Source of the DNA: Rhizobiaceae bacterium CPCC 101076
GTDB taxonomy: Bacteria > Pseudomonadota > Alphaproteobacteria > Rhizobiales > Methylopilaceae
Length of the DNA stretch: 64,000 bases
Assembly: GCA_003347645.1 (NCBI GenBank)
Contig: QDFX01000003.1
Span: 62,001 to 126,000 of the forward strand
Direction of reading: 5' to 3'
A model generated the notes under the pieces. It was not told the DNA's origin. It did no database searches and worked only from the letters and a program-made list of their open reading frames with translations. The position numbers and the translations under genes are program-made. Every line of letters starts with the position of its first letter. The stretch's first letter is position 1. Positions 1-64,000 of this stretch are shown here, piece by piece.

Positions 1-1029
1 ACCGAGGCGCAGCGGCTCGGCATTAAGGTCGAGCCGCCATCGGTCAACACGTCAGAGGTCGAGTTCGGCGTGCATCAGGGCGCGATCCGCTATGCGCTTG
101 CTGCCGTGAAGGGCGTCGGTTCGCAGGCCGCGGCCGCGATTGTCGCTGCGCGCGGCGACACACCATTCGGGGATCTCGGTGATTTCGCCCGGAGGCTCGA
201 TCCGAAGGCGGTCAACAAACGGACGCTCGAAAGCCTGGTGCAGGCGGGGGCCTTCGACTGCCTCGAGAGGAACCGCGCGGCCGTGCTCGCGGCGCTCGAG
301 GAGATCGTCGCGATCGCGGGTCGGACGCAGGGCGAGAAGCAATCGGGTCAGGGCGGTCTTTTCGGTGGCGTCGAGCCGGAAGCGATCCGTATCCCCAAAG
401 TCGATGCCTGGCTCCCGGGCGACAGGCTGACCCGGGAATACGAGGCAATCGGGTTCTTCCTGACAGGCCACCCGCTCGACGCCTATTCAGGCCTGCTCTC
501 GCGAATGAAACTCCAGCGCTGGTCGGACTTCGTCGCCTCTGTGCGCCAGGGTGCGACCGCCGGTCGACTCGCGGCGACGGTACTGTCGCGGCAGGAGAAG
601 CGTACGAAGTCTGGCAACCGGATGGGCATCATCAAGCTGTCGGACCCGACCGGCCATTACGAGGCGATCATGTTCTCGGAGGCGCTGGCGCAGTATCGCG
701 ACATGCTGGAGCCGAACCAGTCGATCGTCGTCACGCTTCAGGCCTCAATGGAAGGCGAGGAGGTGAGGGCGCGGATCACTGGCGTCCAGCCGTTGGAGGA
801 TGCCGCCTCCAATCTCTCGCGCTCCCTTCAGGTCTTCCTGCGCGATTCCAAACCTGCGGATCTCGTCGCCAGCCGCCTGCAGAAAGGCGGCGAGAGTGAA
901 GTCAGCTTCGTGATGCTGGTCGATGGCGGCACCGAGGTTGAGATCAAGTTGCCGGGTAAATATCGGGTCTCGCCGCCGGTTGCGGCAGCGATCAAGGCTG
1001 TGCCGGGCGTGATGGACGTCGTCGGCTGA
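1..1029 (+). CDS. dnaE: DNA polymerase III subunit alpha, C-terminal part (partial)
   Basis: The reading frame is open from base 1, so the start lies outside the window; 342 residues are visible. DnaE is the replicative polymerase subunit. The visible part starts in the fingers/HhH region, with the DnaE-typical stretch IRYALAAVKGVG followed by the helix-hairpin-helix segment. The sequence FFLTGHPLDAY and the OB-fold nucleic-acid-binding domain (roughly residues 180-270 of the fragment) come next, then the short C-terminal tail. The polymerase active site is upstream and not visible. The next gene is on the opposite strand, so dnaE ends its transcription unit here. Family assignment is secure. 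Confidence 0.96.
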   Translation, partial: TEAQRLGIKVEPPSVNTSEVEFGVHQGAIRYALAAVKGVGSQAAAAIVAARGDTPFGDLGDFARRLDPKAVNKRTLESLVQAGAFDCLERNRAAVLAALEEIVAIAGRTQGEKQSGQGGLFGGVEPEAIRIPKVDAWLPGDRLTREYEAIGFFLTGHPLDAYSGLLSRMKLQRWSDFVASVRQGATAGRLAATVLSRQEKRTKSGNRMGIIKLSDPTGHYEAIMFSEALAQYRDMLEPNQSIVVTLQASMEGEEVRARITGVQPLEDAASNLSRSLQVFLRDSKPADLVASRLQKGGESEVSFVMLVDGGTEVEIKLPGKYRVSPPVAAAIKAVPGVMDVVG

Positions 1030-1036
1030 TCTCCCG

Positions 1037-1408
1037 CTATTCCTCGGTGATCTCGACGCGATCCGGGTAGAAGGCGAGGTGGCTTTCAATCGGCGCGACG
1101 GCCTCGTACGGCTTTTCGTATGTCCAGACGGCATTGGCGGCGCCCGCTCCCAGCAGAGGGACGCTGAAATAGGATGCATCGCCCTTATACGGGCAATAGG
1201 TCGCGTGAGCGGTGCGTTCGAGGAGAGTCATGTTTACATCCTTGCGAGGAATGTAGTGGACAGGGGGATAACTCGCTTCCCGAAGGACGAGCGTGGCACG
1301 GCTGTCGGCTATGATTCTGCCGTCGGACTTCACGATGACTCGGCCCTTGTACGGCTCGATGGTTATCGGGTGATCTGCGCTCGGGATTCGGATTTCCTTG
1401 ACGGCCAT
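1037..1408 (-). CDS. DUF427 domain protein
   Basis: This is a 123-residue protein of the DUF427 family (small beta-rich proteins of unknown function, common in Alphaproteobacteria and Actinobacteria). Family signs are a central [10 protein letters not shown] segment and the [12 protein letters not shown] stretch that follows. There is no signal peptide or membrane segment, so it is probably cytoplasmic. It is convergent with dnaE (7-base gap) and divergent from rpsB, and so is probably transcribed alone. The gene does not belong to the conserved rpsB operon, and its position here gives no clue to its job. Confidence 0.85.
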
Positions 1409-1520
1409 CGTGGCCTCCGCGATTTGTTGGTCGCCATCAGATCGTGACGGTCTTCGGGCTTCGCCAGCACCGGAGGTTGAAAACGTCGTTTACGGCAGGA
1501 ACAAATGCGGTCTTTCCGCC

Positions 1521-1548
1521 TTGCCCTTCCGGTTCGCTTCCCCTATAA
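1521..1548 (+). promoter_or_regulatory. candidate promoter of the rpsB-tsf operon
   Basis: A TTGCCC hexamer at 1521-1526 and TATAAG at 1543-1548, spaced by 16 bases, resemble a housekeeping alphaproteobacterial promoter. They lie about 105 bases before the rpsB start, leaving an untranslated leader. The assignment rests on pattern only. Confidence 0.4.
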
Positions 1549-1652
1549 GCGCGCCCATTCCACACGCGGACTTTCGCATTCGATTGCGATCCGGTGCCTT
1601 GTCCTTCGGGAAGAGGTCACGTCCGCGGCGGCTATCAACCGGAGAATTGCAA

Positions 1653-2660
1653 ATGGCACTTCCTGACGTAAACCTGCGTTCGCTCCTCGAAGCGGGCGTT
1701 CATTTCGGCCACCAGGCCCACCGCTGGAACCCGAAAATGGCTCCGTTCATTTTCGGCACCCGCAACAACATTCACATTCTCGATCTCGCGCAGACGGTTC
1801 CGCTTCTGAACCAGGCACTGCAGCAGATATCGGACACCGTCGCCAAGGGCGGTCGCGTGCTGCTCGTCGGCACGAAGCGCCAGGCCCAGGATCCGGTGGC
1901 CGATGCCGCGCGTCGCTCGGCGCAGTACTACGTCAATTCGCGTTGGCTCGGCGGCATGCTGACCAACTGGAAGACGATCTCCCACTCGATCCAGCGCCTC
2001 CGCAAACTTGAGGAAGTGCTCTCGGGCGAAGGCCAGGGCTTCACCAAAAAGGAGCGCCTGACGCTGTCGCGGGAGAAGGAGAAGCTGGACCGCGCGCTCG
2101 GCGGCATCCGCGATATGGGCGGCCTGCCGGACCTGATCTTCATCATCGACACCAACAAGGAAGCGATCGCGATCCAGGAGGCCAAGCGCCTCAACATCCC
2201 GGTTGCCGCTCTCGTCGATTCGAACTGCGATCCGGACGGCATCACCTATCCGATCCCGGGCAATGACGACGCTGGCCGCGCGCTTGTCCTGATCTGCGAT
2301 CTCGTCGCCCGTGCCGCGATCGACGGCATCGGTCGTGCTCAGGGCCGCTCGGGCATGGATCTCGGCGCCGCCGAGGAGCCTGTGATCATGGAGACGCTTC
2401 CGGCCGCGACGTCGGACCTCGAAGTTCCGGCCGAGTCCTACGAGAAGCTTGCCGCTCCCCGTGGCGCTCCGGACGACCTGACCAAGCTTTCCGGCGTTGG
2501 TCCGCAGCTCGAGAAGAAGCTGAACGATTACGGCATCTTCCACTACTGGCAGCTCGCTGCCATGACCCCGGCCGATGCCGAGGCCGCCGAAGCCGACCTG
2601 AAGGCCGGCGGACGCCTCGAAGGCTGGGTGTCGCAGTCGCGTGAACTCGCGACGGCATAA
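1653..2660 (+). CDS. rpsB: 30S ribosomal protein S2 with C-terminal extension
   Basis: S2 is a small-subunit ribosomal protein bound near the 16S rRNA platform. The 335-residue product begins [19 protein letters not shown] and carries the S2 signatures [20 protein letters not shown] and [20 protein letters not shown] chose the ATG at 1653 because it follows a GGAGA ribosome-binding site at 1641-1645; the frame is open further upstream but without S2 similarity. The E. coli protein is about 240 residues, and the extra C-terminal part includes a helix-hairpin-helix-like segment ([12 protein letters not shown]) near residue 280. Such extensions are known in alphaproteobacterial S2. It is followed by tsf, the usual partner. 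Confidence 0.97.
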
Positions 2661-2668
2661 TCATTGAA

Positions 2669-2700
2669 ACGGCGCGATTCTCGCGGATCGCGCCGTCCTT
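2669..2700 (+). terminator. hairpin between rpsB and tsf
   Basis: A perfect 10-bp stem (2669-2678 with 2687-2696, 8-base loop) lies 8 bases after the rpsB stop and is followed by a weak pyrimidine tract. A partial terminator or processing hairpin here would set the S2 to EF-Ts ratio. The uridine run is too poor for a full terminator. Confidence 0.6.
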
Positions 2701-2727
2701 CCGCTTAAAGATCGTACGAGGAAGAAG

Positions 2728-3651
2728 ATGGCGAACATCACCGCTGCCATGGTGAAGGAGCTGCGCGACAAGACCGCGGCTGGCATGATGGATTGTAAGG
2801 CCGCGTTGGCCGAGACCGACGGTGATATGGAAGCCGCGATCGACTGGCTGCGCAAGAAGGGCCTCGCCAAGGCCGCGAAGAAGGCCGGTCGCATCGCTGC
2901 CGAGGGTCTCGTCGCCGTCGAATCCTCGGGCAAGACCGCGACCGCTCTCGAAGTGAACTCCGAGACGGACTTCGTTGCACGCAATCCGGATTTCCAGGGC
3001 TTCGTCCGCGAGGCGGCCAAGGTCGCGCTCAACGGTGACGGCACCGTCGAGGCCCTCGAGGCTGCTCACTTCCCGGGTGGCAAGGTCTCGATCAAGGACA
3101 CCCTCAACGAGCTGATCGCCACGATCGGCGAGAACATGAATATCCGCCGCACGACCAAGCTGACGGTGGCCGACGGCGTTATTGCGAGCTACGTCCACGG
3201 CGCCGTGACCGAAGGTCTCGGCCGGATCGGTGTGCTGATCGCGCTGGAATCGAAGGGCGATGTCGAGAAACTTTCGGCTCTTGGCCGCAATATCGCGATG
3301 CACGTCGCGGCGATGAGCCCGACCGCTGTCGATCCTTCTGGTATCGATGCTGGCACGCTCGAGCGCGAGAAGGCGATCCTTCTTGAAAAGCACCAGGGCA
3401 AGCCTGCTAACGTGCAGGAGAAGATCGTCGAATCGGGTCTCAAGAGCTACTACAAGGAAGTGGTTCTTCTTGAGCAGGCCTATGTTCACGACGGCTCCAA
3501 ATCCGTCGGCCAGGTCCTGAAGGAAGCCGAGTCCAGCGTCGGCGCCCCGGTGAAGCTCACCGGAATGGTGCGTTATGCGCTGGGCGAAGGCATCGAGAAG
3601 GAAGAAACCGACTTCGCCGCCGAGGTCGCTGCGGCAAGCGGAGTACGCTGA
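2728..3651 (+). CDS. tsf: elongation factor Ts
   Basis: EF-Ts is the guanine nucleotide exchange factor that regenerates EF-Tu-GTP in the cytoplasm. The 307-residue product has the N-terminal UBA-like domain with the signature [16 protein letters not shown] (residues 11-26). The second signature [11 protein letters not shown] lies around residue 80, followed by the dimerisation domains. Length fits the family. The start ATG at 2728 follows a GAGGAAG site at 2718-2724. It is the second gene of the rpsB-tsf-pyrH-frr translation cluster, with 67 bases after rpsB. Confidence 0.97.
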
Positions 3652-3674
3652 AACGCCGTAGAGGAGGGGATCAG

Positions 3675-4391
3675 ATGGCGAAACCGCTTTACCGGCGAGT
3701 ACTCGTCAAGATCTCAGGCGAAGCGCTGATGGGTAGCGCCGGGTTCGGTCTGGACCCGGCGACAGTCGACCGTATTTCCAAGGAAATCATCGATCTCCGC
3801 GCCCAGGGCGTCGAGGTTGCGCTCGTCGTCGGCGGCGGCAATATCTTCCGCGGCGTCCAGGTCGCGGCGAGCGGCATCGACCGCGCGACCGGCGACTACA
3901 TGGGCATGCTCGCCACCGTGATGAACGCGATGGCGCTCGGTGCCTCGATCGAACGCCATGGCGAGACGGCGCGAGTCATGTCGGCGCTTGAGATGCCGGC
4001 GATCTGCGAGACCTTCTCGCGGCCGAAGGCACTTCGCCATTTCGACCAAGGTCATGTGATGATCTTCGCCGCGGGCACCGGCAATCCGTTCTTCACGACA
4101 GACACGGCCGCCGCCCTGCGGGCCGCCGAAATGCGCTGCGAAGTCCTGCTCAAGGCGACGAATGTCGATGGCGTCTACACGGCGGACCCGAAAAAGGACC
4201 CGAGCGCCAGGCGCTACGACAGATTGAGCTTCGACGAGGCGCTGGCGCGAGACCTCAAGGTCATGGACGCGGCCGCCTTCGCGCTTGCCCGCGAGAATGG
4301 TATTCCGATAATCGTCTTCTCGATCCACGAGCCGAATTCGATCGTGGCTGCCGTTATGGGCACGGGACGGGGCACGCTCGTCGGCGCCTGA
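3675..4391 (+). CDS. pyrH: UMP kinase
   Basis: PyrH phosphorylates UMP to UDP with ATP and commits uridylate to UTP/CTP and nucleotide-sugar synthesis. The 238-residue product has the amino-acid-kinase fold. Visible features are the N-terminal KISGEALMG motif, the glycine-rich VVGGGNIFRG loop (around residue 52), the FAAGTGNPFFTTDTAAALRA substrate/ATP region (around 130) and VDGVYTADP near 165. A strong GAGGAGGGG ribosome-binding site lies at 3661-3669. The family is usually a hexamer regulated by GTP and UTP. It follows tsf by 23 bases, the standard order. Confidence 0.96.
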   Translation: MAKPLYRRVLVKISGEALMGSAGFGLDPATVDRISKEIIDLRAQGVEVALVVGGGNIFRGVQVAASGIDRATGDYMGMLATVMNAMALGASIERHGETARVMSALEMPAICETFSRPKALRHFDQGHVMIFAAGTGNPFFTTDTAAALRAAEMRCEVLLKATNVDGVYTADPKKDPSARRYDRLSFDEALARDLKVMDAAAFALARENGIPIIVFSIHEPNSIVAAVMGTGRGTLVGA

Positions 4392-4433
4392 GTTTTAGAG
4401 CGCGGAAATGCGCCGAGCTTTATGGGAATCATC

Positions 4434-4994
4434 ATGTCTTCCGCTTTCGACCTGGCCGAACTGAAGCGTCGCATGCAGGGCGCGCTGTCTGTTCTGAAGA
4501 CCGAACTGAGCGGCCTTCGCACCGGCCGCGCATCGGTAAATCTGCTCGACCCGATCAATGTCGATGCCTATGGCTCGCACATGCCGCTCAATCAGGTCGC
4601 TTCGGTCACCGTCCCGGAGTCGCGGATGTTGAACGTCCAGGTCTGGGATCGGTCCATGGTCGGTGCCGTCGAACGCGCGATTCGCGAGGCCAATCTCGGC
4701 CTCAATCCGATCACTGAAGGACAGCTTCTTCGGATCCCGATTCCGGAGTTGAATGCCGAACGCCGCGCCGAATTGGTCAAAGTTGGCCACAAATATGCAG
4801 AGCAGGCACGGATCGCGGTGCGTCATGTCCGCCGCGACGGTCTCGATCTTCTCAAGAAGCTCGAGAAGGATGGTGACATGACCGAGGACGATCAGCGCCG
4901 AGAGGCGGACCAGGTTCAGAAGGCGACCGATCAGTGCATCGCTGAGATCGACCAGCTGATGGCCGCCAAGGAAAAAGAGATCACCCAGGTCTGA
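4434..4994 (+). CDS. frr: ribosome recycling factor
   Basis: RRF, with EF-G, splits post-termination ribosomes. The 186-residue product (from the ATG at 4434) matches the family length of about 185. Signatures are [14 protein letters not shown] and the C-terminal coiled-coil [16 protein letters not shown], a classic RRF motif. An in-frame ATG at 4422 would add MGII; I prefer 4434 because of the family length and the GGGAA just before it. It completes the rpsB-tsf-pyrH-frr cluster, 42 bases after pyrH. Confidence 0.95.
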
Positions 4995-5017
4995 CGCGAG
5001 GAGCGTGGACGAAGCGG

Positions 5018-5782
5018 ATGAACGCAATCGAACGCAGAGCATTGGCTGAAGCCGCCTCCACGGGGGGCGGCTTTGTCGTGCCTGCACATGTCGCGATCAT
5101 CATGGATGGCAACGGCCGGTGGGCCGCCGCGCGCGGGCTGCCGCGTGTCGAGGGACATCGGCGCGGTGTCGAGGCGGTACGCGCGACGGTGCGGGCCGCG
5201 GGCGAACTCGGTATTCGGGTGCTCACTCTCTATTCCTTCTCCAAGGAGAACTGGAGCCGGCCGAAGAGCGAAATCTTCGACCTGATGAACCTTCTTCGCC
5301 GTTTCGTGCGTGAGGATCTGGCCGAGTTGCATCGTGCCGGCGTCCGCGTTCGCATCATTGGCGAACGCGACACGCTCGATGCGGACATCTGCTCCCTTAT
5401 CGAGGAGTGCGAAAGCCTGACGCGCGACAATACCGGGCTGACGCTGGTCGTCGCGTTCAACTACGGATCGCGCCAGGAGATGGCGCGTGCGGCTCAGTGC
5501 GTGGCAATGGACGTCGCTGCGGGCCGGCTGAAAGCCGAAGAAGTCACTCCCGATCATTTCAGCACTCGGCTCGACACCGCCGGCCTGCCGGACCCCGATC
5601 TGGTGATCCGCACCAGCGGCGAGCAGCGGCTGTCGAACTTCCTGCTCTGGCAGGCCGCCTATGCGGAGTTCGTTTTTCTGCCGATCCACTGGCCGGAATT
5701 CAACCGCGAAGCGCTCGAGCGCGCGTTGATCGAATTCTCGGGCCGTGAGCGCCGGTTCGGTGGGTTGGAAAGCCGTTCGTGA
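5018..5782 (+). CDS. uppS: isoprenyl transferase (undecaprenyl diphosphate synthase)
   Basis: This cis-prenyltransferase condenses isopentenyl diphosphate onto farnesyl diphosphate to make the undecaprenyl carrier used for peptidoglycan, O-antigen and glucan synthesis. In the 254-residue product, [13 protein letters not shown] (around residue 25) holds the catalytic Asp and phosphate-binding Asn/Gly/Arg. [12 protein letters not shown] follows, and [19 protein letters not shown] with FLPIHWPEF forms the C-terminal signature. It starts 24 bases after frr and overlaps cdsA by 4 bases, which implies translational coupling. Confidence 0.95.
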
Positions 5783-6474
5783 AGAAACCCGCCACGTTCA
5801 GAGGTGCTTCCGAACTTAAACTACGGATCATATCTGGCGTCGTGCTGGCCGCCATCGCCCTGTTCGTCGCCTGGGCCGGCGGAGCCCTGATCGTTCTGTT
5901 CTGGGGCGCGGCAGCAATCGGCCTTCTCGTGGAGTGGTGGAAGGTGACCAAACGTTCGGTCGCCTGGCTCGTCCCGGGAATGATCTACGCCGGCGTTGCG
6001 TTCGCTAGCCCTGTGCTGCTCAGGCTGGACGCTGCCTGGGGTCTGCCTGCCTTGCTTTGGTTGTTCGCCATCGTGTGGGGCAGTGACGTTTTTGCCTATA
6101 TCTGCGGTCGTTTGATCGGCGGCCCGAAACTCTGGCCGCGTGTGTCGCCCAAAAAGACATGGGCCGGGTTCATCGGCGGGACCGCGTTTGCGATCGCGGC
6201 CGGGTCGATGATTGCCTGGCTCGCTGGCGTAGCCTGGATTTTGCCCGTGTCGATCGTGAGTTTCTTCGCGGCCACCGCTTCCCAGGGCGGAGATCTCCTC
6301 GAGTCCTCCATCAAACGCTCATTCGGTGTAAAGGACAGCGGCAGCCTCATTCCCGGGCACGGCGGATTGATGGACAGGCTGGACGGCTTTGTGGCAGCTG
6401 GAGCCCTTGCGTTGGCGGTTGGCGTCTGGCGGGGAGGGGTGGCCCATGCCGGGCAGGGCCTTTTGGTTTGGTGA
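5779..6474 (+). CDS. cdsA: phosphatidate cytidylyltransferase
   Basis: CdsA makes CDP-diacylglycerol from CTP and phosphatidate at the inner membrane, the precursor for all phospholipids, including the phosphatidylcholine made by Pcs at 61959. The product is 231 residues and very hydrophobic. The family signature is intact: [12 protein letters not shown], then [10 protein letters not shown] and the C-terminal [19 protein letters not shown]. It is shorter than the E. coli enzyme (about 285) because N-terminal membrane spans are fewer. The start is GTG, overlapping the uppS stop as GTGA. The gene sits in its usual place between uppS and dxr. Confidence 0.93.
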
Positions 6475-6478
6475 CGAG

Positions 6479-7678
6479 ATGACTGAAATTTCTTCAACCC
6501 CCCGCAGCGTGACCGTCCTCGGCGTTACCGGATCGATCGGCCGCTCCACGGTCGATCTGCTTCTGGCTGAGCCTCATCGCTACGACGTCGAGGCCGTGGT
6601 GTCGGGAAACGATGTCACAGCGCTCGCCAACAATGCCAAGCAGTTGAAGGCCAAGCTCGCGGTCGTCGCGGATCCGGCAAAGTACCAGGCGCTCAAGGAT
6701 CTGCTCGCCGGCAGCGGCATCGAGGTCGCTGCGGGCGATGACGCCATGGCCGAGGCTGCCTCCCGGCCGGTCGACTGGACAATGGGTGCCATCGCCGGCA
6801 CCGCTGGCCTGCGTCCGACGATCGCCGCCGTCCGGCGTGGCGGCATGATCGCGCTGGCGAACAAGGAATGCCTCGTCTGCGCTGGCGATGCCTTCATGCG
6901 GGAGGCCGAGGAATCGGGCGCGGAAGTGCTGCCGGTCGACTCTGAGCACAACGCGATCTGCCAAGCGCTGATGGCCGGCAAGGCGGACGAAGTCTCCAAG
7001 ATCATCCTGACCGCTTCGGGCGGACCGTTCCGCACCTGGAGCAAGGAAGACATCGCGCGCGCCAAGCCGGAAAACGCCCTGAAACATCCGACCTGGTCGA
7101 TGGGCCGGAAGGTGACGATCGATTCCGCGAGCCTGATGAACAAGGGCCTGGAACTGATCGAGGCGCACCACCTGTTCAAGGTCGGGCTCGACAAGCTCGA
7201 CGTGCTCGTCCATCCGCAATCGGTCGTCCACGGTATCGTCAACTGGTCTGACGGATCCGTCGTTGCCGGTCTCGCGCCGGCCGATATGCGCGTGCCGATC
7301 GCGCATTGCCTTGGCTGGCCGGTTCGGCTGTCGACCCATGTGACGCCGCTCGATCTGGCAAAGGTCGGAACGCTGACGTTCGAGCCGGCTGACGAAGACC
7401 GCTTCCCCGCGCTGCGTCTCGCCAAGGCCGCATTGGCCGAGGGGGGCGGTGCTCCGACCGTACTGAATGCGGCAAACGAGATCGCCGTCGCGGCCTTCCT
7501 TGAGCACGGCCTCGATTTCTCCGGAATTCCGGCGCTTGTGGAGACCGTACTGGACAAGGCCAAGGGCGAAGGACTGGTCAGGGCGCCGCAATCCGTAGAG
7601 GATGCACTTAACCTTGATCGCGAAGCGCGGCGGATTGCACTTGCCAGTCTTAAGAGACCGATAGCACATGCTATCTGA
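6479..7678 (+). CDS. dxr: 1-deoxy-D-xylulose 5-phosphate reductoisomerase
   Basis: DXR converts DXP to MEP with NADPH, the committed step of the non-mevalonate isoprenoid pathway that feeds UppS. The product is 399 residues. The NADPH-binding loop GVTGSIGRST is at 15-24. ANKECLVCAGD and VDSEHNAICQAL give the metal- and substrate-binding residues, and the MNKGLELIEAHHLF helix follows. I start it at the ATG at 6479, 4 bases after the cdsA stop; the frame is open upstream, but that part only overlaps cdsA. The ribosome-binding site is weak, consistent with coupling to cdsA. Confidence 0.96.
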   Translation: MTEISSTPRSVTVLGVTGSIGRSTVDLLLAEPHRYDVEAVVSGNDVTALANNAKQLKAKLAVVADPAKYQALKDLLAGSGIEVAAGDDAMAEAASRPVDWTMGAIAGTAGLRPTIAAVRRGGMIALANKECLVCAGDAFMREAEESGAEVLPVDSEHNAICQALMAGKADEVSKIILTASGGPFRTWSKEDIARAKPENALKHPTWSMGRKVTIDSASLMNKGLELIEAHHLFKVGLDKLDVLVHPQSVVHGIVNWSDGSVVAGLAPADMRVPIAHCLGWPVRLSTHVTPLDLAKVGTLTFEPADEDRFPALRLAKAALAEGGGAPTVLNAANEIAVAAFLEHGLDFSGIPALVETVLDKAKGEGLVRAPQSVEDALNLDREARRIALASLKRPIAHAI

Positions 7679-7710
7679 TAGTCGGCCGGCCGAAGCATGG
7701 AAGTGAGACG

Positions 7711-8850
7711 ATGATCGAAAGCGTTTTTGCATTCGGCCAGGGAGCTCTGGGCTACATAGTCCCGTTCCTGCTGGTCCTGACCGTCGTCATCTTTTTCCAT
7801 GAGCTTGGACATTTCTTGGTCGCTCGCTGGTGTGGCGTCCGGGTGCTGGCGTTTTCGCTCGGTTTCGGTCCCGAGATCATCGGCTTCAACGACCGCCATG
7901 GAACCCGCTGGCGCCTCGCGCTGATTCCGCTGGGCGGCTATGTGAAGTTCTACGGCGACGAGAACGCGGCGAGCGCGCCGGACCGCGATAAGCTGGCCTC
8001 CATGGCCGCGCGCGACCGCGAGGTCAGTTTCTACGGGCAGTCGGTCGGCAAGCGTGCCGCGATCGTCGCGGCCGGCCCGATCGCCAATTTCATTCTCGCC
8101 ATCGTCATTTTCGCGATGACATTCTGGCTGCTCGGCCGTCCAGTGACAGAGGCGCGTGTCGACGCCGTTCAGCCGAACAGCGCCGCGGAACGCGCCGGCT
8201 TCCAGCCGAACGACGTGATAGTGTCGATCAATGGCGGACATATCGAGAGCTTCTCCGATATGCAGCGCATCGTCAGCATCAGCGCCGAGCAGCAATTGCG
8301 CTTCGAAGTGCGCCGCGGGGAGCAGACGATCCCGTTGACGGCCGTTCCGGAGCTGCAGGAGAAAAAAGACTCGTTCGGACAGGTACACCGGGTCGGGATT
8401 CTGGGAATCACCCGATCCGCCGATGCGTCTCAGGTTAAGCACCAGAGCTACAATATCGGTCAGGCCTTCGTCGCGGCGACTGAGGAGACCTGGTTCGTGG
8501 TCGAGCGGACGCTGGGCTATATCGGTGGCGTGGTGACCGGCCGCGAGAAGGCCGACCAATTGTCGGGTCCGATTCGCATCGCTCAGGTGTCCGGACAGGC
8601 CGCGCAAATCGGTATCGACGTCGTGATCAATCTCGCGGCGGTGCTGTCGATTTCGATCGGCCTTCTGAACCTCTTCCCGATCCCTCTGCTCGATGGCGGG
8701 CATCTTCTCTATTACGCCATCGAAGCCCTTCGCGGCCGGCCGCTCAGCGACCGCACTCAGGAATTCGGCTTTCGAATTGGGATCGCGCTCGTGCTGAGTC
8801 TGATGCTGTTCGCGACCTGGAATGACATCATCCATCTCACGACGCTGTGA
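7711..8850 (+). CDS. rseP: site-2 intramembrane metalloprotease RseP
   Basis: RseP cleaves membrane-embedded substrates such as anti-sigma factors and remnant signal peptides. The product is 379 residues. The zinc motif HELGH is at 30-34 in the first membrane span. One PDZ domain lies around 135-210 (core AERAGFQPNDVIVSING), and the second active-site segment LNLFPIPLLDGGH is near 315. E. coli RseP has two PDZ domains and about 450 residues, so this is the shorter single-PDZ form. It lies between dxr and bamA, as is usual, and is a plausible second protease for the anti-sigma factor encoded at 46797. Confidence 0.94.
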   Translation: MIESVFAFGQGALGYIVPFLLVLTVVIFFHELGHFLVARWCGVRVLAFSLGFGPEIIGFNDRHGTRWRLALIPLGGYVKFYGDENAASAPDRDKLASMAARDREVSFYGQSVGKRAAIVAAGPIANFILAIVIFAMTFWLLGRPVTEARVDAVQPNSAAERAGFQPNDVIVSINGGHIESFSDMQRIVSISAEQQLRFEVRRGEQTIPLTAVPELQEKKDSFGQVHRVGILGITRSADASQVKHQSYNIGQAFVAATEETWFVVERTLGYIGGVVTGREKADQLSGPIRIAQVSGQAAQIGIDVVINLAAVLSISIGLLNLFPIPLLDGGHLLYYAIEALRGRPLSDRTQEFGFRIGIALVLSLMLFATWNDIIHLTTL

Positions 8851-9010
8851 CGGGCCGTGGCTCCCGCGCCACGCCGGCCGGGAAAGGCGCGTAAACCGGG
8901 GCGAAAACATTTGCCCCGGACTGGAAAGCGGTTAGAAGCGATTGGCAGAACGGTGGGAATCTGCCGACCCAGGTGGGGACCTGGGCTGCCGTAAAGAGGG
9001 TCAGGACCGC
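8851..9010 (+). other. structured 5' leader of bamA
   Basis: The 160 bases between rseP and bamA hold three hairpins in a row: CCGGGGC (8896-8902) with GCCCCGG (8913-8919), GGCAGA (8944-8949) with TCTGCC (8960-8965), and CCCAGGT (8968-8974) with ACCTGGG (8979-8985, 4-base loop). None is followed by a uridine run. The ribosome-binding site GAGGGTCAGG comes right after. They may act on mRNA stability or translation. Confidence 0.5.
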
Positions 9011-11434
9011 ATGACATTGGTGTTTCGCGTCTTCGTCAGGATTGCTGCGGCGGCGGTGGTGATGGCCGGTCTTTCGGCAGTCGGTGGCATTGGTGCGGTT
9101 CTGTCCGCGCAGCCTGCCTACGCCCAGTCGAACATCACGGTTCGCGGCAACAGCCGAATCGAGGCGGATGCGATCCGTGCGCACTTCGCGGTGGGTCCGG
9201 GCGAACGCCTCGACAGCGCCAAGATCGACGAGGCCGTCAGGAATCTTTACGCGACTGGCCTGTTCCAGGACGTGTCGGTGACCCGTACCGGTGGTGGTCT
9301 GGTCGTCACCGTCGTCGAGAACTCGGTCATCAATCGCGTTTCCTTCGAGGGCAACAAGAAGATCAAGGACGCGACGCTCACTGCTGAGGTGCAGTCGAAG
9401 TCCCGCGGCCCGTTCAGCCAGACACTCGTTCAGAACGACGTTCAGCGCATCCTGGAGCTTTACCGTCGCGGTGGCCGCTATGACGCAACCGTCGAGCCGC
9501 AGATCATTTCGCGCCCGAACGGCCGTGTCGACCTGATCTTCGCGATCAACGAGAACGACAAGAGCAAGATCTCGGCGATCGAGTTTGTCGGCAACAATGC
9601 ATTCTCCGATTCGCGTCTTCGCGACGAGATGACGACGACCGAATCGAACTTCCTGAGCTGGCTGAAGACGTCCGATGTCTACGATCCGGACCGCATCAAC
9701 GCGGACCTCGAACTCGTTCGTCGTTTCTACCTGAGCAAGGGCTATGCGGACTTTCGCGTGGTCGGCTCGGAAGTGAACTTCAGCGAGCCGGACAATGCAT
9801 TCGTGATCACCGTCACGGTCGAGGAAGGTCCGGTCTATCGGTTCGGCAAAGTCGACATCGAGTCGAACGTGGCCGATATCGATGCCACGACCCTTCGTGG
9901 CGCCATTGTCGGCGGTGAAGGCGAGGTCTACAGCGCGACGGACGTCGAGAAGACGGTCGAGAACATGTCTGTCGAGCTCGCGACATCGGGCTACGCCTTC
10001 GCCCAGGTCCGTCCACGCGGCTCGCGGGACTACGAGAACCACATCGTTTCGGTGACTTACTCCGTCGAGGAAGGTGCGCGCGTCTACGTCGAACGCATCA
10101 ATATCCGCGGCAACACCCGCACACGTGACTATGTGATCCGTCGCGAATTCGACCTGTCGGAGGGCGACGCCTACAATCAGGCGATGATCAACCGCGCGGA
10201 GAAGCGTCTGAATCGTCTCGGTTTCTTCAAAACGGTCCGCATCACGTCCGAGCCGGGCTCGTCGCCTGATCGTCTGATCGTCAACGTGGACGTGGAAGAC
10301 CAGCCGACCGGCGACTTCGGTATCTCGGGTGGCTATTCGACGGCCGACGGCCTGATCGGCGAAGTCTCGATCGCTGAGAAGAACCTGCTTGGCCGTGGGT
10401 ATTACGCGAAGGCCGGTGTGACGTTCGGCGAGAAGACGCGCGGCGTCGATTTCAGCTTCACCGACCCGTATTTCCTGGGGCGCCGTCTGTCGGCCGGCTT
10501 CGACCTCTATGCGAAGAAACGCGAGGAGACGAGCTACTCATCGTACAGTCTCGATACGGTCGGTGGCGCTCTACGTCTTGGTCTGCCGATCACCGACAAT
10601 CTGAATTTCGGCGTCAACTATCAGCTCTATTCGCGCGACGTGAAGCTGGACTCGCGTTTGACGGACGGTTGTTTCACCAACAGCAGCGGTATCGCTGTGG
10701 GGCCGGATGGGGTGACCCCCTGCGCCGCTGGTCTGGATCCCCGAGAGGCATCGATCGCGTTGAAGGAGTCTGAGGGGCAGACTCTGACCTCGCTCGCCGG
10801 TTATTCGATCAACTGGAATTCGCTCGATAGCGTCCAGAATCCTCGTGATGGTCTCCGCATCGAGTTCCGTCAGGATTTCGCCGGCCTCGGCGGTGACTCC
10901 GAGTTCCTGCGGACGACTTTCGATGCCCGGTACTATCATGAGCTTCCGTGGGACATGGTGGGCCTGATTCGTGGTCAGGCTGGACATGTGCTGGGATGGG
11001 GTGACGACGATCTCCGCGTCCTTGACCATTTCATGAAGGGCCCTGATCTCGTTCGCGGCTTCAAGACCAACGGTATCGGTCCGCGCGACGCTCTTACGGA
11101 CGATCCGCTCGGCGGCACCGTATACGCTGGCCTCTCGGGAGAGATTCAGTTCCCACTGCCGTACATCCCGAAGGATATTGGCCTGAAGGGTGCTGTGTTT
11201 GCTGACGCAGGTACCTTGCTGGATTACGAGGGAATCACGTCCTTCGACTCGGGCGGCACGACGCAGTTTCTTGATGTCGAAGGCGACAGCGGAGACATCC
11301 GCTCCTCGGTCGGTGTATCGATTATGTGGCAATCTCCGATGGGTCCGCTGCGCTTTGATTACGCCTGGGTCCTCAGCAAGGACGACGCGGACGAGGAGCA
11401 GGCGTTCCGCTTCTCGGGCGGCACTCGGTTCTGA
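9011..11434 (+). CDS. bamA: outer membrane protein assembly factor BamA
   Basis: BamA is the core of the machine that folds beta-barrel proteins into the outer membrane. The product is 807 residues. It has an N-terminal signal peptide ending near AQPAYAQ (about residue 38), five POTRA repeats (about 39-440) and a C-terminal 16-strand barrel. The barrel has the lid-loop VRGF motif (LVRGFKTNGIG) and ends in phenylalanine (GGTRF), as outer-membrane barrels do. I chose the ATG at 9011 because the signal peptide starts there and a GAGGGTCAGGA site precedes it. It is followed by the lipid A genes; no skp homologue lies between. Confidence 0.96.
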   Translation: MTLVFRVFVRIAAAAVVMAGLSAVGGIGAVLSAQPAYAQSNITVRGNSRIEADAIRAHFAVGPGERLDSAKIDEAVRNLYATGLFQDVSVTRTGGGLVVTVVENSVINRVSFEGNKKIKDATLTAEVQSKSRGPFSQTLVQNDVQRILELYRRGGRYDATVEPQIISRPNGRVDLIFAINENDKSKISAIEFVGNNAFSDSRLRDEMTTTESNFLSWLKTSDVYDPDRINADLELVRRFYLSKGYADFRVVGSEVNFSEPDNAFVITVTVEEGPVYRFGKVDIESNVADIDATTLRGAIVGGEGEVYSATDVEKTVENMSVELATSGYAFAQVRPRGSRDYENHIVSVTYSVEEGARVYVERINIRGNTRTRDYVIRREFDLSEGDAYNQAMINRAEKRLNRLGFFKTVRITSEPGSSPDRLIVNVDVEDQPTGDFGISGGYSTADGLIGEVSIAEKNLLGRGYYAKAGVTFGEKTRGVDFSFTDPYFLGRRLSAGFDLYAKKREETSYSSYSLDTVGGALRLGLPITDNLNFGVNYQLYSRDVKLDSRLTDGCFTNSSGIAVGPDGVTPCAAGLDPREASIALKESEGQTLTSLAGYSINWNSLDSVQNPRDGLRIEFRQDFAGLGGDSEFLRTTFDARYYHELPWDMVGLIRGQAGHVLGWGDDDLRVLDHFMKGPDLVRGFKTNGIGPRDALTDDPLGGTVYAGLSGEIQFPLPYIPKDIGLKGAVFADAGTLLDYEGITSFDSGGTTQFLDVEGDSGDIRSSVGVSIMWQSPMGPLRFDYAWVLSKDDADEEQAFRFSGGTRF

Positions 11435-11441
11435 TCGCGAC

Positions 11442-11466
11442 CTCCGCGCGGCTTGCCCGCGCGGAG
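11442..11466 (+). other. hairpin between bamA and lpxD
   Basis: CTCCGCGCG (11442-11450) pairs perfectly with CGCGCGGAG (11458-11466) across a 7-base loop, 7 bases after the bamA stop. There is no uridine tract, so this is more likely an mRNA stability or processing element than a terminator. Confidence 0.5.
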
Positions 11467-11485
11467 CGTCCCTATGGGGGACTGA

Positions 11486-12559
11486 ATGGGCGACCCCCGA
11501 TTTTTCCCCGAACCCGAACGACTTTCGGTGGCGAGGATCGCTTCGATCACCGGCGCGGAGTTGCGCGGCGATGAGACTCGCACGGTCAGTGGTATCGCCC
11601 CGCTCGAGCGTGCCGCCGCGACCGATCTGACCTTCCTCGAGAACAAGTCCTACACGGCGGCATTCCGGACGACGCGCGCGGGTGCGTGTTTCGTCCATCC
11701 GGATCTAGCCGATCAGGCGCCCGAGGGTCTGGTTCTTCTTGTCTCGAGGGAGCCGTATCGTGCCTTCGCCCATGCGGCCGGCACGCTGTTTCCGTCCGCC
11801 CTGCGGCCTTCACCCGTCTTCGGCGGCGTTGGGATTGGCCCCGGTGCACATGTCCATCCCGATGCGCGCCTTGAGGACGGGGTCACGGTCGAGCCCGGTG
11901 CGGTGATCGGGCCGCGCGCCGAGATCGGCGCCGGAACGCTCGTCGGCGCGAATGCAGTGATAGGCGCCGATGTCCGGATCGGCCGCGATTGCACGATCTC
12001 GGCGGGCGCGAGTGTCACCCATGCGTTGCTGGGTAATCGGGTAATCGTGCATCCAGGCACCAGGATTGGTCAGGACGGCTTCGGTTTCGCGATGGGGCCG
12101 CGCGGCCATCTCAAAGTCCCGCAGATCGGCCGCGTGATCATTCAGGATGATGTCGAGATCGGCGCCAATGCCTGCATCGATCGCGGCGCGAACCGCGATA
12201 CGATCGTGGGTGAGGGTACCAAGATCGATAATCTGGTGCAGATCGCGCATAACGTCGTGATCGGCCGCCATTGCATCATCGTTTCGCAAACGGGTATCTC
12301 CGGTAGCACTGTCCTGGGGGATTTCGTGGTTCTGGGAGGCCAAGTGGGCACTGTTGGCCATATCGAAATCGGTTCCGGCGCTCAGGTCGGCGCGAAGGGC
12401 GGTGTGATGAACAATGTGCCGCCTGGCGCCCGCTATGGCGGCTTTCCAGCGCAGCCGCTACGCGCTTGGCTCAAGGAGACAGCCGTTCTGCGACGGTTGG
12501 CCAGGGAGCAAAAAGGCAAGGGCACCCCAGAAGGGGGAGACAAGGAAGGTGATGCGTGA
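11486..12559 (+). CDS. lpxD: UDP-3-O-acylglucosamine N-acyltransferase
   Basis: LpxD adds the N-linked hydroxyacyl chain in the third step of lipid A synthesis. The product is 357 residues. The N-terminal uridine-binding domain spans about 1-105. A long left-handed beta-helix of hexapeptide repeats follows (about 110-310; repeats such as [31 protein letters not shown]). The catalytic His lies in the [11 protein letters not shown] stretch near residue 255. The C-terminal tail is lysine/glutamate-rich. The start ATG at 11486 is 51 bases after bamA, and it overlaps fabZ by 4 bases. Confidence 0.95.
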
Positions 12560-13032
12560 CGTCTGATGAGACCGTGACAGGCGAAGTGCTCGGTTCAGTC
12601 GATATTCGCCGGCTGCTCGAACTCCTGCCGCATCGCTATCCGTTTCTTCTCGTCGACAAGATCGTCGAGATGCGCGGCGATCAATCCTGCATCGGCATCA
12701 AGAACGTCACCGCGAACGAGCCGCAGTTCACCGGACATTTTCCAGACGCCCCGATCATGCCCGGCGTCCTGATCATCGAAGGTATGGCGCAGACTGCCGG
12801 CGCGCTTTGCGTCTGGTCGTCGGGTACAGCCCGGCCGCCGCTCGTCTATTTCATGACCATCGACAAGGCCAAGTTCCGCAAGCCGGTCGTGCCGGGTGAT
12901 CGCCTCGAATACCACATGAGCAAGGTAAAGAGCCGTGCCCGGATGTGGTGGTTCAAGGGAGAGGCCAAGGTCGATGGCGTGACCGTCGCCGAGGCTGAGG
13001 TGTCCGCCATGCTGGTCGATCAGGATCAATGA
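12556..13032 (+). CDS. fabZ: 3-hydroxyacyl-ACP dehydratase FabZ
   Basis: FabZ dehydrates beta-hydroxyacyl-ACP in fatty acid elongation and competes with LpxA/LpxD for hydroxyacyl-ACP, which explains its place in the lipid A operon. The product is 158 residues. The hot-dog fold active site is visible as [13 protein letters not shown] (catalytic His about residue 26) and [20 protein letters not shown] (catalytic Glu). The start is a GTG that overlaps the lpxD stop (GTGA), and its own end overlaps lpxA (ATGA). Both overlaps suggest translational coupling. Confidence 0.95.
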
Positions 13033-13838
13033 GTCATATTCACGCGACTGCCATCATCGAAGACGGAGCTAGGCTCGGCGCGGATATCCGCATTGGACCT
13101 TATTGCATCATCGGTCCCAACGTCGTTCTTGGCGACGGTGTCATTCTGCATGCTCATGTCGTGGTCGCGGGGCACACCACGATCGGGGCCCGCACTCAGC
13201 TCTACCCGTTCGCATCGATCGGACAGCCGCCACAGGACCTGAAGTTCCGTGGCGAGATTTCCACGCTCGTCATCGGCGAGGACTGCACGATCCGTGAAGG
13301 CGTGACCATGAATCCCGGTACGGCCGGCGGCGGTCTGGAAACGATCGTGGGTAACCGCTGCACTTTCCTGACCGGATCCCATGTCGGGCACGACACCAAA
13401 GTCGGCAGCGACGTGATCCTGTCGAACAATGTCATGCTGGCCGGACACGTGACGGTCGGCGATTTCGTCATCATGGGCGGCGGCGCGGCGGTCATCCAGT
13501 TCGCGCGAGTCGGGTCCCACGCTTTCGTCGGCGGGCTGACGGGTATCGAGAACGATCTCATCCCTTACGGTCTCGCGACCGGAAATCGCGCCAGGCTCGA
13601 CGGCCTCAATCTCGTCGGCCTGCGCCGGCGTAATTTCGATCGCGATGCCGTCAACGTACTGCGCCGAGCCTATCGCGAACTCTTCGCGCCCGAAGGCACC
13701 CTGAAAGAGCGTGTGGAGGATGTCGCGACGACATTCGCCGATACGCCGCTCGTCCAGGAGATCGTCGACTTCATCCGGGCCGGTGGCGATCGCGCGATCT
13801 GCACGCCGCGCATCGCAGAACGCCCGGATGCCGCCTGA
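13029..13838 (+). CDS. lpxA: UDP-N-acetylglucosamine acyltransferase
   Basis: LpxA performs the first acylation of lipid A synthesis, moving a 3-hydroxyacyl chain from ACP to UDP-GlcNAc. The product is 269 residues. An N-terminal left-handed beta-helix of hexapeptide repeats (about 1-190) includes the catalytic-His segment LTGSHVGHD and [14 protein letters not shown]. The helical C-terminal domain follows, with [18 protein letters not shown]. The ATGA overlap with fabZ fixes the start. It overlaps lpxI by 11 bases. Confidence 0.95.
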
Positions 13839-14703
13839 AACCGGAAGCGCTCCGGTTCCCGCCGGAACGCCTCTGGCGATCGTCTGCGGCTCGGGAGCAT
13901 TTCCGCTCGCGGTCGCAGAGATTGCAGCACGACAGCGCCCGGTTTTCCTCATAGGGCTACAAGGGGCGGCCGATTCCGCCATCGCTCACTACCCTCATGG
14001 TTGGATCCGGATGGGCCAACTCGGAAGGCTCATTGATCTCGCGAGATCCGCTGACTGTAAGGACATACTTTTCGTCGGTGGCGTCACGCGTCCTTCCGGT
14101 TTGTCGGATGGATGGCCTGATCTTGCTCTCCTTCGCCAGATACCTCGCCTTCTTCGAGGTTTTCGCGGTGGCGACGACCGCCTGCTGAAGGTCGTCGCGG
14201 ATGTCATGACGGACGCCGGCCTCCGCGTTGTTGGCGTCGCCGAGGTCGCGCCGGATTTGATGGCCCGAACCGGGGTGCTCGCCGGCAAAACTCCTGGCGC
14301 CGCGACGCTGGATGATGTCTGCCTGGGGCTGGACGTGCTCGATGCCATATCGCCCTACGATGTCGGACAGAGCACTGCGGTCGCAGATGGGCGCGTCCTA
14401 GCGATCGAGGCTGCGGAAGGAACGGACCTCATGATCGCTCGCATCGCTGAGCTGAGAGCCTCGGGCAAACTGCGTCTCGGCAAGAGAAGAGGCGTGTTGG
14501 TCAAGGGAGCCAAGCGAGGACAGGATCTGAGGCTTGATACGCCCGCGCTCGGTCCGAAGACCATTGACGGAGTCGCCGCCGCGGGGTTGAGCGGGATTGC
14601 CGTGGTCGCGGGCGAGGTCATGATCATCGAGGTGGATGCGGTCACCAAAGCCGCCGAGCGTCATGGCCTCTTCATCTTCGGGATGGAGCGGCGGAAGCCA
14701 TGA
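13828..14703 (+). CDS. lpxI: UDP-2,3-diacylglucosamine pyrophosphatase LpxI
   Basis: LpxI hydrolyses UDP-2,3-diacylglucosamine to lipid X plus UMP. It replaces LpxH in Alphaproteobacteria (formerly DUF1009). The product is 291 residues. The N-terminal LAIVCGSGAFPLAVAE and the C-terminal VVAGEVMIIEVDAV stretches are typical of the family. I chose the ATG at 13828 (MPPETGSAP), because the frame upstream only shadows lpxA. It lies between lpxA and lpxB, the standard alphaproteobacterial order, and overlaps lpxB by ATGA. Confidence 0.92.
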   Translation: MPPETGSAPVPAGTPLAIVCGSGAFPLAVAEIAARQRPVFLIGLQGAADSAIAHYPHGWIRMGQLGRLIDLARSADCKDILFVGGVTRPSGLSDGWPDLALLRQIPRLLRGFRGGDDRLLKVVADVMTDAGLRVVGVAEVAPDLMARTGVLAGKTPGAATLDDVCLGLDVLDAISPYDVGQSTAVADGRVLAIEAAEGTDLMIARIAELRASGKLRLGKRRGVLVKGAKRGQDLRLDTPALGPKTIDGVAAAGLSGIAVVAGEVMIIEVDAVTKAAERHGLFIFGMERRKP

Positions 14704-15851
14704 CCCGGCCGCTCTCGATTTTCATCGTCACGGGCGAACATTCGGGAGATCAGCTGGGTGCTGCGCTGATGCGATCGCTGCGCACCTTGGCCGGTGCAGA
14801 TACTGTATTTCGCGGTGTCGGCGGACATAGGATGGCGGAGCAGGGGCTGTCCAGCCTGTTTCCGCTGGAGGATATCGCCGTCATGGGCTTTGGCCCGGTC
14901 ATTCAGCGGCTTCCGTTGCTTCTGAGGAGGATCCGAGAGACGGCGGACGCGATTATCGCAGACCAGCCCGACGTCCTGGTCATCATCGACAGCCCCGACT
15001 TCACGCATCGCGTCGCGCGCAAGGTAAGGGCCGCGATTCCCCGCCTGCCGATCATCGACTACGTATCGCCGACCGTCTGGGCCTGGCGGCCCGGACGAGC
15101 AAAGAAGATGACGGCCTATGTCGATCACGTGCTGGCCTTGCTGCCGTTCGAGCCGGAAGTACATAGGCGCCTTGGCGGTCCCGCCTGTACCTATGTCGGC
15201 CACCCCCTGATCGAAAAACTCGATGTCCTCCAGCCGAAACAGGGCGAACGAGCCGACATATCGGAAGGCGTGCATCTGATCCTTTTGCCCGGCAGCAGGC
15301 GTTCCGTCGTCCAGCGGCATCTTTCGCTGTTTCGCGACGTGAGCGAACGGCTGCCGGACACGGCGACGATCGTCCTGCCGACGACCCCGCGACTTGCCGG
15401 GGAAATCGAGGAACTGACTGCCGGATGGAAGCGGCGACCCCGAGTCGTTACGGACGAAGCTGAGAAATGGGCGGCCTTCCGGCGTGCCAATGTCGCTCTC
15501 GCCTCATCCGGAACGGTGACGCTGGAACTCGCGCTCTCCGGGGTGCCGATGATCGGCATCTACGCGCTGGAGCCTCTCGCTCGCCTGCTGAAATCCATTC
15601 TCCCCATTACCGCTCCGCATATCCTTCTACCGAACCTTATTCTCGGATCGCGGGTCATTCCCGAGCTTGTCGGCCCTGAAATCACGGTCCAGAGCGTGGC
15701 CGATGCGCTCAAGCCGTTGATGACGGATACGCCGGAGCGACGTGCCCAAATGGAGGCTTTGGGTAGGATGGAAGAGATCATGATCGTCGCCGAGCCTCCC
15801 AGCGTCGGAGCCGCGCGGGTCGTGCTCGATCTGGCGGGGACGCCCCGGTGA
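14700..15851 (+). CDS. lpxB: lipid-A-disaccharide synthase
   Basis: LpxB is the GT19 glycosyltransferase that joins UDP-diacylglucosamine and lipid X into the lipid A disaccharide at the inner membrane. The product is 383 residues, the usual length. Signatures are VTGEHSGDQLGAALM at the N-terminus, DYVSPTVWAWRPGR around residue 120, LLPGSRRSVVQRH near 200 and ALASSGTVTLELAL near 265. It is the last lipid A gene of the operon and overlaps the following hydrolase gene by 4 bases (GTGA). Confidence 0.95.
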   Translation: MTRPLSIFIVTGEHSGDQLGAALMRSLRTLAGADTVFRGVGGHRMAEQGLSSLFPLEDIAVMGFGPVIQRLPLLLRRIRETADAIIADQPDVLVIIDSPDFTHRVARKVRAAIPRLPIIDYVSPTVWAWRPGRAKKMTAYVDHVLALLPFEPEVHRRLGGPACTYVGHPLIEKLDVLQPKQGERADISEGVHLILLPGSRRSVVQRHLSLFRDVSERLPDTATIVLPTTPRLAGEIEELTAGWKRRPRVVTDEAEKWAAFRRANVALASSGTVTLELALSGVPMIGIYALEPLARLLKSILPITAPHILLPNLILGSRVIPELVGPEITVQSVADALKPLMTDTPERRAQMEALGRMEEIMIVAEPPSVGAARVVLDLAGTPR

Positions 15852-16375
15852 ATGCCCTCATTCTGCCCGGGCTCGGAAATTCCGGTCCCTCTCACTGGCA
15901 GAGCTGCTGGGAGAAGGAGATCGTTGGCGCTCGCCGCGTGGAACTCGGCGATTGGGACGCTCCCGATCCCGCCGTCTGGATCGCGCGCCTCGACGATGCG
16001 GTCTCGAACGCCGGTCCGGATGCCGTGCTCATCGCGCACAGCCTGAGCTGCTCGCTGGTCGCCCATTGGGCGCGCCGTCCACGTCCGATACGCGCGGCTA
16101 TGCTCGTTGCCCCGGCCGATGTCGATTCAAGGGACCGGACGCCCGAGCCCGCATGGACCTTCGCGCCCATGCCTTTGGAACGCCTGCCGTTTCCGGCCCT
16201 CCTCGTATCGAGCAGCAACGATCCATACGTCTCGATCGACAGGGCCAAAACGTTTGCGGGCGCCTGGGGCGCCCGCTTTGTCGATATCGGCGATAAGGGT
16301 CACATCAACGGCGACAGCGAACTCGGCGGTTGGGCCGAGGGCAAGGCGCTCCTCGACGACCTGCTGTCGCTCTAG
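15848..16375 (+). CDS. RBBP9/YdeN-type alpha/beta hydrolase
   Basis: This is a 175-residue serine hydrolase of the RBBP9/YdeN family, close to the usual minimal length of 170-190. The N-terminal [15 protein letters not shown] is typical, and the nucleophile is Ser65 in AHSLSC, where other hydrolases have GHSxG. The likely catalytic His is in the [10 protein letters not shown] stretch near the end. There is no signal peptide, so it is cytoplasmic. The start is GTG, overlapping the lpxB stop, so it is probably co-translated with the lipid A operon. Substrate unknown; a link to lipid A is only positional. It ends in a 4-base convergent overlap with gltA. Confidence 0.82.
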
Positions 16376-17664
16376 CCGCGCTTGTCGATCGGAATGTACG
16401 GACGCTCGACTTCGCCTTTGTAGAGCTGGCGCGGGCGTCCGATCCGCTGCTCCGGATCTTCGATCATTTCCTTCCACTGCGCGATCCAGCCGACGGTGCG
16501 GGCGACCGAGAACAGCACGGTGAACATGGAAGTCGGGAAGCCCATCGCGCGCAGCGTGATGCCCGAATAGAAGTCGATGTTCGGGTAGAGCTTGCGCTCG
16601 ATGAAATACTCGTCCTTGAGCGCTACCTGCTCGAGCTCGACGGCGACCTCGAGCAGCGGGTCGTCCTTGCGGCCGAGCTCGGCGAGCACTTCGCGCGAGG
16701 TCTGCTGCATGATCTTGGCGCGCGGATCGTAGTTCTTGTAGACGCGGTGACCGAAGCCCATCAGGCGGAACGGATCGTTCTTGTCCTTGGCGCGGTTGAC
16801 GAATTCCGGGATGCGCTTCGCATCGCCAATCTCCTCCAGCATCTTCAGCGCCGCTTCGTTGGCGCCGCCGTGAGCGGGACCCCAGAGGCAGGCAACGCCG
16901 GCCGCGATGCAGGCGAACGGGTTTGCGCCCGACGAACCCGCGAGGCGCACCGTCGAGGTCGAGGCGTTCTGCTCGTGATCGGCATGGAGCGTGAAGATCC
17001 GGTCGAGCGCACGGGCGAACACCGGGTTCACGACGTAATCCTCGCACGGCACGGCGAAGCACATCTGCAGGAAGTTCGCCGCGTAATCGAGGTCGTTCCG
17101 CGGATAAATGAAGGGCTGGCCGATATGGTATTTATAGGCCATCGCCGCGAGCGTCGGAACCTTCGCGATCAGCCGGATGGAGGCGATCTCGCGTGCCATC
17201 GGGTCGGTTATGTCGGTCGAGTCGTGATAGAACGCGGCCATCGCGCCGACGCTTGCGACCATCACGGCCATCGGATGCGCGTCGCGGCGGAAGCCGGTGA
17301 AGAAGCGCGTCATCTGCTCGTGCACCATGGTGTGGCGCGTGACGCGGGTCTTGAAATCTTCCTTCTGCGCCGGCGTCGGCAGATCGCCGTAGAGCAGCAG
17401 ATAGCAGCATTCGATGAAGTCGCCGCCCTCGGCGACGTCGTCGATCGGGTAGCCGCGATAGCGGAGGATGCCGGCGTCGCCGTCGATATAGGTGATCGTC
17501 GACTGGGTGCTGGCGGTAGAGGTGAAGCCGGGGTCGTAGGTGAACATTCCCGTCTGCGCGTAGAGCTTGGAAATGTCTATGACATCTGGACCCGTCGAGC
17601 CCTCGTAGACCGGGAATTCGTGGGACTTATTGTCAACAATCAGCGTCGCCGATTTCCCGCTCAT
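16372..17664 (-). CDS. gltA: citrate synthase (type II)
   Basis: Citrate synthase condenses oxaloacetate and acetyl-CoA as the entry to the TCA cycle. The product is 430 residues, typical of the hexameric Gram-negative type allosterically inhibited by NADH. The catalytic triad is visible: His265 in [10 protein letters not shown], His306 in MGFGHRVYK and Asp364 in YPNIDFYSG. It lies downstream of gltX on the same strand with a 108-base gap, so it may have its own promoter. The 3' end overlaps the hydrolase gene by 4 bases, tail to tail, with no terminator between. Confidence 0.97.
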
Positions 17665-17708
17665 ACGCGTACCCCTTATCGGTGAGGAAGGAGCAATCCG
17701 ATGCCATG

Positions 17709-17736
17709 GATTTGCCCTTTTTTGCTAAGGCAAATC
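17709..17736. promoter_or_regulatory. inverted repeat upstream of gltA
   Basis: GATTTGCC (17709-17716) and GGCAAATC (17729-17736) form an 8-bp inverted repeat with a 12-base spacer, 45 bases before the gltA start. It could be an operator or a weak hairpin after gltX. No thymine run follows on the minus strand, so it is not a clear terminator. Confidence 0.35.
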
Positions 17737-17772
17737 AAAGCCTCCCGCAAGCCGCGCAATCATGACCGTCGG

Positions 17773-19197
17773 CTAAACCGCTTGATCCGCTAGGCGTGCG
17801 AGGCTTTCGTCCCGACCCAGGATCGCCAACACTTCGAAGATCGGAGGGGAGACCATTTTCCCAGTCGTGGCCGCGCGAAGCGGCTGCGCGACCTGTCCCA
17901 GCTTGGCTCCCTCGGCCGTCGCGAATTCGCGAACTGCTGACTCTGCTTCCTCCGCGGACCAGGTGTCGAGCGCCCGGAGCCGCTCTGTGAGGCGCTTCAG
18001 GAGGTCGCGTGTACCGGGCTGCGACAACGCCTGTTGCGCTTTATCGTCGAGCGCCAAAGGACGGTCGACGAGCAGGAAGCTGGCATTGTCGAGAAGCTCG
18101 TTGAAGTTCTTCGAACGCTCCTTCATGGACGGCAGTGCCGCGCGGAAGCTGTCCCATAGGCCTGCATCCAGCTTTGCTTTGGCCGCGGGTCCGCCCTGCA
18201 AATATGGAAGAGCCGCCGCGAACTGCTCTACCAACTCGTCATCCGGCGTGGCGCGGACGTAATGACCGTTGAGATTCTCCAGCCTGTCGTAATCGAAGCG
18301 CGACGGCGAGCGTCCGACGGCATCCAGTCCGAAAGCCGCGATCATCTCCTCGGTCGAGAAGATCTCCTGGTCCTTGTGCGACCAGCCGAGGCGAACGAGG
18401 TAATTACGGAGCGCGGCGGGCATGTAGCCCATCTCGCGATAGGCCTCGACGCCGAGTGCGCCATGGCGCTTCGACAGCTTGGCGCCGTCCGGACCGTGAA
18501 TCAGCGGGATATGCGCCATGTGCGGCACTTTCCAGCCGAGCGCATTGTAGATCTGGATCTGGCGCGCGGCATTGGTGAGGTGGTCGACGCCGCGGATAAC
18601 GTCCGTGATGCCCATGTCGTGGTCGTCGATGACGACGGCGAGCATATAGGTCGGGGTGCCGTCCGAGCGCAGCAGAACGAGGTCGTCGAGATCGGCGTTC
18701 GGGAAGGTGACAGTGCCCTGGACGGCGTCCTCGACGACCGTGTCGCCGGCATTCTCGACGCGCAGCCGGATGACGGGAGCTATGTCAGCGGGGGCCTCTG
18801 ACGGATCGCGATCGCGCCAGCCCCCGTCGTAGCGAGGCGGCTTGCCGGCCGCGAGCGCATTGGCGCGCATCGCGTCGAGCTCCTCCACCGTATCGTAGGC
18901 CCGGTAAGCCTTGCCGGTCGCGAGCAACTGATCGACCACCTCTCGATGGCGGTCGGCGCGCGAGAACTGGAAGACAGGATCGCCGTCCCAGTCGAGACCG
19001 AGCCAGGTCAGGCCGTCCAGGATGGCGTCGATCGCTTCCTGGGTCGAGCGAGCACGGTCCGTATCCTCGATGCGCAGCAGCATCTTGCCGCCCTTCGACT
19101 TGGCGAAGAGCCAGTTGAACAGGGCTGTGCGCGCTCCGCCGATATGGAGGAAGCCTGTCGGGGAGGGCGCGAAACGGACGACAACGGGATCGGACAT
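17773..19197 (-). CDS. gltX: glutamyl-tRNA synthetase
   Basis: This class I synthetase charges tRNA(Glu). The product is 474 residues, the usual bacterial length. The HIGH-type motif is HIGGA at 18-22 within [19 protein letters not shown], and the KMSKS-type motif is KLSKR at 240-244. The C-terminal anticodon-binding helices follow. Many Alphaproteobacteria carry a second GltX-like enzyme that makes Glu-tRNA(Gln), and this copy alone does not tell which type it is. The gene is divergent from comEC and followed by gltA. Confidence 0.95.
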
Positions 19198-19285
19198 GGG
19201 CGAATTTCGATTTCCAGGAAATGCCGGCCGGCATAGGCAGCGGCGCGCGGTCGTGTAGCATGATGGACGGGCTGAGGGGAACGGC

Positions 19286-21574
19286 TTGCGCCAGGGGCAT
19301 CACGATCCGAACGATCGCGGGCGGGCAATTGCGGCGACGCAGACCCGGGCGCGCGCCTCCTCCGGTTTCGATCTCCGCGGCGCCATTGATGGGTTCTGGA
19401 CCGGCTTTCACAAACTGCTGAGCGATGAACGCGATCGCGGCCGGTATTTCCTCTGGCTGCCGGTCTTCGCCATCGGCGGCGTGCTGACGTTCTTCGAAGC
19501 CGACACCGATCCAGCGCTATGGGCGGCGGTCTCGGCTTTTTCCGTCAGCCTGCTGGTCGCCTTCCTCGCGCGATCGAGGGAAGCCGGCTTTCTTCTGGCT
19601 GCAGCCGCCGTTGCGCTGAGCGGAGGATTTTTCGCCTCGGCCATGCGTGTCGAGATGATCAAGGCCCCGATCCTGCAGGCGACGACGCGGGGCTTGGCGA
19701 CGGGGATCATCGAGAGCGTCGAACCACGCCCGCGCGGTCATCGGATCGTAATAGCGCTCGACTCTCTGTCCGATTTGTCCAAGGACGCGAGACCTGCGCG
19801 GGTTCGCGTGACGGTGGGAAATCTTGGCGGGGCGAGGGCGGGCAGCCGGGTGTCGCTCGAGGCATTGTGGCGGCCGCCGCCCGGACCCGTGAGGCCGGGC
19901 GGATACGATTTCGGCCGTGAGGCTTTCTTCAAGGGCATTGGCGCGGTCGGCAGCGATCCCGAAGCTCTGACTGTCCTGGCACCTGCACCGCTGACTTTCC
20001 GGCAGCGCGCCGCAATCTCGATCGACAATATTCGCAATCGGATCACATCCCGGATCGTCGCGACGGTGCCGGGCGACAGCGGAGCCATTGCCGCGGCGCT
20101 CGTGACCGGTCAGCGCGGCGAGATTTCGTCGGGCGCCAACGACGCGCTGAGGACGGCGGGCCTCTATCACGTGATTTCGATCTCCGGCCTGCACATGGCG
20201 CTGTTTGGCGGCACGCTGTTCGCTGTTGTCCGGTTCGCACTCACGCTCATCCCGGGGATCGGGCTGGGCAGGCCGATAAAGAAGTGGTCGGCAGTCGTCG
20301 CGTTGATTGGATCGGCTTTCTATCTCGCGCTGTCCGGAGGCGAGGTGGCAACGCAGCGCAGCTTCGTGATGGTGGCGTTCGTGTTCATGGCCGTCATCCT
20401 TGATCGACAGGCGGTCACGATGCGCAATCTCGCACTCGCTGCGCTGTGCGCCATTGTTCTGGTGCCTGAATCCGTGCTCGGACCGAGCTTTCAGATGTCG
20501 TTCGCCGCAGTGATGGCGATCGTAGCCTGGTATGAGGGGCGGTCGGCTGGAAAAGGTGAAGGCAGCAGTGGCGGGGGCCTGACCGGCTTCATTCATCGTC
20601 ACTTTGCGGCGATCGTCGCGACCACCGTCGCGGCGACCGTGGCCACAGCGCCGTTCGGGACTTTTCACTTCCAGCGCATCGCGGTCCATGCGCTGCCGAG
20701 CAATCTTCTCGCTCTGCCGATCGTCAGCCTTCTGATCATGCCGTGGGCGCTGATCGGGCTCGTTCTCTATCCCGTTGGGCTCGACAGCGTGGCCTGGCAG
20801 ATCATGGGATATGGGATCGGGCTTCTGCTGGTGATCTCGCGCGAGATCGCAACGTGGCCATATTCGACCGTGGTGGTGCCGGCCTTTTCAGGCTGGGCGG
20901 TTCTGGCGCTCGCCGGCGGGCTCTGCTGGCTTGCCATCTGGAGCACGAGGCTGCGCTGGCTCGGCATGATCCCGGTCGTGTTGGGCGTCATGCTCGCCGC
21001 GGATCCACCGCGTCCGGATATCTACGTGGACGCCGAGGGAAAGGCCGTCGCGGTCCGTGGGCCGGACGGGACGCTCGATCTGGCAGGAGTGAGATTCGCG
21101 AGCTTCGCCGCCGAAAATTGGCTGGCTGCCGACGGAGATAGCCGGTCCGTCCGGGACAAGAGCGCATCCGATGGCGTACGTTGCGATCGTCTCGGCTGCG
21201 CCATGCGGTCGCGGGACGGACGTTGGGTCTCGCTGACGTGGAGTTATGCCGGCCTCCGGGAGGATTGCCGGCGGGCTGCCATAGTCATTACGCGGCTGAT
21301 CGCTCCACCTGGCTGCCGGGATACCGCTCTCGTGATCGATGGGCGCGACCTGGCCGAGGATGGAGCCATCACGGTCTCCTTGAGGGAAGGCGGCCTGCCG
21401 GCGATGACCCGCTCTCGCGGTCTCGGGGTTCGGGCCTGGCATGCCGAGCGAAGGGTCCCGGACGGTCCGCCCTTCGTCCAGCCACCCCAACAGAGCGAAG
21501 TGTTGTCTAGAAATATAGACATGTCATCCGGTGCGTTTGTCGAAGATTCCGAAAGCACTGACGATGGTCTGTGA
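19286..21574 (+). CDS. comEC: ComEC/Rec2-family membrane protein
   Basis: This is a polytopic inner-membrane protein of the ComEC/Rec2 family, which in competent bacteria forms the DNA import channel. The product is 762 residues. An N-terminal DUF4131-type region with membrane spans covers about 55-110, and a soluble OB-like part about 130-230. The Competence domain is about 250-560 with the diagnostic [16 protein letters not shown]. The C-terminal 200 residues do not contain the HxHxDH metallo-beta-lactamase motif found in the full-length family. I take the TTG at 19286 because a GAGGGGA site at 19274-19280 precedes it and no later start keeps the first span. Natural competence is not implied. 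Confidence 0.88.
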
Positions 21575-21587
21575 CAACGTGCCAAGG

Positions 21588-21605
21588 CTGTCATCAACCT
21601 GTCAT
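21588..21605 (+). promoter_or_regulatory. Pho box (PhoB-binding site) of the pst operon
   Basis: CTGTCATCAACCTGTCAT is two perfect 7-base repeats (CTGTCAT) spaced by 4 bases, the alphaproteobacterial PhoB consensus. It lies 13 bases after the comEC stop and 100 bases before the pstS start. It indicates induction of pstSCAB under phosphate limitation. Confidence 0.9.
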
Positions 21606-21705
21606 CCAGCCTTCCTACAAGCGCCCCGACCGCAGCGACCAAGTCTCTGCGAGTAAGCCCCGTCGCGACATCGTGGTGGGCGCCACCCAACACAGGAGAG
21701 GCAAG

Positions 21706-22755
21706 ATGAAGCACGTCGCTCAAAACGCGCTCAAGTCCGCCGTGATCGTTGCTGCCGCCCTCGTGGCCGCCGCTGCGGCGCAGGCTCAGGAAATCACCGG
21801 CGCTGGCGCGTCGTTCCCGGCCCCGATCTACGCCAAGTGGGCCGATGCTTATAAGACCAAGACCGGCGTTTCCCTGAACTATCAGTCGATCGGTTCGGGC
21901 GGCGGCATCAAGCAGATCAAGGCGAAGACGGTCACCTTCGGTGCGTCCGACGCCCCGCTGAAGCCGGAAGAGCTCGATCAAGCCGGCCTGATCCAGTTCC
22001 CGACCGTCATCGGCGGCGTGGTTCCGGTCGTCAACCTTGAAGGCGTTTCGAACCTCGCTCTCGACGGCGCGACCCTCGCCAACATCTTCCTTGGCACCGT
22101 CAAGACCTGGAACGATCCGGCCATCGCCAAGCTGAACCCGGGCGCCAAGCTCCCCGACACGGCAATCGCCGTCGTCCGTCGTTCGGACGGTTCGGGCACG
22201 AACTTCCTCTTCACCGACTATCTCTCGAAGGTTTCGCCGACGTTCAAGGACAAGGTCGGTGCCGCTACCTCCGTCGAATGGCCGGTTGGCATCGGCGCCA
22301 AGGGCAACGAAGGCGTCGCCAACACCGTCAAGCAGACGCAGGGCGCGATCGGCTACGTCGAATACGCCTATGCTCTCGAGAACAAGATGCCGACCGCCTC
22401 GCTCGTGAACGCTGCCGGCAAGACGGTTTCTCCGACCTCGGACGCTTTCTCGGCTGCGGCCGCGAACGCCGACTGGTCGAAGGCTCCGGGTAACTACCTG
22501 ATCCTGACCAACCAGCCGGGTGATGGCAGCTGGCCGATCACGGGCGCTACCTTCATCCTGATGTACAAGCAGCCGGTTGATGCGAAGGCCGCGGGCGAAG
22601 CCCTGAAGTTCTTCGACTGGGCCTATGCTGCCGACGGCGATAAGCTCGCCGACGACCTGCACTACGTCGTCCTGCCGGACGCCGTTGTTGCCGGCATCAA
22701 GAAGCAGTGGACGAACGACATCAAGGTCGAAGGCAAGCCGCTCTTCGGCGGCTGA
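21706..22755 (+). CDS. pstS: phosphate ABC transporter substrate-binding protein PstS
   Basis: PstS is the periplasmic phosphate receptor of the high-affinity Pst system. The product is 349 residues. The signal peptide is about residues 1-25, cut after AAAAQAQ. The phosphate-binding loops are GAGASFPAPIY (about 28), GSGGGIKQI (about 65) and RRSDGSGTNFLF (about 160). I chose the ATG at 21706, since it follows AGGAGAG at 21694-21700 and begins a good signal sequence; the open frame before it runs through the Pho box. It is the first gene of pstSCAB. Confidence 0.96.
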   Translation: MKHVAQNALKSAVIVAAALVAAAAAQAQEITGAGASFPAPIYAKWADAYKTKTGVSLNYQSIGSGGGIKQIKAKTVTFGASDAPLKPEELDQAGLIQFPTVIGGVVPVVNLEGVSNLALDGATLANIFLGTVKTWNDPAIAKLNPGAKLPDTAIAVVRRSDGSGTNFLFTDYLSKVSPTFKDKVGAATSVEWPVGIGAKGNEGVANTVKQTQGAIGYVEYAYALENKMPTASLVNAAGKTVSPTSDAFSAAAANADWSKAPGNYLILTNQPGDGSWPITGATFILMYKQPVDAKAAGEALKFFDWAYAADGDKLADDLHYVVLPDAVVAGIKKQWTNDIKVEGKPLFGG

Positions 22756-22769
22756 TCCGAACACGATCT

Positions 22770-22795
22770 GCGGGACCGCCTCCGGGCGGTCCCGC
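22770..22795 (+). terminator. hairpin between pstS and pstC
   Basis: An 11-bp perfect stem (22770-22780 with 22785-22795) with a TCCG tetraloop lies 15 bases after pstS. It is followed by a weak pyrimidine tract (CTTCCGCTT). It probably stabilises the pstS message or attenuates transcription, so that the binding protein exceeds the membrane parts. Confidence 0.65.
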
Positions 22796-22821
22796 CTTCC
22801 GCTTAAGGGATGGGGATTGAA

Positions 22822-23805
22822 ATGGCGGAGATCAGTTTGACGGACGTGGCTTTGGGAGACGACCGGCAGAAAGTGCTTCGCCGGTTCACGCTAGCGGACG
22901 TCCTGTTTCACCGCTCGACGCAGGCCGCGGCGATCCTGGTCCTGGTGATCCTCGGCGGCGTGATGATGTCGCTTGTCGTGGGCTCGATGCCGGCAATTCG
23001 CGCCTTCGGCTTCGGCTTCCTGACTACGGAGAGCTGGAATCCGGTCACCGAAAAATTCGGCGCTCTCGCCCCGATCTACGGCACCATCGTTACATCGCTC
23101 ATTGCCATGCTGATCGCCGTGCCACTGGGCATCGGCATCGCGATCTTCCTTACCGAACTCTGCCCCCCGATGTTCCGCCGCCCGATCGGCATTGCTATCG
23201 AGCTTCTCGCCGGCATCCCATCGATCATCTACGGCATCTGGGGCTTCTTCGTTTTCGCGCCGTTCCTGCAGCAGACGCTCCAGCCCTGGCTGATCAACGC
23301 CACCAAGCATATTCCGGTCCTGTCCAGCCTTTTCGCCGGCCCGCCCTACGGTATCGGCATTCTCACCGCGAGCCTGATCCTGGCGATCATGGTTCTGCCG
23401 TTCATCACCTCGATCACCCGCGACGTCTTCGAGACGGTCCCGCCGGTGCTCAAGGAAGCTGCCTACGGCGTCGGATGCACCACTTGGGAAGTCGTCAAGA
23501 ACGTGGTGCTTCCGTACACGCGGATCGGTGTGGTCGGCGGCATCATGCTTGGCCTCGGCCGCGCGCTCGGCGAGACCATGGCGGTCACCTTCGTCATCGG
23601 CAACGCGCACAGGATCTCGGAATCGCTGTTGCAGCCCGGCACGACGATCTCGGCCACGATCGCCAACGAGTTCACCGAAGCTATCGGCGACGTCTATACA
23701 AGCTCGCTGATCGCACTCGGCCTGATCCTCTTCATCATCACATTCATCGTTCTCGCCTGCGCGCGCCTGATGCTGCTGCGCCTCGAGAAGATGTCGGGAG
23801 GCTGA
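22822..23805 (+). CDS. pstC: phosphate ABC transporter permease PstC
   Basis: PstC is one of two inner-membrane permeases that form the phosphate channel. The product is 327 residues with six main membrane spans. The binding-protein-dependent transport signature for docking PstB is visible as the [20 protein letters not shown] stretch near residue 220. [16 protein letters not shown] is typical of PstC. I prefer the ATG at 22822 (GGGG at 22812-22815 before it) to the ATG at 22810, which has its site too close. It follows pstS by 66 bases and precedes pstA by 4. Confidence 0.95.
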
Positions 23806-23809
23806 GACC

Positions 23810-24645
23810 ATGGACCTCTACGCAGGACGTCGCGTCCGCAACAAGATCTACATGACGCTGTCGCTCGCGGCTGCCGTCATCGGCCTCGGCTGGCTCGTTC
23901 TGATCCTCGGGGCGTTGCTCTGGAATGGCTTCGCCGGCCTGAGCCTTGCCGTGTTCACGGAATCGACGCCTCCGCCTCCGGGCAATGGCGGCGGTCTCGC
24001 AAACGCCATCGTCGGCAGCCTGATCATGACCGGGATCGCCGTGGTGATCGGTACTCCGATCGGAATCCTGGCCGGTACCTACATGGCCGAATACGGTCGT
24101 CACACGACGCTGACGACAGTGGTGCGTTTCATCAACGACATTCTCCTGTCGGCGCCGTCCATTGTCATCGGCCTGTTCATCTACGAGCTGTTCGTCGCCA
24201 CGATGGGGCACTTCTCGGCGATTGCCGGCGCGGCCGCGCTCGCGGTCATTGTGATCCCGGTCGTCGTCCGGACGACGGAAGACATGCTGCTTCTGGTGCC
24301 GAACCAGCTTCGCGAAGCATCGTCCGCCCTGGGTGCGCCGCGCTGGCTGGTCATCCGCAAGGTCGCGTACCGCGCGGCCCGCGCGGGCATGACCACCGGC
24401 GTTCTCCTCGCGATCGCCCGTATCTCCGGCGAGACGGCGCCGCTGCTGTTCACCTCGCTGAACAACCAGTTCTGGAGCACGAATCTCAATGCGCCGATGG
24501 CCAGCCTTCCGGCGACCATCTTCTCGTTCGCCCTCAGCCCCTACGAGGGCTGGCAGCAGCTTGCCTGGTCGGGCGCTCTTCTCATCACCTTCGCCGTGCT
24601 GAGCCTCAGCATCGCGGCACGAATCCTCACGTCCCGGAGCGGGTC

Positions 24646-24649
<4 letters not shown>
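23810..24649 (+). CDS. pstA: phosphate ABC transporter permease PstA
   Basis: PstA is the second phosphate permease and pairs with PstC. The product is 279 residues. After a short cytoplasmic N-terminus there are six membrane spans. [18 protein letters not shown] marks the periplasmic-to-membrane junction typical of PstA, and the EAA loop is visible as [19 protein letters not shown] near residue 165. A GAGGCTGAG site precedes the ATG. It overlaps pstB by 4 bases (ATGA), which implies coupled translation. Confidence 0.95.
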
Positions 24650-25485
<836 letters not shown>

Positions 25486-25495
25486 TTATTCCATG

Positions 25496-25590
25496 TCCCG
25501 GAAGCGGCAAAGCCGCTGTCCGGGATCCATACTCCGCGGCGCTTGCGGTTTGTATGGATTCCGGGCTCGACGCTTCGCGTCGCCCCGGAA
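25496..25590. repeat. intergenic palindromic repeat, copy 1
   Basis: A 95-base element lies between pstB and queH and is built of nested palindromes. Hairpin 1 is 25496-25525, with TCCCGGA and TCCGGGA arms plus an inner AGCGGC/GCCGCT. Arms ATCCATAC (25525-25532) and GTATGGAT (25552-25559) enclose a central piece. Hairpin 2 is 25560-25589, with TCCGGG/CCCGGA arms and an inner CGACGC/GCGTCG. A related element at 51288-51389 shares the layout and the CCATA/TATGG arms. It resembles the high-copy intergenic repeats of Rhizobiales genomes. Confidence 0.7.
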
Positions 25591-25644
25591 CACAAGTGGC
25601 GCCGAGCCGTTGGGCTCCAAAGGCAATTGTGTTATGCCGCGCCC

Positions 25645-26325
25645 ATGACGGACATCCTGGACATCGAGCGCCCGGTCCTTGAGACGCCAGGTGGCGCCAA
25701 GAAGGTGCTTCTCCATTCCTGCTGCGCCCCGTGCTCGGGCGAGGTGATGGAGGCGATGCTCGCGTCCGGGATCGACTACACGATCTATTTCTACAATCCG
25801 AACATCCATCCCGAGCGCGAATATCTGCTGCGCAAGGACGAGAACATTCGCTTCGCCGAGAAGCATAATGTTCCGTTCGTCGATGCCGATTATGACAAGG
25901 ACAATTGGTATGCTCGCGCCAAAGGCATGGAATGGGAGCCGGAACGCGGCGCCCGCTGCACGATGTGCTTCGACATGCGCTTCGAGCGGACCGCGCTCTA
26001 CGCTCACGAGAACGGCTTTCCGGTCATCACGTCCTCGCTCGGTATCTCGCGCTGGAAGGACATGAATCAGATCAACGGCTGCGGCCGGCGTGCGGCGGCG
26101 CGCTACGAGGGCCTGACCTACTGGGAATACAATTGGCGCAAGGGCGGTGGCTCCTCGCGGATGATCGAGATCTCGAAGCGCGAAGAATTCTACCAGCAGG
26201 AATATTGCGGCTGCGTCTATTCTCTGAGAGACACCAACATCTCCCGCCGCGAACGCGGCCGCGAGCCTATCAAGCTCGGCGTGATGTACTACGGCAAGGA
26301 TGCTGACGGACAGGGCGGCAAGTAA
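25645..26325 (+). CDS. queH: epoxyqueuosine reductase QueH
   Basis: QueH reduces epoxyqueuosine to queuosine in the wobble base of tRNAs with GUN anticodons. It is the non-cobalamin alternative to QueG (formerly DUF208). The product is 226 residues. Conserved cysteines are all present: Cys26-Cys27 and Cys30 in HSCCAPCSG, Cys105 and Cys108 in CTMCF, and Cys188/Cys190 in EYCGC. These ligate an iron-sulfur cluster and an adjacent iron in the family. I use the ATG at 25645, since the upstream open frame runs into the repeat element. It is convergent with yeiH (4-base gap). Confidence 0.9.
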
Positions 26326-26329
26326 CGGC

Positions 26330-27382
26330 TCAGTCGATGCCGAGCAGCACGATCAGCCCGTAGCTCAGCACGCCGATAATTCCCAAGGACAGGATAGCGG
26401 CGGCCAGTACGCGGCCGCCTACGCGCGTCAGCGATCGGATATCAGCGCTCAGTCCGAGCCCGGCCATCGAAATGACGGCGAGTGCCGAGGAGATGCCCGA
26501 CAGGACCGGCAGCGCGCCCTCGGGAATGAAACCGAAGGACCGCGCGGCCAACATCACCAGGAATCCGGCGATGAACCACGGCAGCAAATGCGCGAGGTCC
26601 GGTCGGCGCTGTTCCTTCTCTCGGTATAGCAGGCCAAGCGTCGCGATGACCGGGCCGAGCATCAGGACGCGGACCAGTTTGACCAGGGTGCCGATCTGCA
26701 AGCTCGCGGCAGAGACCGGAGCCGTCGCGGCGAGAACCTGCGGAACGGCGTAGACGGTCAGACCGGCGAAGACGCCGTACTGGTTCGCGGACCAGCCGAG
26801 CGCAGGGACGAGCAGCGGAAGCAACAGAACCCCGGCGACGCCCAAAATGGCGGTGAAGGCTATCGAACAGGCAACGTCTCGGCCTTCGGCGTGGATGACC
26901 GGAGCGGTCGCTGCAATCGCGGAATTGCCGCAGATCGAATTCCCGCAGGCGATCAGCATAGCAAGCGTGCTCTTCAGGCCCAGCAGTCTCCCGACGCCGT
27001 AGCTCAGCGGTATCGACAGTCCGACTACCAGCACGATGCCGAGTAGAAGCATCGGGCCCGCCGCGAGCGCTGCAGCGGGATCGATCGAGGCACCGAGCAG
27101 CACAACCGCGATCTCAAGGACGGTCTTCGACGAAATGCAGATGCCACGGTCGAAGCGTCGGCCGAGGCGAATTGAACTGCGGATCACGACACCGAGGATG
27201 ATCGCGACAGGCAGCGCGTCGAGCCAGGCCCGCCCCAGAATAGCGGTCTCGATCGCAGACAACATCGCGGCAGCGCACGCGACCGCCACGCACAGAATGA
27301 GCCCGGGAAGGGCGTTGCCGGTGCCGGTTCGAACGTCCGACGCATGATCCGCTATTGCCATTCCGAGAATGTGGAATGGCAT
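26330..27382 (-). CDS. YeiH/UPF0324 family membrane protein (putative sulfate exporter family)
   Basis: This is a polytopic inner-membrane protein of 350 residues in the UPF0324 (YeiH) family, annotated as putative sulfate or sulfonate exporters. The family motif CGNSICGNSAIAATAPVI is around residue 145, and about ten membrane spans are visible. It is divergent from a LysR gene, the usual partner of this family (YeiE in E. coli). The start is uncertain: the ATG at 27382 gives MPFHILGMAIA, and an ATG at 27361 would drop seven residues. Neither has a strong ribosome-binding site, and an inverted repeat covers this region. True substrate not proven. Confidence 0.85.
   Translation of the reverse strand: MPFHILGMAIADHASDVRTGTGNALPGLILCVAVACAAAMLSAIETAILGRAWLDALPVAIILGVVIRSSIRLGRRFDRGICISSKTVLEIAVVLLGASIDPAAALAAGPMLLLGIVLVVGLSIPLSYGVGRLLGLKSTLAMLIACGNSICGNSAIAATAPVIHAEGRDVACSIAFTAILGVAGVLLLPLLVPALGWSANQYGVFAGLTVYAVPQVLAATAPVSAASLQIGTLVKLVRVLMLGPVIATLGLLYREKEQRRPDLAHLLPWFIAGFLVMLAARSFGFIPEGALPVLSGISSALAVISMAGLGLSADIRSLTRVGGRVLAAAILSLGIIGVLSYGLIVLLGID
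27356..27381. promoter_or_regulatory. inverted repeat at the yeiH start
   Basis: TGCCATTCC (27356-27364) and GGAATGGCA (27373-27381) form a perfect 9-bp inverted repeat with an 8-base spacer, overlapping the first codons of yeiH. It may be an operator or an mRNA hairpin that hides the translation start. Confidence 0.45.
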
Positions 27383-27402
27383 CTCTGTTCAATCCATCGA
27401 CA

Positions 27403-27435
27403 AATATCGTATATTCCGTTCGAAAAAATCGAACG
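27403..27435. promoter_or_regulatory. candidate LysR operators in the yeiH/lysR divergent region
   Basis: Two inverted repeats lie side by side: AATAT-CGT-ATATT (27403-27415) and CGTTCGA-N5-TCGAACG (27417-27435), the second ending at the base before the LysR start codon. LysR-type proteins bind AT-rich dyads with a T-N11-A core, which AATATCGTATATT fits. Autoregulation and control of yeiH are inferred. Confidence 0.55.
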
Positions 27436-28368
27436 ATGACCCTGGATCAGCTCCGCATCTTCATCGCCGTCGCCGATCGGGAGCACTTGACCGGCGCTGC
27501 CGAGGCTTTGAACATGACGCCGTCTGCTGTCAGCCATGCCATCCGCGCGCTCGAGGAACGGCATGGGGCCGAACTGTTTCATCGCGTCGGGCGGCGCATA
27601 GAACTGGCGGAAGCAGGGAGGGTGTTTCTTCCGGCGGCGAAGGCGACCCTCGCGCAGGCACAGAGCGCGGAACTGGCGCTTGCCGAGCTCGGCGGAATGA
27701 AGCGCGGACGCCTCGCGGTTCACGCCAGCCAGACCATTGCCAGCTATTGGGTGCCGGAACTGCTCGTCCGGTTCCACGATGCCTATCCGGGGGTCTATGT
27801 CAGTCTGGCTGTCGGCAATACGACGGAGGCCGTTCGCGCGGTCGTTGAGGGTTCGGCCGATGTCGGCTTCGTCGAAGGCGACGTGGACGAGCCGGTGCTC
27901 GCGATGAAATCCGTCGCGTCGGACCAACTGATCGTCGTCGTTTCGCCGGATCACCACTGGGCGGACGGGCGGCTACTCAAGCCTGACGATCTCCGACATG
28001 GGCGCTGGGTCATGCGCGAGCAGGGGTCAGGCACAAGGGCGCTGTTCGAGGACGCCCTGGAAGCGATAGGCATCCCGCGCCAGGAACTCGATGTCTCGCT
28101 CTCGCTGCCGTCGAACGAGGCGGTACGGGCCGCCGTGCAGGCCGGGAAATTGGCCGGCGTGATGTCCGAGATGGTCGCCGCGAACGATCTGGAGGCAGGA
28201 CGGCTGGCCAGAGCGGGCATTGATCTGCCCGCCCGCATGTTCTGGATGCTCTGGCACAAGGAACGCTACCGCACGAAGGCCGCCAGGGCGCTCGAGGCCC
28301 TGATCCCGAAGCCTAGCCGAGAAAATCCAGCACAGCGGTCAAAAACGCCTCGGGCGCCTCGACATTGA
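27436..28368 (+). CDS. LysR-family transcriptional regulator
   Basis: This is a 310-residue LysR regulator. The N-terminal winged helix-turn-helix (residues 1-65) has the typical LTGAAEALNMTPSAVSHAIR and ERHGAELFHRVGRR. The periplasmic-binding-protein-like effector domain spans about 90-300. I use the ATG at 27436, which begins MTLDQLRIFIAVAD; the longer frame starts inside the divergent operator region. Placement next to yeiH suggests that it controls that exporter, as YeiE-type or CysB-like regulators do. Its last 56 bases overlap the convergent hydrolase gene, so the C-terminus (after ALIPKPS) runs past the usual family end. Confidence 0.9.
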   Translation: MTLDQLRIFIAVADREHLTGAAEALNMTPSAVSHAIRALEERHGAELFHRVGRRIELAEAGRVFLPAAKATLAQAQSAELALAELGGMKRGRLAVHASQTIASYWVPELLVRFHDAYPGVYVSLAVGNTTEAVRAVVEGSADVGFVEGDVDEPVLAMKSVASDQLIVVVSPDHHWADGRLLKPDDLRHGRWVMREQGSGTRALFEDALEAIGIPRQELDVSLSLPSNEAVRAAVQAGKLAGVMSEMVAANDLEAGRLARAGIDLPARMFWMLWHKERYRTKAARALEALIPKPSRENPAQRSKTPRAPRH

Positions 28369-29089
28369 TGATGTGCGAGCCGCGCAGAATGACGCCCTTC
28401 GCGTTCGGGATGCGGCTGACGATGAAGGCTGCCTCAGCGGGCGTCGTGCCCTGGTCCTCGGCTCCGACCACGACCAGGGTCGGCGCCGTGATGGCGCGGA
28501 TGGTCTCGCGCTGGTCCATGTCGCGCATGGCGGAGCACGAGCCCGAGAAGCCGTCGACCGTCGTCTGCAGGAACTGCTCACGGATCTCGCCGACCTTGTC
28601 GCCGCTGTTCTTCAGGAAGTCCGGCGTGAACCAGCGCTGCATGGTCGGTGCCGCGAGCACTTCCATGCCGCGACTCTGCGCGGTCTTGATGCGGCCGTCC
28701 CACAGTTCCGGCGGACCCATGAAGGTGGCGGCGCTCGAGAGGATCAGCTTCTCGATACGATCCGGATGATTGGTGGCGAGCCACATGCCGACCATGCCGC
28801 CCATCGACAGGCCGAGCCAGTTCACCCGGCCGACGCCGGCTGCATCCATGATTGCAAGCGCGTCGGCGCCGAGCTGTTCGAGCGAATAGGGTGACGGCGG
28901 CGAGTCCGACTGGCCATGGCCGCGACGGTCGTAGCGGATGACGCGGAAGCGCTCGGCGAAGTCGGAAAGCTGGGGCTCCCACATCCGGTACGTCGTGCCC
29001 ATCGAGTTCGAGAGCATCAGGGCCGGAGCGTCGGCCGGACCGTCGACGGTGTAGAAGAGGCGGACGCCGTCGTTTTCAGCGAATGCCAT
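28313..29089 (-). CDS. alpha/beta hydrolase, 3-oxoadipate enol-lactonase-like
   Basis: This is a 258-residue alpha/beta hydrolase, closest in look to PcaD. The oxyanion region is NSMGTTYRMWEPQL, followed by YDRRGHGQSD. The nucleophile Ser is in GLSMGGMVG (about residue 94), the acid in the VVVGAEDQGT segment and the catalytic His in GSHIINVEAP. No other pca genes are nearby. It is the third gene of a minus-strand operon with an ABC permease and binding protein (9-base gap), so its substrate may instead be the compound imported or a derivative of it. PcaD activity is uncertain. Confidence 0.8.
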   Translation of the reverse strand: MAFAENDGVRLFYTVDGPADAPALMLSNSMGTTYRMWEPQLSDFAERFRVIRYDRRGHGQSDSPPSPYSLEQLGADALAIMDAAGVGRVNWLGLSMGGMVGMWLATNHPDRIEKLILSSAATFMGPPELWDGRIKTAQSRGMEVLAAPTMQRWFTPDFLKNSGDKVGEIREQFLQTTVDGFSGSCSAMRDMDQRETIRAITAPTLVVVGAEDQGTTPAEAAFIVSRIPNAKGVILRGSHIINVEAPEAFLTAVLDFLG

Positions 29090-29098
29090 TATCGGACC

Positions 29099-30034
29099 TC
29101 AGTGGATTTCGGCTGTGTAGGTGTCGAGCGCGGGAACCGATTTGATCAGCCCGCGATCCTTCATGAACTTGCCGAAGGCGTCGTAGCGGGCGCGATCGAG
29201 CGTGGCCGGCGATTTGGCGAAGCGGCGGAGGGTGTCCACCCAGGCAGCGCGGTTCAGGGCGTCGTCAAGCTTCGGATAGGCCTTCAGGAAGAGCTTCCAG
29301 CTGTCGTCCGGATGATTGATCAGGAAGATCGTCGCTTCCTGCACCGCGTGCATGAACTTCTTCATGCGCGGATCGCCGACGGCATCGGAATGCACGACGT
29401 AGATCAGCTCATCATAGAGCGGCACGCCGTTCTCTTCCGGGTAGAAGGCGAGGCCCTTGCCGCCTGCGATGCGCATCTGCGTCAGCTCGAAATTGCGAAA
29501 GGCCCCGACGACGCCGTCGACCTGATCGGCGAGAACGGCAGGCGTCAGCGAGAAGTTGACGTTGACCATCTCGACGTCCTTTGCCGAGAGGCCGTTGTTC
29601 TCCAGCATGACGCCGAGAAGCGCGTCCTCGAAGCCCGAGATCGAATAGCCGATCTTTTTGCCTTTGAGATCCTTGATCGACTTGATCGGGCCGTCTTCCT
29701 TGACCATCAGGCAGTTCAGAGGGGTGTCGACGAGTGCTCCGATGCGCTTCAGCGGCAAGCCTTCCTCGATCTGGAGATAGAGGTTCGGCTGGTAAGTGAC
29801 CGCGATGTCGCCTTGCCTGGCGGCGACGAGCTTCGGCGGCGCGTTCGGATCAGCTGGTTCGATCAGCTCGACCTCGAGGCCATGCTTGGCGAAGAAGCCG
29901 CCTTCCTTCGCAACGACCAGCGGCGCGTGGTCTGGATTGGCGAACCAGTCGAGCAGGATAGTCAGCTTGTCCTGCGCGGCGGCGGGCGTCAGCGACAGGC
30001 CGAGAGCGACCAGGGCGGCGGCGAAACGCAACAT
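29099..30034 (-). CDS. ABC transporter substrate-binding protein, NMT1/ThiY-like
   Basis: This is a 311-residue periplasmic binding protein of the NMT1/THI5-like family. The signal peptide is about residues 1-21 (ends PAAAQ). The N-terminal LDWFANPDHAPLVVAKEGG resembles ThiY-type pyrimidine (HMP or formyl-aminopyrimidine) receptors, and KGKKIGYSISG is a typical hinge segment. It lies 19 bases after the permease gene and 9 bases before the hydrolase gene. The ligand is inferred from family similarity only; sulfonates or nitriles cannot be excluded. No thiamine riboswitch was found upstream. Confidence 0.82.
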   Translation of the reverse strand: MLRFAAALVALGLSLTPAAAQDKLTILLDWFANPDHAPLVVAKEGGFFAKHGLEVELIEPADPNAPPKLVAARQGDIAVTYQPNLYLQIEEGLPLKRIGALVDTPLNCLMVKEDGPIKSIKDLKGKKIGYSISGFEDALLGVMLENNGLSAKDVEMVNVNFSLTPAVLADQVDGVVGAFRNFELTQMRIAGGKGLAFYPEENGVPLYDELIYVVHSDAVGDPRMKKFMHAVQEATIFLINHPDDSWKLFLKAYPKLDDALNRAAWVDTLRRFAKSPATLDRARYDAFGKFMKDRGLIKSVPALDTYTAEIH

Positions 30035-30053
30035 CGAGTACTCCGCGAAGCCG

Positions 30054-30818
30054 TCAGGACGGACGGCGTTGTTCGGACCAGGGGATCAGCCGCGCCAGGA
30101 GGGCATCGACCGCGAACCAGAGAAACGCCGCGACCAGGCCGAGGATGAGCAGGGCTGCGAACATCACGTCGATCTGGGCGCGGGCATTGGCGTAGAGCAT
30201 CACATAACCAAGACCGGCGGATGCGCCAACCCATTCTCCCACAACGGCTCCTATCGGCGCGGCGGCCGCCGCGACGCGCAGGCCGGAGGCCAAAGCGGGC
30301 AGGGCGGCGGGCACGCGAATGAGTCGCAACGTGGTTAGGCGCGATGCGCCGTTGAGGCGGGCGAGATCGAGCAGGCCTTGATCGGTGCGGCGAAGGCCGT
30401 CCTGAAAGGCCGAGGTGATCGGGAAGAAGATGATGATCGTCGTCATCACGATCTTCGAGGCGAGCCCGAAACCGAACCACACGACGAGGAGCGGCGCGAT
30501 CGCGAAGACCGGCAGCGCCTGCGAGAAGATCAAAAGCGGCAACACCCAGCGGCGGGCGAAGCCGGATGTGGCGACCAGCAAGGCCATTCCGACGCCGATG
30601 AACGTGCCGACGATCAGGCCGAGGACGATTTCGGCAAGAGTGACCGAGGCTTGCCCGAGGAGGTAACGCCAGTCAGAGATCAACGTGGCGAAGACGCGTT
30701 CCGGTCCGGGCAGGATGAACGGTGGGGGCGCGAACAGTCGCACGGCCGCATACCAGATGGCGATCAGAACGATCGCCGTGATCAGGCCACGCAAAGCTGC
30801 TGCAGGGTTGAAATTCAT
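30054..30818 (-). CDS. ABC transporter permease, SsuC/ThiX-like
   Basis: This is a 254-residue inner-membrane permease of the SsuC/TauC/ThiX type with about six membrane spans. The EAA loop is around residue 165 (LDLARLNGASRLTTLRLI). The typical AAAAPIGAVVGEWVGAS follows. I use the ATG at 30818 (MNFNPAAALRG); the frame upstream overlaps the terminator and the preceding gene. The ribosome-binding site is poor. It heads a permease-binding protein-hydrolase operon; no ATPase gene is present in the operon or nearby, so the pump must borrow one. Confidence 0.85.
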   Translation of the reverse strand: MNFNPAAALRGLITAIVLIAIWYAAVRLFAPPPFILPGPERVFATLISDWRYLLGQASVTLAEIVLGLIVGTFIGVGMALLVATSGFARRWVLPLLIFSQALPVFAIAPLLVVWFGFGLASKIVMTTIIIFFPITSAFQDGLRRTDQGLLDLARLNGASRLTTLRLIRVPAALPALASGLRVAAAAAPIGAVVGEWVGASAGLGYVMLYANARAQIDVMFAALLILGLVAAFLWFAVDALLARLIPWSEQRRPS

Positions 30819-30824
30819 TCGCAC

Positions 30825-30857
30825 AAAGAAAAGCGCCCGGTCAGGATGACCGAGCGC
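30825..30857 (-). terminator. rho-independent terminator between the small membrane protein and the ABC permease
   Basis: On the minus strand an 11-bp stem with one G-U pair (30857-30847 with 30843-30833, 3-base loop) is followed by TTTTCTTT. It ends 6 bases before the permease start codon. It can end the small gene upstream, or act as an attenuator of the ABC operon. Confidence 0.75.
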
Positions 30858-30898
30858 CTCGTGTACGGTGCGGCTCGTCAGCCCACAAGCGGGATCAA

Positions 30899-31111
30899 TC
30901 AACGCGGCGTGGGAGTAGCTGGCTCGTTGTGGTTTGGCCTCATGGGACCGTTAGGATCCGTGGTCGTCGCCGCACGGCCTTCCTGCATCGGTTCGCGCGT
31001 GGAGAGGCCGGCGCTGTTCGGGCCGGATCCGCCGTCCCAAGTCGCAAGCAACGCGCCCATGGCCAGGGCGATCGCGATCGCGGCGATGCCGGCGATCAAT
31101 CCATGTCTCAT
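30899..31111 (-). CDS. small membrane-anchored protein of unknown function
   Basis: This is a 70-residue product. Residues 4-25 (LIAGIAAIAIALAMGALLAT) form one membrane span. The rest is a hydrophilic tail rich in Gly, Pro, Asn and Arg, probably periplasmic. A GGAG site lies upstream of the ATG, and a terminator follows 40 bases after the stop, which supports a real single-gene unit. I do not recognise a family. Similar short single-span proteins occur in many Rhizobiales genomes. Confidence 0.6.
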   Translation of the reverse strand: MRHGLIAGIAAIAIALAMGALLATWDGGSGPNSAGLSTREPMQEGRAATTTDPNGPMRPNHNEPATPTPR

Positions 31112-31460
31112 TGCCTCATTCTCCGTAAGTACCCGCGTCGCGGGACTTCATTTCTCAGAAACTAAATGCCGCTTCACAGCATGCAGTTCCGAGGTTTCGC
31201 GGCCTTGAGGCCGTACCGCTGGAGTCAGGATTTCAGTATCGGGGCGGCGACTACATTCGACAAAAATAATCCTTAGAACGAACACCAGAATATCAGGCAT
31301 TCAGAAGCGGACGGGCAGCATCAAAGGAAGCCGCCTTCTATGCACGATCAATCCGGTTTTATGATTATTTGCGCCGATCCAGACTTAACTATATAGTCAA
31401 CTCAAAGTTGCGGCGGCATATTTCGACTGTAAGGTCGCATGGTCTTACGGGGAGGCGTCT
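31112..31460. other. gene-free intergenic region with a palindrome
   Basis: These 349 bases lack a convincing gene and look more AT-rich than the surroundings. The main structure is the perfect palindrome ACTATATAGT at 31388-31397, flanked by TT and AA two bases out. It lies 64 bases before the next start codon and could be an operator or contain a -10 element. A GGGGAGG ribosome-binding site lies at 31450-31456. Confidence 0.5.
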
Positions 31461-32003
31461 ATGTCTGTTGTACGAATTGATGGTCCTCAGATCGACGATG
31501 AAGCGCTGTTTCGCGATATCCAGGGGTCGGTCAACCACGAGGCGGAAGACCGGCCGAGCCTGGAAGCGTTGCTCAAACTGACTGCGCAAACTGTCGAACC
31601 AACAATGCCTACATCGGGGGGCGGACCGAGCCCGATCGATGGCATCGAGCGGGGCGCGCGCGATTTGCGCCTTGCAACCAAGATGTTGGAGCAAACGTCA
31701 GAGGTCCTCGTCTCCGCCGAACACGGTCTGGAGAATGCCTATCAGGCGCTCCGGGACGCGCAGATCGAGGTCGATTTCGCAAGCCACGCGCTGGCGAATA
31801 CGCTCGTCGCGCGCCTTGGAGCCGACGATCTGAACGCTGCCTTCGTGGAAAGTACGGCCGCGCTGAGCAGGCTCCAGCAGGCCGTCGACGATCTGAAGTT
31901 TAGCCAGGCCTGGTGCCAGTCGGCGTACGCATCATACGCGAAGAGCGTCACCTCCGAATCGACGCTTCGCGATGCGCTTCGAAAGGTCGGAGTGGCAAAT
32001 TGA
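31461..32003 (+). CDS. hypothetical helical protein
   Basis: This is a 180-residue soluble product I do not recognise. The first 70 residues look disordered (Pro, Gly and Ser rich: TSGGGPSPIDG). Residues about 75-175 are predicted helical with heptad-like spacing of Leu/Ala (LATKMLEQTSEVLVSAEHGL, ALSRLQQAVDDLKF), suggesting a coiled coil or helical bundle. There is no signal peptide or membrane span. The start ATG follows a strong GGGGAGG site. It is 60 bases before a secreted small protein on the same strand. Confidence 0.65.
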   Translation: MSVVRIDGPQIDDEALFRDIQGSVNHEAEDRPSLEALLKLTAQTVEPTMPTSGGGPSPIDGIERGARDLRLATKMLEQTSEVLVSAEHGLENAYQALRDAQIEVDFASHALANTLVARLGADDLNAAFVESTAALSRLQQAVDDLKFSQAWCQSAYASYAKSVTSESTLRDALRKVGVAN

Positions 32004-32063
32004 GATCGAGTTGAAATTCGTTGCGCGACGGCTGGCGCCACGGCTCCTGGTTGGGAGGTTCAA

Positions 32064-32486
32064 ATGTCGACAATCGTGAAACTGGCGCTCGCCTGCGCAG
32101 TCCAGTGCTTCGGCGGCAATGCGCTCGCGCAGACCACATTCAATCATCTCGATTGCTGGTTCGACGAAAGCGCGAGCCAGATGCGCTGCCCTGGCTCGCT
32201 CCCCATACAGAGCGGACGTGACGCACGTGTCGAACAGACTTTCGACATCGTCAGGGGCGAGCCGGCCTTATCGAACGGGCAAGACATGTCCGTTCAAGAA
32301 GCCAAGCCCGCTCCGGAAGCCAAATCCTCTACGGAAGCCAAGCCGGAACCCACGCGGTCAAATGAACGCGTGCGCCGGACGTCGACGCGCATGGCGCAAG
32401 CTCCGAGATGTACGCGGTACAGGACCTATAACGCAGCGACGGGTAGTTACCGAGGATATGACGGGGTGACCCGCGCCTGTCGCTGA
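32064..32486 (+). CDS. small secreted protein with BA14K-like C-terminus
   Basis: The product is 140 residues. It has a signal peptide about 1-23 (ALACAVQCFGGNALAQ), a middle region with EAKP repeats (residues about 79-96) and a C-terminal RCTRYRTYNAATGSYRGYDG plus a final Cys-Arg. That ending resembles the tyrosine-rich motif at the end of BA14K-type and other small secreted Rhizobiales proteins. Two Cys pairs (Cys31 and Cys41; two at the C-terminus) could form disulfides. A GGGAGG site precedes the ATG. Function unknown, probably periplasmic or surface. It is convergent with the GT2-GH17 gene. Confidence 0.65.
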   Translation: MSTIVKLALACAVQCFGGNALAQTTFNHLDCWFDESASQMRCPGSLPIQSGRDARVEQTFDIVRGEPALSNGQDMSVQEAKPAPEAKSSTEAKPEPTRSNERVRRTSTRMAQAPRCTRYRTYNAATGSYRGYDGVTRACR

Positions 32487-32501
32487 CAGGCGCGGTCGAT
32501 C

Positions 32502-35174
32502 TCAGACCGTCGCGACGTCGTCGCGCGAACTCGCCAGAGCCGATGCCGGCTCCGCCACGACAGGAGCAGCCGCGTCGCGCGCGCGACGCCGGACGAAACC
32601 TCCGAGACCAGCGAGACGGGCCGTCTTCGCCGCGATGAACGCCGGATCGTTGAGCTTCGAACCCTCGACCCATGCAAGCCCGGCGGCCGCGAGGAAGGGC
32701 AGGGACTGAACCAGGAGAACGAGCGCGAAGATGTTCGTCTCGCGGACGTTCACGAAGTTCGTGCCCCAAACCAACGCTGCGCCAAGGACCAGAGCACTGC
32801 CCAGTCCGAGTTCCCAACGCGCCGGGAACTTGCGCGCCTTCACTCCCTTGCCGCCCTTGGCCGTGACGATGAACGGCATGTGCTGCTTCACCACCCATTC
32901 CGCGACGCCGCGGGCGACGGTGAACTGCAGCGCCATGGCGGCGATCGACGCGCCGATCGTTGACAAGAAGGGATGGCGTACCCGCAGCTGATAGAGCGAG
33001 AAGAAGTGGATCAGATAGATCGCGAAGCCAAACAGGATCGGGATCGTCAGCACCGCTTCCGGAATGGCGACGCCGCCAAACGCGATGACCGGAACCCAGA
33101 TCAGGTTCATGATGGCGATGGCGACGCCAATAGCCTCCGCACCCATCCAGTTCAGCCAGCCGATGAGATAGGTCCGGCGCTGCTCGGCGCTGAGGCGCGA
33201 GGCGCCCGGCTTGAACAGCCTGAGATGCTTCACCGCGATCTGCATGCCGCCGAAGGTCCAGCGGTGGCGCTGTTTGCGGAACGCCTCGAAATTGTCCGGC
33301 AGCAGGCCCCAGCCGTAGCGCTTGCGGGTGTAGTGCGCCGACCAGCCCTTTTCGAGGATGGTGAGGCCGAGATCGGAATCCTCGCAGATCGTGTCGGACG
33401 ACCAGCCGCCGGCATCGTCCATCGCCGCGCGGCGGAGCAGGCACATCGTGCCGTGGACGATGATCGCGTTCTGCTCGTTGCGTTCGACCATGCCGATGTC
33501 GAAGAAACCGGCATATTCGGTGTTCATCAGGCGGGCGAGAACGGTCCGCTCGCCGTCGCGGTGATCCTGCGGAGCCTGGACGATGCCGACGGCCGGATCA
33601 GCGAAGGCCGGAACGAGGTCCTTCAGCCAATCCGGCGAGACCACGTAGTCGGCATCGATGATGCCGATGATGGTCGCTTCCGGAGCAGTGTGCTCCAGGG
33701 CGAGGCGCAGGGCGCCGGCCTTGAAGCCCTCAAGCTTCATGGCGTTGACGAACTTGAAGCGATCGCCGAGCAGGCGGCAATGCTCCTCGATCGGCTGCCA
33801 GAACTCGGGATCGGGCGTGTTATTGATGACGACCACGCACTCGAAGTCCGGATATTCGAGCGCGGCGACGCTATCGAGCGTCTTGATCAGCATGTCCGGC
33901 TGTTCGCGATAGGCCGGGATGTGGATCGATACCTTCGGCGTCTGCGCCACGGCCGGATCCTGGCCGTCCAGCGTGCGCCGACCCTTGCGGCCGAAGGCGA
34001 TAGCCGAGATTTCCTCGATGCGGCTGAGGATCACAACCGCGAGCGGGGCGAGCAGGAGCGAGCCGATCACCATTGCGATCTGGGCGCCGAAGACGAAATA
34101 GTGCGTCAGCCAGTGGTCGATCAGGATCGCCGCCCAGGCACCGACGAGGTTCGCCGCGCCGGCGAGGAGCACGCATTGCGCGAAAGTCGGCCGCCGCGTG
34201 CCGATGATCGGCAGTGAGAGCAGGAAGCCGATCAGCAGCGCGACGATCATGCTCTGCGTGAAGGTCTTGTCCTCGATCTCGCCGGAAAGCGGGAATTTCA
34301 GCTGGCGGTCGGCGTCGAGCACGCCCCAATAGGGACCGACGCTGCCTTCGAGCACGCCTTTCCACGGCTGATCGAGGGCCTCGACGATGTTGTAGTCGAT
34401 GCCGCGCGCACGGGCGCGATTGGTGAATTCGCGGATGAGTTCGGCCTGCAGCAGTTTGCCGGTCGTCGAATTGTTGCGGTTGAAGCCCGCGGACGGCCAG
34501 CCGAACTCGGCGATCACGATGTGCTTGCCCGGGAACGCCTTGCGAAGGCGCTCGTAGATGTCGAGCGTCAGGTCGACGGCCTTATCGGCCGGCACGCTTT
34601 CCCAATAGGGCAGGATATGGACGGCGATGAAGTCGACTGCCGAAGCGAGCTGCGGATATTCGAGCCAGACGTTCCAGATTTCACCAGTGGTGACCGGAAG
34701 CGAGGTCCGCTGCTTCACCTTGTTGATGAGCGCGACCATCTCGTCGACGGTCTTTTCGCCGCGGAGCACCACTTCGTTGCCGACCACCAGCGCCTTGACG
34801 TTGGGGTTGCGGTCGGCGACCACCAGCGCGCTGTCGATCTCGCGGGTGTTCCGGACCTCGTCCTTGTCGATCCAGATGCCCTGCGTGACCTTCAGGCCCT
34901 TTTCGGCGGCGAGAGGGGCGACCACGTCGAGGCCGCGCGTCGCGGAGTAGGTACGGATCGCGTCGGTATACGGAGCAACCGCCGCGATGTCCTTGCGAAC
35001 CTGTTCGGGATTTACGTCAGCATTCTCGCCGTCCTCATCCTTGCCGTAGGGCGAGAACGAAAGGCTCGTGAACTTGTGGGGAGCGGCCGGTGCCTCCGCG
35101 ACGGGACGGCTCCAGAGCCAAAGGGCTGCGTGAAGCCCGGTGACCAACGCGAGAGCGGCGAGGACGACACGCAT
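32502..35174 (-). CDS. GH17-GT2 fusion, beta-glucan synthase (NdvB-like of Bradyrhizobium)
   Basis: This 890-residue inner-membrane protein joins a glycosidase/transglycosidase to a processive glycosyltransferase. An N-terminal anchor is at 3-22. The periplasmic GH17 domain spans about 35-300 with acid/base Glu134 (VGNEV) and nucleophile Glu223 (AEFGWPS). Two or more membrane spans (about 308-385) follow. The cytoplasmic GT2 domain spans about 410-645, with DAD at 507-509, Glu598-Asp599 (CEDSD) and QRHRW at 635-639. C-terminal spans and a tail end the protein. Architecture and size fit the synthase for cyclic beta-(1,3),(1,6)-glucan reported in Bradyrhizobium. The exact linkage is inferred. 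Confidence 0.85.
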   Translation of the reverse strand: MRVVLAALALVTGLHAALWLWSRPVAEAPAAPHKFTSLSFSPYGKDEDGENADVNPEQVRKDIAAVAPYTDAIRTYSATRGLDVVAPLAAEKGLKVTQGIWIDKDEVRNTREIDSALVVADRNPNVKALVVGNEVVLRGEKTVDEMVALINKVKQRTSLPVTTGEIWNVWLEYPQLASAVDFIAVHILPYWESVPADKAVDLTLDIYERLRKAFPGKHIVIAEFGWPSAGFNRNNSTTGKLLQAELIREFTNRARARGIDYNIVEALDQPWKGVLEGSVGPYWGVLDADRQLKFPLSGEIEDKTFTQSMIVALLIGFLLSLPIIGTRRPTFAQCVLLAGAANLVGAWAAILIDHWLTHYFVFGAQIAMVIGSLLLAPLAVVILSRIEEISAIAFGRKGRRTLDGQDPAVAQTPKVSIHIPAYREQPDMLIKTLDSVAALEYPDFECVVVINNTPDPEFWQPIEEHCRLLGDRFKFVNAMKLEGFKAGALRLALEHTAPEATIIGIIDADYVVSPDWLKDLVPAFADPAVGIVQAPQDHRDGERTVLARLMNTEYAGFFDIGMVERNEQNAIIVHGTMCLLRRAAMDDAGGWSSDTICEDSDLGLTILEKGWSAHYTRKRYGWGLLPDNFEAFRKQRHRWTFGGMQIAVKHLRLFKPGASRLSAEQRRTYLIGWLNWMGAEAIGVAIAIMNLIWVPVIAFGGVAIPEAVLTIPILFGFAIYLIHFFSLYQLRVRHPFLSTIGASIAAMALQFTVARGVAEWVVKQHMPFIVTAKGGKGVKARKFPARWELGLGSALVLGAALVWGTNFVNVRETNIFALVLLVQSLPFLAAAGLAWVEGSKLNDPAFIAAKTARLAGLGGFVRRRARDAAAPVVAEPASALASSRDDVATV

Positions 35175-35316
35175 GCGGCTTTAACTTGCCTTTCGGGAAG
35201 CCCCTACTAGGGGCGAGAGCATCATTACACCTAAAAGCTTTGGCAGGGCAGTACTGAACCGCATATGAACGGCCGAACCGTGCATCTGGATCCATCTGCG
35301 CCCAAAAGCCGCTGCT

Positions 35317-35775
35317 TTATTCTTGGGCAGGTCGCTTTTCGGGATTGGTCCAGCAGCTGTAGACTCGGGCGTTCAAGTCATTCTGGTCCGGTTTGCTCTC
35401 GCTCTCCTCGATTACGCACCGAAATGCGACAGGAAGATGAGCGGCCGGGCAGCCAAACATTTCATAGAAACGGTTCTGCTCGCGAGCCGTGTTCACATCG
35501 TCCCGCCACAGCAAGCTCATGATGCGTTGGCCGGTCCACTCGCATTCCGCGCGTCGCCAGGGTTGGGCGACGATGTCGGGCTTTTCCGCGGGCGTGGTTG
35601 CCGCGGCAGGAGCGGCGGCGGGCGCTTGCGTGGGCGAAGTGGCAGGCGTCTGGGCGGGCGCCGCCGGCGTTGCGGCGGGTTCCGCTGGCTTGGCGGATTG
35701 GGCCAGGACCGGAAGGCTGGAAGAGCACAGCGCGAGCGCGCCGGCGAAGAGATACGCAGGGAACAATGAACGCAT
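35317..35775 (-). CDS. small secreted Pro/Ala-rich protein of the glucan locus
   Basis: The product is 152 residues. The signal peptide is about 1-26 (ending SLPVLAQ). An Ala-Pro-Thr-rich linker follows (about 27-68), then a compact C-terminal domain of about 80 residues with four Cys (AECEW, FGCPAA, RCVIEE, YSCW), which may form two disulfides. I use the ATG at 35775 where the signal peptide begins. It lies between the GT2-GH17 gene and the divergent GH17 gene, the position where ndvD is described in Bradyrhizobium. That is a parallel of place only; NdvD is larger. Function unknown. Confidence 0.7.
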   Translation of the reverse strand: MRSLFPAYLFAGALALCSSSLPVLAQSAKPAEPAATPAAPAQTPATSPTQAPAAAPAAATTPAEKPDIVAQPWRRAECEWTGQRIMSLLWRDDVNTAREQNRFYEMFGCPAAHLPVAFRCVIEESESKPDQNDLNARVYSCWTNPEKRPAQE

Positions 35776-35921
35776 TTTAGGAACTGACGCCCAGCCGGAG
35801 GGAATTTGGGACAGATGCACCGACAAGTTTGTCGCTTTCGCGACAAGTCCCGACAAGCGCCACCCGCTTGAGAATTAAACTCTAAATGTTTATCGACCGG
35901 CAAATCCAAAGTGAGGCCGAC

Positions 35922-37526
35922 GTGCCATTTCGCCTGTCTTTAGCGCTTCTTGCTCTCTCGATCGCCCTCATAGCCGGCTTTTGGTGGTGGATGGGGCGTC
36001 CGATCGACATGCCGCCGTCGCCGCTTGCTGAAAACGCAAAGGTGCCATGCGTTTCCTATGCGCCGTTCAGGCGGGGACAGTCTCCGTTCACCGAAACGAT
36101 CGTCATTCCGAAAGAGCAGATCGACGACGATTTCGCGCGGTTAAGCAAGATCACAGATTGCGTCCGACTTTACGCCGTCGACCAGGGTCTGCAGGTGGTC
36201 CCGGAGCTCGCGCGCAAGCATGGGCTTCAGGTCATGCTCGGCATCTGGATCGGCCGTAAGGACATCGACAACCGCAAGCAGATTGAGACGGCCGTAGACC
36301 TGACGAACGCCTATAAAGATGTCGTCAAGCTCCTCATCATCGGCAACGAGGTGCTGCTGCGGGGTGAGCAGAGCGAAGAAAATCTCGGAAAGATTCTTCG
36401 CGAGGTCAAATCGCGGGTCTCGGTTCCGACGACCTATGCCGATGTCTGGGAGTTTTGGCTCCGCCACAAGGCGCTGGCGAACGACGTCGATATCGTGACG
36501 GTCCATATCCTTCCTTATTGGGAGGATGAGCCGGTCGCGGCGGAGCTCGCAGGCGCGCACATCGACGAAATCCGCGCCCATGTCGGCGAGGAATTCCCGG
36601 GCAAGCGTATTCTCATTGGCGAGACCGGCTGGCCGAGCGAGGGCCGTTCACGCTGGGAAAGCCGCTCCACACCTGCGGCGCAGGCGCGCGTCCTGCACGA
36701 CATCCTGGCCTTCGAGAAGAAAAGCGGCGTCGAGGTCAATCTGATCGAGGCGTTTGACCAGCCTTGGAAGCGGCTGCTCGAAGGCACAGCCGGCGGTTAT
36801 TGGGGCCTGCTCGACGCCGATAGTCGCGAACCGAAATTCCAATGGGGCGAACCGATTTCGAACCATCCCGGCTGGATATGGCAGGCGGCGATCGGATGCG
36901 CGCTGTCAATCCTGATTTTCGCGGCGGCCGGCTGGCGTCTGTCGGAAACGAGGTCCTGGCTGGCGGTGGCCGCAATCGCGACCGTCGCGGGCGGAGCGCT
37001 CGGCCTCACAGTTCATATGCAGGCGGTCGGCGCGCGTTCGACCTTCGAACTGGTGCGCTCGATCCTCTATCTGGCGGTGGCCGCCGGAGTGCCTGTCCTG
37101 GCGGCTGCGGCAATCGGCCGTGGCGTTGGGGCGGCCAGGCTGGAACAGGTCTTCGGCCCCGGCCGAGCGACAGGGTTTCAGCGTAGCCTTACTCTGGCCG
37201 TCGCCGCGACGGCGGTACTTGCGACCTATTTCGCGCTCGGCCTGGCCTTTGATGCCCGGTATCGGCAGTTCGAATACGCGACGCTGGTCGGCCCCGCCGC
37301 CAGTCTTCTATTGGTCAGCCTGCTCGCGCCGCGTGAGGCAGGTTTGAGCGAGCGGATGTTCGCGCTGATCCTGACTGCTTGTGCGGTCGCTATCGTTATC
37401 GAGGAGCGGATCGTCAATCTTGACGCGGTCGCGCTGTCGGTAGTCTTGCTTATCCTGGCTGGGGCTTTGTGGCTCGGGCGGGTCGTGCAAACACGAGCGG
37501 CAACAGCGCCAGTGCCAGCGCGCTGA
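35922..37526 (+). CDS. membrane-anchored GH17 protein (NdvC-like)
   Basis: The product is 534 residues from the GTG at 35922, chosen because GTGAGG at 35911-35916 precedes it and the membrane anchor starts at once; an ATG at 35886 would add 12 residues. The anchor is about 5-25. The GH17 domain is about 40-310 with acid/base Glu143 (IIGNEV) and nucleophile Glu234 (GETGWPS). A C-terminal block of about six or seven membrane spans follows (about 315-525). Size and fold match NdvC of Bradyrhizobium, a membrane transglycosylase thought to make beta-1,6 branches. It is divergent from the synthase gene. Confidence 0.82.
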   Translation: MPFRLSLALLALSIALIAGFWWWMGRPIDMPPSPLAENAKVPCVSYAPFRRGQSPFTETIVIPKEQIDDDFARLSKITDCVRLYAVDQGLQVVPELARKHGLQVMLGIWIGRKDIDNRKQIETAVDLTNAYKDVVKLLIIGNEVLLRGEQSEENLGKILREVKSRVSVPTTYADVWEFWLRHKALANDVDIVTVHILPYWEDEPVAAELAGAHIDEIRAHVGEEFPGKRILIGETGWPSEGRSRWESRSTPAAQARVLHDILAFEKKSGVEVNLIEAFDQPWKRLLEGTAGGYWGLLDADSREPKFQWGEPISNHPGWIWQAAIGCALSILIFAAAGWRLSETRSWLAVAAIATVAGGALGLTVHMQAVGARSTFELVRSILYLAVAAGVPVLAAAAIGRGVGAARLEQVFGPGRATGFQRSLTLAVAATAVLATYFALGLAFDARYRQFEYATLVGPAASLLLVSLLAPREAGLSERMFALILTACAVAIVIEERIVNLDAVALSVVLLILAGALWLGRVVQTRAATAPVPAR

Positions 37527-37848
37527 GCTGGGTGTTCTGGACGACGACGCCGTAAAGGCCGAAGGCAAGTGCGATAGCGAAGCCGAGCACGGACGGACGC
37601 GCGAGCGTGATGGCGGCTGCCGCGACAGCGATGCTGCCAAGCACGAGATATTCGAACAGGAAGATGACGCCACCACGATAGAAGCAGGTGAGTGTCTTCG
37701 CGCCCGCCTGACATGCGAGGCCGACTGCCGACGGCTCAATGATCCAGTAGCGGGTGTAGAGCGCCAGTGAGAGCGATAGCGCGCCGACGACGACGAGGAT
37801 CAGTGCCGAGGACTTGCTCGGCCGCCAGGCAGTGGTTGAACGGATCAT
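37450..37848 (-). CDS. small multi-span membrane protein of the glucan locus
   Basis: This is a 132-residue product with about four membrane spans (around 15-35, 58-78, 82-98 and 102-118) and two Cys in the loop after the first span (GLACQAG, LTCFYRG). I use the ATG at 37848 (MIRSTTAWRPS). Its 3' end overlaps the convergent GH17 gene by 77 bases. The hydrophobic pattern is regular and keeps to one frame, which supports a real gene. I do not recognise the family; position suggests a role with the glucan enzymes. Confidence 0.65.
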   Translation of the reverse strand: MIRSTTAWRPSKSSALILVVVGALSLSLALYTRYWIIEPSAVGLACQAGAKTLTCFYRGGVIFLFEYLVLGSIAVAAAAITLARPSVLGFAIALAFGLYGVVVQNTQLSALALALLPLVFARPARATKPQPG

Positions 37849-37900
37849 TGGTCCCGCACTCGAAGAGGGCCAGAGCCATAGCGGGCCGAACTGAAAAATC

Positions 37901-38794
37901 CTAGCCCGGCGGCAGCGACTGACCGTCATATAGTCCGCCGTCACAGGGTGTTCCGGCCGCGATCAGGGCCGCGCACGTCTTCGCCGCGTCGGCGGCATTG
38001 ATGTACGGGCCGACAACGAGGTGAAGCTCGACGCTGCCGTTGGCGTCGCGGATCGTCACCTGGGGCGACAGCTTCTCCAGCATCTTGTGTTTCTTGCGGA
38101 GCTGCTCCCACTTGGCGCGCAAAGCGCCGAGCGACGTGTCCTTGGCGAGGTCGAGGCCAAACGAGGTCCGGCTGATTGGTGAAGGAGCTGGCGCAGCGGT
38201 GGTCTGAACCGGTGCGGTCGTGGCGGGAAGCGGGGCGAGGGCCGGCGGCGCAGGGGCTGCCTGGACGGGTGGTGGGGCCGCAGGAATTGCCAGTGGCGCC
38301 GGAGCCGGCGGCACCTGCGGGGTCGCCATCGGCGGCACCTGAGCAGGCGGCTGGCTGACCGAAGGCGTCGCGCTCGACCGCATCTGCGGCGTGCTACCGG
38401 CCTGCTGCGACGCCTGTTTGGCGATCGAACCGGTAATACCGCTCAACTGCTCTTCGAGCGCCTTGACGCGTGCGAGGAGGCGATCGTTCTCGATCTGCTG
38501 CGGATCCTTGTCGAACCTAGTCAGCATGCTCTCCGTCGATTCCATGCGCTCGGCGCGCATCGGAATGTCCGGCAGGTCTATGTTGACGGGCGTCGTCATC
38601 GCCACCGATATGCGGCGGTCCGCGCCGGGCATGAAACACACACCTATTGCGGAGATCACCGCTGCGATGGTGAAAAACCCCCAGACCACGTGTAGAGACG
38701 ACGTCGCGTCCGAACGCGCCAGCCGCTCGATGAGCGGCGACGGCTTGGGACGGCGGACGGGTTCTGGTTGAGCAGCCTGGTCAGTCACGGCCAT
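37901..38794 (-). CDS. membrane-anchored proline-rich protein with SPOR-like C-terminus
   Basis: The product is 297 residues. The cytoplasmic N-terminus is about 35 residues, with one membrane span about 38-56 (VVWGFFTIAAVISAIGVCF). A short coiled coil follows near 100-120 (ENDRLLARVKALEEQL), then a long Pro/Ala linker (about 130-210). The folded end (about 215-297) has VTIRDANGSVELHLVVGPY and two Cys, like a SPOR-type domain that binds denuded peptidoglycan. The ATG at 38794 is preferred to the in-frame TTG nine bases upstream. Its place between the glucan genes and glmU suggests an envelope role. Confidence 0.65.
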   Translation of the reverse strand: MAVTDQAAQPEPVRRPKPSPLIERLARSDATSSLHVVWGFFTIAAVISAIGVCFMPGADRRISVAMTTPVNIDLPDIPMRAERMESTESMLTRFDKDPQQIENDRLLARVKALEEQLSGITGSIAKQASQQAGSTPQMRSSATPSVSQPPAQVPPMATPQVPPAPAPLAIPAAPPPVQAAPAPPALAPLPATTAPVQTTAAPAPSPISRTSFGLDLAKDTSLGALRAKWEQLRKKHKMLEKLSPQVTIRDANGSVELHLVVGPYINAADAAKTCAALIAAGTPCDGGLYDGQSLPPG

Positions 38795-38882
38795 AGGATC
38801 CAATCAGGACGCGGACACTAGACGGCGTTTGCATGATTCGCGCATCCGCCGAATGTAGAATCGGGCTGGAGACACACAGGAT

Positions 38883-40235
38883 ATGAGCAGCCGAACTTGT
38901 CTGACGGTGATCCTCGCAGCCGGCGAGGGGACGCGCATGCGTTCGTCTCTTCCGAAAGTGCTCCATGCCGCTGCCGGACGCTCCCTGCTCGGGCATACGT
39001 TGAGTTCGGCGCGGGACGCCGGCGCGGAGAGGCTTGCTGTCGTCGTCGGGCCGGGGCGGGAAGACGTTGCCGGAGAGGCGAGGAAATACGCGGCCGACTC
39101 CGCGATCTTCGTCCAGCGCGAACGGCTCGGGACCGCCCATGCGGTGCTGGCGGCCCGAGACGTTCTGACTAAGCCCGCCGATGATCTGTTGATCGCCTTT
39201 GCCGATACGCCGCTGGTCAAGCCCGAGACGCTGACGCGCATGCGCGAAGCGCTGGCGGACGGCGCGGATGTCGTCGTACTGGGCTTTCAGGCCGAGAACC
39301 CGTTCGGCTATGGGCGCCTCGTCGTGAAGGATGGCCAACTGACAGCAATCCGCGAGGAGAAAGACGCGACGGACGAGGAGCGCGCGATCCGGTTCTGCAA
39401 TGCTGGGCTGATGGCGATCGCGGGCAAGAGCGCTCTCTCGCTGATCGAGACGGTTGGGAACGACAACGCCAAGAGCGAATATTATCTGACCGACGTCGTC
39501 GAGATCGCGCGCCAGAAAGGTCTTCGTGCCGTCGCGCTCGAGGCTTCCGAAGCTGAGGTCCAGGGCGTCAATACAAAGGCACAGCTTGCCGCCGTCGAGG
39601 CGGAATTTCAGAAGCGGCTGCGCTCGGCTGCTCTGGAACAAGGGGTGACGCTCATCGCCCCGGAAACCGTATTCTTCTCCGCCGACACCGTGCTCGGACA
39701 TGACGTGATCGTCGAACCGAACGTCGTGTTCGGGCCCGGCGTCCGCGTCGAGGACAATGTCGTCATCCATTCCTTCTGCCATCTCGAAGGCGCGCATGTC
39801 GGACGCGGCGTTTCGCTTGGGCCGTTCGCCCGGCTTCGCCCCGGTGCCTCGCTCGCGGAAAAAACCCGCATCGGCAATTTTGTCGAGATCAAGAACGCGA
39901 TCCTGGACGAAAACGTGAAGGTCAATCACCTGGCCTATATCGGCGACGCCCACGTCGGCCGCGACGCGAATATCGGCGCGGGCGCTATCACCTGTAACTA
40001 CGACGGCGTCCGCAAGCATCGCACCGAGATCGGCGCGGGTTCGTTCATCGGTGTGAACTCTGCCCTGGTCGCTCCGGTGACGGTGGGCGAGGGAGCCTAT
40101 ATCGCAACCGGCAGCGTCATCACCGACGACGTTCCTGCCAATGCTCTCGGCATCGCGCGCGGTCGGCAGGTCAACAAGGAGGGCTGGGCGGACGAGCGCC
40201 GCAAGAGCGCGCCACCGAAGCTCAGCCACGATTGA
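38883..40235 (+). CDS. glmU: bifunctional UDP-N-acetylglucosamine pyrophosphorylase / glucosamine-1-phosphate N-acetyltransferase
   Basis: GlmU makes UDP-GlcNAc for peptidoglycan and for LpxA in this same window. The product is 450 residues. The N-terminal uridylyltransferase has [18 protein letters not shown] (residues 10-27) and [11 protein letters not shown]. The C-terminal left-handed beta-helix acetyltransferase (about 250-450) has [21 protein letters not shown] and [14 protein letters not shown]. The gene overlaps the next start by one base (TGATG). glmS follows after a LysE-type gene. Confidence 0.96.
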
Positions 40236-40873
40236 TGGCATTCGACGCGCAGCTCCCGAACTTCCTGCTCGCGGTATTCGTCATCGAGATCACGCCTGGA
40301 CCGAACATGGGCTATCTCGCGACCCTGTCCCTGACACGCGGGCGCGCAGCAGGACTGGCGGCGACCGCCGGGGTCGCGATGGGCCTGTCGGTTCACGCGA
40401 TCGCTGCGGCGTTCGGGGTGGGCGCGCTGATCGCCTCGTCGGCGATCGTCTATGAGATCCTGCGCTGGGCCGGCGTCGTGTTCCTGCTCTGGCTCGCCTA
40501 TGAGGGCTGGACCGAGAGCACGGAGAATTCGCCGGCTCGCACGGCGTCCGTCGAGGATCATCGCGGCCTGTTCTGGCGTGGCTTCGTCACCAATGTGCTG
40601 AATCCTAAATCGGTGCTGTTCTTCGTTGCGGTGATGCCGCGCTTCCTAGAGCCGGAGCGTGGCTCCTTGTTCGTCCAACTCGCGGTGCTCGGCCTGATCT
40701 ACGTACTCGTCGCGACGGCGGTGCATGCGTCCGTCGTGCTGGTGGCCGCCCATGCGGGCGCCTACATAGCCGGCGACAGATCAAGAATGATCCGCCGTGT
40801 TCTTTCGCTTCTGCTTGTCGTCATAGCCGGCTGGCTGGCCTGGGAAACGCGCAGGCCCGAAGTGTTATTCTGA
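40235..40873 (+). CDS. LysE-family exporter, copy 1
   Basis: This is a 212-residue inner-membrane protein of the LysE/RhtB amino-acid exporter family. The N-terminal family motif is EITPGPNMGYLATLSLTRGR (about residues 16-35), with about six membrane spans and the FVTNVLNPKSVLFFVAVMP motif near 125. The ATG at 40235 overlaps the glmU stop as TGATG, so it is probably translated after glmU. Substrate unknown: family members export basic amino acids, homoserine lactones, threonine or other small amines. It separates glmU from glmS. Confidence 0.88.
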   Translation: MAFDAQLPNFLLAVFVIEITPGPNMGYLATLSLTRGRAAGLAATAGVAMGLSVHAIAAAFGVGALIASSAIVYEILRWAGVVFLLWLAYEGWTESTENSPARTASVEDHRGLFWRGFVTNVLNPKSVLFFVAVMPRFLEPERGSLFVQLAVLGLIYVLVATAVHASVVLVAAHAGAYIAGDRSRMIRRVLSLLLVVIAGWLAWETRRPEVLF

Positions 40874-40946
40874 AAAGCTTTGTTATTTTGCCGGATCGTC
40901 CCGGCTGGCGTAGACCATCCAGCATCCGGTCGGAGACTAGAATCGT

Positions 40947-42770
40947 ATGTGCGGTATCGTTGGAATTCTAGGGTCTAAACCTGTCGCGCCGCAGATCGTC
41001 GATGCGCTGAAGCGGCTGGAATACCGAGGCTACGATTCAGCCGGCGTCGCCACTCTCGAACGCGGCGAACTCGAGCGCCGCCGCGCTCCGGGCAAACTGA
41101 AATTCCTCGAGGAGAAGCTGGAGCTGGAGCCGCTCAGCGGCTTCGCCGGCATCGGCCACACCCGCTGGGCGACTCATGGCGCGCCGAACGAGCGGAACGC
41201 CCACCCCCATGCGACAGAGCGTGTGGCGGTCGTCCATAACGGCATCATTGAGAACTTCCGCGAACTGAAAGAAGAGCTCCTCGACTTCGGAGTGAACTTC
41301 CAGAGCGACACCGACACCGAGGTCGTGGCGCAGATGGTCAACCGGGAGCTGGATGCCGGCAAGACGCCCGAGCTGGCGGTTGCTGCCGTGCTTGCCCGCC
41401 TTCGTGGTGCGTTCGCGCTCGTCTTCCTGTTCAAGGGAGAGGACGATCTGATGATAGGCGCCCGCCGGGGCAGCCCTCTCGCGGTCGGCTATGGCGACGG
41501 CGAGATGTTCTTCGGCTCGGACGCCATTGCGCTCGCGCCGTTCACCGACCAGATTTCCTATCTCAACGATGGCGACTGCGCGATCGTCACCCGCCGTGGC
41601 GTGAAGGTCCGCGACTGCGACGGTTCGGGCGTCGCCGTCTCTCGTCCCGTCCAGCGCTCGCTCGCCAATGCGGCGATGATCGACAAGGGCAATTACCGGC
41701 ACTTCATGGCGAAGGAGATCGCCGAGCAGCCGGAGGTCGTCGGCCACACGCTCGCGCATCACCTCGACATGGCGAACATGCGTGCCAGGGTGCCGGACGG
41801 TATCGATTTCGCGACGCTCGATCGCCTGGCCATCTCGGCCTGTGGCACGGCCTTCTATGCCGGTCTCGTCGCCCGCTACTGGTTCGAGAAGTTCGCGCGG
41901 ATGCCGGTCGACATCGATATCGCCTCCGAATTCCGCTACCGCGAGCCGCCGCTGAAAGAGGGCGGGCTTGCGATCATGATCTCGCAGTCCGGCGAGACGG
42001 CCGACACGCTTGCGACTTTACGCCATTGCCGCGAGCAGGGCATGCAGATCGCCAGCGTCTGCAACGTGCCGACATCGACGATCGCGCGCGACTCCGACGC
42101 CGTCCTGCCGACGCTTGCCGGCCCCGAGATCGGCGTGGCGTCGACCAAGGCCTTCACCTGCCAGCTTGCGACGCTTGCCGCGCTCGCGGTTGCCGCCGGG
42201 CGGGCACGCAAGGTACTGACGGCCGAGGATGAATTCCGTCTCGTCAACGCGCTGATCGAGGTGCCGCGACTGATGACTGAGACGCTGAAGCTCGAGCCGC
42301 AGATCGAGAGACTGGCCAAGACCTTCGCGCATTCGCGCGACGCTCTCTATCTCGGCCGCGGCACGAGCTATCCGATCGCGCTCGAAGGTGCGCTCAAGCT
42401 CAAGGAAATCTCCTACATCCACGCCGAGGGCTATGCTGCCGGCGAGCTCAAGCACGGGCCGATCGCGCTTATCGACGAGGACGTGCCGGTCGTCGTCGTC
42501 GCGCCGTTCGACCAGCTGTTCGAGAAGACCGTCTCGAATATGCAGGAGGTGCAGGCGCGCGGCGGCAAGGTCGTTCTGATCACCGACGCCGAGGGCGCGA
42601 TCGTTGCCGGCGAGACGTTCGAGACTTTGATCGTGCCGACGTCCTATGCGTTCGTGTCGCCGCTGATCTACGCCATCCCCATGCAGCTGCTCGCCTATCA
42701 TACGGCGGTCTTTATGGGCACGGACGTCGACCAGCCTCGCAACCTCGCGAAATCAGTCACGGTGGAGTGA
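40947..42770 (+). CDS. glmS: glutamine-fructose-6-phosphate aminotransferase (isomerising)
   Basis: GlmS makes glucosamine-6-phosphate from fructose-6-phosphate and glutamine, the entry to amino sugar synthesis. The product is 607 residues. The N-terminal nucleophile Cys is at 2 (MCGIVGILG). The glutaminase domain is about 1-225 (HTRWATHGAPNERNAHPH). Two SIS sugar-isomerase domains (about 285-600) follow, with SQSGETADTLATL and GRGTSYPIALEGALKLKE. It ends in the invariant KSVTVE. A GGAG site precedes the ATG. No glmS ribozyme is seen in the 73-base leader. Confidence 0.97.
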   Translation: MCGIVGILGSKPVAPQIVDALKRLEYRGYDSAGVATLERGELERRRAPGKLKFLEEKLELEPLSGFAGIGHTRWATHGAPNERNAHPHATERVAVVHNGIIENFRELKEELLDFGVNFQSDTDTEVVAQMVNRELDAGKTPELAVAAVLARLRGAFALVFLFKGEDDLMIGARRGSPLAVGYGDGEMFFGSDAIALAPFTDQISYLNDGDCAIVTRRGVKVRDCDGSGVAVSRPVQRSLANAAMIDKGNYRHFMAKEIAEQPEVVGHTLAHHLDMANMRARVPDGIDFATLDRLAISACGTAFYAGLVARYWFEKFARMPVDIDIASEFRYREPPLKEGGLAIMISQSGETADTLATLRHCREQGMQIASVCNVPTSTIARDSDAVLPTLAGPEIGVASTKAFTCQLATLAALAVAAGRARKVLTAEDEFRLVNALIEVPRLMTETLKLEPQIERLAKTFAHSRDALYLGRGTSYPIALEGALKLKEISYIHAEGYAAGELKHGPIALIDEDVPVVVVAPFDQLFEKTVSNMQEVQARGGKVVLITDAEGAIVAGETFETLIVPTSYAFVSPLIYAIPMQLLAYHTAVFMGTDVDQPRNLAKSVTVE

Positions 42771-42777
42771 GCACGCG

Positions 42778-43395
42778 ATGATCGATCCCGGGCTCTACCT
42801 TGCCTTCGTCGCGGCGGTAGTCGTGCTGGCGCTCATTCCGGGACCGAACGTTGCCCTGATCGTCGCGAACAGTGTGGCTTACGGACCTCGCTACGGTCTG
42901 TTGACGGTTGCCGGAACCAGCTCCGCGATGGTTCCGCAACTGGCGCTCGCCTCCCTGGGCCTGACCGGAATGATGGGCACGCTGGGCTTCTGGTTCGAAT
43001 GGATTCGCTGGATCGGCGTCGTCTATCTCATCTGGCTCGGCATCCAGCAGTGGCGCGCGATGCCGGTCGATCTGACCAGGACCGTGCCCGAGCCGAAGTC
43101 CAGGCGTGCGATCTTCCTGCGCGCGCTGCTCGTTTCGCTGACAAATCCTAAGACGCTCGTCTTCTATGGCGCGTTCTTCCCGCAGTTTCTCGATACGGGA
43201 GCCGCGCCCGGTCCGCAGGTGGTCGTGCTGTCGCTGACGTTCCTGGCCATCGCGATCCTGATCGACGGTTCGTGGGCGCTCGTGGCCGGGCGGGCGAGGA
43301 CCCTGCTTGCCTCGCATGGCAGGCTCCGCAACCGCGTGTCGGGCGGCCTTCTCATCGGCGCAGGCGTCGGCCTCGCGCTCGCACGGAACAAGTAA
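42778..43395 (+). CDS. LysE-family exporter, copy 2
   Basis: This is a 205-residue LysE/RhtB family membrane protein with six hydrophobic segments. The family motif is ALIPGPNVALIVANSVAYG (about 19-37), and LVSLTNPKTLVFYGAFFPQ lies near 125. It starts 7 bases after glmS and stops 4 bases before the third copy, so the three genes form an operon. Sequence differs clearly from copies 1 and 3 outside the motifs, so these are not recent duplicates. Confidence 0.9.
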   Translation: MIDPGLYLAFVAAVVVLALIPGPNVALIVANSVAYGPRYGLLTVAGTSSAMVPQLALASLGLTGMMGTLGFWFEWIRWIGVVYLIWLGIQQWRAMPVDLTRTVPEPKSRRAIFLRALLVSLTNPKTLVFYGAFFPQFLDTGAAPGPQVVVLSLTFLAIAILIDGSWALVAGRARTLLASHGRLRNRVSGGLLIGAGVGLALARNK

Positions 43396-43399
43396 CCCG

Positions 43400-44038
43400 A
43401 TGGACCTGCTGCACAGCCTGATCAATCTCGCCGCCGTCTACATCCTTGCGGCGATCCTGCCGGGGCCAAACACTTTGGTCGTCAGCCATCTCTCGGCGAG
43501 CGTCTCGCGACGTGCCGGCCTGACCGCGAGCTTTGGCGTGGCGACGGGAACCATTGCGTGGGTTACGCTTAGCCTGTGCGGCGTGGGTGTACTTCTGCTC
43601 GAAGCAGGCACTCTCTATCGTGTCCTGCGGCTCGTCGCGGCGGTCTATCTGATCTATGCCGGTATCCGCATTTTCCTGAGCGGCCCGGTTGCCGCCGATG
43701 ACGAAACCGGCAAGCCGAAGATCACGCGCTCGCCTTACATGACCGGGCTGCTAACCAATCTCAGCAATCCGAAGGGGGCCGCCTTCTGGACGTCGGTGTT
43801 CATCGTCCTCGTCCCGGCGCATGCGCCGCTTTGGTTCTACGCGGCGGTCATCGTTGTCATCACTATCGAGGCGTTCGGCTGGTACGCGTCACTCGCTCTG
43901 TTGCTGTCCAGCGGCCCGGCCAAGAAGCAGTACCAGCGCTTCACCCGCTGGATCGACCGGGTGACCGGGGTGGTGATGGTCGCGCTCGGTATCAAGCTTG
44001 CGGACGAAGTGCGCCGCGAAGTCTTCACCCGGGTCTAG
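43400..44038 (+). CDS. LysE-family exporter, copy 3
   Basis: This is a 212-residue LysE/RhtB-type exporter. The motif is [21 protein letters not shown] (about 19-39) with [20 protein letters not shown] near 120. I use the ATG at 43400, because the longer frame upstream lies inside copy 2. The final part ([20 protein letters not shown]) is typical for the family. It ends in a 4-base tail-to-tail overlap with the DUF454 gene. Substrate unknown. Confidence 0.9.
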
Positions 44039-44427
44039 GACGGGCGTGTCCCGACATAGATCGCGGCGACAGAGAGGCCCGCGCCGGCAAAGGCGAGTGC
44101 GATCGGCGATGCGTGGGCGAGCCAGGTCAAGACGAAGGACAGCGCCATCATCGAGATCGCGATAATCTTGGCGCGGACGGGAATCGTGCCAGTTTCCCGC
44201 CACGCAACCACGCTTGGCCCGAATTTCGGATGCGTGACGAGCCAGTTCTCGAATCGCGGCGAGGACCGGGCGAAACAGGCTGCGGCAAGGATAAGGAATA
44301 CGGTGCCTGGAAGCAGCGGCAGGATCAGGCCTGCGATGCCGACCACGAGCAGGACGCAGCCCAGGACAAACAGCAGGTGGCGTCCGGCTGTCATTGCGAA
44401 GGTGCGCGGCTCGGTCATGGGCGTCAT
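44035..44427 (-). CDS. DUF454 (YbaN-like) membrane protein
   Basis: This is a 130-residue inner-membrane protein of the YbaN/DUF454 family. The core is [31 protein letters not shown] (split by the membrane), followed by [18 protein letters not shown], the family hallmark. There are three or four membrane spans. Function is unknown in the family. Alternative starts exist at Met4 and Met12; I kept the first ATG. It is convergent with LysE copy 3 (4-base overlap) and divergent from the DUF502 gene. Confidence 0.85.
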
Positions 44428-44513
44428 AATGCGCGGGCAAGATGGCGTGGCAAGGCTTGCCGCGAAGATCGGAACGATTCCAATGTGTTGCCATATAGTC
44501 GGTTAGGAACGTG

Positions 44514-45269
44514 ATGAACGAGAACCCGAAGCCGGAATCGATTGAGCCGATCCTGGCGTCGCTCAGTCAGCCGCCCAGTCCAGCCCCGAGCCGGGGATTC
44601 GGGGCTCGGCTAAGGACTTACTTCTTCACCGGCCTGCTCGTTGCCGGCCCTTTGGCGATCACCTTCTACATCACGCTCTGGCTGATCGACCTGATTGACG
44701 GCTGGGTCCGACCCCTCATCCCGGCGGCCTATAACCCTGAGACCTATCTCAACATCTCCGTCCCCGGCGTCGGCATTCTCGCGGCCCTCGTTGGACTGAC
44801 GCTGCTCGGCTTCCTCACAGCGAACATCCTCGGACGGACGCTGATCGATTTCGGCGAGCGCATCCTCGACCAGATGCCGTTTGTCCGCAGCGTCTACAAA
44901 GGCGTGAAGCAGATATTCGAGACGGTGTTCAAGCAGGATGGGACGAGCTTCCGCCGCGTCGGAATGATCGAGTGGCCGGGCCCGGGAATGTGGTCGCTCT
45001 GCCTGATCGCCGGCGAGACCAACGGCCAGCTCGCCGCCGCACTGCCGAACCCGGGCTATCTCAACATCTTCGTGCCGTGCTCGCCCAATCCGACCACCGG
45101 CTATTTCGTCGTGATGCACGAGAGCCGGGTGACGGAAATCGATATCTCGCCCGACGAGGTTTTCAAGGTGATCATGTCGATGGGCATCATCCAGCCGCAG
45201 GCGAAGCCCGAGCTTCCGAGGCGCATCGAGAATGGGATTTCCGGGCCGGAGCCCGGGAATCCGGCTTAA
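44514..45269 (+). CDS. DUF502 membrane protein
   Basis: This is a 251-residue protein of the DUF502 family. Two membrane spans (about 32-55 and 82-105) are followed by a conserved soluble part, with the signature RILDQMPFVRSVYKGVKQIFE (in the middle) and FVPCSPNPTTGYFVVM. I use the ATG at 44514, since AGGA at 44505-44508 fits it better than the GTG at 44511. Function unknown. In Rhizobiales it commonly sits between glmS and recG, as here, but the space to recG has been filled by the sigma factor module. Confidence 0.87.
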   Translation: MNENPKPESIEPILASLSQPPSPAPSRGFGARLRTYFFTGLLVAGPLAITFYITLWLIDLIDGWVRPLIPAAYNPETYLNISVPGVGILAALVGLTLLGFLTANILGRTLIDFGERILDQMPFVRSVYKGVKQIFETVFKQDGTSFRRVGMIEWPGPGMWSLCLIAGETNGQLAAALPNPGYLNIFVPCSPNPTTGYFVVMHESRVTEIDISPDEVFKVIMSMGIIQPQAKPELPRRIENGISGPEPGNPA

Positions 45270-46780
45270 CGCACGGGCGCCGCCTCTCCGGGCGCAGCCA
45301 CGGCCTGTGTCACCGGCGCCATTGCGTTCAGCGCCTTGACGGGATCGGCCAGGCCCGCGCCGAAGTCGTTGTCCTTGCCCTTCGGGCCGAGATCACGGGC
45401 GGTGCCACGCAGGATCTCAGAGACTTCCTTGCCGTCGAGATCCGGTTCGACCGAGAGCATCAGGGCAGCGATACCGCTGACGTAAGCGGCCGCGACCGAC
45501 GTGCCGGAGGAGATCGCGTAGCTCGCTTTCGGGGCGGGCAGCAGGATGTCGACACCCGGAGCAGCGACCGAAACGTAAGAGCCGCGATTGGCGAGCGGCA
45601 TGATGCCGTCCTTGGCGTCGGTCGCCGTCACGGCGATCACGCCGGGCTCGGCACCGGGAAACAGGGGCGGGGACTTCGGACCAGCATTGCCGGCAGCGGC
45701 GACCACGATGATGTTGCGCGACAGCAACGCCTGCACGGCGCGGGACAGAAGCGAGTCGCGCGGCCCTGCGAAGCTGAGATTGAAAACCTTGGCGCCCCGG
45801 GTCGCAGCCCAATCCATGCTGCGCACGACGTCGAAGGTCGTGCCGTCGCCGCCGTTCGCCGATGGGGCGAAGGCGCGGACCGCGAGAATATGCGCTGACG
45901 GAGCGCTCCCCATCAAACGGCTGTGCGACGCGATCGCACCTGCCATGCCGGTGCCGTGCGGATGTGGCTCGAAGGTGCCGCCGACCGCGTCGAAGCTGTC
46001 GGTAACGATGCCCGCGAGCTCCTCGTGACCCGCGTCGATGCCGGAATCGATGACGGCAACGAGTGCAGTCTCACCCCGCGTAATGCGATGCGCTTCATCC
46101 AGGTTCAGCTTCGTGACCGCATATTGCGGCGCGGCTCCCTTAGCCGTTTCCTGCAGCCTATAGAGATGGTTCGGCTGCGCCGAGGCCACGCGGCGGTCGG
46201 CGGCGAGCGTCTGCGCGACCGTGTCGACGGAACGCTGGTCGGTAATGCGCCAGCGATGGATGCGAGTGTTCATCAGGTCGAGGACCTGCGAACCCAGCTG
46301 CTGGATGTTCTGTTCGCGGGCGAGCTCGTCGATCTCCGGCTGCTGAACCGAGAGCGGAATCTCGACAATCACCTCGTCCGGGACGCGACGGTCCTGCGGG
46401 CCTGCCGCGGCAACGACCGGAGCATTGCCCTGGGTGGCGGATTTCTTGACGGTCTTCTGCTTGTCCTTCGCGGGCTTCGGCTGCGCGACCTTCTGCTTCT
46501 TGCGAGGCGGCGGGGCCTCGTCGACCGGGAATTCCTGGAAGTCCTCGTACTGTTCGTAGACGACGACCGGAGGACGCCGAGGCATGCGGGGACGATAGCG
46601 CTCGCCGCAACTGTTGAACTCGCAAGGGTTGGACATCTCGAAGCCGCCGCCGCGACCGCCCATTCCGCCGCCACCGGGCGGCAGTGCGATGAACTGCGCA
46701 TAGGCGGTGCCCGTCGCGAGACAGGCGCCGAACATTGCCAGACCGAACAGGCTGGAACGAGCGTAAGGCAACTTGGACAT
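45266..46780 (-). CDS. subtilisin-like serine protease (S8), secreted
   Basis: The product is 504 residues. The signal peptide is 1-29 (ending TAYAQ). A Gly-rich segment and a Pro/Lys-rich linker (about 60-120) follow, then a propeptide-like domain (about 131-210). The S8 catalytic domain is about 220-470, with triad Asp245 (VIDSGIDAGH), His275 (HGTGMAG) and Ser428 (SGTSVAAA), and oxyanion Asn365 (AAGNAG). It is the last gene of the ECF sigma-anti-sigma-protease operon (16 bases after the anti-sigma gene). It may degrade the anti-sigma factor or be an effector of the regulon; neither is proven. It is convergent with DUF502 (4-base overlap). Confidence 0.9.
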   Translation of the reverse strand: MSKLPYARSSLFGLAMFGACLATGTAYAQFIALPPGGGGMGGRGGGFEMSNPCEFNSCGERYRPRMPRRPPVVVYEQYEDFQEFPVDEAPPPRKKQKVAQPKPAKDKQKTVKKSATQGNAPVVAAAGPQDRRVPDEVIVEIPLSVQQPEIDELAREQNIQQLGSQVLDLMNTRIHRWRITDQRSVDTVAQTLAADRRVASAQPNHLYRLQETAKGAAPQYAVTKLNLDEAHRITRGETALVAVIDSGIDAGHEELAGIVTDSFDAVGGTFEPHPHGTGMAGAIASHSRLMGSAPSAHILAVRAFAPSANGGDGTTFDVVRSMDWAATRGAKVFNLSFAGPRDSLLSRAVQALLSRNIIVVAAAGNAGPKSPPLFPGAEPGVIAVTATDAKDGIMPLANRGSYVSVAAPGVDILLPAPKASYAISSGTSVAAAYVSGIAALMLSVEPDLDGKEVSEILRGTARDLGPKGKDNDFGAGLADPVKALNAMAPVTQAVAAPGEAAPVR

Positions 46781-46796
46781 CCGACGATCCTCCGGA

Positions 46797-47468
46797 TCAG
46801 GATGCGGGCGAAGCCGGAGCGACGAAGCTCACCGCCGGCCTCTGACGCATGGTGTCGATCACACGGTCGAAACCGGCCTGGTCGAGATCGGCCGGGCCGA
46901 TACGCACCTTGTACAGGCCGCCTTCGAACGGGGCTTCGATGATGGTGCCACCGACGTCGCGGAGCAGGGCATCGATCTCGCCGACAGTGGCCTGGGGTTT
47001 GAAGCTTACCAGAACCTGCCGTCCTTCGGACAGCGAAGCCGGAGCGGTCGCGGTTTCGTAAACGGCGCCTCCGGAACGCTCCGACACGATGACGCCGGTC
47101 TGGACCGCGATGATCGCGATCGCGGCGGCGGCTGCGAAACCGAGAGTCTTCGGCGACAGCGCGGCCTTGATCTCGGAGAGCCAGGCGCTCAGGCTGAACT
47201 TCGGCTTGTACGCACGCGGATTGGCGGCTTCCTCGGCATCGATCGCGGCGAACAGCTTGTCGGCCGCGCTGCGGGAGGGAGCGCCGAGGCTCTCGTTGAG
47301 CAGGAGATTTTCGGAGGCTTCCAGCCGCACGTCCTCGAAACGCCGGGCGAGCTCCGGATCGGCCTCGATCGCGGCCGCGACGCGGCGGTTCTCGGCCTCG
47401 CTCAGTGTGCCTGCCGCATACCAGGGGAGGAGCAGCGAGATTTCAGCCTTGTCTTCCAACTTCGTCAT
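46797..47468 (-). CDS. anti-sigma factor with propeptide-like periplasmic domain
   Basis: The product is 223 residues. The cytoplasmic part (about 1-105) starts with LLLPWYAAGTLSEAENRRV, typical of anti-sigma domains but without the zinc His-x3-Cys-x2-Cys motif. One membrane span is at about 109-129. The periplasmic part (about 130-223) has VLVSFKPQATVGEIDALLRD, ending AVSFVAP, which resembles a subtilisin propeptide fold. I use the ATG in the TGATG overlap with the sigma gene; an ATG at 47477 is also possible. It should hold the sigma factor at the membrane until proteolysis. Confidence 0.82.
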   Translation of the reverse strand: MTKLEDKAEISLLLPWYAAGTLSEAENRRVAAAIEADPELARRFEDVRLEASENLLLNESLGAPSRSAADKLFAAIDAEEAANPRAYKPKFSLSAWLSEIKAALSPKTLGFAAAAAIAIIAVQTGVIVSERSGGAVYETATAPASLSEGRQVLVSFKPQATVGEIDALLRDVGGTIIEAPFEGGLYKVRIGPADLDQAGFDRVIDTMRQRPAVSFVAPASPAS

Positions 47469-48037
47469 CACGGCCATCCTCGGTCGATGCCGGCGGTCTT
47501 GAGCAGGTCGGACAACCGCTTGCGCGCATAGAACAGGCGCGTCTTCACGGTGTTCTCCGGAATTCCGAGGATTTGGCTCGCCTCTTCCACGCTCTTCTCG
47601 TGGTAGTAGACGAGATCCACGATCTCACGGTGTTCCGTGGACAAGTGGTTCAAGCACTCACGAATGGCGCTTGCCTTGTCCTTCTTCTGGATCGTCACTT
47701 CGGGGCTGTCGCCGTCGTCCTCTATGGATTCGGCGACTTCCTCGTCGAGTTCGGCATCGGTCTTCTTCCGAAGCGAACTTAGCGCCTTGAAACGTGCGAT
47801 CGAGAGAAGCCAGGTCGAAACGCTGGATCGTCCCTCGAACCGCCCGGCCTGACGCCAGACGTCCAAGAATACCTCGCTGATCAAGTCCTCCGCATTTGCC
47901 TCATTACGAACGAGCCTGAGTACGAAGCGGTAAACCCGCACATGGTGCCGCGCGAACAGCACCTGCATCGCCAGTTTGTCGCCTGCCGCAATGCGGCCGA
48001 TCAGAACATCATCGGGCGTTGCCGTGTTTGCAGCCAC
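47468..48037 (-). CDS. ECF-type RNA polymerase sigma factor
   Basis: This is a 189-residue extracytoplasmic-function sigma factor. Region 2 (about 25-95) has NEANAEDLISEVFLDVWRQA and STWLLSIARFKALSSLR. Region 4 (about 130-185) has LSTEHREIVDLVYYHEKSVE and IPENTVKTRLFYARKRL. Between them lies an acidic linker (about 96-115). It heads the operon with an anti-sigma factor and a subtilase (one-base overlap, TGATG). There is no long C-terminal extension. The signal and regulon are unknown. Confidence 0.93.
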   Translation of the reverse strand: MAANTATPDDVLIGRIAAGDKLAMQVLFARHHVRVYRFVLRLVRNEANAEDLISEVFLDVWRQAGRFEGRSSVSTWLLSIARFKALSSLRKKTDAELDEEVAESIEDDGDSPEVTIQKKDKASAIRECLNHLSTEHREIVDLVYYHEKSVEEASQILGIPENTVKTRLFYARKRLSDLLKTAGIDRGWP

Positions 48038-48143
48038 TTCGTACCTGCTCGTTTATGGGTCGCGGAAGGATGTCCAGAGGTTCAAGACGACCGGGGTCGT
48101 AACGAAGATTTATTTCGTGGGCGTTTCGAGACGGAAACAAAAG

Positions 48144-48174
48144 CGAAAAGCCGGTTTTCGCCGGCTTTTCGTTT
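48144..48174. terminator. bidirectional terminator upstream of the ECF gene
   Basis: CGAAAAGCCGG (48144-48154) and CCGGCTTTTCG (48161-48171) form a perfect 11-bp stem with a 6-base loop. TTT follows on the plus strand and CTTTTGTTT on the minus strand. It shields the sigma factor operon from the upstream histidine-rich genes. Confidence 0.75.
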
Positions 48175-48275
48175 AATCGCAGATCTTTTTTGTGGTCCAG
48201 ACCCAATCCGACGCCCGGATGGGGGTTCTGACCCTTACCTTCCGCAGAACGCAGTTTCGCTGACTCGCAAGAGAA

Positions 48276-48297
48276 GGGGCGCTCCGAAGAGCGCCCC
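48276..48297 (-). terminator. terminator of the histidine-rich gene
   Basis: A 9-bp perfect stem GGGGCGCTC/GAGCGCCCC with a CGAA tetraloop lies just after the stop at 48310. On the minus strand TTCTCTTG follows, a weak thymine tract. Confidence 0.6.
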
Positions 48298-48309
48298 CTG
48301 GTCTGCGGC

Positions 48310-48591
48310 TCAGTAGCTGCAGACCTTCTTCTTGGTCCAGTACCAGTCCGGACCGGGGCCCGGATTGTAGACCTTCACCTTCTTCCACCAGCAGCTCGGG
48401 CCGTAGCTGCTGTAGTACGGTCCGTGGAACTTGAAGCCGAAATGACCGCCGTGATGACCATGGTGGCCATGATGACCGCCGTGATGCCCGCCGCCGTGAT
48501 GGCCGCCCTTGGCGGAAGCGATCGTGGGGGACAGGGCCATCGCGCCGAGAGCTGCGGCCGCCGACAAAGTGAGCATTGATTTGCGAAGCAT
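48310..48591 (-). CDS. histidine-rich secreted small protein, paralogue A
   Basis: The product is 93 residues. The signal peptide is about 1-28 (ending ASA). A His/Gly-rich stretch (about 30-50, repeats of GGHHGG and HHGHHG) and an aromatic part follow, then the C-terminal motif KKVKVYNPGPGPDWYWTKKK with a Cys at each side. His/Gly clusters can bind Ni, Zn or Cu ions, but no metal role is shown. It shares the start MLRK and the whole C-terminus with its neighbour at 48756-49031, so the pair arose by tandem duplication. It has its own terminator. Confidence 0.75.
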   Translation of the reverse strand: MLRKSMLTLSAAAALGAMALSPTIASAKGGHHGGGHHGGHHGHHGHHGGHFGFKFHGPYYSSYGPSCWWKKVKVYNPGPGPDWYWTKKKVCSY

Positions 48592-48718
48592 ATGATCTTC
48601 CTCTGGTAATCAGGAGACCAGGAGGGGTGATCCGGTCCCTATGCTGATTGGTCGTCCTGAGGAGAGGGTTGGTTCGACAAAAGTATAAGAAAAACGATGC
48701 CTGGAACGGATGAACAGG

Positions 48719-48746
48719 AAAGAAAAAGGCGCCCCGGAGGGCGCCT
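48719..48746 (-). terminator. terminator of paralogue B
   Basis: On the minus strand AGGCGCCC pairs with GGGCGCCT (48746-48739 with 48734-48727, CGGA loop in plus orientation) and is followed by a TTTTTCTTT tract. It lies 9 bases after the stop of the histidine-rich gene at 48756 and is a good rho-independent terminator. Confidence 0.8.
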
Positions 48747-48755
48747 CACATCTGC

Positions 48756-49031
48756 TCAGTAGCAGATCTTCTTCTTGGTCCAGTACCAGTCCGGGCCGGG
48801 ACCCGGATTGTAGACCTTGACCTTCTTCCAGTAGCAGGTCGGGCCGCCGATCACGACCACACCCGGCGAGTAATAGCCGTGATGGCCATGGTGGCTGTGA
48901 TGGCCGTGGAAACCGACCCCGAAACCACCGAAGCCGATGCTGACGCCGCCGGCCGAGGCCGCGGTGGGAACGAGGGCGGAGGCACCGAGCGCCGCAGCCG
49001 CAGCAAAGCCAAGAACGATCTTGCGAAGCAT
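48756..49031 (-). CDS. histidine-rich secreted small protein, paralogue B
   Basis: The product is 91 residues. The signal peptide is about 1-27 (MLRKIVLGFAAAAALGASAL, cut after ASA). A Gly-rich segment is followed by HGHHSHHGHHG (about 42-52), then a single Cys (PTCYWKK) and the same C-terminal motif VKVYNPGPGPDWYWTKKK as paralogue A, ending ICY. I use the ATG at 49031: GAAGGG lies 9 bases before it and it aligns with the start of A; an ATG nine bases earlier is too close to that site. Function unknown. Confidence 0.75.
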   Translation of the reverse strand: MLRKIVLGFAAAAALGASALVPTAASAGGVSIGFGGFGVGFHGHHSHHGHHGYYSPGVVVIGGPTCYWKKVKVYNPGPGPDWYWTKKKICY

Positions 49032-49144
49032 AATGGTCATCCCTTCAACTTGGTGAGGCCGCCCGTTTAAGCCGGGATATTCGGCCTCGATGACCATTCG
49101 TCGTGGGGCTCGCGAAACCGGTTCATTCGATTTTGAAAAAAGAA

Positions 49145-51238
49145 TCAACCCGCACTCAGGAGGCGTGCGGCCTCCTCGCGTTCGAACAGATAGAGCAGGG
49201 TGCGCAGCGCCGGACCGCGCGGGCCGGTCAGGTGCGGATCGCGGTCCAGAAGCATGACCGCTTCCTTGCGGGCGGTCTCCAGAAGCTCGCCGTAAATCTC
49301 GACATTGGCGAGCCGCGTTCCGGGCAGGCCGCTCTGGCGGGTGCCGAGCACCTCGCCTTCACCACGCAGGCGAAGGTCTTCCTCTGCGATACGGAAACCG
49401 TCCTCGGTTTCGCGGAGAATCTTGAGGCGCTTCTCGGCCGTCTCGCCGAGCGGAGGCTTGTAGACGAGAACGCAGGTCGACTTCGCATCGCCACGCCCGA
49501 CGCGGCCCCGGAGCTGATGGAGCTGTGCGAGGCCGAAACGTTCGGCGTGTTCGATGACCATGATATTGGCCTCGGGCACGTCGACGCCGACCTCGATGAC
49601 CGTCGTTGCAACCAGGATGCGGGTCTGTCCGGACGCGAATCCAGCCATCACGGAATCCTTTTCGGCGCCACGCATCTTGCCGTGGACCAGAGCGACCTGG
49701 CCCGGAAACTCCATCGATAGCTGGATATAACGTTCCTCGGCTGCCGCCGCGTCGACGAGGTCCGACTCCGAGACGAGCGGGCAGACCCAGTAGACGCGGG
49801 ACCCGGTTTCGAGAGCGCGGTGCAGACCGGCGATGACTTCGTCCACGCGCTCGCTCGAAACCACGCGGGTGTCGATCGGCTTCCGGCCGGCCGGCTTTTC
49901 ATGAAGCGCCGAGACTTCCATGTCGCCGAAATATGTGAGGACCAAAGTGCGGGGGATCGGCGTTGCCGTCATCACCAATACGTCGACGGCTTCGCCCTTG
50001 GCCGCGAGTGCCAGCCGCTGATGGACGCCGAAACGATGCTGTTCGTCGACGACCGCGAAGGCGAGGTCCTTGAAGGCGACGATCTCCTGGAACAGGGCAT
50101 GAGTGCCAACCAGGATATCCACGTCGCCCGCCGCGACGTTGGCGAGGATCGCCTCACGTTCTCGACCCTTCTCGCGGGCGGTCAGGATGGCGACGCGAAG
50201 GCCGGCCGCCTCGGCGAGCGGCTTGATTGTCTTGAGATGCTGCCGTGCGAGGATTTCCGTCGGCGCCATCATCGCCGCCTGACGGCCGGCCTCGACTACG
50301 GTCGCCATCGCCAGCAGGGCGACGACGGTCTTGCCCGAGCCGACGTCACCCTGGAGGAGGCGCAGCATGCGCTCGGGTTTGGCCAGATCGCCACGAATGT
50401 CGTGAACGGCGCGAACCTGGGAGCCGGTCAATGCAAACGGCAAAGCGGCTTCGAGTTTCGTCACGATGCGCCCGTCACCGGCGCTCGAGCGCCCGTGCTG
50501 GTGGCGCATGTGACGGCGGACCAGACCGAGCGCGAGCTGGCCGGACAGCAATTCGTCATAGGCCAGACGATGACGGCTCGGGCTTTCCGGCGCCGCGTCC
50601 TCCGGCTGGAGCGGCAGATGGAGATGGCGCAGGGCTTCGCGGAACCTCGGCCAGCCGCGGCCGGCGACGACCGATGGATCCTGCCATTCGGCGAGATCGG
50701 GAATCCGTTCGGCGGCTGCTCGGGCCGCGCGAGATATCAATCCCTGTGTGACACCTTCGGTCAGAGGATAGACCGGCTCGACCAGCGGGAGCTTCGACAG
50801 GCCGGCTTCATCGACGATCCGCTCGGGATGCACCATCTGCAGCATGCCGTCGTATTGTTCGAGCCGTCCCGATATCCAGCGCTTCGCCCCGATCGGAAGC
50901 TGGCGCTCGACGTAGTTCTTGTTGGCTCCGAAGAAGACGAGCGTGACCCAGCCGGTGCCGTCGGTGACGACGATGCGGGTCGGAGCCTTCGGGCGGTTGC
51001 GCGGGGGGGCGTGGATTTCCTCGACCGTGACTTCGAGCGTGACCGTCCCGCCGGGCACCGCATCGGCGATCTTCGGGCGCATGCGGCGATCGACGATGCC
51101 GCTCGGCAGATGGAACAGGACGTCGAGGACGCGCGGCTCGTCCCCGAGAAGCCGCTTGAGGGGAAGCGCGCTCTTTTCGCCGAACCCCTGAAGGGTTTCG
51201 ACGGGCGAGAACAACGGATTGAGGGCAGGGGGACGCAT
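49145..51238 (-). CDS. recG: ATP-dependent DNA helicase RecG
   Basis: RecG remodels stalled replication forks and branch-migrates Holliday junctions. The product is 697 residues. The N-terminal wedge (OB fold) domain is about 60-160. Helicase motif I is LLQGDVGSGKTVVAL (about 292), motif II DEQH in FAVVDEQHRFGVHQR (about 395), and motif VI QLRGRVGRG (about 590). The ILVATTVIEVGVDVPEA stretch is typical. It is the usual neighbour of sdhE and mfd and is divergent from them. Confidence 0.96.
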   Translation of the reverse strand: MRPPALNPLFSPVETLQGFGEKSALPLKRLLGDEPRVLDVLFHLPSGIVDRRMRPKIADAVPGGTVTLEVTVEEIHAPPRNRPKAPTRIVVTDGTGWVTLVFFGANKNYVERQLPIGAKRWISGRLEQYDGMLQMVHPERIVDEAGLSKLPLVEPVYPLTEGVTQGLISRAARAAAERIPDLAEWQDPSVVAGRGWPRFREALRHLHLPLQPEDAAPESPSRHRLAYDELLSGQLALGLVRRHMRHQHGRSSAGDGRIVTKLEAALPFALTGSQVRAVHDIRGDLAKPERMLRLLQGDVGSGKTVVALLAMATVVEAGRQAAMMAPTEILARQHLKTIKPLAEAAGLRVAILTAREKGREREAILANVAAGDVDILVGTHALFQEIVAFKDLAFAVVDEQHRFGVHQRLALAAKGEAVDVLVMTATPIPRTLVLTYFGDMEVSALHEKPAGRKPIDTRVVSSERVDEVIAGLHRALETGSRVYWVCPLVSESDLVDAAAAEERYIQLSMEFPGQVALVHGKMRGAEKDSVMAGFASGQTRILVATTVIEVGVDVPEANIMVIEHAERFGLAQLHQLRGRVGRGDAKSTCVLVYKPPLGETAEKRLKILRETEDGFRIAEEDLRLRGEGEVLGTRQSGLPGTRLANVEIYGELLETARKEAVMLLDRDPHLTGPRGPALRTLLYLFEREEAARLLSAG

Positions 51239-51287
51239 GGAAAGCGGACGGTGCCTGCTTGTAGGTCAGGGTTCAAGAGTTGCGCGT

Positions 51288-51389
51288 TTTCCGGGGCGGC
51301 GAAGCCGAGCCCGGAAACCATAGCCCTTGTCTGGCGAGCCGAGATGCTGCGGGGTATGGGTCTCGGGCTCGGCTTCGCCGCCCCGAGAC
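51288..51389. repeat. intergenic palindromic repeat, copy 2
   Basis: A 102-base element lies between recG and sdhE. Hairpin 1 (51288-51317) has TTTCCGGG/CCCGGAAA arms; hairpin 2 (51360-51389) has GTCTCGGG/CCCGAGAC arms. The inner parts of the two hairpins are inverted copies of each other (CTCGGCTTCGCCG). CCATA (51318-51322) and TATGG (51355-51359) flank the central spacer. The plan matches the element at 25496-25590, so this is a repeat family. It separates two divergent genes and probably holds or borders their promoters. Confidence 0.7.
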
Positions 51390-51443
51390 ACCAAGGAACA
51401 CGCTTGTTGCGGCGCGGCTCTCAACTACATAAAGCCTTCTCTC

Positions 51444-51752
51444 GTGACCGGAACCACCCGCACCACCGCTGAATTGAACCCGCGCCGACGCCGCGTGCTT
51501 TACCGAGCCTGGCATCGCGGTACGCGGGAGATGGATTTCATCTTCGGCCGATTCACCGATGAGTGGATTGACCGGATGAGCGACACCGAACTCGATGAGT
51601 TCGAGCGGATCCTCGACGCGGGCGATACCGAGCTTTTCCTATGGGTCGCCGGCCAGATGCCGGTACCCGCCGAATACGATACCGAACTGTTTCGCCGCAT
51701 CAGGGCGTTTCATGGAGTGCCGGCTGGGCCGGGTGGACAGGATTTGACGTGA
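51444..51752 (+). CDS. sdhE: FAD assembly factor SdhE
   Basis: SdhE (DUF339) promotes covalent attachment of FAD to succinate dehydrogenase. The product is 102 residues from the GTG at 51444; the open frame upstream lies in the repeat element. The family motif RGxxExD is present as RGTREMDFIFGRF (about residue 22), and WVAGQMPVPAEYD is typical for alphaproteobacterial members. The ribosome-binding site is weak. It overlaps mfd by GTGA, so the two are co-translated. Confidence 0.9.
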   Translation: MTGTTRTTAELNPRRRRVLYRAWHRGTREMDFIFGRFTDEWIDRMSDTELDEFERILDAGDTELFLWVAGQMPVPAEYDTELFRRIRAFHGVPAGPGGQDLT

Positions 51753-54700
51753 AGCAGGCCGATGTGCTCGCGCGTGGCGGGCAGCTGATCTTTACCCATA
51801 CGCCGGATGGCTTCGACGCCATGGTGCTCGCCGATCTGGCGCGGGCGCTCGCGCGGAACGACCGCAACGCGCCGGCCGCGATCGCCTATGTCGCTCGCGA
51901 GCGCACCCGCATGCATGCGATGGAGCGCGAACTCGCCTTCTTCGCGCCGGACATCGACACGCTGACCTTCCCGTCCTGGGACGTGCTGCCCTATGACCGC
52001 GCCTCTCCGAATGCCGCCATCTCGGCGCAGCGGATGACGACGCTCGCCCGCCTGGCCCGCACCAAGCAGGGTGACAAGCCCCGCGTCGTGCTGACGACGG
52101 CGAACGCGGTGGTTCAGCGCGTGACCAGCAGGAAGCAGATCGCGGCGCAGAGCCTTTCTGTCGCGCCGGGCAACGCCGTCGATCTCAACGGTCTCGTTCA
52201 GTGGCTGGAGACCAACGGCTTCCTGCGCGCCTCGACCGTTCGCGATACCGGCGAATATGCGGTGCGCGGCGGTATCCTCGATCTCTACCCGCCGGGACAT
52301 CCTGCGCCGGTCCGCCTCGACTTCTTCGGCGACACGCTGGAATCGATCCGGCCGTTCGATCCCGAGACGCAGCGTTCGACCAGCCAGATGAAGGCGCTCG
52401 ACCTCGTCCCGGTCAGCGAGGTTCTGCTGACGCAGGAGACGATGCGCCGTTTCCGGCAGGCCTATATCGCCGACTTCGGAGCGCCGCACCGCGGCGATGC
52501 GCTCTATGAAGCCGTGAGCGAAGGCCGTCGCTATCCGGGCGTCGAGCACTGGCTGCCGCTATTCCACGACGGACTGGAGACCCTGTTCGACCATCTCCCA
52601 GGCGCGGTGGTCGTGCTGGACCATCTGGTCGAGGACGCGGCTTCCCAGCGCCTGGCACACGTCGCGGACTATTACGAGGCCCGCAAGAGCGGCCTCGACG
52701 AGCAGGCCGGTGGTGCGCCGTATCATCCGCTCAAGCCGGACAAGCTCTATCTGTCGCCGAAGGAGTTCAAGGACGTCCTCGGCAAGAGCGGCCTGGCTCG
52801 CTTCTATCCGTTCGAGGCGGAAGCCAGGGAAGGCGTCCAGATCGTGGACGCGGGCGGGCGTCCCGGTCGCAATTTCGCTCCCGAACGCGCCGACGAGAAC
52901 GCCAATGTCTTCGACGCGGCGGCGAAGCATATCAACGAGCTTCACGAAGCCGGAAAACGCGTCGTCGTCGCCGCCTGGTCGGAGGGTGCACGCGAGCGCC
53001 TGAGCCATGTCCTTCACGATCACGGCCTCGAAGACCAGAAAGAAGTCGCGAGCTGGGCCGAGGCGCAGAAGCTCGCCAAGGACCATGTGGGTCTCGCTGT
53101 TCTCGGCCTCGAAACAGGCTTCGAGACGCCGGACCTCGCCGTCGTCGGCGAACAGGACATTGTCGGCGACCGCCTGATCCGCGGCCGCAAGAAAGCGCGA
53201 CGGGCCGCCGACTTTCTCACGGAAGTCACGGGTCTGTCGGCGGGCGATATCGTCGTCCATGTCGATCATGGGATCGGCCGTTTCATGGATCTGAAAGCGA
53301 TCCAGGCGGCCGGCGCGCCGCATGACTGCCTTGAGATCATCTATGCCGGCGACGCCAAGCTCTATCTGCCGGTCGAGAACATTGAGCTGCTGTCTCGCTA
53401 CGGTTCCGAGGACACCGACGTCCAGCTCGATCGCCTGGGCGGCGCCGGGTGGCAGAACCGCAAGGCCAAGCTGAAGCAGCGCATCCGCGAAATGGCCGGC
53501 GAGCTGATCAAGGTCGCCGCGCAGCGGGCGATGCGCGAGGCGCAGCGGCTCAATCTCGCGGACGGCATGTACGAGGAGTTCGCGGCCCGTTTCCCGTTCG
53601 AGGAGACCGAAGACCAGCAGAACGCGATCGATGCCGTGCTCGACGATCTCGCGGCCGGGAAGCCGATGGATCGACTGGTCTGCGGCGACGTCGGCTTCGG
53701 CAAGACCGAGGTCGCGCTACGCGCCGCCTTCGTGGCGGCCATGAACGGGAAGCAGGTCGCGGTCGTCGTGCCGACCACGCTGCTCGCTCGTCAGCACTAT
53801 CGGAACTTCGCGGAACGGTTCCGCGGTTTTCCCCTGAAGGTGGCTCAGGCTTCGCGCTTCGTGGGTTCTGCCGAGATGAAGAAGACGAAGGAGGGCATCG
53901 CATCGGGCGATGTCGACGTGGTGGTCGGCACCCACGCCCTGCTGGCCAAGGGCGTTACCTTCAGGGATCTCGGTCTCGTCATCGTCGACGAGGAGCAGCA
54001 TTTCGGCGTCTCCCATAAGGAACGGCTGAAGCAGATGCGCGCCGAGGTGCATGTGCTCACTCTGACCGCGACGCCGATTCCGCGCACCTTGCAGCTCGCA
54101 CTGACGGGCGTGCGCGAGCTGTCGATCATTGCGACGCCTCCGGTCGACCGCCTCGCCGTTCGTACATATGTCGCTCCATTCGATCCGCTTGTCGTTCGAG
54201 AGGCATTGCTTCGGGAGCGCTATCGCGGCGGCCAGAGCTTCTATGTCTGCCCGCGTATCGAGGACATCGCGACCATCACCGAATTCCTGCGGACTCAGGT
54301 GCCGGAGGTGAAGTTCGCAGTCGGTCACGGCCAGATGGCGGCGACCGAACTCGAGGACGTGATGACCGCGTTCTATGAGGGACAGTACGACGTGCTGGTC
54401 TCGACCACGATCGTCGAGTCCGGCCTCGACATCCCGAACGCCAATACGCTGATCGTCCATCGCGCCGATATGTTCGGCCTGGCCCAGCTCTACCAGCTTC
54501 GCGGCCGCGTCGGCCGGGCGAAGACCCGCGCCTATGCGATCCTGACCACGCCGGTGAACAAGGCGCTGACGGCCAATGCCGAGAAGCGGCTGAAAGTGCT
54601 GCAATCGCTGGACAGCCTTGGCGCTGGCTTCCAGCTCGCCTCGCACGACCTCGACATCCGCGGCGCCGGCAATCTGCTCGGCGACGAACAGTCGGGTCAT

Positions 54701-55252
54701 ATCCGGGAGGTTGGCTACGAGCTCTATCAGCAGATGCTGGAGGAGGCGGTGGCCGCGCTCAAGGAGGGCGGCGAGGTCATCGACGAGCAATGGTCGCCGA
54801 CGATCGCGATCGGCACGCCGGTGCTCATTCCCGAGACCTATGTCGAGGATCTGGAACTCAGGCTCGGCCTTTATCGCCGTCTCGCCGGGATCAGCGACGA
54901 TGCGGACATCGCGGCGTTCGGCGTGGAGCTGGCCGACCGCTTCGGACCGCGTCCGCCGGAGGTCGAGCATCTGCTCAAGATCGTCGGCATCAAGGCGCTG
55001 TGCCGGAAGGCGAATGTTGAGAAGATCGATGCAGGCCCGAAGGGCGTGGTCATCGCCTTCCGCGACAACAGCTTCGGCAATCCGGACGGCCTGATCGCGT
55101 GGCTCTCGAAGGAGCGGGACGTGAAGCTGCGCCCGGACTTCAAGCTGGTCTTCAAGCGCGACTGGGCGACGCCAGAGCAGCGACTGAAAGGCACGACTGG
55201 CCTGATGCGCCAGATCGCCATGATCGCCGAGGCGAGCAAGAAGGCGGCTTAG
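51749..55252 (+). CDS. mfd: transcription-repair coupling factor
   Basis: Mfd removes stalled RNA polymerase at DNA lesions and recruits UvrA. The product is 1167 residues from the GTG at 51749, overlapping sdhE. The N-terminal UvrB-like domains span about 1-350 (PSWDVLPYDRASPN). The RNA polymerase interaction region near 500 has VHVDHGIGRFMDLK. The RecG-like motor is about 610-960, with Walker A GDVGFGKTEVALRA, DEEQH, LTATPIPRTLQLAL and QLRGRVGRAKTRAY. The C-terminal TRCF domain is about 1010-1130. Length fits the family (E. coli 1148). Confidence 0.97.
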   Translation: MKQADVLARGGQLIFTHTPDGFDAMVLADLARALARNDRNAPAAIAYVARERTRMHAMERELAFFAPDIDTLTFPSWDVLPYDRASPNAAISAQRMTTLARLARTKQGDKPRVVLTTANAVVQRVTSRKQIAAQSLSVAPGNAVDLNGLVQWLETNGFLRASTVRDTGEYAVRGGILDLYPPGHPAPVRLDFFGDTLESIRPFDPETQRSTSQMKALDLVPVSEVLLTQETMRRFRQAYIADFGAPHRGDALYEAVSEGRRYPGVEHWLPLFHDGLETLFDHLPGAVVVLDHLVEDAASQRLAHVADYYEARKSGLDEQAGGAPYHPLKPDKLYLSPKEFKDVLGKSGLARFYPFEAEAREGVQIVDAGGRPGRNFAPERADENANVFDAAAKHINELHEAGKRVVVAAWSEGARERLSHVLHDHGLEDQKEVASWAEAQKLAKDHVGLAVLGLETGFETPDLAVVGEQDIVGDRLIRGRKKARRAADFLTEVTGLSAGDIVVHVDHGIGRFMDLKAIQAAGAPHDCLEIIYAGDAKLYLPVENIELLSRYGSEDTDVQLDRLGGAGWQNRKAKLKQRIREMAGELIKVAAQRAMREAQRLNLADGMYEEFAARFPFEETEDQQNAIDAVLDDLAAGKPMDRLVCGDVGFGKTEVALRAAFVAAMNGKQVAVVVPTTLLARQHYRNFAERFRGFPLKVAQASRFVGSAEMKKTKEGIASGDVDVVVGTHALLAKGVTFRDLGLVIVDEEQHFGVSHKERLKQMRAEVHVLTLTATPIPRTLQLALTGVRELSIIATPPVDRLAVRTYVAPFDPLVVREALLRERYRGGQSFYVCPRIEDIATITEFLRTQVPEVKFAVGHGQMAATELEDVMTAFYEGQYDVLVSTTIVESGLDIPNANTLIVHRADMFGLAQLYQLRGRVGRAKTRAYAILTTPVNKALTANAEKRLKVLQSLDSLGAGFQLASHDLDIRGAGNLLGDEQSGHIREVGYELYQQMLEEAVAALKEGGEVIDEQWSPTIAIGTPVLIPETYVEDLELRLGLYRRLAGISDDADIAAFGVELADRFGPRPPEVEHLLKIVGIKALCRKANVEKIDAGPKGVVIAFRDNSFGNPDGLIAWLSKERDVKLRPDFKLVFKRDWATPEQRLKGTTGLMRQIAMIAEASKKAA

Positions 55253-55255
55253 AGC

Positions 55256-56797
55256 TTAGGCTACCTGGGCACGGCTGGAGGATTCCGGCCGCGGATAGAG
55301 CGCGGGCGAGGCGCCGCGCATATCCAGCGTCGATGCCAGCAACTTGGCGCCGCCCTCGGTCTGGACCGCTTCGCCGAACACCGGGTCGTGCTGGAACTGC
55401 GCTTCGGTGCCGGCTTCTGTTGCCGCGATGCCGAGATAGTCTTCCGTCGCGCGCCGTGGGAATGCCAGCCCGCCGATGCGGACCACGCCGTTGCGCACCG
55501 ATCCGACGCGGATGTCGCCATCATGCAGCGCCGCCGGAAGGCCCGTATCGACCCATCCATCGAAGTCGATGTTGAGCGTCGGCGCCCCGGTTGCGGCGGG
55601 TAGGTTCGCCGCCGGCGTCATGGCGCCGCGCAGGACGAGCCGACCCTGGTTTGAGACCTTGGTTTCGATCATCGCCCGACCCAAAGGGGTCGTGCGCTGG
55701 AGACGCACTGCGCCGTGTGGGATGGGCTGAGGCCGGCCGTCGGCCTCGCGGCGAGCGGCGATGAGACCGATTTCGCCGAACGTGATCACGTCGGTCAGGA
55801 TCGGGCCGCCGGATGCGATCGTGATCTTGCTCGGCCGTTCCCCGGTCCGCCAGACGGCAGATACGGTACGGGTAGGGCGGGTCGGCAGGCGGCCGGCTCG
55901 GGCCATGCCGGCGACGAGCGCGCCCGGCAGCACGACATGGGTCGCGCCTTCGGTGGCCAAAGCGCCTGCGAGCGCGCGAGAGCTGAAGGGCTGGTGAAGG
56001 ACGAGTGGCGCACCGGAAAGCAGGCTGGCGATCAGGCCGGTCGCCATGCCGGCAAGGCTCGTCCCGAACATCGTGGTCGCGATGACGTCGGCGCCACCGA
56101 TACCGGCTTCGAGAATATAACCAAGGCCGGCCGCCAGGAGATCGCAATGAGCGCGCGGCACTGGAACGAAGCCACCGGCGACGGCATCCCAGGTGATCGC
56201 GGCGAGATGCTGGCCGGGTTTCCCGGCACGGTCGGGAAGCTTCTCGAATTCCTCGGAGGCGAACTCGTCGATCTGCTCCTCGATCGGCACGACACCGTCC
56301 GGCACGTTCCGGCCGTAGGCAAGGATGAAGCGCACCGAGAAGGCTTCGAAAGCGGCGTGGCAGAGGACTTCGCCAGGACGCATGCTGCCGCTGCGCGAGG
56401 TTGTCAGGACAGCTTTCACGCCGAGTCGGCTGAAAGCCTGTCCGATCTCGCGTTGGCGCCATGCGAGCGGGATCGGGGTCACCACGTATCCCGCTCGCAG
56501 GATGGCGAGGAAGGAGACGATCTGCTCGACCGTGTTCGGCATCTGCAGGGCGATGACGGCGTCGCGGCCAAGGTCGAGCGAACGGAGAGCACGCGAAAGC
56601 TTCTCCACCTCGCGGTCGAGCGCTGCCCAGGTCAGGCGGCGCGGCGCACCGTCGGTGAATACGGGACGGTCGGCCGGGTCGACGACCGCGCGGGCGTCAG
56701 GTCGCGTCGTGGCCAGCCGCGCAAGCAGGCTGTCGAGCGTTACGTCCTCGCCAAAACTGTCGCCCGCAGCAAGCGAACGGTGTCGCTTCAAGATCAT
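55256..56797 (-). CDS. degenerate adenylate-forming enzyme (acyl-CoA synthetase-like)
   Basis: The product is 513 residues with the overall fold of AMP-dependent synthetases. The N-terminus has LTWAALDREVEKLSRALRSL and DAVIALQMPNTVEQIVSFLA, as in acyl-CoA ligases. The phosphate-binding TSGTTGxPK loop is replaced by AITWDAVAGGFVPVPR (about 200). The YGxTE motif and the usual C-terminal hinge Lys are not seen. So the adenylation activity is doubtful. I use the ATG at 56797 with a G-rich site before it; the open frame upstream overlaps the YejA-like gene. It lies 31 bases after that gene and 3 bases from the convergent mfd end. Confidence 0.75.
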   Translation of the reverse strand: MILKRHRSLAAGDSFGEDVTLDSLLARLATTRPDARAVVDPADRPVFTDGAPRRLTWAALDREVEKLSRALRSLDLGRDAVIALQMPNTVEQIVSFLAILRAGYVVTPIPLAWRQREIGQAFSRLGVKAVLTTSRSGSMRPGEVLCHAAFEAFSVRFILAYGRNVPDGVVPIEEQIDEFASEEFEKLPDRAGKPGQHLAAITWDAVAGGFVPVPRAHCDLLAAGLGYILEAGIGGADVIATTMFGTSLAGMATGLIASLLSGAPLVLHQPFSSRALAGALATEGATHVVLPGALVAGMARAGRLPTRPTRTVSAVWRTGERPSKITIASGGPILTDVITFGEIGLIAARREADGRPQPIPHGAVRLQRTTPLGRAMIETKVSNQGRLVLRGAMTPAANLPAATGAPTLNIDFDGWVDTGLPAALHDGDIRVGSVRNGVVRIGGLAFPRRATEDYLGIAATEAGTEAQFQHDPVFGEAVQTEGGAKLLASTLDMRGASPALYPRPESSSRAQVA

Positions 56798-56828
56798 CCG
56801 AAACGCCCCCCGGCGTGTGACGCGATCG

Positions 56829-58637
56829 TCATTGCCCCAACTCCCGCCACCAGACCTCGGGAATCGCCCCGTAGAGTGGAGTGATTTGCGGCCGTCCGAT
56901 ATGGGACCAGCGGGCAATCCACTTCTTTGGCTGGTGAAAAAGCGGAATTACATAGAATCCCGACAGTAGAACGCGGTCGAGAGCGCGCGTCGCCGTCACG
57001 AGATCATCGCGGCTGCGCGCTGCGGTGATGGTGGAGATCATCGCATCGATCGCGGGCTGTTTGGTCCCCATGTAGTTTCGGGTGCCGGGAGCATCGGCCG
57101 CCGACGAGCCCCAATAGAACGCCTGCTCGTTGCCCGGAGAGAGCGAACTGTCCCAGGCGTACTGCGTCATGTCGAAATCATAGGATAGCAGCCGGCTGTC
57201 GAATTGCACTGCGTCGACCAGCCGGATGTCGGCTTGGATGCCGGCCCGGCCGAGGTCGCGGGCATAGGCGATCGCAATGCGCTCCTGCTCCTTGGTGCGG
57301 ATCAGGAGCTCGAACCGAAACGGCTCGCCGCGCTCGTTCTTCAGCGTTCCGTCGGCGAGCTGCCAGCCGGCCGAACGCAGCAGCGTCAGCGCAGTCCGGA
57401 GCTGATCGCGATCCCTGCCGGAGCCGTCGGTGACAGGAGGCTTCCACGCGCCTTCGAGGATGTCGTCTCGAACGACGTTGGGGAACGGCGCCAGCAACGC
57501 GCGTTCGGCTTCGCTGGCCGGCCGCCGCAGCGCCGACAATTCGGAGCCGTGGAAGTAGCTGCCGGTTCTGGCCAGAAGGCCATGATAGAGATTGGTGTTT
57601 GCCCATTCGGCATCGAACAGGATTTCGAGGGCCTCGCGCACCCGGACATCCTGGAAGATCGGCCGTCTCGTATTGAAGACGAATGCGCTGATCGGTTTCG
57701 GCGCGCCGCTCACGATCTCGTCCTTGACCAGTCGGCCGTCGCGGACGGCCTGCTCGTCATAGCCCGTCAGCCATGTCGCCGGGTCGGTTTCGACGCGGAT
57801 GTCGTATAGGCCGCGCCGAAACGCCTCCAGCAAGGTATTGGCGTCGCGATAGAAATCATAGCGGATCTCGCCGTAATTGCCCCAGCCTCGTGTCGTCGGC
57901 AGGCCGTTGCCCCAATAGTCGGGGTTGCGGCTGAGAGTGAAGCTGCGACCTGCGTCTACCTGCGAAATCACGTAGGGGCCGGAACCGACCAACGGCTCCA
58001 GGCCGCCGTTTTCGAACGTCTCGGGATTGGTCGCGTGCTTCGGCAGGATCGGCATCAGGCCGAGGATCAGGGGAAGCTCGCGATCGCCGGACCTGGAGAT
58101 GTCGAAACGGATCGTCCGCTCGTCGATGATCTCCGCCTTCGAGACCTTGCTGTAGTAAGTCCGATGATTGGGCCGGCCGTGATCGCGCAACAATTGCCAG
58201 GAAAAGACGACGTCTTCGGGCGTCACGGGCTGGCCGTCGGAGAATCGCGCCTTCGGATTCAGCCGGAACTCGACGAAGCTCCGGTCGTCCGGCGTGGCTA
58301 TGCTCTCGGCGAGCAGGCCGTAGAGTGTGAAGGGCTCGTTGTAAGAGCGGGCCATCAGCGGTTCGATGACGTTGTTGCCGATCGCCTGCTGAGGGGCCGT
58401 CCCGCGGACGATGAAGGGATTCAGGCTGTCGAAGGTGCCGAGCACGCCGTAGGTGATGCGTCCGCCTTGCGGGGCATCCGGCCGGACATAGGAGAGGGCA
58501 CTGAAATCAGAGGGCAGCGCCGGTTCGCCATGCATGGCAATGCCGTGCCTCGGCTCCGCGGATGGCGCGGCGGAGCTAGGGATTCCGAGCAGAGCCGTGA
58601 AGCCTAGCCAAAAGAGAAATCCACAGACTGAACGCAA
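56829..58637 (-). CDS. extracellular solute-binding protein family 5, YejA-like
   Basis: This is a 602-residue periplasmic binding protein of the oligopeptide/microcin C type. The signal peptide is about 1-23 (ending PSSAAPS). Family features are GGRITYGVLGTFDSLNPF, EPLMARSYNEPFTLYGLLAE, FRLNPKARFSDGQPVTPEDVVFSW (split here by domain boundary) and the late GNEQAFYWGSSAADAPGTRN, all as in YejA. No permease or ATPase (YejBEF) is adjacent, so it is an orphan binding protein. It is followed by the degenerate synthetase in the same direction. Confidence 0.9.
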   Translation of the reverse strand: MRSVCGFLFWLGFTALLGIPSSAAPSAEPRHGIAMHGEPALPSDFSALSYVRPDAPQGGRITYGVLGTFDSLNPFIVRGTAPQQAIGNNVIEPLMARSYNEPFTLYGLLAESIATPDDRSFVEFRLNPKARFSDGQPVTPEDVVFSWQLLRDHGRPNHRTYYSKVSKAEIIDERTIRFDISRSGDRELPLILGLMPILPKHATNPETFENGGLEPLVGSGPYVISQVDAGRSFTLSRNPDYWGNGLPTTRGWGNYGEIRYDFYRDANTLLEAFRRGLYDIRVETDPATWLTGYDEQAVRDGRLVKDEIVSGAPKPISAFVFNTRRPIFQDVRVREALEILFDAEWANTNLYHGLLARTGSYFHGSELSALRRPASEAERALLAPFPNVVRDDILEGAWKPPVTDGSGRDRDQLRTALTLLRSAGWQLADGTLKNERGEPFRFELLIRTKEQERIAIAYARDLGRAGIQADIRLVDAVQFDSRLLSYDFDMTQYAWDSSLSPGNEQAFYWGSSAADAPGTRNYMGTKQPAIDAMISTITAARSRDDLVTATRALDRVLLSGFYVIPLFHQPKKWIARWSHIGRPQITPLYGAIPEVWWRELGQ

Positions 58638-58857
58638 GCAAATTCCCGATCATGATTCGCGCGCTTTGAAGTGTATCATACGGGTCACGCAAGCTCGGTA
58701 AGCGCTTGCGATAGCAAAGCTGCCTGTTAATCCCTGAAACAGCTTGTCTTCGGTCACGCTGATGCCGTATTTCGCCGCGAGACAGCGGACCAATCAGCGC
58801 CCGACATTGCACCGTCAAACCTCGCGAGAGATTGCTCCGTTACTGGGGGAACACCGA

Positions 58858-59709
58858 ATGATGAACTGCACTTTCCGCACGTCCGCGCAGATCGCGGCAG
58901 TCGGAGTGACACTCGCTCTGATGCCGGCCGTGGCTTTCGCCCAGGCGCCGTCGCTTGTACCGCCGCCGTCGGCAGCCCCGCCGGCCGCCGCCCCCAAGCC
59001 CGCCGCGCCTAAGCCGGCGGCTCCGAAGCCAGCGGCGCCGAAGCCGGCGGCTGCTGCTCCAACCGCTGCCCCGAACCTCCCGCCGGTCAGCGCGGCGATG
59101 GGCGCTGCGGTGCCCGCCAACAACGGCCCGAAGCCGGAATGGATGAAAGTCTGCGGCAAGGACGACAAGCAGAAGACCGAACTCTGCTCGGTTTCGAGCT
59201 ACATCCAGGCTGACGCCGGCAACGTGGTCGGTGAGATCCGCCTGCTGGACGTCAAGCGTGACAAGGAATCGAAGCGCATCATTGAGGCGCTCATTCCCCC
59301 GGGCTTCCTGATCCCGCCGGGGGTCAACCTCGTCATCGACGACGCCAAGCAGCCGATCACCGGCCGTTATCGCGTGTGCTACCAGAACGTCTGCCTGGCC
59401 GAAGTCCAGGTCACCGACGAGACGCTCGCCGCCATCCGCAAGGGTTCGATGCTGACGTTCTTTGCCGCTAACGCGCAGGGACAATGGGTCGGCGCCAAGG
59501 CCTCGCTCGCCGGCTTCAGCTCCTCGTATGACGGTCCGTCGCTCGACCCGAAGGTCTATGAGGAGAAGCGGAAGAGCTTCGAGGAAGGTCAGAACAAGCT
59601 TCAGAGCGAGCTGATGAAGCGCGCCGAGGAGCAGCGCAAGAAGCTGCAGGACGGTGTTCCGGCCGCTGCGGCTCAGCCGGCTCCGGGCGAACCGGTCAAG
59701 ACCCAGTAA
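58858..59709 (+). CDS. invasion-associated locus B (IalB) family protein
   Basis: The product is 283 residues. The signal peptide is about 1-29 (ending AVAFAQ). A Pro/Ala/Lys linker (about 32-75) contains a tandem KPAAP array, the IalB domain spans about 95-240, and a charged helical tail (KSFEEGQNKLQSELMKRAEEQRKKLQ) ends the protein. The IalB domain has Cys in WMKVCGK, TELCSV and RVCYQNVCLAE. Bartonella IalB is linked to erythrocyte invasion, but in free-living Rhizobiales the role is unknown and probably envelope-related. A GGGGGA site at 58845-58850 supports the ATG at 58858. Confidence 0.88.
   Translation: MMNCTFRTSAQIAAVGVTLALMPAVAFAQAPSLVPPPSAAPPAAAPKPAAPKPAAPKPAAPKPAAAAPTAAPNLPPVSAAMGAAVPANNGPKPEWMKVCGKDDKQKTELCSVSSYIQADAGNVVGEIRLLDVKRDKESKRIIEALIPPGFLIPPGVNLVIDDAKQPITGRYRVCYQNVCLAEVQVTDETLAAIRKGSMLTFFAANAQGQWVGAKASLAGFSSSYDGPSLDPKVYEEKRKSFEEGQNKLQSELMKRAEEQRKKLQDGVPAAAAQPAPGEPVKTQ
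58993..59055 (+). repeat. tandem repeat coding for KPAAP units
   Basis: Four successive 15-base units within ialB each encode Lys-Pro-Ala-Ala-Pro with codon variation (AAGCC(C/G/A)GC(C/G)GC pattern), followed by a diverged fifth unit. Slippage could change the number of units and the linker length. Confidence 0.65.
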
Positions 59710-59738
59710 GACCCCGAAACGGTCAATTCTCGGAACAG

Positions 59739-59768
59739 ACGCGCGGTCCATCGGGCCGCGCGTTTTTC
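59739..59768 (+). terminator. terminator of ialB
   Basis: ACGCGCGG (59739-59746) pairs with CCGCGCGT (59756-59763) over a 9-base loop and is followed by TTTTC. It ends ialB transcription and overlaps the 3' end of the convergent acyltransferase gene by two bases. Confidence 0.8.
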
Positions 59769-60708
59769 ATTTCGGCAGGAGGTTGGGTGGGAAATCAGCG
59801 GGCGGGCCTTTCGAGGTCCAACGCCGATGCGCCCACATCCACTGGCCCGGATATTCCCGGATCCAGCGTTCGAAGGTCGCCTGAACCGTCGCGGTGGTCG
59901 CCGCGATGTCCGCGGCCCGGTCGCCGCTATCGGCGACCGGAATGGGCTCGATTTCCACGCGGAATCGGCACCCCTTCAGCCGGACCACCCGTGCGCCGAC
60001 CAGCGGATAATCCAGCGACATCGCCAGGAAGGCGGGCAGGGGCGTCGACGGCGCGGGATGGCCAAAGAAGGGGACCATAATGCCGTCGCCAATGCGCTGA
60101 TCGGCCAGGACGCCGGGCGGATTGCCGCCCTTGCCCCATGCGAGCAGGCGCCTGGCTGCGGCCTGGCCCTTCACGAAAAGCCCGCCGGGATAATAGGGCG
60201 TGCGGACCCCGACGACCCAGCGGTCGACCAGCGGGTTGTTGACCTTCTGGTAGATGCCCCCGATCGGAAAGCCGGCGCGCGTGAAGGCCGCAGCGGCGAG
60301 CTCCCAATTGGCGCAGTGAAGGGAGGTCACGACAAACCGACCGCCGCTCTTGCGCAGCTCTTCGACCAGACCTGTGGTCGGGAATTCGATCCGGCATGGA
60401 TCGGACATCACGCGGTCGATCATCAGGCCCTCAGCAAATGTCCGGCCGAGATTTTCCCAGACATCGCCTGCAATCTCGAGGCGTTGCGTCTCGTCGAGGT
60501 CGGGGAACGCCACCGCGAGATGACGGAGTGCTGCCTCGTGCCGGCGATTGAGGGGCGCGAACCAGCGCCAGAGCTTGCCACTGACCGCTGAACCGATGTC
60601 GGGTCCAAGCAGCCGGAAGAATTGCTCGAGGCCCCGCAGCAGTCCGTATTCGACGGCGAACTGCAAATCGCGCGCGCGGGCGCTCTTCTGCTTCCGAGGT
60701 TTCGCCAT
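59767..60708 (-). CDS. LpxL/HtrB-family lipid acyltransferase
   Basis: The product is 313 residues and belongs to the lauroyl/myristoyl acyltransferase family that adds secondary acyl chains to lipid A. The catalytic HX4E motif is His131-Glu136 in SLHCANWE. Other family features are NNPLVDRW near 170 and PGVLADQRIGDGIMVPFFG near 210. The C-terminal PGQWMWAHRRW is standard. I use the ATG at 60708 (MAKPRKQKS), since the frame upstream overlaps ubiH. It starts 4 bases after the monooxygenase gene, so both are one operon. Acyl chain and acceptor are unknown. Confidence 0.87.
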   Translation of the reverse strand: MAKPRKQKSARARDLQFAVEYGLLRGLEQFFRLLGPDIGSAVSGKLWRWFAPLNRRHEAALRHLAVAFPDLDETQRLEIAGDVWENLGRTFAEGLMIDRVMSDPCRIEFPTTGLVEELRKSGGRFVVTSLHCANWELAAAAFTRAGFPIGGIYQKVNNPLVDRWVVGVRTPYYPGGLFVKGQAAARRLLAWGKGGNPPGVLADQRIGDGIMVPFFGHPAPSTPLPAFLAMSLDYPLVGARVVRLKGCRFRVEIEPIPVADSGDRAADIAATTATVQATFERWIREYPGQWMWAHRRWTSKGPPADFPPNLLPK

Positions 60709-60712
60709 TGGT

Positions 60713-61888
60713 CTAGACGTCCGCTCTGGCGGCGATGCCCTGGCGCATGATCGCCCGGCGCAAGGGCGGGATCGCGCCGAGCGCGCATAGCCCGGCGGCA
60801 CGCCCGATCTGAGCCGGCAGGAACTCTGACATCAGCGAGCGATTGAGAACGTCGACAAAGGCCGAGCGCGGCCTGACATCGGCGGACCGGGCACGATCAT
60901 AGGCCCCGATGAGATCGGAGCCGCCGATATCTCCATGCCGGTCACTCGCGACGACGACGAAATCGGCGATGGCTGCCGCGTCGCGAACTCCGAGATTGAG
61001 CCCCTGTGCGCCGATCGGCGGCAGAACATGGGCGGCCTCGCCGACGAGGGCGATGCGCCGTGCCGCGAAGCGATTGGCGACCAGCGAGGAGAGGGGACGT
61101 TTGCCGCGCGGCGAGTCGGGAGTGATGTTGCCCAAAATGCCGTGGGTGCGCTGCTGCAGCTCCCGTCCGACCGCGGCGTCGTCGAGCTCGCTCAATCGCT
61201 CCACCGTCGCCGGTGTGTCGACCAGGACGACGCTGGACCGGTTTCCCGGGAGCGGAACGAGCGTGAGCGGACCACCTGTGGTGTGGAACTCGGTCGAGAC
61301 GTCATGGTGCGGACGTGTGTGGCGGACATTGAGCGTGAGCGCGGCCTGCGGGTAATCGCGCGTCTTCGCCGAAATGCCCGCGGCTCGACGGCAGATCGAG
61401 TTCCGGCCATCGGCGCCGACGATCAACGCGCCCGCAATCTTTTCGCCGCTCTGCAATGAGACGATCGCCCGATCGTCGTCCGACCGCACCGACGCGACCA
61501 TTTCGTTCCTGATCGTCAGGGCTGGGAGCGCTTCGGCGGTTTCACGCAAAGCGGTGACGAGGACGCTGTTCTCGATGTTGTGGCCGAAAGAGGTGAAGCC
61601 CAGTTCCGCCGCGTCAAAGAGTACTTCGGGAGCGTGGATCAGCCGGTCGGTCGCATCGACGATGCGGAGCTTCTTCAGTGCTCCTGTCTGCGGGGCCAAG
61701 CGAGGCCAGAGGCCGAGCCGGGTAAGGATGCGAAGCGAGCCCTGCATCAGGGCCGTGGTGCGCGTGTCCTTCGGCGCGGGACCGGCAATCAGGGTCGTCG
61801 GCACTCCAGCGCGCGCAAGCAAAGCGGCGGCGACGAGGCCGGCCGGGCCTCCACCCACGACGATGACGTGATTGCGCTCGGTTTCCAC
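60713..61888 (-). CDS. UbiH/UbiF-family FAD-dependent monooxygenase
   Basis: The product is 391 residues in the flavin hydroxylase family used in ubiquinone ring hydroxylation. The FAD-binding Rossmann motif is VVGGGPAGLVAAALLARAG (about 10-28), the middle GADGRNS motif is around 155 and the second FAD motif is LVGEAAHVLPPIGAQGLNLG (about 280). In that motif Glu stands in the place of the usual Asp (GDAAH). Ubiquinone biosynthesis is likely (UbiL/UbiH-type) but the ring position is not decidable. It is upstream of, and coupled to, the acyltransferase gene. Confidence 0.85.
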   Translation of the reverse strand: METERNHVIVVGGGPAGLVAAALLARAGVPTTLIAGPAPKDTRTTALMQGSLRILTRLGLWPRLAPQTGALKKLRIVDATDRLIHAPEVLFDAAELGFTSFGHNIENSVLVTALRETAEALPALTIRNEMVASVRSDDDRAIVSLQSGEKIAGALIVGADGRNSICRRAAGISAKTRDYPQAALTLNVRHTRPHHDVSTEFHTTGGPLTLVPLPGNRSSVVLVDTPATVERLSELDDAAVGRELQQRTHGILGNITPDSPRGKRPLSSLVANRFAARRIALVGEAAHVLPPIGAQGLNLGVRDAAAIADFVVVASDRHGDIGGSDLIGAYDRARSADVRPRSAFVDVLNRSLMSEFLPAQIGRAAGLCALGAIPPLRRAIMRQGIAARADV

Positions 61889-61958
61889 CGAAACTCCTGG
61901 GTTCAGCTTCTCACTGAATAGGGATTCCCGGCCGCGGGAACAATGCTAGGTTCGCGCC

Positions 61959-62669
61959 ATGGAGCCGCAGATTCCCGTTCCGTTGCGTTTGAAGTTCGCC
62001 GGCTATTCGGTCCATGCACTGACCGCCAGCGGCGCGGTGCTGGGATTTCTCGCCCTTCTGGCCGCGATCGACCATCGCTTCGTCGAGATGTTCATCTGGC
62101 TCGGCATCGCGCTTTTCGTGGATGGGATCGACGGAACATTCGCCCGCAGGGCCAATGTGAAGGAAACGGCCATCGCGATCTCGGGCGATACTCTCGACCT
62201 CGTGGTCGACTACGTCACCTATGTTCTCGTCCCGGCATTGGCGATGTTCCAGGCCGGCCTTTTTCCACTCGGCTGGGGCACGGTCGCGGCCGGGGCGATC
62301 TGCCTGACGGCGGCGCTCTATTTCGCCGATGTCCGGATGAAAACCGACGACTGGTATTTTCGCGGTTTCCCGGCCGTCTGGAACCTGTTCGCCTTCTTCG
62401 CCTTTCTGCTGAAGCCGGAGCCATGGATCACGTTCGGTCTCGTCATCCTGTTCTCGGGGCTGACATTCGCGCCGATCGCATTCGTTCATCCGATGCGGGT
62501 CGTCCGGCTCAAATTGTTGACGCTGCTCATGCTCGGCGCAGGGACGGTGCTCGCTGTCGCGGCGTTGTTCTGGAACCTCGACCCGCCCGGCCCCGTAGTT
62601 CTCGGATTGCTGGTCGTTGGAGCGTATTTCCTGCTCTTCGGCCTATTCCGCCCCAAATCGCAGGACTGA
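61959..62669 (+). CDS. pcs: phosphatidylcholine synthase
   Basis: Pcs condenses CDP-diacylglycerol with choline to make phosphatidylcholine in the inner membrane. The product is 236 residues with about eight membrane spans. The CDP-alcohol phosphotransferase motif reads Asp58-Gly59, Ala62-Arg63, Gly76, Asp80 and Asp84. The 12-residue gap between AR and G is typical of Pcs and not of PssA. It uses the product of cdsA (5779) and is common in Hyphomicrobiales that meet plant or animal hosts. It starts 70 bases from the divergent monooxygenase gene and 4 bases before terC. Confidence 0.93.
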   Translation: MEPQIPVPLRLKFAGYSVHALTASGAVLGFLALLAAIDHRFVEMFIWLGIALFVDGIDGTFARRANVKETAIAISGDTLDLVVDYVTYVLVPALAMFQAGLFPLGWGTVAAGAICLTAALYFADVRMKTDDWYFRGFPAVWNLFAFFAFLLKPEPWITFGLVILFSGLTFAPIAFVHPMRVVRLKLLTLLMLGAGTVLAVAALFWNLDPPGPVVLGLLVVGAYFLLFGLFRPKSQD

Positions 62670-62673
62670 GAAG

Positions 62674-63414
62674 ATGTTCGATCTCCTGATGTCGCCCGAA
62701 GCCTGGGCCGCGCTCGTCACCCTAACCGCGATGGAGATCGTGCTCGGAATCGACAACATCGTCTTCCTTGGGGTGCTCACCTCTCGGCTGCCGGCGGCGA
62801 AGGCAAAGCGGGCGCGTCAGATCGGCCTGGCGCTGGCTCTGATCTTCCGGATCGTCCTGCTCAGCGCGCTAGCCTGGCTGATGAAGTCGACCGAACCGCT
62901 GTTCGAACTGTTCGGCCAGGGATTCTCGCTTCGCGACATCATCCTGGTCGCAGGTGGCGGCTTCCTGCTGGTGAAGAGCACGCTGGAGATTCACGGCGGC
63001 ATCGAGGGTATGGACGAGGAGCAGCATGGCAAGGTCTCGGAGGCCGCCTTCGGCATGCTGATCCTGCAGATCGTCGCGATTGATGCCGTGTTTTCGATCG
63101 ACTCGATCATCACAGCCATCGGCATGGCACAGCATATCGAGATCATGATCGCGGCCGTCGTCATTGCGATCGCACTGATGTATTTCGCCGCCGGCCCTGT
63201 CACCGATTTCATCTCGAAGCATCCGACGACGCGGATGCTGGCGCTCAGCTTCCTGATGCTGATCGGCGTCGCGCTTGTCGTCGACGGGTTCGGTATCTAT
63301 GTACCGCGCGGATATATCTATTCCGCGATGGCGTTCTCCGCTCTGGTCGAGATGTTGAACGTGATCGCCCGGGGACGCAGGGAGCGCCGGAGGAAGCCAA
63401 AGCCGGCGCGATGA
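62674..63414 (+). CDS. TerC-family integral membrane protein
   Basis: The product is 246 residues with about seven membrane spans. The TerC motifs are EIVLGIDNIVFLGVLTSRLP (about 22-41) and VAIDAVFSIDSIITAIGMA (about 135-155). The acidic residues inside the membrane suggest ion transport. Some family members export manganese or aid metal loading of secreted proteins. It is 4 bases after pcs and 8 bases before the oxidoreductase gene, so probably in one operon. I use the ATG at 62674; the frame before it lies in pcs. Confidence 0.9.
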   Translation: MFDLLMSPEAWAALVTLTAMEIVLGIDNIVFLGVLTSRLPAAKAKRARQIGLALALIFRIVLLSALAWLMKSTEPLFELFGQGFSLRDIILVAGGGFLLVKSTLEIHGGIEGMDEEQHGKVSEAAFGMLILQIVAIDAVFSIDSIITAIGMAQHIEIMIAAVVIAIALMYFAAGPVTDFISKHPTTRMLALSFLMLIGVALVVDGFGIYVPRGYIYSAMAFSALVEMLNVIARGRRERRRKPKPAR

Positions 63415-63422
63415 GGGGAACC

Positions 63423-64000
63423 ATGGTCGAGGCAGTACGTGTTCACAAGTTGGGCGGACCCGAGGTCCTGACTTACGAGACGATCGGGAGCAGACCTCCA
63501 GGACCGAGCGAGATCCGGATCAGGACGACCGCCATCGGCGTAAATTTCATCGATGTCTATTTCCGCACAGGCCTCTACGCATCCGATACGCCGTTCATCG
63601 CCGGCAAGGAAGCGGCTGGCGTCGTCGAGGAAGTGGGGGAGGGTGTCACCGACTTTCGGGTCGGGGATCACGTCGCTTCCGCCACGCTGTCGGGTTCCTA
63701 CGCGACCGAGCTGACTGCGCCGGCCGCCGTCTTCGTGAAAGTACCGGACGGCATTTCGGACGAGACAGCGGCGGCGATGATGCTGAAAGGGATGACCGCG
63801 CGTTATCTCCTGCGCCGCACCTTCAAGGTCGGGCCGGAGCACACGATCCTGTTCCACGCGGCATCTGGCGGCGTCGGTTCGATCGCCACGCAATGGGCCA
63901 AGCATCTCGGCGCGACGGTGATCGGAACCGTCGGTTCAGAGGAGAAGGCGAAGCTGGCAAAAAAGAACGGCGTCGACCACACGATCCTCTATCGCACTGA
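63423..64000 (+). CDS. NADPH:quinone oxidoreductase, N-terminal part (partial)
   Basis: A zinc-free MDR-family oxidoreductase of the QorA type starts at 63423 and is cut at base 64000; 192 codons are visible. The N-terminal GroES-like part has PGPSEIRIRTTAIGVNFIDVYFRTG and PFIAGKEAAGVV. The NADPH-binding Rossmann motif is HAASGGVGSIATQWAKHLGA (about 140-159). No catalytic-zinc Cys or His pattern is seen. A GGGGAACC site precedes the ATG. It probably reduces quinones or other enones using NADPH. It follows terC by 8 bases. Confidence 0.92.
   Translation, partial: MVEAVRVHKLGGPEVLTYETIGSRPPGPSEIRIRTTAIGVNFIDVYFRTGLYASDTPFIAGKEAAGVVEEVGEGVTDFRVGDHVASATLSGSYATELTAPAAVFVKVPDGISDETAAAMMLKGMTARYLLRRTFKVGPEHTILFHAASGGVGSIATQWAKHLGATVIGTVGSEEKAKLAKKNGVDHTILYRT

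Follow-up and report, generated by a model that had tools for sequence, protein, structure and literature searches.

The B, d, C, and m genes and their surroundings

The window, a 64,000-nucleotide stretch of a contig from Rhizobiaceae bacterium CPCC 101076, contains four adjoining genes, here designated B, d, C, and m. Gene B (32502 to 35174, minus strand) encodes a putative NdvB-type cyclic beta-glucan synthase of 890 amino acids, in which an N-terminal GH17 domain (approximately residues 37 to 300) is joined to a processive GT2 domain with flanking membrane spans, as a preliminary description of the locus had proposed. The GT2 domain matched Pfam at 5.5e-28 and kept all of the motifs of the processive, BcsA-like enzymes, each of them invariant: D507 and D509 (D-x-D), E598-D599 (E-D), and Q635-R-x-R-W639. 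Gene C (35886 to 37526, plus strand) encodes a putative NdvC-type GH17 enzyme with an N-terminal anchor and a C-terminal multispan membrane domain. Its product has 546 amino acids if translated from the ATG at 35886, or 534, the length given previously, if translated from the GTG at 35922, which has the better ribosome-binding context.

The GH17 assignment of B and C rests on matches to solved structures because both proteins fall below the curated PF00332 cutoff of 28.2 bits (23.8 bits in B and 19.7 bits in C). The GH17 domain of B matched 4wtp at 5e-29, and the C profile matched the same structure at 1.4e-33. Both proteins have the two catalytic Glu residues in the V/I-G-N-E and E-x-GWPS contexts that mark GH17 members, and the earlier observation that both domains retain both residues holds across relatives, with E134 and E223 of B invariant in 27 aligned sequences and E155 and E246 of C invariant in 28. 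Residue E223 of B was aligned by phmmer to a position that Glu occupies in 4wtp and that Ala occupies in 4wtr, both chains of the Rhizomucor miehei GH17 transferase.

Between B and C lies d (35317 to 35775, minus strand), whose likeliest start is the ATG at 35775 and which encodes a small, presumably secreted, NdvD-like protein of 152 amino acids. The protein has a hydrophobic N terminus (residues 7 to 25), a helical core modeled with a pLDDT of >90, and four invariant Cys residues (78, 109, 120, and 141). As described for ndvD, d encodes a small protein with one membrane segment and is located between the ndvB- and ndvC-type genes; a small secreted protein at this site had already been likened to NdvD, and a homologous gene is found there in Bradyrhizobium. 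The likening of d to NdvD was judged by this homologous gene at the same site. No match to d was found among Pfam and NCBIfam families, a sequence search of the PDB gave nothing notable, and a Foldseek search of the PDB with the modeled fold gave nothing under an E value of 1. Gene d is under purifying selection, like B (dN/dS, 0.04 to 0.21).

Gene m (37450 to 37848, minus strand) encodes a protein of 132 amino acids, counted from the ATG, with four predicted membrane spans and a predicted periplasmic loop carrying a conserved Arg and two invariant Cys residues (45 and 54 in alignment numbering). Its 3' end overlaps the convergent 3' end of C by 77 bp (37450 to 37526); a C/m overlap is present in 74 of 75 loci, and for most relatives its length is 35 or 41 bp, versus 77 bp here. 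The gene is under purifying selection, like B, with a dN/dS of 0.01 to 0.39 outside the overlap with C. We rejected the possibility that m is a spurious open reading frame antisense to C, since its conservation extends beyond the overlap, it is under purifying selection, and it also occurs away from C. The structure model has a pLDDT of 92; no Pfam or NCBIfam family was matched, a PDB sequence search gave nothing notable, and Foldseek found nothing in the PDB under an E value of 1. VIA-align returned only weak helical-bundle matches (best Z score, 5.2; leukotriene C4 synthase, Z score of 5.0 with a root mean square deviation of 9.5), which were not taken as kinship. We found no published description of m, though the gene occurs in Bradyrhizobium too.

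Beyond m lie a gene for a SPOR-like, membrane-anchored protein (S; 37901 to 38794 or 38803, minus strand) and glmU (38883 to 40235, plus strand), both regarded as neighbors only. Together with glmS (40947 to 42770), glmU marks the chromosomal site that adjoins the block. On the other side, a BA14K-tailed protein (32064 to 32486) and an open reading frame at 31461 to 32003 were considered and excluded from the locus because neither has a homologue in any of the relatives' loci compared.

Conservation and co-occurrence of the genes

The complete block (B minus, d minus, C plus, and m minus) was found in 68 of the 80 loci of relatives, which span many genera, including Bradyrhizobium. Of the 12 incomplete loci, seven are on contigs that are short or clipped and miss only end genes, and the remaining five are C paralogues standing alone. 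This conservation is far beyond chance. The strands and order of B, d, and C are common to Bradyrhizobium, Xanthobacter, Ancylobacter, Azorhizobium, and others; C is 41 to 50% identical to the Bradyrhizobium and Ancylobacter proteins at the equivalent site, and the gene order agrees with the literature on ndvB, ndvD, and ndvC (PMC3927601, PMC4070871). Judged by sequence and gene order, the segment from 32502 to 37526 is orthologous to the ndvB-ndvD-ndvC locus of Bradyrhizobium, a known kind of locus, and the likeness in size, domains, and order drawn in the preliminary description extends to Bradyrhizobium genomes with the same block in the same orientation. The USDA6 genome paper gives same-strand (blr) locus tags for ndvB, ndvD, and ndvC of USDA110 (PMC3927601), whereas B and d are opposite to C in every Bradyrhizobium main locus examined. 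A search for a separate, second ndvBDC locus of the classical kind in Bradyrhizobium found none: the orthologues of B and C were the only GH17 hits in B. diazoefficiens SZCCT0138, and extra hits elsewhere were lone C paralogues, which have no adjoining m in genomes that carry m at the main locus.

In an order-wide survey of 397 genomes, C was found in 34, m in the identical 34 (34/34 versus 0/363 without NdvC), and d in 33 of these; neither m nor d was found elsewhere (Fisher tests, 5.5e-50 and 2e-47 for m and d, respectively, both ignoring shared ancestry). No d was detectable in G103. Three families (f1, f31, and f41) each hold both states, and C and m agree in all of their genomes. At the class level, m was present in 13 of 15 genomes with full-length NdvC and in none of 151 others; it was absent from all nine genomes whose NdvC has a different C terminus and from all nine with B only. 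Neither survey found m in a genome without NdvC, absences being less certain than presences because the genome search missed m in G438 and G553. In the NdvC tree, the class proteins without an accompanying m, including both full-length exceptions, form one clade (support value, 99). Across the class, m is restricted to genomes with one NdvC clade. On this tree, only two to three changes in the presence of m are needed, and a large share of the pattern is therefore a single ancient association inherited jointly.

Rearranged loci show how the genes sort. The block has come apart in G495 and in three genera of family f44, with B and d staying together, as do C and m. Elsewhere, m shares 4 bp with the end of B and is convergent with C (G103), adjoins B with C approximately 10 kb away (G438 and G553), lies approximately 2 kb from C (G443), or is on a different contig from C (G529). 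Gene m remains with the ndv genes after rearrangement.

The distribution of S is of another kind. Of the 34 genomes with NdvC, 27 have S, as do 226 of the 363 that lack NdvC (Fisher test, 0.06); the gene is often beside glmU and adjoins it in six inspected genomes that have no ndv genes. The suggestion that three small envelope genes at this locus may be glucan components is supported for d and m, which track C, and not for S, which we rejected on co-occurrence. The Pfam SPOR domain (PF05036) was matched weakly by 18 of 27 S relatives (best value, 1.2e-4) and not by the protein in the window. In Bradyrhizobium and its relatives, S adjoins m at most loci; in genus g2, it adjoins opgG, another periplasmic-glucan gene.

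A candidate fourth component and its alternatives

Cyclic beta-(1,3),(1,6)-glucans have been reported as necessary for effective soybean nodulation and for the osmotic fitness of Bradyrhizobium. We consider it likely that the B-d-C-m block (32502 to 37848) is an ndvBDC-type cyclic beta-(1,3),(1,6)-glucan locus with m as an overlooked fourth gene. Since m nearly always accompanies ndvC, it is probably a missed part of the machine, a strong candidate for its fourth component and for a partner of the NdvC membrane domain. In the proposed machine, the cytoplasmic GT2 domain of NdvB would polymerize UDP-glucose into beta-1,3-glucan, which NdvB would pass through its own membrane channel; its periplasmic GH17 domain would then cut the chain, transfer it, and close the ring. 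NdvD (d) may serve as a disulfide-stabilized periplasmic helper of NdvB, and NdvC may be a membrane-held GH17 transferase that adds the beta-1,6 linkages. The four-span m protein, with its putative periplasmic two-Cys loop, would associate with the membrane domain of NdvC and be needed for its assembly or activity. We lean slightly toward the more specific reading that m is a dedicated, as yet unnamed membrane partner of NdvC, needed for forming or placing the 1,6 linkages, and that much of the Alphaproteobacteria share two modules, NdvB-NdvD for ring synthesis and NdvC-m for the 1,6 linkage. This pairing is directly testable. Since m occurs wherever one clade of NdvC does and accompanies NdvC in broken loci, it would be a concrete missing part, and reconstituting the system from only NdvB, NdvC, and NdvD may not succeed without it.

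It could be argued that m is a bystander, kept beside ndvC since genes that overlap at their 3' ends cannot be parted without damage. The near-universal overlap of almost constant length and the few changes of m presence on the NdvC tree fit this explanation. We nevertheless regard it as unlikely, as m is retained in the five genomes in which it has parted from C, was never found in a genome without NdvC, and, as an independent, nonglucan gene, should sometimes outlive the loss of C. Somewhat less probable still is that m is an enzyme or carrier in its own right, which, for example, adds a substituent such as phosphocholine or moves the glucan or a precursor. The cyclic glucans of B. japonicum are reported to carry phosphocholine, and the conserved Arg and two Cys residues of the loop would suit such an activity; however, the protein is of only 132 amino acids with no recognizable catalytic motif and no family or convincing fold match, and one would expect a gene for a substituent to be absent from more of the NdvC genomes than m is.

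The broader proposal, in which all of the small genes including S form one glucan and wall-anchoring module, is very improbable: the adjacency of S to m and to opgG speaks for it, but the frequency of S in genomes without NdvC and its position beside glmU where ndv genes are absent speak against it. The product itself might not be cyclic and periplasmic but a curdlan-like or capsular beta-1,3-glucan, either linear or branched, given that the sequence cannot show the product and that the GT2 domain is that of a generic processive synthase. We hold this to be improbable, in that both enzymes keep GH17 domains with both Glu residues and cyclic glucans are the reported product of the orthologous ndv genes of Bradyrhizobium (PMC3927601, PMC4070871); we infer a cyclic product in the organism of the window as well.

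Comparison with known systems

Sinorhizobium NdvB also makes cyclic periplasmic glucans and shares the name ndvB but is an unrelated enzyme of approximately 2,850 amino acids. Within the family of the window organism, its marker domain was found in four of five tested genomes without the present locus versus none of five with it. The fungal beta-1,3-glucanosyltransferase RmBgt17A (4wtp and 4wtr) shares the GH17 catalytic domain, both Glu residues, and the GWPS motif but differs in being without a membrane or GT2 domain. The two-domain architecture of B recurs in the Pseudomonas NdvB, or "Orphan," GH17-GT2 synthase (PA1163), with a proposed periplasmic GH17 and cytoplasmic GT2 domain; the passages of that study that describe the gene place it beside dapE and do not mention a partner gene of the NdvC, NdvD, or m type (PMC10237404). 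The closest counterpart is the ndvB-ndvD-ndvC locus of B. japonicum and B. diazoefficiens (group 4 or family III osmoregulated periplasmic glucans), which has the same fusion, the same in-between small protein, the same membrane GH17 enzyme, and the same order, and from which we saw no functional difference. The Bradyrhizobium literature describes NdvB, NdvD, and NdvC as needed for the glucan, with NdvC needed for the 1,6 linkages; to these three named genes, m would add a fourth, in Bradyrhizobium too.

Content and order of the ndv block

The block comprises ndvB (32502-35174, minus strand, 890 aa), a gene for a small NdvD-like protein, here called d (35317-35775, minus strand, 152 aa), ndvC (35886-37526, plus strand; 546 aa from ATG or 534 aa from the GTG at 35922) and a gene for a four-span membrane protein, here called m (37450-37848, minus strand, 132 aa). 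In Bradyrhizobium, ndvB, ndvD and ndvC are adjacent in this order (PMC3927601, PMC4070871), so that, judged by position and content, the window block is a Bradyrhizobium-type ndvB-ndvD-ndvC locus, as the preliminary description proposed. A scan for NdvC across one-per-species genomes yielded 80 loci, and the block was complete (ndvB and d minus, ndvC plus, m minus) in 68 of them, from Bradyrhizobium, Afipia, Xanthobacter, Azorhizobium, Ancylobacter, Aquabacter, Pseudolabrys, and further Hyphomicrobiales. The 12 incomplete loci were seven lacking end genes only (short or clipped contigs) and five lone NdvC paralogues in Bradyrhizobium. Second, lone copies of NdvC in some Bradyrhizobium (L058 8001-9602, L071, L073, L084, L088, and L206) form their own clade, with no ndvB, d, or m adjacent. 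The only two GH17 matches in B. diazoefficiens SZCCT0138 are the NdvB and NdvC of this block. The strand of ndvB and d is opposite to that of ndvC in every main locus examined, unlike the same-strand locus tags printed for the USDA110 genes in the USDA6 paper (PMC3927601). The d proteins of Bradyrhizobium have about 190 to 260 aa, depending on the start chosen. In 2002, Chen et al. reportedly described NdvD, whose gene lies between ndvB and ndvC, as a protein of 26.4 kDa that has a single transmembrane domain.

NdvB contains GT2 domains (Pfam, 5.5e-28), and its N-terminal GH17 domain aligns to the Rhizomucor miehei GH17 transferase (4wtp; 5e-29), which a profile of NdvC also matches (1.4e-33). 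PF00332 scores fall under the cut-off in both proteins, so the Pfam label alone is insufficient for GH17. Both domains retain the catalytic glutamate pair noted earlier (E134/E223 in NdvB and E155/E246 in NdvC), and these residues, like the intact GT2 motifs of NdvB (D507, D509, E598-D599, and QRHRW 635-639), are invariant over the aligned relatives. Simple hydropathy places multiple membrane spans at the C terminus of NdvC.

Genes flanking the block

The gene after m encodes a SPOR-like membrane-anchored protein, S (37901-38803, minus strand), and is followed by glmU and glmS. The suggestion that S is part of the glucan system was not supported: S was found in 253 of 397 genomes of the order, 27 of 34 with NdvC and 226 of 363 without, and it adjoins glmU in six examined genomes without ndv genes (G030, G302, G057, G127, G055, and G010). 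S thus belongs to the glmU neighborhood, and the ndv block lies beside it. In a sister genus without the block, S directly adjoins opgG (MdoG) (L139 of G010, 4800-7025; L122 of G009, 6421-8718; also G008 and G012); in G010, opgG occupies the site next to S-glmU-glmS where the window has ndv genes. The opgG gene was present in 10 of 10 genomes compared. S might still be connected with periplasmic glucans more generally. On the other flank, a 140-aa secreted-looking protein (32064-32486, plus strand), convergent with ndvB and with a sub-threshold BA14K-like tail, had a homologue in none of the fetched loci.

Association of m and d with NdvC

The preliminary description named a lack of co-occurrence of the small genes as a refuting result; co-occurrence was upheld for m and d but not supported for S. 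In the 397-genome survey, NdvC and m were present in the identical 34 genomes and d in 33 of these (all except G103), and neither m nor d was found in any genome without NdvC. Three families (f1, f31, and f41) include both genomes that have the locus and genomes that lack it; NdvC and m agree in each. Across the class (167 genomes), m accompanied full-length NdvC in 13 of 15 genomes (the window's own not counted), and it was found in none of nine genomes whose NdvC-type protein has a different C terminus, none of nine with NdvB alone, and none without NdvC. In a phylogeny of 112 NdvC-type proteins, all m-less members from the class group together (support, 99), both full-length exceptions (G448 and G571) included; the second m-less clade consists of the lone paralogue in Bradyrhizobium. 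The simplest reading is a single old association of m with one NdvC clade, the two genes later being lost or transferred together.

Because much of this pattern is inherited together, the Fisher values (5.5e-50 for m and 2e-47 for d) overstate the independent evidence, and rearranged genomes are the stronger argument for the pairing. The block is in two pieces, NdvB with d and NdvC with m, in family f44 (G070, G106, and G135) and in G495. Elsewhere, m and ndvC are about 2 kb apart (G443) or on separate contigs (G529), or m adjoins ndvB with ndvC about 10 kb off (G438 and G553). In G103, m converges on ndvC and starts within the last codons of ndvB (L131 6417-11344); this 4-bp overlap suggests that m and ndvB may be translationally coupled there.

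Both small genes evolve under constraint similar to that of ndvB (dN/dS in close pairs, 0.01 to 0.39 for m outside the overlap, 0.04 to 0.21 for d, and 0.04 to 0.29 for ndvB). The 3′ ends of m and ndvC overlap in 74 of 75 loci (window 37450-37526), and the length, mostly 35 or 41 bp, is unusually stable across distant genomes. The m protein has four spans by simple hydropathy, a confident structure model (pLDDT, 92; pTM, 0.80), and invariant R32, C45, C54, and N104. The d protein has one N-terminal hydrophobic segment; its model combines a low-confidence N-terminal half with a helical core (pLDDT, >90) that carries four invariant cysteines. Neither had a convincing match among Pfam, NCBIfam, and PDB sequences or in fold searches.

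Proposed roles in glucan synthesis

NdvB would make and export beta-1,3-glucan, which its GH17 domain would re-cut and join, the role also proposed for the Pseudomonas relative (PMC10237404). For Glt20, a GH17 module from B. diazoefficiens, beta-1,6 elongation or branching is reported (PMC11005184), and NdvC is considered a beta-1,6-glucan synthase or an influence on 1,6 linkages (PMC10514313 and titles cited there). The two pairings point to d as a putative helper of NdvB and to m as one of NdvC's membrane domain. None of the papers found on ndvC and ndvD names a fourth gene, with subscription journals so thinly covered that this is not proof; on the genomic evidence, m is probably an overlooked fourth component of the ndv glucan system. 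The window locus is a known kind of locus in a new species. What m would add is not a further system but a well-defined, testable piece so far missing from one that is important for soybean symbiosis.
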